From contig JAJXWV010000012.1 in assembly GCA_021781455.1 (NCBI GenBank), forward strand, positions 1 through 38,794: a stretch of 38,794 bases of DNA, in the 5' to 3' direction. The DNA comes from Acidobacteriota bacterium (GTDB lineage Bacteria; Acidobacteriota; Thermoanaerobaculia; Gp7-AA8). Below, one piece after another: positions 1 through 38,794 of this stretch (position 1 is the first letter of the stretch; every line of letters starts with the position of its first letter). The position numbers were made by a program, and so were the translations under genes. The notes below the pieces were generated by a model. The model had not been told where the DNA came from and searched no databases. It worked only from the letters and a program-made list of their open reading frames with translations.

Positions 1-221
1 TCACGGTCTTCCTGCCCGACTCGAAGGTAGCGCCGCGGATCGACATCCCGCTGGGGGCGTACGAATACCGCCAGTTCCCGGTGATCCAGCAGCTCGGCCT
101 CGGCAACGTCTACAACGCCCGCATCAGCGTCAACGTGGTGGGCGGCAACGGCAAGATCACGGCCTACGGCTCGGTCATCGACCAGCAGACCCAGGACCCG
201 ACCTACGTTCCTGCGCAGTAG
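1..221 (+). CDS. C-terminal fragment of a secreted or surface protein
   Basis: An open frame enters from the left edge (first full codon at base 3) and ends with TAG at 219-221, giving about 72 residues. The fragment is rich in Val, Gly, Asn and Thr and reads like a beta-sandwich end, with VVGGNGKITAYGSVID near its terminus and a last stretch PTYVPAQ. I recall similar endings on secreted proteins of Acidobacteria and relatives, but too little is present to name the protein. No cysteine or catalytic motif is visible. Codon use matches the neighbours. It is followed by a cluster of small hairpins and then by an ABC-F gene on the same strand. Confidence 0.6.
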   Translation, partial: TVFLPDSKVAPRIDIPLGAYEYRQFPVIQQLGLGNVYNARISVNVVGGNGKITAYGSVIDQQTQDPTYVPAQ

Positions 222-420
222 CTCCCGTGTAGGGCAGGCTTTCCAGCCTGCCCTCCCGTGTGGGGCAGGCTTTCCAGCCTGCCCCCCGTCCGTCTCGCAC
301 TTCTCGTCCGGCCCTTTCATCCGATGACGGCGGGACGAGACGTCCCGCCGTTGCGGACGGGACGTCCGCACTCCTGACGCCCGGAACAACTCGGCGGTCC
401 CTCCTGTTGCGCCGCCGGCA
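222..420. repeat. Cluster of four short perfect hairpins
   Basis: The spacer before the ABC-F gene holds four hairpins. Two are near-identical: GGGCAGGCT, loop TTCC, AGCCTGCCC at 232-253, and again with 10-bp arms at 262-285. The third is GGCGGGACG/CGTCCCGCC with a 3-base loop at 329-349. The fourth is TGCGGACG/CGTCCGCA at 352-370. The first type recurs at 11951, 29960-30103 and 33578. They may act as transcription terminators or REP-like elements; no clear U-tract follows. No gene is visible here. Confidence 0.8.
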
Positions 421-2049
<1,629 letters not shown>

Positions 2050-2055
2050 GACGCC

Positions 2056-2140
2056 GTAGGGACGCGCAGCAGCGCGTCCGCAACTCCCGTCGTGCTTGCG
2101 CGGAAACCAGAGCTGCGGACGCGCTGCTGCGCGTCCCTAC
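2056..2140. repeat. Palindromic element, family P1, copy 1
   Basis: Two 27-base arms, GTAGGGACGCGCAGC... at 2056-2082 and its exact reverse complement at 2114-2140, enclose a 31-base centre. Each arm also has an internal GGACGCGC/GCGCGTCC hairpin. The element lies between two convergent genes, and its right end supplies the TAG stop of the Uup-like gene (2139-2137). Copies 2 and 3 are at 14514-14579 and 32473-32555. It could serve as a bidirectional terminator. Confidence 0.85.
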
Positions 2141-3939
2141 TCCTTGATCTTTCCTTCCAGCTCGCTCCACCGCGCATACAGCCGGTCGACTTCCGCCTTC
2201 GCTGCCGCGAGCGTGGCAAAGCGTTCCTGAAGAGCGGTGGCATCGGCTGCGATCCCCGGATCTTCCGCGGCGCGTTGGGCCGCAGCTAGCATCTCCTCCG
2301 CCGCGAGAAGCGTCTCCTCCATCGCGTCCCACTCGCGCTGCTCGAGATACGACAGGCGCTTCTTCGCTGGTTTCGACTCCGGTCGCGCCTCGTCCGGGAG
2401 CGCGACCCGCGGCCGCCCTCGTCCCCACTCCGCCTCCCATTGCGCGAAATCGGCGAAATACGCTGCCCCTCCGTTGCCGTCCAGGGCCAGCAGCTTCGTC
2501 GACACGCGATCGAGAAGGTACCGATCGTGAGTGACGAGCACGAGCGCCCCTGGAAACTCGAGCAGCGATTCCTCGAGCACTTCGAGCGTCGGGATGTCGA
2601 GGTCGTTCGTCGGCTCGTCGAGCACGAGGAGGTCGGCAGGCCGCAGCATCAGCCGGGCCATGACGATGCGCGCCTTCTCACCGCCGGAGAGCTTCGACAC
2701 GGACGTCTCCAGCTGTTCCGGGCGGAAGAGAAACCGCTTCGCCCAGCTGGCCACGTGCACGGAACGATCGCCGTGGACGACGGCATCACCCTCCGGCGCG
2801 AGGGCGCGCTTGAGGGTCAGGTTCGGATCGAGGCTCTCGCGGTTCTGTTCGAAGTAGACGACGCGCAGCCGATCCGCGCTGTGGATCGTGCCGGCATCCG
2901 GCGCGATCTCGCCGACGATCATCCGCAGCAGCGTGGTCTTCCCCGATCCGTTCGGCCCCAGGATGCCGAGGCGCGTGCCGGCCGTGAGGAGGAGATCGAG
3001 GTCGTCGACGATGGGTCGGTCGCCGAAGCGCTTCCGCAGACCTTTGCCGCTCCACAGCCGTTTCGTCTTCCGATCGGAAGCCGTGAAGTCGATCCTGGCC
3101 GCGCCCACGCGTCCGCGGTCGCGGCTCTCTTCGAGCTCTTCGATCAGCTTCGCGGCGTTGTCGATGCGAGCTTTGGCCTTGGTCGCCCTGGCCTTCGGTC
3201 CGCGGCGCAGCCACTCCACTTCCCGCCGCACCAGGTTCGCCAGGGTCTCCTGGTACGCGGCCTCGTTCTCCAGGAGGTGATCGCGCTTCACGAGAAACTC
3301 GCTGTACGTGCCGTCGGTCGCCAGCAGCCCTTCGGAGTAGATGCGGTTGAGCTCGAGCATCCGTTGCGCGGTGTTCTCCAGGAAATAGCGGTCGTGGCTG
3401 ACCACCACGAACGCCTCAGGTTCGGTTTCGAGCAGAGCCTCCAGCCAGAGGATGCCCTCCACGTCGAGGTGATTCGTCGGCTCGTCGAGCAGGAGCACCT
3501 CGGGCTCGCGGACGAGCTCCCTGGCGATGGCCAGCCGCTTGCGCCAGCCGCCGGAGAGGACGTCGGTCGGCAGCGTACGATCGGTGAAGCCGGCCTTGCC
3601 GAGGGCCCGCGCGACGCGGGAGGACTTCTCGTAGTCGTCGAGCCCGGTATCCTCCCGCAGAGCATCGTCGACCACCTGCTCGGCGCTCCTGCCGGCCGCG
3701 AAGACCGGATCCTGCGGTACGTAGCCGACACGGACGCCCTTGCGCACGGCGCGCGTCCCGGAGTCCGCCGACTCGACGCCGGCCAGGATCTTGAGCAGCG
3801 TCGACTTCCCCGATCCGTTCGGCCCGACCAGGCCGATGTGGTCGCCCTCGTGGATCGTGAAGCTGAGGTTTTCGAACAGCGGCCGTGAAGTGAACGCCTT
3901 CGTCAGCGCTTCGCAGGAGATGAGGACGGGGCCGGGCAT
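2137..3939 (-). CDS. uup: ABC-F ATPase, Uup-like
   Basis: 600-residue ABC-F protein with two cassettes: Walker A GPNGSGKST at residues 39-47 with LSGGWRKRLAIAR and LLLDEPTNHLD in the first half, and GPNGSGKTT from about 328 with LSGGEKARIVMAR and LLVLDEPTNDLD in the second. After cassette 2 comes a Lys/Arg-rich linker and, from about residue 530, an acidic helical segment with Leu spacing typical of the Uup C-terminal coiled coil (DNA or RNA binding in E. coli Uup, 635 aa). Uup is linked to ribosome function and precise transposon excision. The ATG has no Shine-Dalgarno but a TATAAC hexamer 9 nt upstream. It reads away from the zwf operon and has its own promoter after the inverted repeat at 3972-4061. 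Confidence 0.85.
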   Translation of the reverse strand: MPGPVLISCEALTKAFTSRPLFENLSFTIHEGDHIGLVGPNGSGKSTLLKILAGVESADSGTRAVRKGVRVGYVPQDPVFAAGRSAEQVVDDALREDTGLDDYEKSSRVARALGKAGFTDRTLPTDVLSGGWRKRLAIARELVREPEVLLLDEPTNHLDVEGILWLEALLETEPEAFVVVSHDRYFLENTAQRMLELNRIYSEGLLATDGTYSEFLVKRDHLLENEAAYQETLANLVRREVEWLRRGPKARATKAKARIDNAAKLIEELEESRDRGRVGAARIDFTASDRKTKRLWSGKGLRKRFGDRPIVDDLDLLLTAGTRLGILGPNGSGKTTLLRMIVGEIAPDAGTIHSADRLRVVYFEQNRESLDPNLTLKRALAPEGDAVVHGDRSVHVASWAKRFLFRPEQLETSVSKLSGGEKARIVMARLMLRPADLLVLDEPTNDLDIPTLEVLEESLLEFPGALVLVTHDRYLLDRVSTKLLALDGNGGAAYFADFAQWEAEWGRGRPRVALPDEARPESKPAKKRLSYLEQREWDAMEETLLAAEEMLAAAQRAAEDPGIAADATALQERFATLAAAKAEVDRLYARWSELEGKIKE

Positions 3940-3948
3940 GGAAGGCGG

Positions 3949-3954
3949 GTTATA
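3949..3954 (-). promoter_or_regulatory. Putative -10 element of uup
   Basis: TATAAC on the minus strand, followed by 9 nt and the ATG at 3939. There is no purine-rich ribosome site in the gap, so the message may be leaderless or carry a leader of 2-3 nt. No good -35 is seen. Confidence 0.45.
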
Positions 3955-3971
3955 TCAGCTGCACGCAAGGA

Positions 3972-4061
3972 GTGCGGGCATCCTGCCCGCCGGCCGGCGG
4001 GCTTCCAGCCCGGCGGCTTTCCCGCGATCGTTCGTGACGCGATCGGGCAGGATGCCCGCAC
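3972..4061. terminator. 18-bp inverted repeat between pgl and uup
   Basis: GTGCGGGCATCCTGCCCG at 3972-3989 is the exact reverse complement of 4044-4061. The 54-base centre holds further GC-rich palindromic sequence (CGCCGGCCGGCG-like, 3989-4016). It begins 3 bases after the pgl stop (4064) in the direction of transcription and could end the zwf-opcA-pgl message. No U-run follows, so it may be a REP-like element. Confidence 0.55.
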
Positions 4062-4063
4062 CC

Positions 4064-4741
4064 CTATTCCACGGCGTCCCGGTCGACGAACCACCAGGTC
4101 TCCACGCCCGCGGTCGCCCGGACAATCGGGAAATCGGCTCCCTCGCGCACCTGCCGGATGATCTCGCGCTTCGCAGCACCGGGAGCCAGCACGATACGCA
4201 GTTTCGCGGCCCGGATCACCGGCATGGTCAGCGTCACGCGCCACCCGTTCAGGCGCGGCACGAACACTTCCGCGGCGATCCTGTCCTCGACGTCGAGCAC
4301 CGGCGTGCCGGGAAACAGCGAGGCCGTGTGGCCGTCCTCGCCGACGCCGAGGAGGATGACGTCGAGCGAGCCGAGTCCGAGATCGCGCCACACGCGCTCG
4401 AACTCCACGGCTGTCCGGGCCGGATCCTCGAGCTCGGTGCGGAAGCGCAGGAACTGGTGCGAGGGCGACATGCCGTGGGCGAACAGAGTCCGCTGGATCA
4501 TGCCGGCGTTCGACTGCGGGTCGTCCACCGGCACGTAACGCTCGTCGACCACGACCCAGGTGATGCGCGTCTTCGCCAGCTCCTCGCTTCGCGGAGGTCG
4601 ACCTAACAGCTCGTAGAGCGGCTTCGGGCTCGAGCCGCCCGACAGAGCGATGGAGCAGGAATCCGAAGCCGCGTGCGCCAGAACCGTGGCTGCCGCTGCC
4701 TCGATCAGTTCGCCGGCCGAGTCGAAGATCCGCAGGTTCAT
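4064..4741 (-). CDS. pgl: 6-phosphogluconolactonase
   Basis: 225-residue DevB/SOL-type 6-phosphogluconolactonase, which hydrolyses 6-phosphogluconolactone in the oxidative pentose phosphate pathway. Family motifs are clear: LSGGSSP near residue 34, DERYVP near 66, SNAGMI near 77, and GVGEDGHTASLFPG near 131-144, whose Asp/His are the catalytic surroundings in known enzymes. The length is usual. Its ATG overlaps the TGA of opcA as ATGA (4741-4738), so it is translationally coupled as the last gene of the zwf-opcA-pgl operon. Confidence 0.95.
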   Translation of the reverse strand: MNLRIFDSAGELIEAAAATVLAHAASDSCSIALSGGSSPKPLYELLGRPPRSEELAKTRITWVVVDERYVPVDDPQSNAGMIQRTLFAHGMSPSHQFLRFRTELEDPARTAVEFERVWRDLGLGSLDVILLGVGEDGHTASLFPGTPVLDVEDRIAAEVFVPRLNGWRVTLTMPVIRAAKLRIVLAPGAAKREIIRQVREGADFPIVRATAGVETWWFVDRDAVE

Positions 4742-5814
4742 GCGGCAGACCTTCGCCGCGCGATGCGGATCGCAGATGGCAGCACCTTCATCAGCAGGCG
4801 GTCGCTCTCCGGCTGCTTGAGCTCCCGCACGATCAGCTCGTCGACCTTCTTCCGCGAGGTCCTGAGCAACGCCTCAGGCACGTTCAGCTGCCCGTCGACG
4901 TTGGTCGTCAGCACGCAACGCTCCGGATGGCGCTCGATCGCCGCCGATGACCCGTCCATCTCCAGGTCCACACGCAAAATGCCGCGCGTGTCTGCCGGCC
5001 TGAATTCGAAAGTGCATGAAAGATCGGGGATGTTGCCGGAGTCGTCCACGCCCATGCCCGCCTGGGCGACGAGCCACGAGGCGAGGTACAGCGCCTCCAC
5101 GCTCTCGCCGAAATACGCGATGTCCGTGACGTTGGCGATGATGCGGATCTCCCGCAGCGTCTTCAGACGTCCGCGCATGGACGGCGGATCGAACACCGAA
5201 GCCGCGGCCGCGCGCCACTCGTCCAGACGAACCCAGTTCAGGTCTGCCGGAGGGGTGCTGGTCCGCTCTCCCGTCCTCTGCACGAGGCCCAGGTCTTCCG
5301 GGCTGTCGAAGTGCACCGAGTCGACGATCAGCCGGTCGGCGGGCCCGAGGAGCGATCGAACGTAGGCCTCATTTTCGTGGGGCAGATCGCCAACCCACCA
5401 GAACGCCACCGGCATGTCGGGGATCAGCAGCGCGTGCACCAGCGGCGGCACTCTCTCCACCCGGTCTCCTCCGGCCACGATCGAGATCTCCTCGGAACAC
5501 ACCTGCTTGCCGGCTCCGAGCAGATGGCAGTTGGCGCTGATCCATGCAGCCATCTCCGGCGGGCCCTCGGGATTCGTGCGGATGACGATGGTCCGCTGAG
5601 GAACGGCAATCGAGGCGCGTCCGAGGATCTCACTGGCACTGGTGTGGTGCTCGGAGCTGGAGGCGTGGGCGACCACGTTCCAGAGCGCCGCGCGCGTCAC
5701 CGCCTCCCCTTCCGTCTTCTCGATCCGCCAGAGCTCTGCCAGCGTCTGCTCGATGGAGTTGTAGTCGACGCGTACTTCCTCCCCGGCGATGGCGTCGCGG
5801 ATGTTGTCGCTCAC
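4738..5814 (-). CDS. opcA: Glucose-6-phosphate dehydrogenase assembly protein OpcA
   Basis: 358-residue OpcA-like protein. In cyanobacteria and actinobacteria OpcA is an activator or assembly factor for glucose-6-phosphate dehydrogenase, and its place between zwf and pgl supports that role. Recognisable stretches are LWNVVAH and RTIVIRTNP in the N-terminal half and a LLIPDMPVAFWW segment in the middle. I choose the GTG at 5814 (VSDNIRDAIAG) over the ATG at 5949: GGAGGAGG lies just upstream, and the GTG overlaps the zwf stop as GTGA (5814-5811). The longer frame only adds Arg-rich sequence read from inside zwf. Confidence 0.9.
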   Translation of the reverse strand: MSDNIRDAIAGEEVRVDYNSIEQTLAELWRIEKTEGEAVTRAALWNVVAHASSSEHHTSASEILGRASIAVPQRTIVIRTNPEGPPEMAAWISANCHLLGAGKQVCSEEISIVAGGDRVERVPPLVHALLIPDMPVAFWWVGDLPHENEAYVRSLLGPADRLIVDSVHFDSPEDLGLVQRTGERTSTPPADLNWVRLDEWRAAAASVFDPPSMRGRLKTLREIRIIANVTDIAYFGESVEALYLASWLVAQAGMGVDDSGNIPDLSCTFEFRPADTRGILRVDLEMDGSSAAIERHPERCVLTTNVDGQLNVPEALLRTSRKKVDELIVRELKQPESDRLLMKVLPSAIRIARRRSAA

Positions 5815-7358
5815 GGCCTCCTCCAGCGGCGGCCGTCGCGCTCGATCATGGCATCGGCGGAAGGAGGGCCCCACGTGCCGGCTGGATACGGGTCGGGCGG
5901 CTCGGGACTCTCTTCCCAGACGTGGAGCAGCGGATCGAGCCACGCCCACGCCGTCTCCACCTCGTCGCGTCGTGCGAAAAGCGTAGAGTCGCCGAGCATC
6001 GTCTCCAGCAACAGGCGCTCGTACGCCTCGGGCGGCTCGGCGCCGAACGAGGTCGCATAGCGAAACTCCATCGTCACCGGCGCCGTTCGCACAGTCGGTC
6101 CCGGCACTTTGGAATCGAATTTCAGCGCAATGCCCTCATCCGGCTGGATGCGGATGGCCAGCACGTTCGGCTGCGTCCGCACGCCGGCCACCTTCTTGAA
6201 CAGCGGATACGGCGCCGGACGGAAGTGGATGGAGATGTCGGTCACGCGTTTTGGCAGCCGCTTTCCGGCTCGCAGGTAAAAGGGCACGTCCGCCCATCGC
6301 CAGTTGTCGACGAAGACCTTCATGGCCGCGTAGGTCTCGACGCGAGAGGTCGGACTGACCCTCTCCTCCTGCCTGTATCCGGGGACGGCCTCGCCCAGGA
6401 CGGATCCGGCGGTGTACTGGCCGCGCACCGCCGACGAGCTCTCATGGCCGGCCGGGAAGTCGCGCAGGGCACGAACGACCTTCACCTTCTCGTCGCGCAC
6501 GGCGTCGGCCTCGAACGCCACGGGCGGCTCCATGGCCACGAGCGAGAGCAGCTGCATCATGTGGTTCTGGATGATGTCGCGGGCGATTCCGGCGCTTTCG
6601 AAGTACGGTCCGCGCTTCTCGACACCGATGGACTCGGCCACGGTGAGCTGCACGTGGTCAATGTATTGACGGTTCCAGAACGGCTCGAAGATGCCGTTGG
6701 CGAAGCGCAGCACCAGGAGGTTCTGCACCGTTTCCTTGCCGAGGTAATGATCGATGCGGAAGACCTGTCGCTCGCGGAACGTCGTCACGGCGACGCGATT
6801 GAGCTCCCGCGCCGTGGCCAGATCGTGACCGAACGGCTTCTCGATGATCACTCGCGTGTACGGCCCGCCGCGCTCCGGATCGGTGACCATCCCTTCTGCA
6901 CCGAGGAGCTCGGCGATCACCGGGAAGAAGTTCGGCGGAACGGCCAGATAGTAAATCCGCCGTCCGCCCGTGCCGCGAGTCCTGTCGCACTCGGTGAGCT
7001 TCTGGTTGAGCCTGTTGTAGGCCTCGGGCTCGGTGAAATCGCCCTGAACGTAGAACAGACCCTTCGCGAAGTTCTCCCAGACGGCGTCGTCGACCGGCTT
7101 CGTCCGCGCAAACTCGTTACACGCCTTCCTGATGTCTGCGCGAAAGGCCTCGTCGCCGTAATCGGGCCGGGCGAATCCGATGATCGTCTGCCCCGCGGGG
7201 AGAAGGCCGTCGTGAGCGAGCGAGTAGAGCGCCGGCAGGAGCTTCCGATGCGTCAGGTCACCCGACGCGCCGAAGATCACCAGGCACGACGCATCGGGCA
7301 CGCGCTCCTGCTCGAGGCCCTCCCGGAGCGGGTTGGGCTCGAGGGCAACTGTGGTCAT
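5811..7358 (-). CDS. zwf: Glucose-6-phosphate 1-dehydrogenase
   Basis: 515-residue enzyme that oxidises glucose 6-phosphate to 6-phosphogluconolactone with NAD(P)+. The Rossmann start GASGDLTHRKL is at residues 30-40, EKPFGHD follows, and the substrate motif RIDHYLGKE lies at about 202-210 (His204 within it). The C-terminal half has the conserved FYLRAGKRL. The length is normal for bacterial G6PDH. The ATG at 7358 is preceded by GAGGAGG, one of the few clear Shine-Dalgarno sites here, and by two TAAACT hexamers (7402-7397 and 7389-7384) that may be -10 elements. It is the first gene of the zwf-opcA-pgl operon and is divergent from fadI. Confidence 0.97.
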   Translation of the reverse strand: MTTVALEPNPLREGLEQERVPDASCLVIFGASGDLTHRKLLPALYSLAHDGLLPAGQTIIGFARPDYGDEAFRADIRKACNEFARTKPVDDAVWENFAKGLFYVQGDFTEPEAYNRLNQKLTECDRTRGTGGRRIYYLAVPPNFFPVIAELLGAEGMVTDPERGGPYTRVIIEKPFGHDLATARELNRVAVTTFRERQVFRIDHYLGKETVQNLLVLRFANGIFEPFWNRQYIDHVQLTVAESIGVEKRGPYFESAGIARDIIQNHMMQLLSLVAMEPPVAFEADAVRDEKVKVVRALRDFPAGHESSSAVRGQYTAGSVLGEAVPGYRQEERVSPTSRVETYAAMKVFVDNWRWADVPFYLRAGKRLPKRVTDISIHFRPAPYPLFKKVAGVRTQPNVLAIRIQPDEGIALKFDSKVPGPTVRTAPVTMEFRYATSFGAEPPEAYERLLLETMLGDSTLFARRDEVETAWAWLDPLLHVWEESPEPPDPYPAGTWGPPSADAMIERDGRRWRRP

Positions 7359-7383
7359 GGGCGGGGGGCCTCCTCGGTTGTAG

Positions 7384-7402
7384 AGTTTATCGTTTCAGTT
7401 TA
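7384..7402 (-). promoter_or_regulatory. Tandem -10-like hexamers upstream of zwf
   Basis: TAAACT occurs twice on the minus strand, at 7402-7397 and 7389-7384, 25-40 nt before the zwf ATG. This leaves room for a short leader with the GAGGAGG ribosome site. The distal copy coincides with the end of a degenerate palindromic repeat (family A, to about 7516). Confidence 0.4.
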
Positions 7403-7516
7403 TGCCGAACGGAGCGAGGCTTCACCGGAACCGCCGGGCACAGCCCAGGGCCGGTCCGCGGTCGAAGAGGCTAAAGCACCCGCTGATCCCTCGCCGTCTC
7501 CGCGGCTCGCGATAGA
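7397..7516. repeat. Degenerate palindromic repeat, family A
   Basis: The zwf/fadI divergent spacer carries a left end AGTTTATGCCGAACGGAGCG and a right end whose reverse complement reads ATCGCGAGCCGCGGAGACGG. These resemble the ends of the repeats at 13372-13493, 16279-16363 and 26285-26423. The arms are only partly complementary, so this is probably an old copy. Confidence 0.45.
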
Positions 7517-7518
7517 CT
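7513..7518 (+). promoter_or_regulatory. Putative -10 element of fadI
   Basis: TAGACT lies exactly 6 nt before the fadI ATG with no Shine-Dalgarno between. The same cgaTAGACT plus 6 nt plus ATG arrangement precedes the AhpD-like gene at 31566. The spacing predicts transcription starting at or next to the A of ATG. Confidence 0.5.
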
Positions 7519-7524
7519 CAAGCA

Positions 7525-8814
7525 ATGGCACAAGGAAATCGCGTCGCGGTCATCCGCGGCATCCGCACACCGTTCGCCAAGTCGGGCACGCATTACGGGC
7601 GCCTCACTGCGCTCGACCTCGGAAAGCTCGTCGTATCGGAGCTCGTCGAGCGGACAGGAATCGATCCGAAAGAAGTGCAGGAAGTCATCTTCGGCAACGT
7701 GATTCCGTCAGTAAAGGCGCCCAACATCGCCCGGGAGATCGTCCTCGGTACGGGACTGCCGCGGCAGATCCCCGGCTACACCGTCGGCAAGGCCTGCGCG
7801 TCGGCGAATCAGGCCATCACGTCAGCCTCGGACATGATTTACCGGGGGTACGCGGACACCGTCATCGCCGGGGGCGCCGAGTCGCTGTCCGATATCCCGA
7901 TCCTCTTCTCGAAGAACTTTTCCGAGGCGCTCCTGTCGGCGAGCAAGCAAAAGAGCGTCGGGGGAAAGCTCGGTGCGTTCCGGAAGATCCGGCCGAAGGA
8001 CCTGGCCCCCGAGGCGCCGGCGCTTGCCGAGTCGACCACCGGTCTGACCATGGGCGAATCCGCCGAAAAGATGGCGAAGGAGAACGGGATCTCGCGCGAA
8101 GCGCAGGACAAATTTGCGCTGCAGAGCCACCTCCGCGCGGCCGAAGCAACGGCCAGCGGACGGTTCAAGGACGAAGTGATGACGGTCGTCGTGCCGCCGA
8201 AATACGAGACGGTCGTCGAGACCGACAATCTCATCCGGGCAGACACGAGCCTCGAATCTCTGGCCAGGCTGAGGCCTGTCTTCGATCGGAAATACGGGAC
8301 CATCACAGCCGGCAATTCGTCGCCCTTGACCGATGGCGCGGCCGCCGTGCTGCTCATGTCGGAAGAGAAGGCAAAGGCCGCAGGCTACAAGCCGATCGGC
8401 TTCATCCGGAGCTACGCCTACGCCGGGATGGATCCGTTCGACCAGCTTCTGCAGGGACCGGTAATTGCGCTGCCGCTGGCGCTGGAGCGCGCCGGCCTGA
8501 CGCTCCAGGACATCGGCGTGATCGAGATGCACGAGGCCTTCGCCGCGCAGGTGCTGTCGAACATCCAGTGGATGGGCTCGAAGAAGATCGCGGAGAAGAA
8601 GCTCGGCCGGAAGGAGCCGGTGGGAGAGATCGACCCGGCGAAGATCAACCGCACGGGCGGGTCGATCGCATTAGGTCATCCATTTGGCGCCACCGGATCG
8701 CGAATCGTCACCACTGTCTGCAACGAGCTGCAGAGGACAGGCGAGCAGTACGGCCTGGTCACGGTCTGCGCCGCCGGCGGCATGGGCGTGGCCATGGTTC
8801 TGGAGCGGGAGTGA
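7525..8814 (+). CDS. fadI: Acetyl-CoA acyltransferase (3-ketoacyl-CoA thiolase)
   Basis: 429-residue thiolase of the FadI type, catalysing the last step of fatty acid beta-oxidation (3-ketoacyl-CoA plus CoA to acetyl-CoA plus shortened acyl-CoA). The nucleophilic Cys91 is in GKACASANQA, His385 in GHPFGATG and Cys415 in CAAGGMG, matching the catalytic triad of E. coli FadI (436 aa). The loop region between residues 130 and 170 is long, as in FadI. No fadJ-like partner is beside it in this window. It has no Shine-Dalgarno and a -10-like hexamer 6 nt upstream. Confidence 0.93.
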   Translation: MAQGNRVAVIRGIRTPFAKSGTHYGRLTALDLGKLVVSELVERTGIDPKEVQEVIFGNVIPSVKAPNIAREIVLGTGLPRQIPGYTVGKACASANQAITSASDMIYRGYADTVIAGGAESLSDIPILFSKNFSEALLSASKQKSVGGKLGAFRKIRPKDLAPEAPALAESTTGLTMGESAEKMAKENGISREAQDKFALQSHLRAAEATASGRFKDEVMTVVVPPKYETVVETDNLIRADTSLESLARLRPVFDRKYGTITAGNSSPLTDGAAAVLLMSEEKAKAAGYKPIGFIRSYAYAGMDPFDQLLQGPVIALPLALERAGLTLQDIGVIEMHEAFAAQVLSNIQWMGSKKIAEKKLGRKEPVGEIDPAKINRTGGSIALGHPFGATGSRIVTTVCNELQRTGEQYGLVTVCAAGGMGVAMVLERE

Positions 8815-8839
8815 TCTGGTCACGGCGGCTGCGCCGCTG

Positions 8840-8927
8840 ATTTAGGATCTGAGATTGATGATTTATGAACCGAAGAGATCGCGATTTCGTCTGCGGTTCA
8901 TAAATCATCAATCTCAAATCTAAAATC
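8840..8927. repeat. AT-richer long inverted repeat between fadI and the Mo-enzyme gene
   Basis: A perfect 22-base arm at 8851-8872 (GAGATTGATGATTTATG...) pairs with 8894-8915. Imperfect complementarity continues outward to about 8840 and 8927, and the centre is 21 bases. The base composition is clearly more AT-rich than the surroundings. It begins 26 bases after the fadI stop and could act as a terminator, but it looks like an inserted repeat. Confidence 0.75.
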
Positions 8928-8958
8928 GAAGTCACCTCCGCTGCGCTCCGGCTCGGGA

Positions 8959-8964
8959 TAAAAT
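8959..8964 (+). promoter_or_regulatory. Putative -10 element of the molybdopterin enzyme gene
   Basis: TAAAAT sits 5 nt before the GTG at 8970. The preceding GCTCCGGCTCGGGATAAA (8945-8962) matches the end of family A repeats, so a solitary repeat end appears to supply the promoter hexamer. Confidence 0.4.
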
Positions 8965-8969
8965 TGAGT

Positions 8970-11033
8970 GTGCCCACCGTCCACGCCGTCTGCCCACATG
9001 ACTGCCCCGACACCTGCTCGATGCTCGTCACCGTGGAGGACGGACGGGCAACGCAAATCGCCGGCAATCCCGATCATGCGTTTACAAACGGCTTTCTGTG
9101 CACGAAGGTCTCGAAGTACCTGGAGCGAACCTACCACGCCGACCGCCTGCTCCATCCCCAGATCCGCGTGGGAGCGAAGGGCGAAGGACGCTTCCGGCGT
9201 GCAACCTGGGACGAAGCACTCGACCTGATCGCCAAGAGGCTGACTGCGATCCAGGCCTCGAATGAAGGTCCGCAGGCCATCCTTCCCTACTCCTACGCCG
9301 GCACGATGGGCCTCGTGAACGGCGAGGGCATGGCCTCCCGGTTTTTCCACCGGATCGGCGCCTCGCTGCTCGACCGCACCATCTGCTCGTCCGCCGGTTC
9401 CGAAGCGCTTTCGATCACCTACGGCCAGAGGATGGGAACCGATCCGGAGACGATCGGCGAAGCGAAGCTGATCATTCTGTGGGGAACCAACACGCTCACG
9501 GCCAATCCTCATTTGTGGCCGTTCGTCCGAAAGGCAAAAGCAAATGGCGCACGCATCATCTGCATCGATCCGCTGCGCACGCGGACCGCGGATGCCTGCG
9601 ACGAGCACGTGCCAATCCGCCCCGGCACCGACGCCGCGCTGGCGCTGGCCCTGATGCATGTGCTCTTCCGCGACGGGCATGAAGATCGTCAATATCTTGA
9701 CTACATGACCCTCGGCGCGGAGAAGGTGCGCGACCGCGTGCTGGCGGACTATGCGCCTGAGCGCGTCGCTCCGATTTGCCGGCTGCCGGTCGAGACGATC
9801 GAGCGTCTGGGAACGTTGTATGGCGCGACGAGGCCGACGTTCATCCGCGCCAACTACGGCCTGCAACGCCACGGCGGCGCGGGCGCGGCCGTTCGCGCCA
9901 TCTCCCTGCTCCCCGCAATCACCGGCGCCTGGAACGACATCGGTGGCGGATTTCAGCTTTCGGCGTCGGGAACGTTCGAGCTCGACCGGGCTGCGTTCGA
10001 GCGCCGCAACACCGTCCCCGCGGGAACCCGCACGATCAACATGTCTCGCCTGGGCGAGGCTCTGACGACTGTCGACAATCCGCGGGTACGTGCGCTGGTC
10101 GTCTACAACTCGAACCCGGCCAGCGTCGCCCCGGAACGGAATCGAGTCCTCGAGGGTCTCCGCCGCGACGACCTCTTCACGGTCGTTCTCGAGCATTTTC
10201 AGACCGACACCGCCGACCACGCGGACGTGCTCCTTCCGGCGACGACCCAGCTCGAACACGACGACCTGCACAGCGCTTACGGCCACCTCTACCTGATGTA
10301 CAACCACCGCGCCATCGAGCCGCTCGGTGAAGCGCTTCCGAATGCGGAGATCTTCCGCCGGCTCGCCGCGAAGATGGCCATCGAAGACGATGCCCTTCGC
10401 GCCACGGACGAAGAGATCATGCGTGAAATCCTGGCCACCGCCGGCCCGCCAACATCGCACTTCACGCTGGAAGAACTGCGCGATCGCGGATTCGTGCGCA
10501 TTGGAGTTCCGTCACCCCATCTGCCATTCCACAGCGGGGCCGTGATTCGAACGGCCAGCGGCAGGATCGAGATCGAGTCATCGGTTTTCGCCGCCCTGGG
10601 GGGCGACGCCCTCCCCGCGTACGTCCCGCCGCACGAATCCGAGGAGCGGAATCCCGAGCTGGCACGCCGGTATCCCCTTGCGCTGCTCTCACCACCGGCT
10701 CACTCGTTCCTCAATTCCACATTCGTCAACGTCCCCTCCCTTCGCCGCGCTGCCGGCAAGCCAACCCTGGAGATACATACCGATGACGCGGAGCGCCGCG
10801 GCATCAGGAGCGGGCAAATGGTCAGCATCTTCAACGATCGCGGAGCATTCAGTGCCGAAGCCGTGATCAGCGATCGCGTTCGGCCGGGCGTCGTGTCCGC
10901 GCCATCGGTATGGTGGGGAAAGCTCACCGCCGACAACACGAACGCGAATCAGACGACATCGCAGGCGCTCACGGACATCGGCCGAGGCGCGACGTTCTAC
11001 GACAACCTCGTGGACGTACGGGCTCGATCGTGA
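8970..11033 (+). CDS. Molybdopterin-dependent oxidoreductase (DMSO reductase superfamily)
   Basis: About 687-residue Mo/W-bisMGD enzyme. The N-terminus has the [4Fe-4S] motif CPHDCPDTC, with a fourth cysteine in GFLCTK about 30 residues on. It is followed by RRATWDEALDLIA and a large molybdopterin-binding body, and the C-terminal domain has the HTDDAERRGI and NDRG dinucleotide-site features. There is no twin-arginine signal, so it is probably cytoplasmic. The substrate is unknown and no electron-transfer subunit is adjacent. An in-frame TTG at 8964 is possible but overlaps the -10-like TAAAAT, so I prefer the GTG at 8970. Confidence 0.88.
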   Translation: MPTVHAVCPHDCPDTCSMLVTVEDGRATQIAGNPDHAFTNGFLCTKVSKYLERTYHADRLLHPQIRVGAKGEGRFRRATWDEALDLIAKRLTAIQASNEGPQAILPYSYAGTMGLVNGEGMASRFFHRIGASLLDRTICSSAGSEALSITYGQRMGTDPETIGEAKLIILWGTNTLTANPHLWPFVRKAKANGARIICIDPLRTRTADACDEHVPIRPGTDAALALALMHVLFRDGHEDRQYLDYMTLGAEKVRDRVLADYAPERVAPICRLPVETIERLGTLYGATRPTFIRANYGLQRHGGAGAAVRAISLLPAITGAWNDIGGGFQLSASGTFELDRAAFERRNTVPAGTRTINMSRLGEALTTVDNPRVRALVVYNSNPASVAPERNRVLEGLRRDDLFTVVLEHFQTDTADHADVLLPATTQLEHDDLHSAYGHLYLMYNHRAIEPLGEALPNAEIFRRLAAKMAIEDDALRATDEEIMREILATAGPPTSHFTLEELRDRGFVRIGVPSPHLPFHSGAVIRTASGRIEIESSVFAALGGDALPAYVPPHESEERNPELARRYPLALLSPPAHSFLNSTFVNVPSLRRAAGKPTLEIHTDDAERRGIRSGQMVSIFNDRGAFSAEAVISDRVRPGVVSAPSVWWGKLTADNTNANQTTSQALTDIGRGATFYDNLVDVRARS

Positions 11034-11131
11034 GGTGCGAATCACCCAGTCACCTGCCGGTCGGCCACACAACGCAGGGGCCCGGCACCGGGGGAACCCG
11101 ACCGAGGCACTCACGCGTTGCGGACTTGTTT

Positions 11132-11137
11132 TAGACT
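11132..11137 (+). promoter_or_regulatory. Putative -10 element of the CPBP protease gene
   Basis: TAGACT, then 9 nt, then the ATG at 11147, without a Shine-Dalgarno. This fits a transcript with almost no leader. Confidence 0.4.
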
Positions 11138-11146
11138 CCGCGCACG

Positions 11147-11932
11147 ATGAGCCCTTACATCCTCCCTCTGATCTTCATCGCGATCGTCTACATCGCCATG
11201 ATCGTGCTCAACGAGCGGATCGGGCTGTTCGGTGAGCACTTCGCGTCGAACGGCGTGAAGATCGCCGCGTACGTGTGGCTCGGGCTGTTCATGTTCCTGC
11301 TGACGACGTTGATCGTGGCCTCGTCCCTGGCGCCGCCGACGGCCAAAGACCTGGCCAAAGTGCCCTTCTATTCGCTGTTCGCCCTTCACGCGATCCTGAT
11401 CACGTTTCTGGTGGGATGGTGGCTGATGGCAGGGCGCCCTCCGCTGCTGGAGTACTTCAACGTGCAGCGCAAAGATCCGGCCGGCGCAGTCCTCACGGGC
11501 TTCGCGGTCGGGCTGGGCGGATGGATCTTCACCATCATGCTGGCGCTCGTGGTCGCTCTCCTGCTGCAGGCCGCAGGTCTGCTGCCGAAAGCGCCGCAGC
11601 CCTCGGCGATGATCGCCTGGATGGCGTCGCTTCCGCTCTGGAAAAAAGGGCTGATCGTCCTCTCGGCGATGACGATCGAGGAGCTGTTCTTCCGCGGCTG
11701 GCTGCAGAAACGCGTCGGACTGATCGCGTCGACCGTGCTGTTCGCGCTCGCTCACTCCGGACTCGGCCAGCCATTCCTGCTGATCGGAGTGACGATCATC
11801 TCTCTGGTCATCGGCACGACGTTCTACCGCACAAAGAACCTCATCCCCGGCGTGATCGCCCACGGTGTCTTCGACGGCGTACAGCTCTTCGTCATCATCC
11901 CGGTCGTGTTCAAGGCCGCCGGGCTCGGTTGA
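11147..11932 (+). CDS. CPBP family intramembrane glutamic endopeptidase
   Basis: 261-residue membrane protein with about seven hydrophobic segments. The CPBP (Abi/Rce1-like) motifs are present in order: EELFFRG with Glu178-Glu179, FALAHSG, and HGVFDG near the C-terminus. In this family the paired Glu and the His residues form the active site in the membrane. CPBP members process prenylated or small peptides or take part in bacteriocin immunity; the substrate here cannot be inferred. It stands alone, convergent with the TPR-AIM24 gene. Confidence 0.88.
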   Translation: MSPYILPLIFIAIVYIAMIVLNERIGLFGEHFASNGVKIAAYVWLGLFMFLLTTLIVASSLAPPTAKDLAKVPFYSLFALHAILITFLVGWWLMAGRPPLLEYFNVQRKDPAGAVLTGFAVGLGGWIFTIMLALVVALLLQAAGLLPKAPQPSAMIAWMASLPLWKKGLIVLSAMTIEELFFRGWLQKRVGLIASTVLFALAHSGLGQPFLLIGVTIISLVIGTTFYRTKNLIPGVIAHGVFDGVQLFVIIPVVFKAAGLG

Positions 11933-11950
11933 CGAGGGCGCAGAGGGCCT

Positions 11951-11972
11951 GGGCGGGCTGGAAAGCCCGCCC
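11951..11972. terminator. Hairpin between convergent genes
   Basis: GGGCGGGCT, loop GGAA, AGCCCGCCC is a perfect 9-bp stem 18 bases after the CPBP stop and 39 bases from the TPR-AIM24 stop. It is a variant of the GGGCAGGCT hairpin family. It may be a shared terminator, but there is no U-tract. Confidence 0.5.
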
Positions 11973-12010
11973 CACACGAGCGGCTCTGCGGGCTCAGGAC
12001 CGGTGGGCGG

Positions 12011-13363
12011 TTACTGTTCGCTGACCACCACGCCGTCGCCCTCGAAGCGGATCTTGAATCCTTCGTCCTCGGTCTCGATCATGACGTTCTCGAGCAACTT
12101 GTCGTCCATGACTGTAGGGATCAGATTGCCCGTCCAGGCCACGAGCGCGTTCGACGAGATCGAGAGCGGGTATTCGCGGGTCACGCGCAGGGTCAGTGGC
12201 TCGATCGACGTGGAGATCGCCAGTGACCCTTTGCCGAAGATCTTCACGGTGTCGATCTTCCGCTCGTACGAGCTGTCGTAGATCGACTCCACGCGATAGG
12301 TCAGCGTCTCCTCGAGCGCCAGCAGGTTGCGCCCTTCCACGTAGATGAATTCGTCGTTGAGGTCGAGGAGGAAGGTCTTGCGGCCTTTCTCGTAGACGAA
12401 GAGCTTGCCCTGCCCGATCGCTTTGACCAGAGTCTGGGCGGTGGTGCCGAGGAGTCCCGACTCGGCGATGAACTTCAGATTGCCGGAGTAGCTCGAGACG
12501 GTGCCCCGCTTGACGTGAACGCTGCGCGCGAAGTTGATCTCCAGAAAGCCGTTTTCGTGGAGCGCGAATGTCCGCGACGCCCCTTCGATCTTGTGGCCGA
12601 GGTCGATGCGCTTCTCCTCGGTCTGCGGTGTCTCGTCGACCGCTTCCTGAAGCTTGCGCGCGGCCGTGATCGCCACGGGTTCCGGCGGCGGTGGCGCTGC
12701 CTGCGGCCTCGCAGGGGACTTCGCAGCGATCGCCGGCGGTGGAACCGCCATGCTGCCCGGCTGGGTTCGGTTCTCCATGGCGGCGCGGCGGATCTCCTCG
12801 GTCTGCTTCGCTCCGACTGCGGGAATCTTCTGCGTGATCGGTGCGGCCGGCTTCGGAAGAGGCTGCGGTGGTGGATGCGCCGCTGCCGGCGGGTGCATTT
12901 CCGCTTCGACTTCTTTCGCCACCTTGTCCGCACCGGCGAACTTGAGGTGCTCGAGCGCCAGGCCGTGCTTCTTCTTCTGCCGGTACAGCAGCCCGAGGTA
13001 GAGGTGCGATTTCGCGTAGTTCGGACGGAGCTCGACCGAGCGGACCAGATACTGCTCGGACTCGTCGAGCTTTCCCTGCTTGAACAGGATCAGGCCGAGG
13101 TTCGAGTGGAGGATGAAGACATTCGGGTTCTCGCGAACCAGACGCCTGTAGATGACCTCCGCTTCGGGGAACGCATTGGTCTTGAAATAGACGAGCCCAA
13201 GGAGATTGAGCACGTCCGAATCGTCAGGGCGCATCTTCTGCGCGTTCTCCAGCTCACGCCGGGCCTCGGCATATCGTCCTTCCTGAAATGCCTCGCGCCC
13301 GCGGTTGTAGTGAAGGAGGAAAACGCCCTGGTCAAAGGGTGGTGCAACGACCGGATCCGGCAT
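12011..13363 (-). CDS. TPR protein with C-terminal AIM24 domain
   Basis: 450-residue protein in three parts. Residues 15-140 hold three or four tetratricopeptide repeats (for example NLLGLVYFKTNAFPEAE and SNLGLILFKQGKLDESE). Residues 150-240 are a Pro/Ala-rich linker. From about 250 to the end is an AIM24-type beta-helix domain with VKRGTVSSYSGNLKF and EFIYVEGRNLLALEETL. AIM24 domains are widespread in bacteria, with no settled function; the TPR part suggests protein binding. No signal peptide. The ATG has no Shine-Dalgarno but a TAAACT hexamer 8 nt upstream, supplied by a repeat end. It is probably co-oriented with, but separate from, the lytic transglycosylase upstream. Confidence 0.82.
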   Translation of the reverse strand: MPDPVVAPPFDQGVFLLHYNRGREAFQEGRYAEARRELENAQKMRPDDSDVLNLLGLVYFKTNAFPEAEVIYRRLVRENPNVFILHSNLGLILFKQGKLDESEQYLVRSVELRPNYAKSHLYLGLLYRQKKKHGLALEHLKFAGADKVAKEVEAEMHPPAAAHPPPQPLPKPAAPITQKIPAVGAKQTEEIRRAAMENRTQPGSMAVPPPAIAAKSPARPQAAPPPPEPVAITAARKLQEAVDETPQTEEKRIDLGHKIEGASRTFALHENGFLEINFARSVHVKRGTVSSYSGNLKFIAESGLLGTTAQTLVKAIGQGKLFVYEKGRKTFLLDLNDEFIYVEGRNLLALEETLTYRVESIYDSSYERKIDTVKIFGKGSLAISTSIEPLTLRVTREYPLSISSNALVAWTGNLIPTVMDDKLLENVMIETEDEGFKIRFEGDGVVVSEQ

Positions 13364-13371
13364 GCCGGCTT

Positions 13372-13493
13372 AGTTTATCCCGAGCGAAGCGATGGATCAC
13401 CGGAGCAATGGGCGGGATGTCGGCTGAAGGTCGAGAGCCGCGCGGTGCGATTGGTTGATCCCTCCGCCTCGCTGCCGCTCGACGTCGGGATGA
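13372..13493. repeat. Palindromic repeat, family A
   Basis: The left end AGTTTATCCCGAGCGAAGCG and the right end GCCGCTCGACGTCGGGAT are imperfect inverted copies, with a second inner pair GATCACC/GGTTGATC. It fills the gap between the lytic transglycosylase stop (13501) and the TPR-AIM24 start. On the minus strand its end reads TAAACT (13377-13372), 8 nt before that start codon, so it may carry the promoter hexamer. Confidence 0.6.
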
Positions 13494-13500
13494 ACTCGAC

Positions 13501-14172
13501 CTACTGCGATCCGAGATACCGCATCCCCGGAATGACCGCAGTGGCCAGCGGCTGCACGATCTCGCGGCCGAACCCGCCTCGCAGCCGGGCGCCGCCTCTG
13601 CGGCCTGCAAACGAGGTGGCCTGTCCATACGGCCGGCCGTAATAGACCGTCAGGGCGCGCTTGACGTACGTGCTGGTCTCTTCGTACGGAGGGATACCGC
13701 CGAAGCGGGCTACGGCGTTCTCGCCGGCGTTGTACGCGGCCAGCGCGCGGGGCAGATCGCCCGAGAACATCTGCAGCAGGTCGGACAGGTAGTGCACGCC
13801 GCCGCGAATGTTCTGCTCCGGATCAACGATCCTCGCCACGCCGTAGCGGCGGGCTGTCTCCGGGATGAGCTGCATCAGGCCGCGAGCCCCTTTGGTCGAG
13901 ACGCAGTTCGGATTGAAATCCGACTCGACCTGAATGACGGCGCGGACCAGGACCGGGTCGACACGGTACTGCACGGCGTACCGTTCGATCATCGGGTCGA
14001 AGCGCGACCGGCGGTTTCGCTGCTTTGCCAGCCAGTTGAAATCGCTTCCGTGGCCGTACGAGCCGACGTTGTAGATGACCTTCTTCCCGTCACGGGCGAC
14101 CATCAGGCGCACGTCGGCCGAGACCGAGCCTGCCAGGAACAGACACGCCACTGCCACGACCGCCTTACGCAT
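13501..14172 (-). CDS. Secreted lytic transglycosylase (SLT domain)
   Basis: 223-residue protein that should cleave peptidoglycan glycan strands. A signal peptide MRKAVVAVACLFLAGSVSA is followed by a short N-terminal region and an SLT domain. The catalytic Glu is in QVESDFNP, followed by KGARGLMQLIPETARRYGV, NIRGGVHYL and AAYNAGENAV, all family signatures. A Gly/Arg-rich tail follows. I choose the ATG at 14172 rather than 14193 because it starts the signal peptide and has TACCAT (14187-14182) 9 nt upstream. It is divergent from the MazG-like gene. Confidence 0.9.
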   Translation of the reverse strand: MRKAVVAVACLFLAGSVSADVRLMVARDGKKVIYNVGSYGHGSDFNWLAKQRNRRSRFDPMIERYAVQYRVDPVLVRAVIQVESDFNPNCVSTKGARGLMQLIPETARRYGVARIVDPEQNIRGGVHYLSDLLQMFSGDLPRALAAYNAGENAVARFGGIPPYEETSTYVKRALTVYYGRPYGQATSFAGRRGGARLRGGFGREIVQPLATAVIPGMRYLGSQ

Positions 14173-14207
14173 TGCCGCTTGATGGTAGCACACGGCAGAA
14201 TTCGCTC

Positions 14208-14517
14208 ATGGCACTCGAGCAGATTCAACGTGAAGTCGATGATTGGATTCGTGGTTACACGGCGGGCTACTTCGCCCCGCTGATGATGATGGCCCGGCTC
14301 ACGGAGGAATTGGGCGAGCTCTCGCGAGCGGTCAGCCATCACCATGGCGAGAAGAGACCGAAGCCTGATGAGGCCATGGGCGACATTTGGCGAGGAGATC
14401 GGAGACCTGCTGTTCGTCCTGGTCTGCCTGGCGAACTCCCAAGGCATCGACCTCGATGAGAGTTGGGCGGCGGTGATGAAGAAGGTCTACGTGAGGGACA
14501 AGGACCGCTGGAAGTAG
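14208..14517 (+). pseudogene. MazG-like nucleotide pyrophosphohydrolase, frameshifted
   Basis: The first frame reads MALEQIQREVDDW ... LTEELGELSRAVSHHHGEKR up to about 14388, a typical MazG-like all-alpha NTP-PPase. The conserved continuation GEEIGDLLFVLVCLANSQGIDL ... VYVRDKDRWK is in another frame and ends with TAG at 14515-14517. Removing one T from the TTT at 14386-14388 restores a full protein of about 102 residues with the expected EExxE and EExxD metal-site pattern. Either the gene is freshly broken or the base is a sequencing error; sequence on both sides is well conserved, which favours a recent event. The stop codon is supplied by the palindromic element that follows. Confidence 0.75.
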
Positions 14518-14579
14518 GGACGCGCAGCAGCGCGTCCGCAAAGGCCCGGGTTTGCGGACGCGCTGCTGCGCGTCCCTAC
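14514..14579. repeat. Palindromic element, family P1, copy 2
   Basis: The same 27-base arms as at 2056 (14514-14540 and 14553-14579) with a shorter 12-base centre. It lies between convergent genes (MazG-like and cNMP-domain), and its first bases GTAG give the MazG stop. Confidence 0.85.
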
Positions 14580-14586
14580 CGGCGCT

Positions 14587-15111
14587 TCACCGCAGGCACA
14601 TCGCGTACGCCTCTCGGAACGTGGGATTCTCGACGAGGGCCTGGTTCACCTCGAAATAGCGCGCTACGACGTCATTGGTCTGGATCAGCCGGCGGCGCAG
14701 CTCCACCGAGATGGCTCTCCAGAACTTCGCGGCTGCGGCGGGCGTCTCCTTGAAGAACCTGGCCAGATCGCCGATGGAGATCGACAGCACCTCCGCGTCC
14801 GACACGGCCTTCAGCGACGCCGACGCGACGCCGTCCTCGATGATCGACAGCTCGCCAAACGTCTGGCCCGCCGCGAGATCGCACAGGGCGACCTCGCGCC
14901 CGTGCACGGTCCTCATGACGCGGATCCGCCCGCTCTTGAGGATGTGAAGAGCGCGGTTGGCGTTCCCTTCATCGAGAATCGTGTCCCCGGGATGGAAGGC
15001 AGCCGCGGCCATCATCGCTGACAGCCTCTGCAGTTCCTCCGTGTCGAATTCGGCAAATAAACCAACGCTCTTCAACAGGGCTGAATTTTCCACGGTCGTC
15101 TCCTGCTGCAA
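14587..15111 (-). CDS. Cyclic nucleotide-binding domain protein without DNA-binding domain
   Basis: 174-residue protein consisting of one cNMP-binding beta-barrel (residues about 12-130) and a C-terminal helical tail. The cassette region reads FGELSIIEDGVASASL: the FGE is kept, but the Arg that contacts the cyclic phosphate in CRP-like cassettes is missing, so ligand binding is doubtful. There is no winged helix, unlike CRP/FNR. It may be a regulatory partner of another protein. The start used is a TTG at 15111 without a ribosome site, so the N-terminus is uncertain. Confidence 0.75.
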   Translation of the reverse strand: MQQETTVENSALLKSVGLFAEFDTEELQRLSAMMAAAAFHPGDTILDEGNANRALHILKSGRIRVMRTVHGREVALCDLAAGQTFGELSIIEDGVASASLKAVSDAEVLSISIGDLARFFKETPAAAAKFWRAISVELRRRLIQTNDVVARYFEVNQALVENPTFREAYAMCLR

Positions 15112-15209
15112 CTTGCGCTATCATTCATGAACCCGAAAAAATTGGTTGGTGGACCCGCTGAGAGTACCGCGGGCCGTCGAGCCGTTCAACGTTCACTCTG
15201 GAGGCCTTC

Positions 15210-15578
15210 ATGGATGGCCTGCTTCGTTCGCTCATCAAGACAGTCCGCCGCCGGCTCCGCGAAGACGAGGAAGTCAGCGTAGAAGCGGTGACGCGCGAGC
15301 TCGGGTACACCCGGCAATATATCTCCGGGCGTTTTCACCGCGTTACCGGCCGCCTCCTCAGTCATTTCCTGAAGGAGAAACGGCTCGAAAAGGCGGCCCG
15401 CCTCCTGAAGGCCGGCAACCTCCGGGTCTCCCAGATCGCCCGCCGCTGCGGCTTCGATTCCGAGAATTACTTCCGCCAGCAATTCCGCCAGCGTTACGGA
15501 ATGTCGCCCCGGCAGTTCCGCTCGAGCGGAAGCCTCCGCGTCCCGCAGCGTCAACAGACACAGCCACAGATGGCCTGA
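15210..15578 (+). CDS. Stand-alone AraC-type helix-turn-helix protein
   Basis: 122-residue protein made almost only of an AraC/XylS DNA-binding domain with its two HTH units: VEAVTRELGYTRQYISGRF (first) and VSQIARRCGFDSENYFRQQF followed by YGMSPRQFR (second), the classic AraC signature. No ligand or receiver domain is present. The target is unknown; it is likely a small transcription regulator. The ATG is preceded by GGAGG with 5-nt spacing. Upstream of it is a small hairpin (CCCGC/GCGGG near 15153-15171). Confidence 0.85.
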   Translation: MDGLLRSLIKTVRRRLREDEEVSVEAVTRELGYTRQYISGRFHRVTGRLLSHFLKEKRLEKAARLLKAGNLRVSQIARRCGFDSENYFRQQFRQRYGMSPRQFRSSGSLRVPQRQQTQPQMA

Positions 15579-15624
15579 CGGGAAGGGATGAGGAACATGC
15601 CCCTCATCCTTCATCCCTCATCCT

Positions 15625-16281
15625 TCATCCCTGGTCGAATCCCGACTCGATCCACAAATACCGGAGCGTGTTTCGATCGAGTGTTCCCGCTCCTGCGGCG
15701 TATCTCAGGAAAAGCAGCACGTGCCGCAGGTTCGAATGGGGCACCGCCGTCCGGGCGAGCTGCTCGCGATGGCTTTCCACGCGATCGAAACTCATCGACC
15801 GAAGGATGTTCGTGAGGCGGACGACCGTCCCCTGGATCGTGAGCTGCTGCCAGGCCCCCTTGTTCGCGTACCGCATGTAGTACCGGCGGTGAAACAGGCG
15901 GACCTCCCCTTCTTCAGAGCCGATGCGCAGCGGCTTGCCGCAGTAGTAAGGGACGGATCGGATCCTGAAGCCGCGCGCCCTGGCCGCGTCCGCCGCCTCG
16001 GCGATCTCGGCCGCCAGCGCATCGTCGACGATCTCTCTCTCTCGTACGACGAGCACCCAATCGCTGCTCGCTGCGTCGATGGCACGGTTGAGCTCAGCGC
16101 GATGTTTTGCCAGCGGATCGAGCGGCGAGATGTCCAGAACGAGCTGCTCGAGCTTTCGAAAGTGAGGCGACAAGGCCGTCAGATCGTCGGCATGTACGTG
16201 GCCGAGAGTCACGATCGACAAGCTGCCGGCAACGCTCTGCGGCTGGGTGGCGTCGGCGAGGCGGTCCCATTTCGAATTCAT
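15625..16281 (-). CDS. Glycosyltransferase-like conserved protein
   Basis: 218-residue protein. The middle part DWVLVVREREIVDDAL and GFRIRSVPYYCGKPLRIG, then EVRLFHRRYYMRY, resembles the second half of GT2-type transferases of the WaaE/lipooligosaccharide group, but the N-terminal nucleotide-sugar fold is short and a clear DxD is not seen. It may be a degenerate or unusual transferase. No membrane segment. Its ATG (16281-16279) lies at the edge of the palindromic repeat that separates it from ymdB, so the two could be co-transcribed. Moderate confidence for coding, low for function. Confidence 0.6.
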   Translation of the reverse strand: MNSKWDRLADATQPQSVAGSLSIVTLGHVHADDLTALSPHFRKLEQLVLDISPLDPLAKHRAELNRAIDAASSDWVLVVREREIVDDALAAEIAEAADAARARGFRIRSVPYYCGKPLRIGSEEGEVRLFHRRYYMRYANKGAWQQLTIQGTVVRLTNILRSMSFDRVESHREQLARTAVPHSNLRHVLLFLRYAAGAGTLDRNTLRYLWIESGFDQG

Positions 16282-16363
16282 GCCGAGCGAAGCGAGGCAT
16301 CAATGCCGCAGCCGCGATCAGCGTGGCCTGCTCCGCCGATTCCTCGCTTCGCTCGGCATGAGC
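16279..16363. repeat. Palindromic repeat, family A, filling the ymdB spacer
   Basis: The arms CATGCCGAGCGAAGCGAGG (16279-16297) and its reverse complement (about 16342-16360) enclose 44 bases. The element occupies the whole gap between the TGA of ymdB (16366-16364) and the ATG of the next gene (16281), and the CAT of its left end is the reverse complement of that start codon. Confidence 0.8.
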
Positions 16364-17155
16364 TCAAGTCTCCTCGACCTTCTCCTGAATGCGCACGATT
16401 GCCGCGGCTCGTCCGGTGGTCTCGTCCACGTCGATCATCGCCCCGGTCAGGCGAATGTCGCGCTTCGCCACTTCCAGCTTGCGCGGCGTGTTCATCAGGA
16501 AGCGGTACAGCACTTCGTCCGGACGAAAGCCGATGACCGAGTCATAGGCGCCGGTCATGCCGACGTCCGTCTGGTACGCGGTGCCGTTCGGCAGGATGCG
16601 CTCGTCGGCAGTCGGCACATGCGTGTGGGTGCCGAGGACGGCGGAGACACGCCCGTCGAGATGCCGCCCCATGGCCTGCTTCTCGGAGGTTGCCTCGCAG
16701 TGGATGTCGACGACGATCACCTTGAGGGCGCCGCCGAGCTCTTTCAGCTCCCGGTCGACCGTGTAGAACGGGTTATCGCAGGGCGGCATGAAGACGTTGC
16801 CCATCACCTGCACGACGGCAACGTCCACGCCTGCGGCCGTCTGCCGTACGACGCGACCCTTGCCGGGGTTTCCCGCCGGATAGTTGGCCGGCCGGATGAC
16901 GTGCTCGTAGTGCTCGTAATTCTCGACGAACTCCTTCTTGTCCCAGATGTGGTTTCCGGACGTGTAGGCGTTGATCGGCAGGATGGAGAGCTCCTCCATG
17001 ATCGCTTCGGTGACGCCGAAGCCGCCGGCGGCGTTCTCGATGTTCACGATCGTGAAGTCGATCTTCTCGCGATCGACCACATGCTCGAGCTTCTGGTGCA
17101 GGGCGCGCCGCCCAGGTTGTCCGACGACGTCGCCGATGTAGAGGACCTTGATCAT
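16364..17155 (-). CDS. ymdB: YmdB family metallophosphoesterase (TIGR00282)
   Basis: 263-residue protein of the YmdB family, 2',3'-cyclic nucleotide phosphodiesterases with a dinuclear metal centre; in Bacillus YmdB affects biofilm and RNA metabolism. Metal-ligand motifs are visible: GDVVGQPGR at residues 8-16, NIENAAGGFG near 38-47, TSGNHIWD near 65-72, DIHCEATSEK near 150 and GTHTHVPTAD near 174. The length is usual. It follows rny on the same strand with a 68-bp gap, an arrangement seen in many bacteria, and this suggests joint RNA turnover. Confidence 0.93.
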   Translation of the reverse strand: MIKVLYIGDVVGQPGRRALHQKLEHVVDREKIDFTIVNIENAAGGFGVTEAIMEELSILPINAYTSGNHIWDKKEFVENYEHYEHVIRPANYPAGNPGKGRVVRQTAAGVDVAVVQVMGNVFMPPCDNPFYTVDRELKELGGALKVIVVDIHCEATSEKQAMGRHLDGRVSAVLGTHTHVPTADERILPNGTAYQTDVGMTGAYDSVIGFRPDEVLYRFLMNTPRKLEVAKRDIRLTGAMIDVDETTGRAAAIVRIQEKVEET

Positions 17156-17178
17156 TACTGTTTCGTGACGATTGGTTG

Positions 17179-17223
17179 AGGTTCCTGGTTCCTGGTTCCT
17201 CGGAACCCGAGGAACCGAGGAAC
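17179..17223. repeat. GGTTCCTC/GAGGAACC repeat array between rny and ymdB
   Basis: Three copies of GGTTCCT on the left face two copies of GAGGAACC on the right, giving an imperfect hairpin around AACC. The array ends directly at the rny stop (17226-17224). It resembles the GGTTGCGCGG arrays at 19414, inside dnaE2 and at 27133. Confidence 0.7.
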
Positions 17224-18795
17224 CTACTTCGCGTAATCCACTGCTCGCATCTCGCGAATCACCGTCACCTTGATCTGTCCCGGGTACTGCAGCTCGGATT
17301 CGATCTTGCGGGCCACGTCCTTCGACAGCCAGATGGACTGCTCGTCGGTGATCTTCTCGGCGTTGACGATGATGCGCAGCTCACGGCCGGCCTGGATGGC
17401 GAAACTCTTGGCCACGCCGTCCATCGAGTTGGCGATCGACTCCAGCCGCTCCAGGCGGTGGACGTAATTCTCGAGAATCTCGCGGCGGGCGCCCGGACGC
17501 GCGGCCGAAAGCGCATCGGCGGCGTTGACCAGGATCGCCTCCACCGTGGTCGGATCGTAATCGCCGTGATGGCACTCCATGGCGTGAATGATCTCGCGCT
17601 TTTCGCCGTACTTCTCGAGGACCTGCCGGCCGAGCTCGAGGTGCGTTCCTTCCATTTCCCGGTCGATGGCCTTGCCGATATCGTGCAGAAGTCCGCCGCG
17701 CTTGGCGATGGTGTCGTTGACGCCCAGCTCGACGGCCATGAGCGCCGCCAGCTGCGCCACTTCCAGCGAGTGCACGAGGACGTTCTGGCCGTATGAGGTG
17801 CGATAGCGGAGACGGCCGAGCAATTTGAGCACTTCGGGATGGAGATCGGTGATGCCGAGTGAGAAGGCCGCGGCCTCACCCTCCTCGAAGAGCTTCTGAT
17901 CGAGCTCCTGGCGGACCTTCTCGACGAGCTCCTCGATGCGGGCCGGGTGAATGCGCCCGTCCTGCATGAGGCGCTCGAGCGAGATCCGGGCGATCTCGCG
18001 CCGGATCGGGTCGAAGCCGGAGAGGATGACTGCTTCCGGCGTGTCGTCGACGATCAGGTCGACACCGGTGGCCAGCTCGAGCGCGCGGATGTTGCGTCCC
18101 TCGCGGCCGATGATGCGGCCTTTCATGTCCTCGGACGGGAGGTCGACCACCGAGACCGTGTTCTCGGCGACGTAGTCCGAGGCCATGCGCTGGATGGCCA
18201 TGCCGAGGATCTTGCGAGCCTTCTGATTTCCGAGTTCGACCGCCTCGGTCTCGATGCGCTTGATGATGTTGGCGGCATCGATCTTGGCGTCGTTCTCGAT
18301 GCCGCGGATGAGCTCCTGCTTGGCCTGTTCGACGGTCAGGCCGGAGATCTGCTCGAGCTTGTGGTGCTGCTCCTCGACCAGGGCGTTGAGCTCGTTTTCC
18401 CGCGCCTCGACCGCTTTCTCCCGGTTGTCGATGGCGCGGTCGCGCTTCTCGACTTCGGCGATGCGGCTCTCGACCTGCTGGGTCTTCTTGTCGAGGCTCT
18501 CTTCTTTCTGCTGAAGCCGGCGCTCGGTCGACTTCATCTCGTCGCGCCGCACCTGGGCCTGTTTGTCGAACTCGCTCCGCATCTGGAGGAGCTTTTCTTT
18601 CGCCTCCAGGTTGGCTTCTTTGACGCGCGCCTCAGCCGCCTTCTTGGCGTCTTCGACGATGCGGTCTGCAGAGCGGCGTGCCTCGTCGAGCTGCGCCTCG
18701 GCACGCTTCCGATACACGACGCTCCAGATGAGCGCCGCCGCGACGGCGCCGAACACGCCGCCGATCAATACTGAAAGGATGATGTTGATGTTCAA
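17224..18795 (-). CDS. rny: Ribonuclease Y
   Basis: 523-residue endoribonuclease that starts mRNA decay at the membrane. An N-terminal membrane anchor (about residues 5-27) is followed by a long coiled coil (about 30-195), a KH domain with [15 protein letters not shown] near 230, and an HD domain with [20 protein letters not shown] and [12 protein letters not shown]. Size and order match the family (about 520 aa). Start: TTG at 18795 with GGGAGG 6-7 nt upstream, giving MNINIILS. It sits between a 6S RNA candidate and ymdB. Confidence 0.96.
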
Positions 18796-18864
18796 CCTGC
18801 ACCTCCCTGGTGGGGAGGCTTGCGCAGTGGAGAGAAATTTCGGAGAACCCCGCCTGAGCCGTGT

Positions 18865-19003
18865 GAGGGATTCTTACTTGAACCTGCGTAAACAGGTGGG
18901 CGCCCTACCCGTGCCGTTTTGGCTACCTTCTGCAACCCCTTTCGAGGCGAAGGTGTGCACGCGACCCTGGGACCCGAGCACCCGAAGTAAGAAAAAGCAT
19001 CGG
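18865..19003 (-). ncRNA. ssrS: 6S RNA candidate
   Basis: On the minus strand between zapA and rny the sequence can fold like 6S RNA, which binds and restrains RNA polymerase. A 9-bp closing stem pairs TTCTTACTT (18993-18985) with AAGTAAGAA (18879-18871). Inside, the 3' strand of the bubble carries the small hairpin ACCTG/CAGGT preceded by GGGCGCCC, as in known 6S RNAs. Above the bubble are CGTGC/GCACG and ACCTTC/GAAGGT, forming the terminal stem. The location after zapA is the conserved place for ssrS in proteobacteria. A CTAACT hexamer (19015-19010) could be its -10. The ends are approximate. Confidence 0.72.
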
Positions 19004-19074
19004 TTCAAGAGTTAGATCGTTCATCACGAACTCTGCAGGGACTCCGAAAGAACAACAACCAATGTTGTATTGGC

Positions 19075-19365
19075 TCAACTGATTACCTTGTCGAGCCGGT
19101 TCGATATTTCCTCCGTCTTCTCGAGCCATGTTCCAGCGGCATCCATCCGCTGCTTGCGGTATCGAGAAAACTCGTCGGCAATGTTAAGAGCCGCCAGAAT
19201 TGCGATTTTCAGCGGGTCGATCGTTGCGACCTGCGCTGCCACATCGCGCATTCTGGAGTCAACAAACCGCGCAAGCTCCGATAAATAGTCAGGGTCTCCT
19301 TCCCCACGAACGTTGTACGTCTGACCAAAGATCTCGACTTCTGTCGAGTCGTTTTGCCCGTCCAT
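19075..19365 (-). CDS. zapA: Cell division protein ZapA
   Basis: 96-residue ZapA, a small protein that bundles FtsZ filaments at the division ring. The N-terminal globular part has VEIFGQTYNVRGEGDPDYL, then ARFVDSRM and KIAILAALNIADEFSRY, followed by a C-terminal helix for tetramer coiled coil. The length is normal. TATACT at 19397-19392 is a good -10 candidate with a leader of about 20 nt; a weaker TAATTT lies 6 nt before the ATG. It is upstream of the 6S RNA candidate and rny. Confidence 0.9.
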   Translation of the reverse strand: MDGQNDSTEVEIFGQTYNVRGEGDPDYLSELARFVDSRMRDVAAQVATIDPLKIAILAALNIADEFSRYRKQRMDAAGTWLEKTEEISNRLDKVIS

Positions 19366-19411
19366 CGGAAAAAATTACCTGAGACGGCGGGAGTATAACA
19401 TCCGCCGCCCA

Positions 19412-19466
19412 CTCGGTTGCGCGGTTCCGAGGTTGCGCGGTTGCGCGTTCCGCGGTTCCGCGGAGT
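19412..19466. repeat. GGTTGCGCGG/GGTTCCGCGG repeat array
   Basis: Five to six units of GGTT(G/C)CGCGG-like sequence in tandem lie in the divergent spacer between zapA and imuA. The same unit occurs inside dnaE2 (23908-24028) and after it (27133-27165). Confidence 0.7.
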
Positions 19467-19591
19467 GGGTTTCTCAATTCTCAATTCTGCGTTCTGAAAC
19501 GCGGAAGCGCGTGACTGCGTAAGCATCCCCGACTCTACGCCCCGTATCCTCCCGCCTCGCCCCTCCCTCGACACGCGGCCTGACGCTTGCT

Positions 19592-19616
19592 TTACCGCCT
19601 CATTACCGCCTAGTCT
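19592..19616 (+). promoter_or_regulatory. Possible operator and -10 of imuA
   Basis: TTACCGCCT occurs twice with a period of about 12 bases just before TAGTCT (19611-19616), which could be a -10 with a leader of about 15 nt to the ATG at 19638. The paired boxes might bind an SOS regulator, but no known LexA box is recognised. Confidence 0.25.
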
Positions 19617-19637
19617 CATCGGCGGCAACGACTCCCC

Positions 19638-20606
19638 ATGGCTGCCCCGGCTCGACGTCTCGACTCGCATCCCCAGCTCCGGCTTCCCCACGCCGTACCC
19701 GCGAAGCCCATCCTCCTTCCCACCCCACCACCGGTAGAACCGGGAGAGCGCGAGGAGGTGAAGCGCCTCCGCGCCTCGCTCGACTCGCGTGTCGCCGCGA
19801 AGGTCATGAATGCGACCGAGTTGGTCCGTGCGGTCGCCAACCGCAGCCGTGACGAGATCCTCCCGACTACGCTCGCTCCTTTCGATGCCCTTCTCGGTGG
19901 CGGGCTGCCGCGCGGCAAAGCGATCGAAATCGCCGGCCGCCGTTCCGCCGGCCGCTTCTCGATCGTCCTTTCCGCGCTCGCCGCCGCGACGAGCATCGGC
20001 GAAGCGGCCGCCCTGATCGACCTCGGCGACAACTTCGATCCGCAGATCGGCGCGGTGAACGGCATCGACCTCGCGCGCCTTCTCTGGATCCGGCCGCACA
20101 CGCTCAAACAGGCGGTCATGGCCGCGGAGATGATCGCCGCGACCGGATTCCAGCTCGTCGTCGTCGATGCCGGATCGCACCCGATTCGCGGCCGCCGCGT
20201 TCCCGATGCCGCCTGGGTGCGGCTGGCCCGCACGGCCGAGGCGAACGGGACGGCGATGATCATCTCGACGCCCTATGCGCTGACCGGCACGGCCACCGAA
20301 GCAGTCGTCTCCGCGCACACGGCGCGCGCGAAATGGCTCGGCCGCGGCAAGTCGCCGCGCATCCTGGCCGGAACGACTGTGGCCATCACACTCGAGAAGC
20401 ACCGGCACATCCGGCCGGGACGGAGCGCGGCGCTGTCGTTTTCGACCGAAGAGGCGATTCTCGTGCACGAGACCGTGGACCGCGGACCGCAGACCGCGGA
20501 TGCCGGTGTGGATGAGGAGCGTGACTCTCGCACAAGACTCAGGACTCAGCACTCAGGACTCAGCTCTTCCTCCTCTGCGGTCCGCGGTCTGCGGTCTGCG
20601 GTCTAA
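19638..20606 (+). CDS. imuA: ImuA-like RecA-fold protein of the mutasome
   Basis: 322-residue protein with a RecA/RadA-like core. The P-loop position reads GRRSAGRFS at residues 100-108, where RecA has GPESSGKTT, so the Walker lysine is replaced and ATP use is doubtful, as in other ImuA-like proteins. Strand LVVVDAGS near residue 174 stands for Walker B. In this family ImuA works with ImuB and DnaE2 in damage-induced translesion synthesis. The last about 45 residues (from 278) are not family sequence: they are encoded by repeats (20473-20603) of the GCGGTCTGCGG and ACTCAGGACTC types. imuB starts 5 bases after the stop. Confidence 0.82.
   Translation: MAAPARRLDSHPQLRLPHAVPAKPILLPTPPPVEPGEREEVKRLRASLDSRVAAKVMNATELVRAVANRSRDEILPTTLAPFDALLGGGLPRGKAIEIAGRRSAGRFSIVLSALAAATSIGEAAALIDLGDNFDPQIGAVNGIDLARLLWIRPHTLKQAVMAAEMIAATGFQLVVVDAGSHPIRGRRVPDAAWVRLARTAEANGTAMIISTPYALTGTATEAVVSAHTARAKWLGRGKSPRILAGTTVAITLEKHRHIRPGRSAALSFSTEEAILVHETVDRGPQTADAGVDEERDSRTRLRTQHSGLSSSSSAVRGLRSAV
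20473..20604. repeat. Composite palindromic repeat forming the imuA C-terminus
   Basis: The left arm GACCGCGGACCGCAGACCGC and the right arm with GCGGTCCGCGGTCTGCGGTC are inverted copies. Between them are ACTCAGGACTC-type direct repeats. The whole segment is read in frame with imuA up to its TAA. Confidence 0.75.
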
Positions 20607-20611
20607 CGCCG

Positions 20612-22381
20612 ATGCCCCGCCTGGCCTGCTTTTTCGTCCCGATGTTTCCTTTGGCGGCCCGGCTGCGCAGCGAGCCCGATCTGCGCGAGCAGGCCGTGGC
20701 CATCGTCGAAGGCAACGGCAACAACGCGCATGTCATCGCCGCGACGCGCCGTGCGCGAACGAAGGGCATCTGCGCCGGCCTCTCACTCGCCCAGGCGCGG
20801 GCTCTGCTGCCGAAGCTCATCGCCCGCGGCCGCGACAGCGAATGCGAGCGCACGGCTCAGGAAGCGCTGCTCGACGTGGCGGAAACATTCTCGCCGCGCC
20901 TCGAGGACGCCGGAGAAGGCGTGGTGTTCTTCGACGTCACGGGGATGGAGCGGCATTGGGTCGAGGAGAGCGCAGAGGGCAGAGCGCAGAGCGCAGGCGG
21001 GACCGCCGACCGCAGACCGCAGACCGCAGATGCGGGTTCCACAACTCAGGACTCAGGACTCAGGACTTCCCCGGAGCTTCGCCTCGCGCAATCGGCGATC
21101 CGCGCGGCCGAAGCGGTCGGGCTTCCGGCCCGCTGCGGCATCGCCGGCAGCAAGCTCGCGGCACGCGTGGCGGCGGAGCTGCCGAAGTCGCCGACGGTCG
21201 TGCCGTCAGGCGATGAGCCGGCCTTCCTGGCTCCCCTTCCGCTGCGGCGCCTCTCACCCGAGCTCGAAGCGGCGGCCATTCTCGATCGATGGGGACTGAC
21301 GTCGATCGGCGATCTGGCCCGTCTGCCGGAGAGCGAAGTGGCCAGCCGCCTCGGCGAGATCGGGCGCGAGCTCCACGTCGCCGCCCGCGGCATCGACCCG
21401 CGGCCGCTGATTCCGCGCGCCCTGCCGCCGGAGTTCCGGGAAGGGATGGAGCTCGAGTGGCCGCTCGTGGCGCTCGAGCCGTTTCTCTTCATCGCCAGCG
21501 CCGCGCTCGACCGGCTCTCCGCGCGCATGGAGATGCAGGGCTTCGCCTGCCGCCGGCTCGAGCTGTCCATGACCCTCGAGCCGGACGGCTATCACGCGCG
21601 CGCCATCGACCTGCCGGCGCCGACGCGCGACGTCAGGACGATGCTCACGCTTCTCCGCCTCGAGCTGGAGAAGAATCCCCCCGGCGCACCGGTGTGCGGA
21701 TTCTCGATCGTCGCCCATCCCGACCGCCCCCGCCGCGCGCAACTTTCGCTGTTCGGACCTTCGGCGCTCGCTCCCGAGAAGCTCGCCACCGCCATCGCGC
21801 GGCTGGTCTCGCTCCTCGGCGAAGGACGCGTCGGCATGCCGGTCGGCGTCGATGGCCACCTTCCCGACCGGTTCGACATCGGCAGCTTTTCGCCGCCTCC
21901 GCCGCCCGACATGAAGCGCGCCCCCAGGAAGAGCCGCGGCCTGCTCGCCGTGCGCGTCTTCCGCCCGCCCATTCCGGTCGAGGTCATGACGCGTCCGTCG
22001 CGGACCGACGAGCCGGGAGAGGTGCAGATCGAGTCGATCCGGACCGTCAGAGCGCAGAGCGCAGAGCGCAGAGCGCGGGAGGCCGTAGGGCCCGGCTGCG
22101 CTGGGCCGACGGATGCCGCAAGCTCCATCGAAACCCGTCACTACGAGCCTCTCGAGCCAACCGCGCGCGGCCAGAAGACGCGAGTGGAAGTCGGCGCGTC
22201 GACGGAGATCGAAGGCTCGGTTCGCCTCTCCAGCGGTCCCTGGCGCGTGGAAGAAGGATGGTGGGCCGACACGCCCGCCGACCGCGACTACTGGGACATC
22301 GAGCTCCAACGCGGCGGCATCTACCGCGTGTATCGGGATGAAGTCCGGGATGGATGGTTTGTGGATGCGAGGTACGACTGA
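20612..22381 (+). CDS. imuB: ImuB, catalytically dead Y-family polymerase homologue
   Basis: 589-residue protein with the DinB/UmuC fold. It lacks catalytic acids: the N-terminal HIDMDAFY motif is replaced by ACFFVPMFPLA, and the SxDEA(Y/F)LDVT motif reads EGVVFFDVTG (residues 102-111), losing Asp-Glu. Helix-hairpin-helix residues follow (LARLPESEVASRLGEIGRELHVAARGID). QLSLFG at 377-382 is a good beta-clamp-binding motif. ImuB is known to bridge the clamp, ImuA and DnaE2. Two segments are repeat-derived and in frame: about residues 119-154 and 478-505. The C-terminus (WWADTPADRDYWDIEL) is conserved in ImuB. Confidence 0.9.
   Translation: MPRLACFFVPMFPLAARLRSEPDLREQAVAIVEGNGNNAHVIAATRRARTKGICAGLSLAQARALLPKLIARGRDSECERTAQEALLDVAETFSPRLEDAGEGVVFFDVTGMERHWVEESAEGRAQSAGGTADRRPQTADAGSTTQDSGLRTSPELRLAQSAIRAAEAVGLPARCGIAGSKLAARVAAELPKSPTVVPSGDEPAFLAPLPLRRLSPELEAAAILDRWGLTSIGDLARLPESEVASRLGEIGRELHVAARGIDPRPLIPRALPPEFREGMELEWPLVALEPFLFIASAALDRLSARMEMQGFACRRLELSMTLEPDGYHARAIDLPAPTRDVRTMLTLLRLELEKNPPGAPVCGFSIVAHPDRPRRAQLSLFGPSALAPEKLATAIARLVSLLGEGRVGMPVGVDGHLPDRFDIGSFSPPPPPDMKRAPRKSRGLLAVRVFRPPIPVEVMTRPSRTDEPGEVQIESIRTVRAQSAERRAREAVGPGCAGPTDAASSIETRHYEPLEPTARGQKTRVEVGASTEIEGSVRLSSGPWRVEEGWWADTPADRDYWDIELQRGGIYRVYRDEVRDGWFVDARYD
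20968..21070. repeat. In-frame repeat insertion 1 in imuB
   Basis: GAGCGCAGAGG-type units, then GACCGCAGACCGCAGACC and three ACTCAGG units lie between the codons for ERHWVE and SPELRLAQSAIRAAEAVG. The encoded Gln/Thr/Asp/Ala-rich stretch has no counterpart in ImuB as I know it. Confidence 0.75.
22047..22124. repeat. In-frame repeat insertion 2 in imuB
   Basis: Four units of AGAGCGCAG are followed by a GGGCCCGGCTGCGCTGGGCC palindrome (about 22088-22109). The stretch is read in frame in the linker before the C-terminal domain. Confidence 0.7.
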
Positions 22382-22440
22382 TCGTCTACGGCAGGTAGAA
22401 AACGGCGAGATCGCGAACGACCGAGGGAAGATTTCCTCAG

Positions 22441-22513
22441 TCGCAATCTCGCGACGGCAAGGGATCGCAATCTTGCGACGGACAAAGAGATCGCAATCTC
22501 GCGACGGACAAAG
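22441..22513. repeat. Three tandem 24-26-bp repeats left of the transposase
   Basis: TCGCAATCTCGCGACGG begins at 22441, 22465 and 22491, each followed by CAAGGGA or ACAAAG(AGA). The units carry a small TCGC/GCGA inverted pair. They form the left border of the REP-rich region. Confidence 0.8.
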
Positions 22514-22560
22514 CCCCGTAGGGGCGTTTGAAACTAGCCCAGGGCTTCAGCCCTGGGATT
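22512..22560. repeat. REP-like hairpin pair left of the transposase
   Basis: GCCCCGTAGGGGC at 22513-22525 is followed by CCCAGGGCT, loop TC, AGCCCTGGG at 22538-22557. Inverted relatives lie right of the transposase at 23138-23157 and 23223-23271, the arrangement expected for substrates of a REP-associated transposase. Confidence 0.75.
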
Positions 22561-22614
22561 TCCGATGTCGAAAAGACGTCGAGCCGCGGAGCGGCGATTG
22601 AGGTAGAGGATCAA

Positions 22615-23064
22615 ATGGCTCACACCTACACGAATTGCCTGTTCCATTGCGTATTCAGCACGAAGAATCGGCAACGCCTGATCAGTGAAGAAATCGCCAA
22701 GCGACTATGGCCATTCATCGGCGGCATTGCGCGCAAGAATGGATTTCGTGCACTGCAGGTGGGCGGAGACCTTGATCACGCACACGCGCTGATCTCCTTA
22801 CCACCAACGATTACGGTCGCCAAAGCGCTTCAAGAGATGAAAGGTGGCTCGTCAAAGTTCGTCAATGAGACGTTCCTCTCGCGGACATTCGGATGGCAGG
22901 ATGGATATGGCGCATTCTCGATCGGAGCGGCAGCGATTGAGGACGTGATCGCGTACATCCAGAACCAGCGTGAACACCACCAAAAGAGAACGTTCGAAGA
23001 GGAATACATCGCTTTTCTGGAGGAGAACGGCATTGAGTACGACCAGCGGTACGTGTTCGATTGA
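22615..23064 (+). mobile_element. IS200/REP-associated tyrosine transposase (TnpA-REP-like)
   Basis: 149-residue Y1-type HUH transposase. The HUH motif is His55-Ala-His57 in GGDLDHAHAL, and the likely catalytic Tyr114 is in IAYIQNQREHH. LFHCVFSTKNR at the N-terminus is typical of the IS200 group. The enzyme cuts single-stranded hairpin DNA. The ATG at 22615 has AGGTAGAGG upstream; a longer frame from 22528 reads through the REP hairpin and is unlikely. Hairpins of related sequence flank the gene on both sides, so this is probably a REP-RAYT unit. It lies between imuB and dnaE2, separating genes that are usually adjacent. No tnpB is present. The gene looks intact. Confidence 0.85.
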
Positions 23065-23382
23065 TGTCGCCATAGGAACGATTGCACGATCTCAATCGTC
23101 GCTCCGCGACTCGATGCTGATTTTGAAATGACTCGAACCCCGGGCTGAAGCCCGGGGCTACTTTCAGACGCCGCTACGCGGCTTGGCGTCGCGCCGGGTG
23201 CTTGATGAGAGTTCATCGGCAAAGAGCCCCGCAAGGGGCGATTGACATTAGCCCAGGGCTTCAGCCCGGGGCTACTTTCAGACGCCGCTACGCGGCTTAT
23301 CGTCGCGCCGGGTGTTTGATGAGAGTTCATCGGCAACGCCGCTACGCGGCTCGGCTTCGCACAATTTGAATGGTCACTTCCG
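23065..23382. repeat. REP array right of the transposase
   Basis: This 318-base gap holds no gene. CCCCGGGCT/AGCCCGGGG forms a hairpin at 23138-23157. A 72-base block (23151-23222) is repeated nearly exactly at 23265-23336, 114 bases on; it contains GCCGCTACGCGGC and a TGATGAGAGTTCATC near-palindrome. A third partial GCCGCTACGCGGC is at 23338. Between the copies lies GCCCCGCAAGGGGC, matching the left-side GCCCCGTAGGGGC. Confidence 0.85.
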
Positions 23383-26300
23383 ATGGGCTCCAGAAAATCC
23401 ACCCGCAACCTCGACGGCATCTTCATGACGCACAACCCTCCGGGCGCGCAGAAGGAGAAGATCAAGAAACGCGCGGTTCCGAATCGTGGGCCTGTCCTCG
23501 AGCACGACTGCTTCAGCCACGCGCGAATTGGCAATGAGGAGAAGTACGCGCTCGTTTCGAAGACACCCCCGAAGCCCTCCGTTCCCCTCTCCGCTGAGTA
23601 CGACCACATTCCCTACGTCCACGAAAAATGGGGCGGTACATACAGAGAGCAGCCGGAGTCCGAAACGGTGAAGCGGAGAGGAAAAAGCCCCGCCCGCCCA
23701 TACGCCGAGCTCCGCGCTTCCTCCGCCTTTTCCTTTCTCGACGGCGCCAGTCTGCCCGAGGATCTGGTGGCGGCAGCGGCGGAGCGCGATGTGCCGGCCA
23801 TGGCCCTCATCGACCGCAACGGCGTCTACGGCGCGCCGCGCTTCTACACGGCGGCGAAGAAGGCCGATGTGCGGGCGCTCGTCGGCGCGGAGCTGGTGCT
23901 GGAAGAGGGGTTGCGCAGTTCCGCGGTTGCGCGGTTGCGCGGTGGGGAAGCCGCAACGAAGTCCAATCGCGGTGCAGCCCTGCCTGACACCGCGGAACCG
24001 CGTAACCGCGCAACCGCGCAACCGCGTATCACCCTCCTCGTCCAGAACCGCACCGGTTACAAGAACCTCTGCAAGCTCCTCACGGCCGGTGCATCAGGGA
24101 AGGAAAAGGGGCAGGCCAGCTACACGTGGGAGCTCATCGAGCAATACAGCGAAGGGCTGCACTGCCTCACCGGCGGTGACGAAGGGCCACTGGCGCATGC
24201 CCTCCAGACGGCTGGAGTCGCCGCGGCGCAGCACGTCCTGCAGAAACTCGGCGGCATCTTCAAAGGGCGCACGCACGTCGAGCTGCAGCGGCATCAGCGG
24301 CGCGATGAGGAGCACCGCAACCATGCCCTCGTCGATCTCGCCCGCAAGCTCCGCCTCCCGCTCGTGGCCACCAACGGCATCCGCTACGCCCGGGCCGCGG
24401 ACAAGGACCTGCACGACGTCCTGACCTGCATCCGAGAAGGTCAACATGTTGACAAAGCCGGCCGCCTCCTCGGCGTCAACCGCCAGCGCTACGTCAAATC
24501 GGCCGCGGAGATGTCCGCGCTCTTCGGGGACCTGCCCGAGGCGATCGACGGCGCCTGGACCCTCGCCAATGCCCTCGACTTCTCCCTCGCCGATCTCGGT
24601 TACCAGTTTCCCGACTATCCGCTGCCGGACGGCGAGACCAACAACTCCTTCCTCCGGAAGATCACCTGGAATGCCGCCCCCTCACGCTTCCGCCCGCTCA
24701 CGGCGAAGGCCCAGGCCCAGATCGCCAAAGAGCTGGACATGATCGAGAAGCTCGACCTGGCCGGCTATTTCCTCATCGTCTGGGACATCGTCCAGTTCTG
24801 CGGCCGCGAGAAGATCCTGGCCCAGGGCCGCGGCTCGGCGGCCAACAGCGCCGTCTGTTACGCATTGGGCATCACGGCGGTCGACCCCGTGAAGATGGAG
24901 CTGCTGTTCGAGCGCTTCCTCTCCGAAGAGCGCGGCGAGTGGCCGGACATCGATCTCGATCTCCCCTCCGGCGACCAGCGCGAGAAGGTCATCCAGCACG
25001 TCTATCAGACCTACGGCGTGCACGGCGCGGCCATGACCGCGAACGTCATCACCTATCGCGACCGCTCCGCCGCACGCGAGGTCGGCAAGGCTCTCGGCTA
25101 CTCCGCCGAACAGGTGGACAAGATCGCCAAGAGCATCTCCTCCTGGAACTTCGGAGAGATCCGCGAGAAGCTCGAGTCCCTCCCTCAGGAGCTGGCGCGC
25201 AGCGGCTTCGACCCGGCGGACCGCCGCGCCCAGCACCTCATGAGGCTGTACCTGCAGATCCAGAACCTGCCGCGGCACCTGGGCCAGCACTCCGGCGGCA
25301 TGGTCATGGCCAAGGGGCGCCTCGACGAGGTCGTGCCGCTGGAGCCGGCCTCCATGCCCGGCCGCGTGGTCATCCAGTGGGACAAGGACGATTGCGCCGA
25401 CCTCGGCCTCATCAAGGTGGATTTGTTAGGCCTGGGAATGCTTTCCGCGATCGAGCACATGATCCCGATGATCCGCGTGCACGAAGGAAAACAGGTGGAT
25501 CTCGCTCACCTGCCGCAGGACGACCCGCTCGTCTACAGGATGCTGAACGAGGCCGACACCGTGGGCACGTTCCAGGTGGAGAGCCGCGCCCAGATGGCCT
25601 CGCTGCCGCGGAATGCGCCGAAGAAGTTCTACGACATCGTCGTGCAGGTGGCCATCATCCGTCCGGGGCCGATCGTGGGCGGCATGATCCGGCCGTTCTT
25701 CGACCGCCGGCAGGGCAAGGTGCCGGTGGAGTATCCGCATCCCTGCCTCGAGCCGATTCTCAAGCGGACGTTAGGCGTGCCGCTCTTCCAGGAGCAACTG
25801 CTGCGCATCGCCATGGTGGCGGCGAACTTCACCGGCGGCGAGGCGGAGGAACTGCGCCGGGCCATGGGCTTCAAACGCTCCATGGAGCGGATGATGGACA
25901 TCGAGAAGCGGCTGCGGGCGGGCATGACCACCAACGGCATCGACGCTGCGGCGCAGGACCAAATCGTCAAGTCCATCACCTCGTTCGCGCTCTACGGCTT
26001 CCCGGAATCCCACGCGGCGAGCTTCGCCCTCATCGCCTACGCCAGCGTGTACCTGAAGGCGCACCATCCGGCTGCGTTCTACACCGCACTGCTCAATGCC
26101 TGGCCGATGGGTTTCTACCACCCGGCTACGCTGGTGAAGGACGCCCAGCGGCACGGAGTCCAGGTCTTCCCCATCGACGTCAACGACTCCGGATGGGAGT
26201 GCCGCTGGGAAAACGGCGGCGTGCGCCTGGGGATGCGGTTCGTGAAGGGATTGCGGGAAGCGACGGGAAGGGCGATCGAGGAGTGTCATCCTGCGTCGCC

Positions 26301-27123
26301 GGAGCCGCGGGGCCGGCGGTCGGAAGGAGCGGCGGAGGACGACGAAGAATCCCCCGCAACCGGTCGACGCGCGCGTCATCGCGGGGGATTCCTCGCCGTC
26401 TGCGCGGCTCGGGATGGCAGAACCTTCACCTCCGCCGACGAGCTCGCCGTTCGCTGCCACCTGCGCCAGGACCAGCTGACGAAGCTCGCCTATGCCGGAG
26501 CGCTGGCGTCGTTAGGCCTGACCCGCCGGGCCGCGCTGTGGCAGGTGGCCAGGGCGGCCCGGCCGGCGGGAGAGCTGTTCGACGGACAGCAGACGACAGA
26601 CGACAGATCGCAGACTGCAGACGACAGACCGCAGACGACAGACGACAGACCGCAGACCGCAGACGACAGACCGCAGTTCGACCGCGGTCCAATCTCCCCC
26701 CTCCCCGAGATGTCGCCGGCCCAGGAGACCCTGGCCGATTACGACGCCACGGAACTGACCACGGGCAAGCATCTGATGGAGCATTTCCGCGACCGGCTGC
26801 GCCGCGACAACGTCGTCTCTGCGGCCGACCTGAAGCGCCTGCCCAACGGCCGCCGCGTCACGACTGCCGGCGCAGTCATCGTCCGCCAGCGCCCGGGCAC
26901 GGCCAAGGGATTCGTCTTCCTGACTCTGGAAGACGAGACCGGGCTCTCGCAGGCCATCATCCATCCCGATCTGTTCCGCGATCAGAGGACGACGATCCTC
27001 GCCTCGTCCGGAATCATCGTCGAAGGAATTCTCCAGAACACCGACGGCCAGTGCTCCGTGAAGGCAGAAAAATTCTGGGCACTGGAAGGGCTCGACGACG
27101 TGCAGAGCCGGGATTTTCATTGA
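23383..27123 (+). CDS. dnaE2: Error-prone DNA polymerase III alpha subunit DnaE2
   Basis: 1246-residue C-family polymerase of the ImuA-ImuB-DnaE2 mutasome. Residues about 1-106 are an extension of unknown origin. The PHP domain starts at YAELRASSAFSFLDGAS, where the usual first metal-binding His pair is Arg/Ser, so PHP chemistry is probably lost. The polymerase core has GRGSAANSAVCYALGIT and the catalytic PDIDLD with Asp522 and Asp524. HhH and OB-fold regions follow (GRRVTTAGAVIVRQRPGTAKGF). Three in-frame repeat-derived segments are present: residues about 176-215, 968-1013 and 1068-1102. The reading frame is open throughout, so the gene may still work. The start at 23383 is uncertain; GTG and ATG codons nearer the PHP domain are possible. 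Confidence 0.9.
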   Translation: MGSRKSTRNLDGIFMTHNPPGAQKEKIKKRAVPNRGPVLEHDCFSHARIGNEEKYALVSKTPPKPSVPLSAEYDHIPYVHEKWGGTYREQPESETVKRRGKSPARPYAELRASSAFSFLDGASLPEDLVAAAAERDVPAMALIDRNGVYGAPRFYTAAKKADVRALVGAELVLEEGLRSSAVARLRGGEAATKSNRGAALPDTAEPRNRATAQPRITLLVQNRTGYKNLCKLLTAGASGKEKGQASYTWELIEQYSEGLHCLTGGDEGPLAHALQTAGVAAAQHVLQKLGGIFKGRTHVELQRHQRRDEEHRNHALVDLARKLRLPLVATNGIRYARAADKDLHDVLTCIREGQHVDKAGRLLGVNRQRYVKSAAEMSALFGDLPEAIDGAWTLANALDFSLADLGYQFPDYPLPDGETNNSFLRKITWNAAPSRFRPLTAKAQAQIAKELDMIEKLDLAGYFLIVWDIVQFCGREKILAQGRGSAANSAVCYALGITAVDPVKMELLFERFLSEERGEWPDIDLDLPSGDQREKVIQHVYQTYGVHGAAMTANVITYRDRSAAREVGKALGYSAEQVDKIAKSISSWNFGEIREKLESLPQELARSGFDPADRRAQHLMRLYLQIQNLPRHLGQHSGGMVMAKGRLDEVVPLEPASMPGRVVIQWDKDDCADLGLIKVDLLGLGMLSAIEHMIPMIRVHEGKQVDLAHLPQDDPLVYRMLNEADTVGTFQVESRAQMASLPRNAPKKFYDIVVQVAIIRPGPIVGGMIRPFFDRRQGKVPVEYPHPCLEPILKRTLGVPLFQEQLLRIAMVAANFTGGEAEELRRAMGFKRSMERMMDIEKRLRAGMTTNGIDAAAQDQIVKSITSFALYGFPESHAASFALIAYASVYLKAHHPAAFYTALLNAWPMGFYHPATLVKDAQRHGVQVFPIDVNDSGWECRWENGGVRLGMRFVKGLREATGRAIEECHPASPEPRGRRSEGAAEDDEESPATGRRARHRGGFLAVCAARDGRTFTSADELAVRCHLRQDQLTKLAYAGALASLGLTRRAALWQVARAARPAGELFDGQQTTDDRSQTADDRPQTTDDRPQTADDRPQFDRGPISPLPEMSPAQETLADYDATELTTGKHLMEHFRDRLRRDNVVSAADLKRLPNGRRVTTAGAVIVRQRPGTAKGFVFLTLEDETGLSQAIIHPDLFRDQRTTILASSGIIVEGILQNTDGQCSVKAEKFWALEGLDDVQSRDFH
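23908..24028. repeat. In-frame repeat insertion 1 in dnaE2
   Basis: GGTTGCGCGGTTGCGCGG-type units at the left face AACCGCGCAACCGCGCAACC units at the right, forming an inverted repeat around a unique centre. It is read in frame inside the PHP domain, between ELVLEE and ITLLVQNRTGYKNL. Confidence 0.8.
26285..26423. repeat. In-frame family A palindrome in dnaE2
   Basis: It starts with GTCATCCTGCGTCGCCGGAG and ends with CGTCTGCGCGGCTCGGGATG; inside, GAATCCCCCGC (26347-26357) faces GCGGGGGATTC (26381-26391). The ends match family A repeats found between genes. It encodes about 46 Arg/Glu/Pro-rich residues between RAIEE and RDGRTFTSADELA. Confidence 0.75.
26586..26686. repeat. In-frame CAGACGACAGAC repeat array in dnaE2
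   Basis: About eight units of the CAGAC(G/C)(A/G)CAGAC type, read as TDDRPQTADDRPQ, lie between GELFDG and the family sequence MSPAQETLADYDATEL. This is a direct, not inverted, array related to the GACCGCAGACC units in imuA and imuB. Confidence 0.8.
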
Positions 27124-27132
27124 CCGCCGCCC

Positions 27133-27170
27133 ACCGGTTCCCCGGTTTCGCGGTTGCGAGGTTCCGCAGT
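27133..27170. repeat. GGTTCCCCGGTTTCGCGGTTGCGAGG array
   Basis: A short tandem array after the dnaE2 stop, of the same type as 19412-19466. Confidence 0.6.
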
Positions 27171-27233
27171 GCAATACGTCACGATCCGGCACGCACGTGA
27201 CCTGGAGAGGAAGCGCATGGCTGCGCAGACGGT

Positions 27234-27239
27234 TACAAT
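27234..27239 (+). promoter_or_regulatory. Putative -10 element of the AI-2E family gene
   Basis: TACAAT, 9 nt before the ATG at 27249, with no Shine-Dalgarno in the gap. Confidence 0.45.
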
Positions 27240-27248
27240 CGAGCACTG

Positions 27249-28334
27249 ATGAGCACGAAACCCCTCGTTCCGGTCCGGGTCGAGCCGCCTGTCGAAGCGG
27301 CTCCCGTCAAGTCGCAAGAACGACCGACGAATGCCGAGATCGCGGCCTGGCTGCTCATCGGCGGCCTGTTGCTCTTCATCCTCCTCCAGCACCTCGTGGC
27401 CGGACTCATTGCCGGGCTGGCGCTCTACATGGTTCTCGACCTCGTCGGCAGCGCCTTCGCGCGCCGGCTCTCCGGGAAGACCGCGCGACCGCTGGCTCTT
27501 CTCTTCGTCTTCGCGGCCACGGCCTTCATTCTCGCGGGCCTCGTCGCTCTCGGTGTTTCGATCATGCGCCACAGCGCCGGCCGCCTGCCCGACATGATGA
27601 ATCAGATGGCGAACATCCTCGATTCGACGCGCACCTGGCTCGGCGGATACGGCCAACAGGTCATCCCCGAGGTCCTGACCGATGCTGACAATTTCAAGGC
27701 CACCATCGCCGCCTGGCTGAAAACGCATGCGCAGACCGTTCGTGCCGCCGGCGGCTATGTGAGCCTCGGCTTCGTTCACGTCCTGATGGGCGCGCTGGTG
27801 GCCATCCTGGTCTTCTTCCGTCACGTGACTCATCCGGGAGAGAGCACCACCGGACCGCTCGGCCACCACCTTCTGGAGAAGGCCGGCCGCTTCACGAATG
27901 TCTTCAGCCGCATCGCGGCCGCGCAGATCAAGATCTCGGCCGTAAACACGAGCCTGACCGCCATCTACCTCCTCGTCCTTCTTCCGCTGTTCGGCGAGCA
28001 CCTCCCCTTCACCACGACCCTGATCGTCCTGACGTTCATCGCCGGCCTGATTCCGGTCGTCGGCAATCTCATCTCGAACACCGTCATCACGATTCTGTCG
28101 CTGGGAACATCGGTGGGACTGGCGATCGCCTCGCTCCTGTTTCTGATCCTGATCCACAAGCTCGAGTACCTGATCAACTCGAAGATCGTCGGCGGCCAGA
28201 CCGACTCGCAGGCGTGGGAAATCCTGATGGCCATCGTCCTGGGTGAAGCCGCCTTCGGCATCGGCGGGGTGATCATGGGCCCGATCATCTACGCCTTCGT
28301 GAAGCGCGAGCTGCGCGAAAAGGGCATGGTGTAG
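27249..28334 (+). CDS. AI-2E family transporter
   Basis: 361-residue membrane protein of the AI-2 exporter/PerM (UPF0118) family. A hydrophilic N-terminus of about 30 residues precedes paired membrane helices (about 32-100). A soluble middle region (about 105-170) is followed by further helices, with the conserved LTFIAGLIPVVGNLISN near 260 and a late segment GEAAFGIGGVIMGPIIYAF. Members export small molecules or act in Na+/H+ exchange; the substrate here is open. It follows dnaE2 on the same strand but has its own -10-like hexamer. Confidence 0.9.
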   Translation: MSTKPLVPVRVEPPVEAAPVKSQERPTNAEIAAWLLIGGLLLFILLQHLVAGLIAGLALYMVLDLVGSAFARRLSGKTARPLALLFVFAATAFILAGLVALGVSIMRHSAGRLPDMMNQMANILDSTRTWLGGYGQQVIPEVLTDADNFKATIAAWLKTHAQTVRAAGGYVSLGFVHVLMGALVAILVFFRHVTHPGESTTGPLGHHLLEKAGRFTNVFSRIAAAQIKISAVNTSLTAIYLLVLLPLFGEHLPFTTTLIVLTFIAGLIPVVGNLISNTVITILSLGTSVGLAIASLLFLILIHKLEYLINSKIVGGQTDSQAWEILMAIVLGEAAFGIGGVIMGPIIYAFVKRELREKGMV

Positions 28335-28360
28335 AAGCGGAAGCCGCGCGCCGCCACGGC

Positions 28361-28511
28361 CCGTCACTCTGAGCCAGCGGGGCCGCCCCGGCGGCGTAGC
28401 GCGGCGAAGAGTCTCTTACCGGGACTATCTGTAGGGTTGAGACTCTTCGCCGCTCTTCGCCGCTCCACCCCGCCCAACCTGCCCCGCGGCTCCGCCGGCT
28501 CAGAGTGACGG
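28361..28511. repeat. Long palindromic element between convergent genes
   Basis: Outer arms CCGTCACTCTGAGCC (28361-28375) and GGCTCAGAGTGACGG (28497-28511) enclose inner inverted pieces such as GCGGCGAAGAGTCTC and GAGACTCTTCGCCGC. It fills most of the gap between the AI-2E gene stop and the pterin dehydratase fusion stop. It may work as a two-way terminator. Confidence 0.8.
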
Positions 28512-28545
28512 GGGGAGGGTCCGCCAGTTCGGGATCCCGGGCCGC

Positions 28546-29157
28546 CTACAGCCCGTCGATCTTCGCGGCCAGGACGAAGTCGCTGCGTGTCAGGCCATCG
28601 ACCTTGTGCGTCCAGATCGTGACGCGCACCTTCCCCCAGGCGAGATGGATGTCGGGGTGATGCCCCTGCTCCTCGGCCAGCGCGCCGATGCGATTCGTGA
28701 AGTGCAGGGCCTTCGCAAAGTCGGGGAAGGGGAATTCCTTCTCCAGATGATGGTCGTCGACCACGTGCCACCCGCCGCCCAGCTCGCGGCTCAGCGACTC
28801 GAGATCCGCCCCTTTCAGCGCCGGCACTCCGCCTCTGCAGGGGACGCATTTCTCGGCGGCCAGCGCGCTCGGCGGGGCCGCTGCGGAGCGGGCCTTCTCG
28901 CCCTTTTCGCTCTCGAGGAACTCCGCGATCTGCTGCGGCTCGACGCGATGCCGGAAGGCCTCCCGGCCGTCGATGTAGATCACCGGCACGTCGTTCTTGA
29001 AAAGCTGCAGAAGCGCCGGATCGTGATCGATGTCCACCTCGCGAAGGCGGATGCGCAGCCTGTACTGCACCTCGGCCGCCCGTATCGAGGCCTTGGCCTT
29101 GTCGCACAGCGAACACTCGTGGCGCGTGTAGAGGACCACTTCGACGGCTTCGTGCAT
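28546..29157 (-). CDS. Glutaredoxin-like domain fused to pterin-4a-carbinolamine dehydratase
   Basis: 203-residue fusion. Residues 5-80 are a glutaredoxin-like thioredoxin fold with Cys15-x-x-Cys18 in HECSLCDK and the cis-Pro in VPVIYIDG. A linker with CVPCRGG (Cys104/Cys107) leads to a DCoH-type dehydratase domain (112-203). The domain carries the active-site HHPDIHL (166-172) and THKVDGLTRSDF. The dehydratase recycles 4a-hydroxytetrahydrobiopterin after aromatic amino acid hydroxylation. I choose the ATG at 29157; it has TAGAGT 7 nt upstream. The gene is divergent from the SDR gene with only 19 bp between start codons. Confidence 0.85.
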   Translation of the reverse strand: MHEAVEVVLYTRHECSLCDKAKASIRAAEVQYRLRIRLREVDIDHDPALLQLFKNDVPVIYIDGREAFRHRVEPQQIAEFLESEKGEKARSAAAPPSALAAEKCVPCRGGVPALKGADLESLSRELGGGWHVVDDHHLEKEFPFPDFAKALHFTNRIGALAEEQGHHPDIHLAWGKVRVTIWTHKVDGLTRSDFVLAAKIDGL

Positions 29158-29176
29158 CGCATACACTCTAGCGCCC
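29158..29176. promoter_or_regulatory. Overlapping divergent -10 hexamers
   Basis: The 19-bp gap between two divergent start codons contains TACACT on the plus strand (29162-29167, 9 nt before ATG 29177) and TAGAGT on the minus strand (29170-29165, 7 nt before ATG 29157). They overlap by three bases. The -35 regions would lie inside the opposite gene, and the two promoters should exclude each other. Confidence 0.45.
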
Positions 29177-29944
29177 ATGAGCTCGAAAACGAACCTCGAC
29201 CTGACCGGAAAAGTGGTCCTCGTGACCGGAGCATCGCGCGGCATCGGACGGGAGGCCGCCATTCAGCTGGCCCGGGCTGGCGCGACCGTGGCGGTGAACT
29301 ACTGGCGGAGCGAAGCGGCGGCCCAGGAAGTCGTCGGGCAGATCGGCGGGACCGCGTTCGCCGTCGCTGCCGACGTCGCTCAGCCGGGCGAGGTCAGGAG
29401 CATGATCGACCGCGTCATCGATCGCTGCGGTCGCATCGACGTGCTGGTGAACAACGCCGCCACCTTCGCCATGAACCCGTTCGACGGCGACGATTACGAG
29501 CTGTGGCAGCAGGGATGGCAGCGCACCTTCGCGCTCAACATCTTCGGAGCGGCGAACGCAGCGTTCCTGGCCATGCGCGCCATGCGCAAGCAGGGCGGCG
29601 GCAAGATCATCAACGTGGCTTCGCGGGCCGCGTTCCGCGGCGAGACCGAGTTCGCCGACTACGGCGCCTCCAAGGCTGCGCTCGTCAACCTGACGATCTC
29701 CATCGCCCGCGCCTGTGCCAGGGACAACATCATCTCCAGCTGCGTGGCGCCGGGATTCATCGCCACGGAGATGGCGCAGTCGGAGCTGGATGCCCATTAC
29801 GAAGAGATCGTGAACCAGATTCCGCTCAAGCGCGTCGGCACCGTCGGCGACGTCGCCGGCGTGATCGTCTTCCTCGCCTCCCCGCTCGCCGATTACCTCA
29901 ACGGGACCATCGTCGACGTGAACGGCGGCTCCTGGTTCCACTAA
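29177..29944 (+). CDS. SDR family oxidoreductase (FabG-like)
   Basis: 255-residue short-chain dehydrogenase/reductase. The NAD(P)-binding TGASRGIG is at residues 18-25, NNAA near 92-95, catalytic Ser in VASRAAF and Tyr-x-x-x-Lys in YGASK. The end ASPLADYLNGTIVDVNGG is typical of classical SDRs. The Arg-rich start after the glycine motif and YWRS suggest NADPH preference. The substrate is unknown; FabG-like 3-oxoacyl reduction is possible. No fatty acid genes adjoin it. Confidence 0.9.
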   Translation: MSSKTNLDLTGKVVLVTGASRGIGREAAIQLARAGATVAVNYWRSEAAAQEVVGQIGGTAFAVAADVAQPGEVRSMIDRVIDRCGRIDVLVNNAATFAMNPFDGDDYELWQQGWQRTFALNIFGAANAAFLAMRAMRKQGGGKIINVASRAAFRGETEFADYGASKAALVNLTISIARACARDNIISSCVAPGFIATEMAQSELDAHYEEIVNQIPLKRVGTVGDVAGVIVFLASPLADYLNGTIVDVNGGSWFH

Positions 29945-29959
29945 GAGGCCTTTGCCCTG

Positions 29960-30103
29960 GTGTAGGGCAGGCTTTCCAGCCTGCCATGTGTCTCGTGTGG
30001 GACAGGCTTTCTAGCCGGTCATTACTGTCCGCAGAAAACTCCGCAGGGACAGGCTGGAAAGCCCGTCCTACACGAAGGGCAGGCTGGAAAGCCTGCCCTA
30101 CAC
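29960..30103. repeat. Nested GGGCAGGCT hairpins forming a 144-bp palindrome
   Basis: The left end GTGTAGGGCAGGCTTTCC... (29960-29985) is the exact reverse complement of the right end (30078-30103), each being a hairpin by itself. Between them are a decayed second pair (GTGTGGGACAGGCTTTCTAGCC and GGGACAGGCTGGAAAGCCCG). This looks like two insertions of the same element in opposite orientations. Confidence 0.85.
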
Positions 30104-30148
30104 GGTCCTCATTCGCGGCGCACCGTTTGCTTACTGAATTGTCAGCCC

Positions 30149-30337
30149 ATGGCTCTGGTCATCACCGCTCTCATCGTCGTCGCAGTCCTGGCACTCGCGC
30201 TCGCCCTTGCTTATCTGCCGATGAGGCTGCTTCTCGGGCAGATCGCGCGCAATGTCCGGCAGTTCATCGAGCGGCAGCGCGAACGGCGTCACGCCAGCCG
30301 CGAGACTCCGGACCGCAGGAAAGCGCCACTGGCCTGA
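30149..30337 (+). CDS. Small single-span membrane protein
   Basis: 62-residue open frame with a strongly hydrophobic N-terminal half (residues 4-25, a likely membrane helix) and a basic tail rich in Arg and Gln. The start ATG is preceded by CAGCCC, not a good ribosome site. No family is recognised. It converges on the TlpA-like gene, whose stop is 4 bases away. Codon use is GC-rich like the neighbours, and the hydrophobic/basic layout supports coding, but this is not certain. Confidence 0.5.
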   Translation: MALVITALIVVAVLALALALAYLPMRLLLGQIARNVRQFIERQRERRHASRETPDRRKAPLA

Positions 30338-30341
30338 TCGA

Positions 30342-30941
30342 TCAGCCCTTCTTCTCGGCCAGCGCGGCGTCGAGCGCTTGCTTCAGGGTGGCGTCGCCGG
30401 TCTCGATCGCGCCGAACTGCTTCCAGACGATCCTGCCATTGCGGTCGATCAGCACGCTCGCGGGGATGACCGAGGTCTGTAAGACGTTGGCGAGCTTTCC
30501 CTCGGGATCGAGAAGAATCGGATACGTCATCTTGTGCTCCGACACGAACTGCTTGACGCCGGCGGCGCCGGAATCGTCGAGGCTGACGCCGATGACCTTG
30601 AATCCCTGCGGCGCGTACTGGTCGTGCATCTTCTGCAGCTCGGGAATCTCGTATCGGCAGGGCGGGCACCAGGTTGCCCAGAGGTTGAGCAGGACGACGT
30701 TGCCGTGCTCGCTGGCAAGATCGAAGCTCTTCCCCTCGACGGTCTGCGCGGTGTAGGCCGGCATCGGAGATCCGATGGAGGTGTCGCCGGACCTGGCGGT
30801 CTGCGGAGCCGCAGCGGTTTGCGTGGCCGAGGTCTGGCCCGGAGCGGCTTTGGCCGCCTTCGGCTGGACACTCTCGCTCCGGCTGCACGCGGCCGAGGCG
30901 ACGAGGGCAAGGACAAGAGCGGCGTGAAGAAGTTTTCGCAT
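30342..30941 (-). CDS. TlpA-like thioredoxin-fold disulfide reductase, exported
   Basis: 199-residue protein. An N-terminal export signal MRKLLHAALVLALVASAAC ends in a possible but imperfect lipobox. It is followed by an Ala/Gln/Thr-rich linker of about 40 residues and a TlpA/ResA-like domain with the active-site WCPPC and the cis-Pro in IPASVLIDRNGRIVW. It should reduce disulfides in the periplasm, for example in cytochrome c maturation, though no cytochrome genes adjoin it. I choose the ATG at 30941 because it starts the signal; a GTG at 30965 is in frame. Confidence 0.87.
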   Translation of the reverse strand: MRKLLHAALVLALVASAACSRSESVQPKAAKAAPGQTSATQTAAAPQTARSGDTSIGSPMPAYTAQTVEGKSFDLASEHGNVVLLNLWATWCPPCRYEIPELQKMHDQYAPQGFKVIGVSLDDSGAAGVKQFVSEHKMTYPILLDPEGKLANVLQTSVIPASVLIDRNGRIVWKQFGAIETGDATLKQALDAALAEKKG

Positions 30942-31026
30942 CGGTTGACTCACATCCCGCGGCACTCGCGCCGCAGCCGGTATTTTCGCTCAGAACCTCG
31001 ACAGCAGTCGGTGATGACGACTGATC

Positions 31027-31566
31027 TCACAATCCTTCGCCGGGTTTGGTCGGCTCCATGCGCAGGGCGTCGTTCACCCGGTTGAAGTAGTTGAACAGCC
31101 CGGCCATCGCGGAGATCTCCACGATCTCCCCTTCGTCGTATTGCGACCGCAGTCTGGCGAAGAACGCGTCGTCGATGGCATGCGCGTCGAGGGTGAGCTG
31201 CTTTGCATACGAAAGCGCCACCTTTTCCCTGTCGTCGAACGGCCCGTTCTCGAAGTCCACGAGCGCGTCGAGCTGCTCCTGAGTCGCTCCGTGCCGCGCA
31301 GCCTGCGCGGTGTGGGAGCGGTTTCAATATTCGCAGCCGTTGATGCGCGACACGAGCGAGGCCACGAGCTCCTTGGTGCGCACCGGTACCGTTCCGGTAT
31401 TGGTGATGGCGTTCAGATGCGCCACCATGGTCTTGAGGATTTCCGGCCGGTGCGCGTAGACGCGGAACATGTTCGGCACGTTCCCCCGCTTCGCTCCGAC
31501 GTCCACGAACAGCTCCCGCACGTCGCCGGTCACTTCGTCCTTGGTGAGTCTCGGTAGTCTGGGCAT
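31027..31566 (-). CDS. AhpD-like/carboxymuconolactone decarboxylase family protein, probable selenoprotein (CxxU)
   Basis: The frame is 179 codons plus stop, with one in-frame TGA at codon 81 (31326-31324). The protein reads SRINGCEY-U-NRSHTAQAARHG: the TGA stands exactly where AhpD-like peroxidases have the second Cys of CxxCxxxH (Cys78, U81, His85). Downstream the family sequence goes on without frame change (DDREKVALSYAKQLT, EIVEISAMAGLFNYFNRVNDAL). A strong hairpin starts 3 nt after the TGA. AhpD-like selenoproteins are known in bacteria. The product would be a thiol/selenol peroxidase-related enzyme. An alternative is a nonsense mutation. TAGACT lies 6 nt before the ATG. Confidence 0.8.
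31285..31320 (-). promoter_or_regulatory. Candidate bacterial SECIS hairpin
   Basis: Directly after the UGA and one codon, CGCTCC (31320-31315) pairs with GGAGCG (31290-31285). Above a 4/3 internal loop, CCGCGCA (31310-31304) pairs with TGCGCGG (31300-31294), leaving the apical loop GGC. The loop begins 21 nt after the UGA and its first base is G, both in line with described bacterial SECIS rules. Confidence 0.7.
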
Positions 31567-31572
31567 CTGTGA

Positions 31573-31578
31573 AGTCTA
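31573..31578 (-). promoter_or_regulatory. Putative -10 element of the AhpD-like gene
   Basis: TAGACT on the minus strand, exactly 6 nt before the ATG at 31566, preceded by CGA as at fadI. No Shine-Dalgarno is present. Confidence 0.45.
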
Positions 31579-31605
31579 TCGCGTGGGATCGCCCCGGCCG
31601 GAAGC

Positions 31606-31643
31606 AACCGGAAAAGAAGAACGCCCCGCGGGTGCGGGGCGTT
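31606..31643 (-). terminator. Intrinsic terminator of rplY
   Basis: On the minus strand AACGCCCCGC (31643-31634) and GCGGGGCGTT (31629-31620) form a perfect 10-bp stem with a 4-base loop, followed by TCTTCTTTTC. This is the clearest Rho-independent terminator in the window, 27 bases after the rplY stop. Confidence 0.85.
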
Positions 31644-31670
31644 CCGATGATTGCTCGATGAGTGCGAACC

Positions 31671-32390
31671 TTACTTCTTCGCTGACTCTTTCTTTGCCGG
31701 GGCTTCTTTCTTTGCGGGAGCTGCTTCCTTCTCTTCCTCGGTCTCGCCCTTGCCCTTCTTGATGACCTCGGGCTCGGCCGGTGCGGCCTCCGCCACGACG
31801 CCTTCTGCGGGCGTCGGCTCCGCCTCGGCCCGGATGTGGGTCACGCCGACGACCACGCGCTCCGGATCATCGAGAACCTTCACGCCTTCCGGCAGCTTCA
31901 GGTCGGAGACGCGCAGATAGTCGTGAATGCCGAGAGTCGTGACATCGACCTCGATCGAATCCGGAATGGCGTTCGGCAGGCATTCGATGTGGAGATCGCG
32001 GACCTGGAAGTCGAGGATTCCGCCTTCCTTGACGCCGATCGCGTCGCCCGTGTGGTGGACCGGAACCGTGACTTTGATCTTCTCGTCCATCTGTACGCGG
32101 ACGAAGTCGATGTGCGTCATCTTCCGCGAGATCGGGTCGATCTGGATCTCCTTGATCATCGCGTGCCGCTGCTGGTCGGTGTCCGTCATCTTCAGCAGGA
32201 AGATGGAACGCACGCCATGCTGGCTCTTCTGAATGAGCTCCGAAACCGTCTTGCGGTCGACGACGATGGGAACGGCCTCGCGGTGACCGCCATAGACGAC
32301 CGCCGGGACTTTTCCGCTCACACGAAGGCGGCGCGCCACCCCTTTACCGGTGCTATCGCGGCGCGTTACTTCCAAACTCAGCTCAGCCAT
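31671..32390 (-). CDS. rplY: 50S ribosomal protein L25 (CTC type)
   Basis: 239-residue L25/TL5/CTC protein that binds 5S rRNA. The N-terminal L25 domain (residues 1-90) has KGVARRLRVSGKVPAVVYGG and ISRKMTHIDFVRV, and the C-terminal TL5-type beta domain follows to about 185. A long acidic-basic tail ends with a run of Ala/Lys/Glu repeats. Start: ATG at 32390 with AAGGAG 8 nt upstream, preferred over the in-frame TTG at 32396. It follows prs on the same strand, a common order (prs-rplY), but a palindromic element lies between. Confidence 0.95.
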   Translation of the reverse strand: MAELSLEVTRRDSTGKGVARRLRVSGKVPAVVYGGHREAVPIVVDRKTVSELIQKSQHGVRSIFLLKMTDTDQQRHAMIKEIQIDPISRKMTHIDFVRVQMDEKIKVTVPVHHTGDAIGVKEGGILDFQVRDLHIECLPNAIPDSIEVDVTTLGIHDYLRVSDLKLPEGVKVLDDPERVVVGVTHIRAEAEPTPAEGVVAEAAPAEPEVIKKGKGETEEEKEAAPAKKEAPAKKESAKK

Positions 32391-32472
32391 GGACAAGACT
32401 CCTTATCTGGGATCCGACGGAAGCAAGATAAACCGTTGAGCATGCTCGTTATTCCCGGGCTAGCCGCCCCGC

Positions 32473-32555
32473 GCAGGGACGCGCAGCAGCGCGTCCGCAA
32501 CTCCGGTCGAGGGCGGGTGAACGGGAGCTGCGGACGCGCTGCTGCGCGTCCCTGC
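32473..32555. repeat. Palindromic element, family P1, copy 3
   Basis: Arms at 32473-32499 and 32529-32555 match those at 2056 and 14514, with outer bases GC instead of GT/AC kept complementary (GCAGGG.../...CCCTGC). It lies between prs and rplY, 21 bases after the prs stop. Confidence 0.85.
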
Positions 32556-32575
32556 AAGGCACCAGCCGCCGCCCG

Positions 32576-33520
32576 TCACATCTCGAACAGCGAACTGACC
32601 GAATCCTCGTTGTGAATCCGCTTGATCGCCTCGGCCAGGAGCTCGGCGATCGAAAGCGTCTTCAGTTTCGAGCACTCCAGTTCCTTGTCCGCGGTCGGCA
32701 TGCTGTTCGTGGCGATGACGCAGTCGAGCGTCGACTCGTTGATGCGCTGGATGGCCGGACCGGAAAGGACCGCATGCGTGCAGGACGCCTGGATGGACTT
32801 GGCTCCCTCTTTTGCCAGAGCTTCGGCCGAGTGGATGAGCGTGCCGGCGGTGTCGATGATGTCGTCGACGATGAAGACGTTGCGGCCTTCGACTTCGCCG
32901 ATGATGTGCATGACCTCGGTGCGGTTCGCAGCGACGCGCCGCTTGTCGATGATGGCCAGGGCCGCGCCGAGGCGCTTGGCGTAGGCGCGGGCGCGCTCGA
33001 CGCCGCCGGCGTCCGGCGAAACGATGGTCAGCTCCTGGAGGTCGAGGGTCTTCAGGTACTTCACGATCACCGGAGCGGCGAAGAGGTGATCGACGGGGAT
33101 GTTGAAGAAGCCCTGGATCTGCGAAGCGTGCAGGTCGAGGGTGAGGACGCGGTCGGCGCCGGCGGCCGTGATCAGGTCGGCCACGAGCTTGGAGGTGATG
33201 GGGACGCGCGGCTTGTCTTTGCGGTCCTGTCGTGCGTAGCCGTAGTACGGCAGCACGGCTGTGACGCGGCGGGCCGAGGAGCGCTTGAATGCGTCGAGCA
33301 TGATCAAGAGCTCCATCAAATTGTCGTTGGCCGGGGGGGAGGTGGGCTGGATGACGAAGACGTCCGCGCCACGGACGTTCTCGTCGATCTGCACGTAGTT
33401 CTCGCCGTCGGCGAAGCTGTACAGCGACACGCGCCCGGGCTCGATTCCGACGAGCGCACAGATCTCCTGAGTCAGGACAGGGTGAGAGCGGCCGGAGAAA
33501 ATCTTGAGAGGACCGTACAA
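32576..33520 (-). CDS. prs: Ribose-phosphate pyrophosphokinase
   Basis: 314-residue PRPP synthetase, making phosphoribosyl pyrophosphate from ribose 5-phosphate and ATP for nucleotide, His and Trp synthesis. Motifs: FADGENYVQI near residue 36, LPYYGYARQDRKDKPR (the flexible/ATP loop) near 89, DLHASQIQGFF near 128, and the PRPP loop VDDIIDTAGT near 217. The length is standard. The start used is a TTG at 33520 (MYGPLKIF), with a perfect TATAAT 10 nt upstream and no Shine-Dalgarno. Confidence 0.96.
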   Translation of the reverse strand: MYGPLKIFSGRSHPVLTQEICALVGIEPGRVSLYSFADGENYVQIDENVRGADVFVIQPTSPPANDNLMELLIMLDAFKRSSARRVTAVLPYYGYARQDRKDKPRVPITSKLVADLITAAGADRVLTLDLHASQIQGFFNIPVDHLFAAPVIVKYLKTLDLQELTIVSPDAGGVERARAYAKRLGAALAIIDKRRVAANRTEVMHIIGEVEGRNVFIVDDIIDTAGTLIHSAEALAKEGAKSIQASCTHAVLSGPAIQRINESTLDCVIATNSMPTADKELECSKLKTLSIAELLAEAIKRIHNEDSVSSLFEM

Positions 33521-33530
33521 GGCGGGCGTG

Positions 33531-33536
33531 ATTATA
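33531..33536 (-). promoter_or_regulatory. -10 element of prs
   Basis: TATAAT (consensus) on the minus strand, 10 nt before the TTG start of prs. The leader would be only about 3 nt. Confidence 0.6.
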
Positions 33537-33577
33537 CAAATGCGGGCGGCCGAGATGTAAATGGCGATTTCGGTGTG

Positions 33578-33599
33578 GGGCAGGCTTTCCAGCCTGCCC
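33578..33599. terminator. GGGCAGGCT hairpin upstream of prs, after the DUF481-like gene
   Basis: GGGCAGGCT, TTCC, AGCCTGCCC, a perfect 9-bp stem located 18 bases after the stop of the gene at 33617, in the direction of its transcription. It is identical to the hairpin at 232-253. Confidence 0.5.
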
Positions 33600-33616
33600 T
33601 CCCCGAACCAGTGACT

Positions 33617-34414
33617 CTAGAGCGTCAGCGTCAGCCCCACGCCGAACTGAGACTGGCTCGGCGGCGTGTTAGGCGGCAGAAGGCCCTCTCTCCAGTAGTT
33701 GTAGTAGATCGAGATCCCGACCTTCTTGGCCACCTGCGCGATCAGCATGGAAGAGAGCATCAGCGACTTGTTCTGCGTGACCTTCACATCGCGAAAGGTG
33801 ATCACGGACTCCACCAGCGACAGGTTGTGCGTCAGCTGCACCCAGCTGTTCTGATAAATGCCGACAGCGCGGATGGTCGACGGCGCATTCGGAACCCGGC
33901 TCTCCTGATGCCCGATGCCTACACCGGGGGTGATCGTGAACAAGGCCCGCGGCGTCCGCACGAGCTGGAATGCCACCCCTGACGTGAGGAGCTCACGGCT
34001 GTCCAGAAGCTGCGTCGAGTCGTGCTGCACCATGGCCACGGTGACGGACGAGATGCGCGGCTTCACCGGTTGGGTGAAGGTCAGGCTGGCCAGACCGGTT
34101 TCCTGGAGCGTGTAGCGGGTGCCCGTATTTCTGTCCCTCAGGTCGGAGTGCATCGAGCTCAGATCAAGCCGAAAGACCTGCAGGCGTTTGTTCATGTAGG
34201 CGAAGCTGCCGCTTCCCATGTATCCACGCGTCTCGGTGCGGCCGTTCTGTACCTCACCGCCGAAGGTGAGGGATCCGACGATCTTTCCCGGCTGCTGCGG
34301 AGTTGCGGGGGGCACCGGCTGGGCGCCGACGGTTCCGGCCAACTGGGCGAACGCGGCGGCGGACCAGAAGACGGCTGCCAGGGCGACAGCCCACCTGCGC
34401 TGATTGTCGAGCAT
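33617..34414 (-). CDS. DUF481-like outer membrane barrel protein
   Basis: 265-residue protein with a signal peptide (to about residue 24, AAAFAQ) and a Pro/Gln-rich spacer. A series of alternating polar/hydrophobic beta strands follows from GSLTFGGEVQNGRTETRGYMGSG to the C-terminal FGVGLTLTL. The G-x-x-x-x-x-GRTET opening resembles DUF481/YdiY-type barrels. Role unknown, probably an outer membrane protein. TAAACT (34427-34422) lies 7 nt before the ATG. It is divergent from the ABC1 kinase gene with a 38-bp gap. Confidence 0.72.
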   Translation of the reverse strand: MLDNQRRWAVALAAVFWSAAAFAQLAGTVGAQPVPPATPQQPGKIVGSLTFGGEVQNGRTETRGYMGSGSFAYMNKRLQVFRLDLSSMHSDLRDRNTGTRYTLQETGLASLTFTQPVKPRISSVTVAMVQHDSTQLLDSRELLTSGVAFQLVRTPRALFTITPGVGIGHQESRVPNAPSTIRAVGIYQNSWVQLTHNLSLVESVITFRDVKVTQNKSLMLSSMLIAQVAKKVGISIYYNYWREGLLPPNTPPSQSQFGVGLTLTL

Positions 34415-34452
34415 GCTCAGCAGTTTACCTCACGACAAGGTACACTTGGAGC
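34415..34452. promoter_or_regulatory. Divergent -10 hexamers between the barrel gene and the ABC1 kinase gene
   Basis: TAAACT on the minus strand (34427-34422) is 7 nt from the ATG at 34414, and TACACT on the plus strand (34441-34446) is 6 nt from the ATG at 34453. The plus side has a GGAG only 2 nt before the ATG, too close to serve as a ribosome site. Confidence 0.45.
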
Positions 34453-36279
34453 ATGCGTCTCGCGAAGCGGCCCAAGCTTCTCGATCGGGAGCTGATCCCG
34501 ACCTCACTGATGGCCGGACCGCACCACCCGGTCGAGATCGCCGAGGCGCGTGGCGAGGGTGAAAACCGGAAGCTGGAGGTCGCCAAAGCGTTCCTGGCGA
34601 TGTGGGGGCGGATCACGGCTGCCGGAAAGAGCGCCTCCTCGGCCGAGAAGGGACGGATCGTCCGCAGCACCTTCGACTCGCTGGGCGGCGCCTTCATCAA
34701 GGTGGGACAGCTGCTCGCCCTGAGGCGCGACCTGTTCGCTCCCGAATTCTGTGCCGAGCTGGCCGACCTGCATGATCGCGCCACCGCCTTTCCTCCCGAG
34801 GACTCGAGACGGATCATCGAAAAGACCTATGGCCGGCGGCTCGAGGAAATCTTCTCCGAATTCGATCCGGTGCCGGTGGCGGCTGCCTCGATCGGGCAGG
34901 TCCACATTGCGCGTTTGCGGCAGGGCGGCTACCGCGTCGCCGTCAAGGTGCAGAGACCCGACGCCCCTTCGAACTTCGCGCGCGATCTCCGTCTGCTCCA
35001 GAACATCCTCACGCCGCTGCGCCACGTGACGGCGTTCCAGCACATGAACTGGGAGGACGCGATCTGGGAGCTCCACGACATCGTCAACGAGGAGCTCGAC
35101 TACCGTTACGAAGCGGCTGCTCTCCGCAGTTTTCGAAGAAAGCTCAGCAAACATCCCCGGGTCTACGTGCCGAAGGTCTTCGAGGAGTGGTGTACGCCGG
35201 TCGTGCTCGTTCTCGAATACATCGAGGGCGTCTTCATGACCGACCTTCTCCACGCCATGGAGCGCGACCCGGTGCAGGTGGCGCGCTGGCAGCGAGAGAA
35301 CGACGTCGATCTCGATCACGTCGGCCGCACGCTTCTGCACTCACTCTACAGACAGATGTTCGAGGATCATCTCTTTCACGGTGATCTCCATCCCGGAAAC
35401 ATCATCCTCCTGCGCAAGAGCTGGATCTGCCTGATCGACTTCGGAACGATCGGCCGGCTCGATGTCGACTTCGTCGATTCCTTCCACGGCTACATGACGG
35501 CCGTGGCCACGCGCGATTTCACCGGGGCTGTGAGGAGCATGCTCTCGACGACCGAAAACCTTCCGGACAGCGGCGTCCAGTCGCTGGAGGCGGACCTTCT
35601 CGAAGCGTTCCGCATCTGGCACCGCAAGACGCTCGTGCGCGAGCTGCCGCACCGAATGAAGTCCGTGCAGGCCCTGAGCGACGAGCTCTATCCGGTGGTC
35701 AAGAAGTACCACCTCAACATGAACTGGTCGTTCCTGCGCATGAACCGCGCCTTTGGGACGCTCGACGTGGCCATTCAGAGACTGCTGCCGAACATCGATC
35801 ATCCGCAGGAGATGAAGAGGTATCAGCGGAAGGCGCGCCAGAGGGCAGTGCGGAAAGCGAGGGACGTCAAATCGTCGACGCTGAGATTCCTCGGCGACGG
35901 CATGATCATCCAGCAGCAGGAAGCAGCCCTTCGCGCAGCCGCATCGGCCGCCGATTCGAAAAAGATGGACCAGTTGACGTCCCTGACCTACCGGCAGCCA
36001 CTGACGAAGATGGAGTACCTGATCCACGTCCTGATGCGCCTGGTGCAGGCTGTGGTGACACTCGCTGGTCTGGCACTCCTGCTGGCCTGGATGAGCGACA
36101 ACCCGCGCTTCGGCGGCAAGGGATTCCTCAATCTGAGCGGAACCAGCATCGACGACTATCTGCGGCATCTGCCGCCGTTCGAATGGTGGGAAGGCCTGAT
36201 CGTCCTGGTCATCCTCGCCAACGCGTTCATGATCGCGCGAGGAGTCATCAAGCGAATCGACGAGGGCGTGACACAGTGA
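34453..36279 (+). CDS. ABC1/AarF/UbiB family kinase-like protein
   Basis: 608-residue atypical kinase. The family KxGQ motif is at residues 83-86 (FIKVGQLLALRRD), then AAASIGQVHIARL with the Ala-rich loop, EELDYRYEAAA, HGDLHPGNI at 309-317 and LIDFGTIG at 327-334. Two membrane helices close the protein (about 560-580 and 590-605). UbiB-type proteins support ubiquinone or other isoprenoid lipid synthesis. The ATG at 34453 is chosen because the frame upstream to 34303 is Arg-rich noise read across the opposite gene. pfaD starts 6 bases after the stop, so this is the first gene of a three-gene operon. Confidence 0.9.
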   Translation: MRLAKRPKLLDRELIPTSLMAGPHHPVEIAEARGEGENRKLEVAKAFLAMWGRITAAGKSASSAEKGRIVRSTFDSLGGAFIKVGQLLALRRDLFAPEFCAELADLHDRATAFPPEDSRRIIEKTYGRRLEEIFSEFDPVPVAAASIGQVHIARLRQGGYRVAVKVQRPDAPSNFARDLRLLQNILTPLRHVTAFQHMNWEDAIWELHDIVNEELDYRYEAAALRSFRRKLSKHPRVYVPKVFEEWCTPVVLVLEYIEGVFMTDLLHAMERDPVQVARWQRENDVDLDHVGRTLLHSLYRQMFEDHLFHGDLHPGNIILLRKSWICLIDFGTIGRLDVDFVDSFHGYMTAVATRDFTGAVRSMLSTTENLPDSGVQSLEADLLEAFRIWHRKTLVRELPHRMKSVQALSDELYPVVKKYHLNMNWSFLRMNRAFGTLDVAIQRLLPNIDHPQEMKRYQRKARQRAVRKARDVKSSTLRFLGDGMIIQQQEAALRAAASAADSKKMDQLTSLTYRQPLTKMEYLIHVLMRLVQAVVTLAGLALLLAWMSDNPRFGGKGFLNLSGTSIDDYLRHLPPFEWWEGLIVLVILANAFMIARGVIKRIDEGVTQ

Positions 36280-36285
36280 GGAGCC

Positions 36286-37668
36286 ATGGCCGGCCCGACT
36301 GAAGATACGACACTCTCGATTGCCGCCGAGGCACTCGGCAGCGCCGCTTTTCGCCGCGACTACGGCGTGCGCCTCGCGTACACGGCGGGCTCGATGTACC
36401 AGGGCATCGCTTCCGAGTCGATGGTGCTGGCCCTCGCCAATGCGGGACTGCTCGGCTTTTTCGGCAGCGGCGGACTGAGTTTCGAGTCGGTCGAAGAGGC
36501 CATCGCCACGATCCAGGGAGGTCTCCCGGGGACGGCCAGCTACGGCATGAACCTGTTGTCGGAAGGCCGCCCGGACGCGGAACGGCGGCTCATCGACCTC
36601 TATCTCGAGCGCGGCGTGCGCAACGTCGAGGCCTCTGCATTCCTCCGCATCACCGCACCGCTGGTGCTGTTCCGTCTGCGCGGGCTCCGCCGCAATGCTG
36701 AGGGCGACGTCATCGCGCGGCAGCGGGTCATCGCCAAGGCTTCGCGGCGCGAGGTGGCCGAGGCGTTCATGAGCCCTCCCCCGCTGGCCATCGCACGCTC
36801 ACTGCACGAAGCCGGCGACATCACCGCGGAGGAGCTCGAGCTCTCCCAGCAGATCCCGCTGGCCCAGGACGTCTGCGTCGAAGCCGACTCCGGCGGCCAC
36901 ACCGACCAGGGCGTGGCGTTCACACTCGTTCCCACGATCGTCGCTCTTCGGAACGAGATCATGCAGCGCCACCGCTATCGCTCGCTCATCCGCGTCGGAG
37001 CAGCCGGAGGAATCGGCACTCCTGAGGCAGTGGCCGCCGCGTTCATCCTCGGGGCCGATTTCGTCACCACCGGATCGGTGAATCAGTGCACTGTGGAAGC
37101 CGGCACCAGCGACGCCGTCAAGGATCTCCTGCAGGGCATGGACATCCACGACACCGCCTACGCACCGGCGGGCGACCTTTTCGAGATGGGCTCGCGCGTG
37201 CAGGTGCTGAAGAAGGGTCTGCTCTTCCCCGCGCGCGCCAACCGTCTGTTCGACCTTTATCGCCAGTACGATTCGCTCGAGGCCCTGCCGGCCGGAACGC
37301 GCGAAACTCTGGAGAAGTACTTCCGCCGCACGCTCGACGAAGTGTGGGAAGAGACGCGCGCCTTCTATGCGCGCTACAGGCCCGAGGAGCTCGAGCGCGC
37401 GGAACGAACGCCCAAGGCGCGCATGGCCCTCGTCTTTCGCTGGTACTTCGTGCAGACCAACCGCCTGGCCCGAAGCGGCGGCCCACAGCCGAACGTCGAC
37501 TACCAGATTCACTGCGGGCCGGCTCTCGGCGCGTTCAATCGCTGGGTCAGGGGCACGAACCTGGAGAACTGGCGAAGCCGTCACGTGGCCGTGATCGCCG
37601 ATCGCCTGATGAGCGGCGCGGCCCAGGTTCTGAGCCTCCGCCTGGCCGCCCTCACTCGCAATGCCTGA
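36286..37668 (+). CDS. pfaD: PfaD-type trans-acting enoylreductase
   Basis: 460-residue FMN-dependent TIM-barrel protein of the PfaD/2-nitropropane dioxygenase-like group, which acts in trans as enoyl reductase for polyunsaturated fatty acid or trans-AT polyketide synthases. Family stretches are GLLGFFGSGGLSFESVEEAI, YGMNLL near residue 86, DVCVEADSGGHTD near 197 and VGAAGGIGTPEAVAAAFILGADFV near 238. The C-terminal part NYQIHCGP-like (VDYQIHCGPALGAFN) is typical. Start ATG has GAGGAGCC upstream. The reading frame overlaps the next gene by 8 bases. Confidence 0.9.
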   Translation: MAGPTEDTTLSIAAEALGSAAFRRDYGVRLAYTAGSMYQGIASESMVLALANAGLLGFFGSGGLSFESVEEAIATIQGGLPGTASYGMNLLSEGRPDAERRLIDLYLERGVRNVEASAFLRITAPLVLFRLRGLRRNAEGDVIARQRVIAKASRREVAEAFMSPPPLAIARSLHEAGDITAEELELSQQIPLAQDVCVEADSGGHTDQGVAFTLVPTIVALRNEIMQRHRYRSLIRVGAAGGIGTPEAVAAAFILGADFVTTGSVNQCTVEAGTSDAVKDLLQGMDIHDTAYAPAGDLFEMGSRVQVLKKGLLFPARANRLFDLYRQYDSLEALPAGTRETLEKYFRRTLDEVWEETRAFYARYRPEELERAERTPKARMALVFRWYFVQTNRLARSGGPQPNVDYQIHCGPALGAFNRWVRGTNLENWRSRHVAVIADRLMSGAAQVLSLRLAALTRNA

Positions 37669-38635
37669 GATCGTCTTCCTCTTCGGCGGCCAGGGCTCGC
37701 AATTCCGTCGCATGGGCGAGGACCTTCTCGGGGACGACACGTTCCGCTGGTGGATGGAGCACGGCGACGGCATCGTCCGCGAAGCCACCGGCCGCTCGAT
37801 GCTCGACGATCTCTACGGTCCAGGCCGCAGGATCAGCGACTCCTTCGACGACCTCGAGCGCACTCATCCCGCGATCTTTGCCTACGAGTACGCCGCTGCG
37901 CGCCTGCTCATCGATGCGGGCATCCGCCCGACCACCGTCCTCGGCGTGAGCCTGGGCGAAGCCGTGGGCTGTGCAGTGGCCGGCGTCGTGCCGTTCGAGA
38001 GCGCTCTTCGCTCGCTGCTTCGTCAGGCGCGCGCGTTTGCTTCGGGCTGCCGCGCCGGCGGAATGATTGCCATCCTCGACGATCCACGCACCTATTCGCG
38101 AACGGAAGTGCTAAGCAGCCGAAGCGAAATGGCGGGCGTTCTCGGGCCCTCACACTTCGTGGTGGCTGCGCCCGATCCGGAGTTGAGTGAGGTCGAGGCG
38201 CACCTCCGCGCAGCAGGCGTTCTCTACAGCGTGCTGCCGCTCCGCCAGCCATTTCACTCGCGTTGGGTCGACCCACCACCGTCCGACGCTGTGTCTGCAT
38301 TCGACGGTCTGGCATTTGCGGCGCCGCAGCTGCGGATCATCTCCGCGAGAACCGCAGCAGAAGTCCCGCAACCGACCCCGGAACATCTCCTGCGCGCCGC
38401 CATCGAGCCGATGAACTTCAGGAGCGCCGTGCTGTCGCTGGAGAAGGACGGTCCCCGCGTTTACGTCGATCTAACACCCGGAGGAACGCTGGCCAACCTG
38501 GTGAACGCGAATCTTGCGGGCTCGAGCTCCCGCGTTTACGCCGTCAGCTCACCCTTCGGCCGTGAGAAGCAGGCCGTCAGCCGCATCATCGCCGACCTCG
38601 CCAATGACAGCGGTTACGCGTACGGCCGGCGTTAG
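37661..38635 (+). CDS. Discrete acyltransferase (trans-AT, FabD-like)
   Basis: 324-residue malonyl/acyl-CoA:ACP transacylase-like protein. FGGQGSQ is at residues 8-14, the nucleophile Ser97 in GVSLGEA and the catalytic His199 in PFHSRW. It is shorter than the PKS-embedded AT and close to stand-alone trans-AT enzymes. Next to pfaD this points to a trans-AT polyketide or PUFA synthase; the synthase itself is not in the window. The start overlaps the pfaD end (ATGCCTGA), giving translational coupling. Hydrolase (proof-reading) activity is an alternative for such discrete ATs. Confidence 0.88.
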   Translation: MPEIVFLFGGQGSQFRRMGEDLLGDDTFRWWMEHGDGIVREATGRSMLDDLYGPGRRISDSFDDLERTHPAIFAYEYAAARLLIDAGIRPTTVLGVSLGEAVGCAVAGVVPFESALRSLLRQARAFASGCRAGGMIAILDDPRTYSRTEVLSSRSEMAGVLGPSHFVVAAPDPELSEVEAHLRAAGVLYSVLPLRQPFHSRWVDPPPSDAVSAFDGLAFAAPQLRIISARTAAEVPQPTPEHLLRAAIEPMNFRSAVLSLEKDGPRVYVDLTPGGTLANLVNANLAGSSSRVYAVSSPFGREKQAVSRIIADLANDSGYAYGRR

Positions 38636-38639
38636 GACC

Positions 38640-38677
38640 GATCTAACCACAGAGGCACAGAGAGCACAGAGCAGCAC
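38640..38677. repeat. CACAGAGGCACAGAGAGCACAGAG repeat
   Basis: Three to four units of (GG/AG)CACAGAG in tandem follow the acyltransferase stop. This low-complexity type is different from the palindromes but similar in style to the CAGACGACAGAC array in dnaE2. Confidence 0.6.
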
Positions 38678-38747
38678 GTGTGAGCCTGACCTTGTCATCC
38701 CAATGGCCTTAAGTTAAGCGACACTATGGCCGAAGTGGGAGGGTGTG

Positions 38748-38794
38748 ATGGGCGGCCAGAGGAAAGAACGAGACCTGGAAGGGTTGGGTGTGTT
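38748..38794 (+). CDS. Possible start of a further gene at the window edge
   Basis: ATG at 38748 follows GGGAGGG with 5-nt spacing and opens a frame that begins MGGQRKERDLEGLG and runs off the right edge. It is too short to identify. The preceding TTAAGTTAAGCGACACTATG is AT-richer than its surroundings and could be the end of an insertion sequence, in which case this would be its transposase. Confidence 0.25.
   Translation, partial: MGGQRKERDLEGLGV

Follow-up and report, generated by a model that had tools for sequence, protein, structure and literature searches.

A predicted AhpD-like selenoprotein of Acidobacteriota with a covarying SECIS stem-loop and aligned Sec and Cys homologues

AhpD-like selenoproteins of the COG2128/YciW type, which carry a CxxU motif and match the TIGR01926 model, have been known from the Sargasso Sea since 2005 (PMC1088965) and appear in current reviews (PMC9312934, PMC13188914). 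The published CxxU examples that we found come from marine metagenomes, as reads, and from a small number of genomes, that of a Clostridia species among them, whereas the gene described here is from a member of the Thermoanaerobaculia. It shares with the Sargasso Sea type the TIGR01926 model, the CxxU motif with UGA at its second position, and widespread Cys homologues. Our literature search returned no account of selenoproteins of this Thermoanaerobaculia lineage, of a prs-rplY-tlpA context, or of a switch from CxxU to TxxC. The selenoprotein kind itself is known; what seems undescribed in the papers searched is the Acidobacteriota lineage, together with a CxxU-to-TxxC change coupled to the loss of selA.

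The window, that is, the whole 38,794-nucleotide stretch of DNA that was analysed, is contig C13 of an assembly of 4.88 Mb in 90 contigs, rated 100% complete. The features of the gene are as follows.

31027-31566, minus strand: coding sequence of the AhpD-like predicted selenoprotein, ATG to terminal TGA, 179 residues with codon 81 as Sec; matches to PF02627 and TIGR01926 above cut-off, orthologues co-linear over 179 residues.
31324-31326, minus strand: codon 81, a UGA predicted to encode Sec, which is the second position of C-E-Y-U and is followed by N-R-S-H85; TGA in 27 other genomes, TGC in 9.
31333-31335, minus strand: codon for Cys78, partner cysteine of C-x-x-U; kept in 28/28 Sec forms, replaced in 8/9 Cys forms.
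31312-31314, minus strand: codon for His85, the putative proton-relay histidine with Glu66 and Tyr80; spacing identical to that of PA0269.

Translation of the minus strand from 31566 to 31027 gives an ATG, 80 codons before the TGA at 31326-31324, 98 codons after it and a terminal TGA at 31029-31027, the frame being otherwise uninterrupted. The earlier note had placed a single in-frame TGA at this site, inside an otherwise intact AhpD/CMD gene and on the second cysteine of a CxxCxxxH motif (Cys78, U81, His85). The site proved exact to the base, and all three residues lie where it put them. Its further claim, that family sequence runs past the TGA to the natural stop, also holds, the TIGR01926 match spanning both sides of codon 81. 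We rule out a second Sec codon at the terminal UGA: one orthologue has TAG at that codon and there is no conservation downstream, so it is an ordinary stop. We conclude that the gene almost certainly encodes a full-length, 179-residue AhpD-like predicted selenoprotein, with UGA at codon 81 read as Sec.

The read-through protein scores 103 bits against TIGR01926 ("peroxidase-related", COG2128-like; cut-off 81.8, residues 2-173) and 60.9 bits against the CMD family PF02627 (cut-off 23). The Cys/Sec pairs by which the CxxU family is recognised are present: 28 of the aligned homologues have TGA and 9 have TGC. The model for the YciW-related (seleno)protein GroundWater_YciW, NF053654, covers residues 1-171 with an E value of 2e-28, yet the score of 99.3 bits lies below the equivalog cut-off of 310, as for a related but separate subfamily. 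Against canonical AhpD (TIGR00777) the protein reached 22.6 bits, the cut-off being 191.95.

An AlphaFold2 model built from the window sequence and 23 relatives has a pLDDT of 94.8, and its best PDB matches are the AhpD-core proteins 2prr (R. eutropha) and 6k40 (D. radiodurans AhpD), both with a TM score of 0.89; a sequence profile finds the same group. The AhpD-type relay is complete, as E66-C78-Y80-U81-H85 with the spacing E-(12)-C-(2)-Y-(1)-U-(4)-H. The same spacing is seen in PA0269 (2o4d/2ijc; Glu36-Cys48-Tyr50-Cys51-His55) and in M. tuberculosis AhpD (Glu118-Cys130-His132-Cys133-His137), and the E-C-Y-C-H arrangement of 2prr is likewise identical. In our alignment E66 and residue 81 are invariant and H85 nearly so (at least 90%). 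2prr, 6k40 and PA0269 differ from the window protein in having Cys for Sec and are 24-31% identical to it. M. tuberculosis AhpD shares the relay residues, the CMD core and a recognisable fold (1gu9/1knc), but its motif lies elsewhere in the chain and it has a second Cys where the window protein has the predicted Sec.

The following mechanism can be proposed. SelB and a Sec-tRNA(UCA) would decode the UGA at codon 81 as Sec owing to a SECIS stem-loop directly behind it, and the protein, as modelled, would adopt the all-helical CMD/AhpD fold. Glu66, Tyr80 and His85 would deprotonate or orient Sec81, which would reduce a hydroperoxide and become a selenenic acid; Cys78 would then close a selenenylsulfide with Sec81, to be reduced by a thiol partner, which may be a dihydrolipoyl protein or one resembling TlpA or thioredoxin. 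We infer the peroxidase activity, the substrate, the reductant and the roles of residues 78 and 81 by homology to the solved AhpD-core proteins, at the 24-31% identity given above. Two genes flank the coding sequence on the same strand.

31671-32396, minus strand: rplY (bL25 ribosomal protein), upstream neighbour; adjoins the selenoprotein gene in six same-family loci.
30342-30965, minus strand: TlpA/ResA-like thiol-disulfide oxidoreductase with a WCPPC motif, downstream neighbour; downstream in 5/6 same-family loci.

The gene order prs-rplY-ahpD-tlpA is conserved, and the TlpA-like protein is a candidate functional partner, as reductant. Shared gene order need not imply shared function, and both upstream neighbours are housekeeping genes. 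That the enzyme is a peroxidase, as its family suggests, is somewhat more probable than not. It may instead be a selenoprotein that passes electrons to a peroxiredoxin as a disulfide/selenenylsulfide adaptor, or one with a specialised substrate, like the related debrominase Bmp8; this alternative concerns the chemistry only and not the Sec reading. The AhpD-like fold also occurs in reductase adaptors (AhpD to AhpC), a debrominase is among the fold and sequence matches (6ohi/6ohj), and the conserved TlpA-like neighbour would suit such a role. Conversely, all five of the five relay residues of the AhpD/PA0269 peroxidases are kept, with identical spacing. We regard this alternative as a serious one, though the less probable of the two.

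Whether UGA at codon 81 specifies Sec at all can be judged first from the homologues. The earlier note had suggested aligning Sec and Cys homologues, and the two kinds do align at codon 81. Among 60 relatives, TGA was found at exactly this codon in seven genomes of the same family (66-82% identity) and in two of the same class (51-52%); a further genome of the same class, G033 (50% identity), has TGC. A Terriglobia record (L061) again has TGA. Codon 81 is thus TGA in 11 of the 12 near relatives, window included, and TGC in one. No orthologue was found in the same-genus genome G001, which is 87% complete. A phylum sample of 396 genomes added 17 further TGA loci and eight TGC loci, 38-54% identical, which brings the codon-level alignment of Acidobacteriota to 28 Sec forms, counting the window gene, and 9 Cys forms. 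As a separate observation, more distant AhpD-like homologues (about 25-39% identity; Acidobacteriota, Chloroflexi and Gammaproteobacteria) have one in-frame TGA at the corresponding Cys; these include L035, L038, L043, L048, L062-L066, L068 and L070. Several separate AhpD-like selenoprotein subfamilies therefore seem to exist.

The segment behind the UGA was compared between the Sec and Cys forms.

31294-31310, minus strand: predicted SECIS upper stem-loop, CCGCGCA-GGC-TGCGCGG, 7 bp with a GGC apical loop, 20 nt from UGA to loop; assessed by folding, by comparison of the 28 Sec with the 9 Cys forms, by a synonymous-codon null and by compensatory changes.

Counted from the UGA, columns +17 to +33 of the Sec forms pair as a 7-bp stem whose GGC loop is invariant. 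The helix is perfectly Watson-Crick paired in 26 of the 28; of the other two, one contains a G-U pair and the other one mismatch. In all, 12 distinct stem sequences occur. When synonymous codons were randomised with the proteins held fixed, 0.03 perfect stems were expected and no more than one appeared in any of 2000 trials. Both-sided (compensatory) changes are found in six of the seven stem pairs, and 99.5% of the cells pair. The covariation score of the stem is 0.749, against 0.266 when shuffled, and slid controls all gave 0.166 or less; RNAalifold recovers the same helix unaided. The stem is absent from all 9 Cys forms, which have 0-3 Watson-Crick pairs there, even where their amino acids resemble those of the Sec forms. 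Our argument for the SECIS element rests on this covariation, because the single-sequence folding energy of the region stands out only moderately (rank 3-32 among about 160 windows of sequence). Published criteria for bacterial SECIS elements are a loop of 3-9 nt, a stem of 4-16 bp, a G in the first two loop positions, a spacing of 16-37 nt and an MFE of -7.5 or below (PMC13188914). The present element falls within every one of these, with its 3-nt GGC loop, 7 bp, 20-nt spacing and -23.5 kcal/mol for a 57-nt segment.

A sequencing or assembly error, the true codon being TGC or TGT in an ordinary CxxC AhpD-like gene, is highly improbable in the light of these comparisons. TGA is one base away from either codon and the contig belongs to a draft assembly of 90 contigs, but 27 genomes, assembled independently and spread over many genera, also have TGA at this codon, each together with a matching SECIS stem, and the Cys-form genes are without the stem.

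The possibility that translation ends at codon 81, and that the downstream part of a pseudogene is decaying, is just as remote. In this code UGA normally signals a stop, and the gene itself terminates with UGA. Against this, purifying selection is equal on either side of codon 81, the median dN/dS being 0.28 before and 0.29 after the UGA, rough values since dS is near saturation. In the eight closest genomes, of the 93 codons behind the UGA, 38 vary at position 1, 26 at position 2 and 80 at position 3. On these sequence comparisons, we conclude that selection at the protein level is continuing past the UGA. Moreover, relatives have their terminal stop at the same place, they keep the prs-rplY-ahpD-tlpA order, and the stem behind the UGA covaries. 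Relaxed or frame-shifted downstream sequence was looked for in the relatives, and none was seen.

The earlier note had also proposed searching the genome for selA, selB, selC and selD, and all four are present. The proteins score 370 bits (selB), 473 bits (selA) and 355 bits (selD), each above its curated cut-off, and the tRNA-Sec (selC) has the anticodon UCA and a long variable arm. The selD gene (positions 1501-2439 of L010; C30:12837-13775 in its own genome) has one in-frame TGA at the catalytic Cys position, in GG-U-ACK, and behind this TGA lies a stem with a GGA loop. With a TGA at this position and a stem-loop behind it, SelD of the same genome appears to be itself a predicted selenoprotein, and so a second gene using Sec.

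The presence of selA follows the form of codon 81. It was found in 27 of 27 Sec-form genomes checked and in 2 of the 9 Cys-form genomes, being absent from the other 7 (Fisher P 4e-6, a value that ignores kinship among the genomes). Within the class of the window selA is uninformative, being present in 30/30 genomes checked, and the contrast is seen at the level of the phylum only. In six of the seven Cys-form genomes that lack selA, no tRNA-Sec was found at E 1e-9; the seventh, G194, has an 85-nt tRNA-Sec match that is ambiguous between tRNA-Sec and tRNA-Ser, so that we take the tRNA-Sec counts of the Cys-form genomes as supporting evidence only. Together, the Sec machinery, the Sec/Cys alignment, the covarying stem and the co-occurrence with selA support the earlier reading of the gene as a probable selenoprotein. 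The conserved TGA, the SECIS stem, the co-occurrence with selA and the selection past the UGA exclude, for practical purposes, a sequencing error, a pseudogene and an ordinary stop. UGA read-through and codes with UGA as tryptophan occur elsewhere, but a reading of codon 81 as tryptophan or by near-cognate read-through has a negligible chance of being correct, as UGA terminates most genes of this family, the window gene included, codon 81 alternates with Cys only, the UGA is followed by a SECIS-type stem, and the genome encodes the whole Sec machinery.

One point of the earlier description, that position 81 is the "resolving" cysteine, appears doubtful, since residue 81 is invariant and Cys78 is lost in 8 of the 9 Cys forms. 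The counterpart of position 81 in M. tuberculosis AhpD is Cys133, the residue that reportedly attacks the peroxide in the mechanism of Koshkin et al. (2003). In the eight Cys forms (L034, L071-L073, L076, L078, L079 and L081), Cys78 is replaced by Thr or a similar residue, giving TxxC; L074 is the only Cys form that keeps CxxC. The pattern is not uniform across the superfamily, Sestrin2 having kept the first cysteine and lost the second (PMC4674687). In view of the opposite loss in Sestrin2, we regard it as likely, on the pattern of residue conservation, that residue 81 and not Cys78 attacks the peroxide. It is conceivable, at a little under even chances, that when the Sec machinery is lost Sec81 changes to Cys, the SECIS element decays and Cys78 is replaced by Thr or a similar residue (CxxU to TxxC). 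This change may mark the passage from a two-residue, selenenylsulfide cycle to a single-cysteine cycle in which the C-terminal residue of the motif attacks.

Other features of the window are listed here as observations in their own right.

22512-22557, minus strand; 23138-23183, plus strand; 23225-23271, minus strand; 23252-23297, plus strand: four Rfam Acido-Lenti-1 elements (RF01687).
22528-23064, plus strand: open reading frame of an IS200-like Y1 transposase (PF01797, E 3e-26).
28546-29262, minus strand: glutaredoxin-like domain (PF05768) fused to pterin-4a-carbinolamine dehydratase (PF01329) in one open reading frame; relatives L056 and L058 have the same fusion.
18843-19044, minus strand: 6S RNA gene (RF00013, 79 bits).

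The four Acido-Lenti-1 elements, all within 22512-23297, overlap the transposase or lie just behind it. Genome-wide there are 33 copies, 24 of them above cut-off, and many form inverted pairs about 100 nt apart. Acido-Lenti-1 looks more like a REP/BIME repeat mobilised by a RAYT-type transposase than like a conventional sRNA.

The selenoprotein gene is broken at the UGA by automatic annotation. Its recognition adds a well-documented lineage of predicted AhpD-like selenoenzymes that different genera retain, in a phylum that is abundant but little studied. The 28 Sec and 9 Cys homologues, with their fixed SECIS geometry, form a compact test set for the exchange of Sec for Cys, and the same set bears on the identity of the peroxide-attacking residue in the AhpD CxxC motif. 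If the change from CxxU to TxxC took place as outlined above, the Acidobacteriota enzyme would be a natural experiment.
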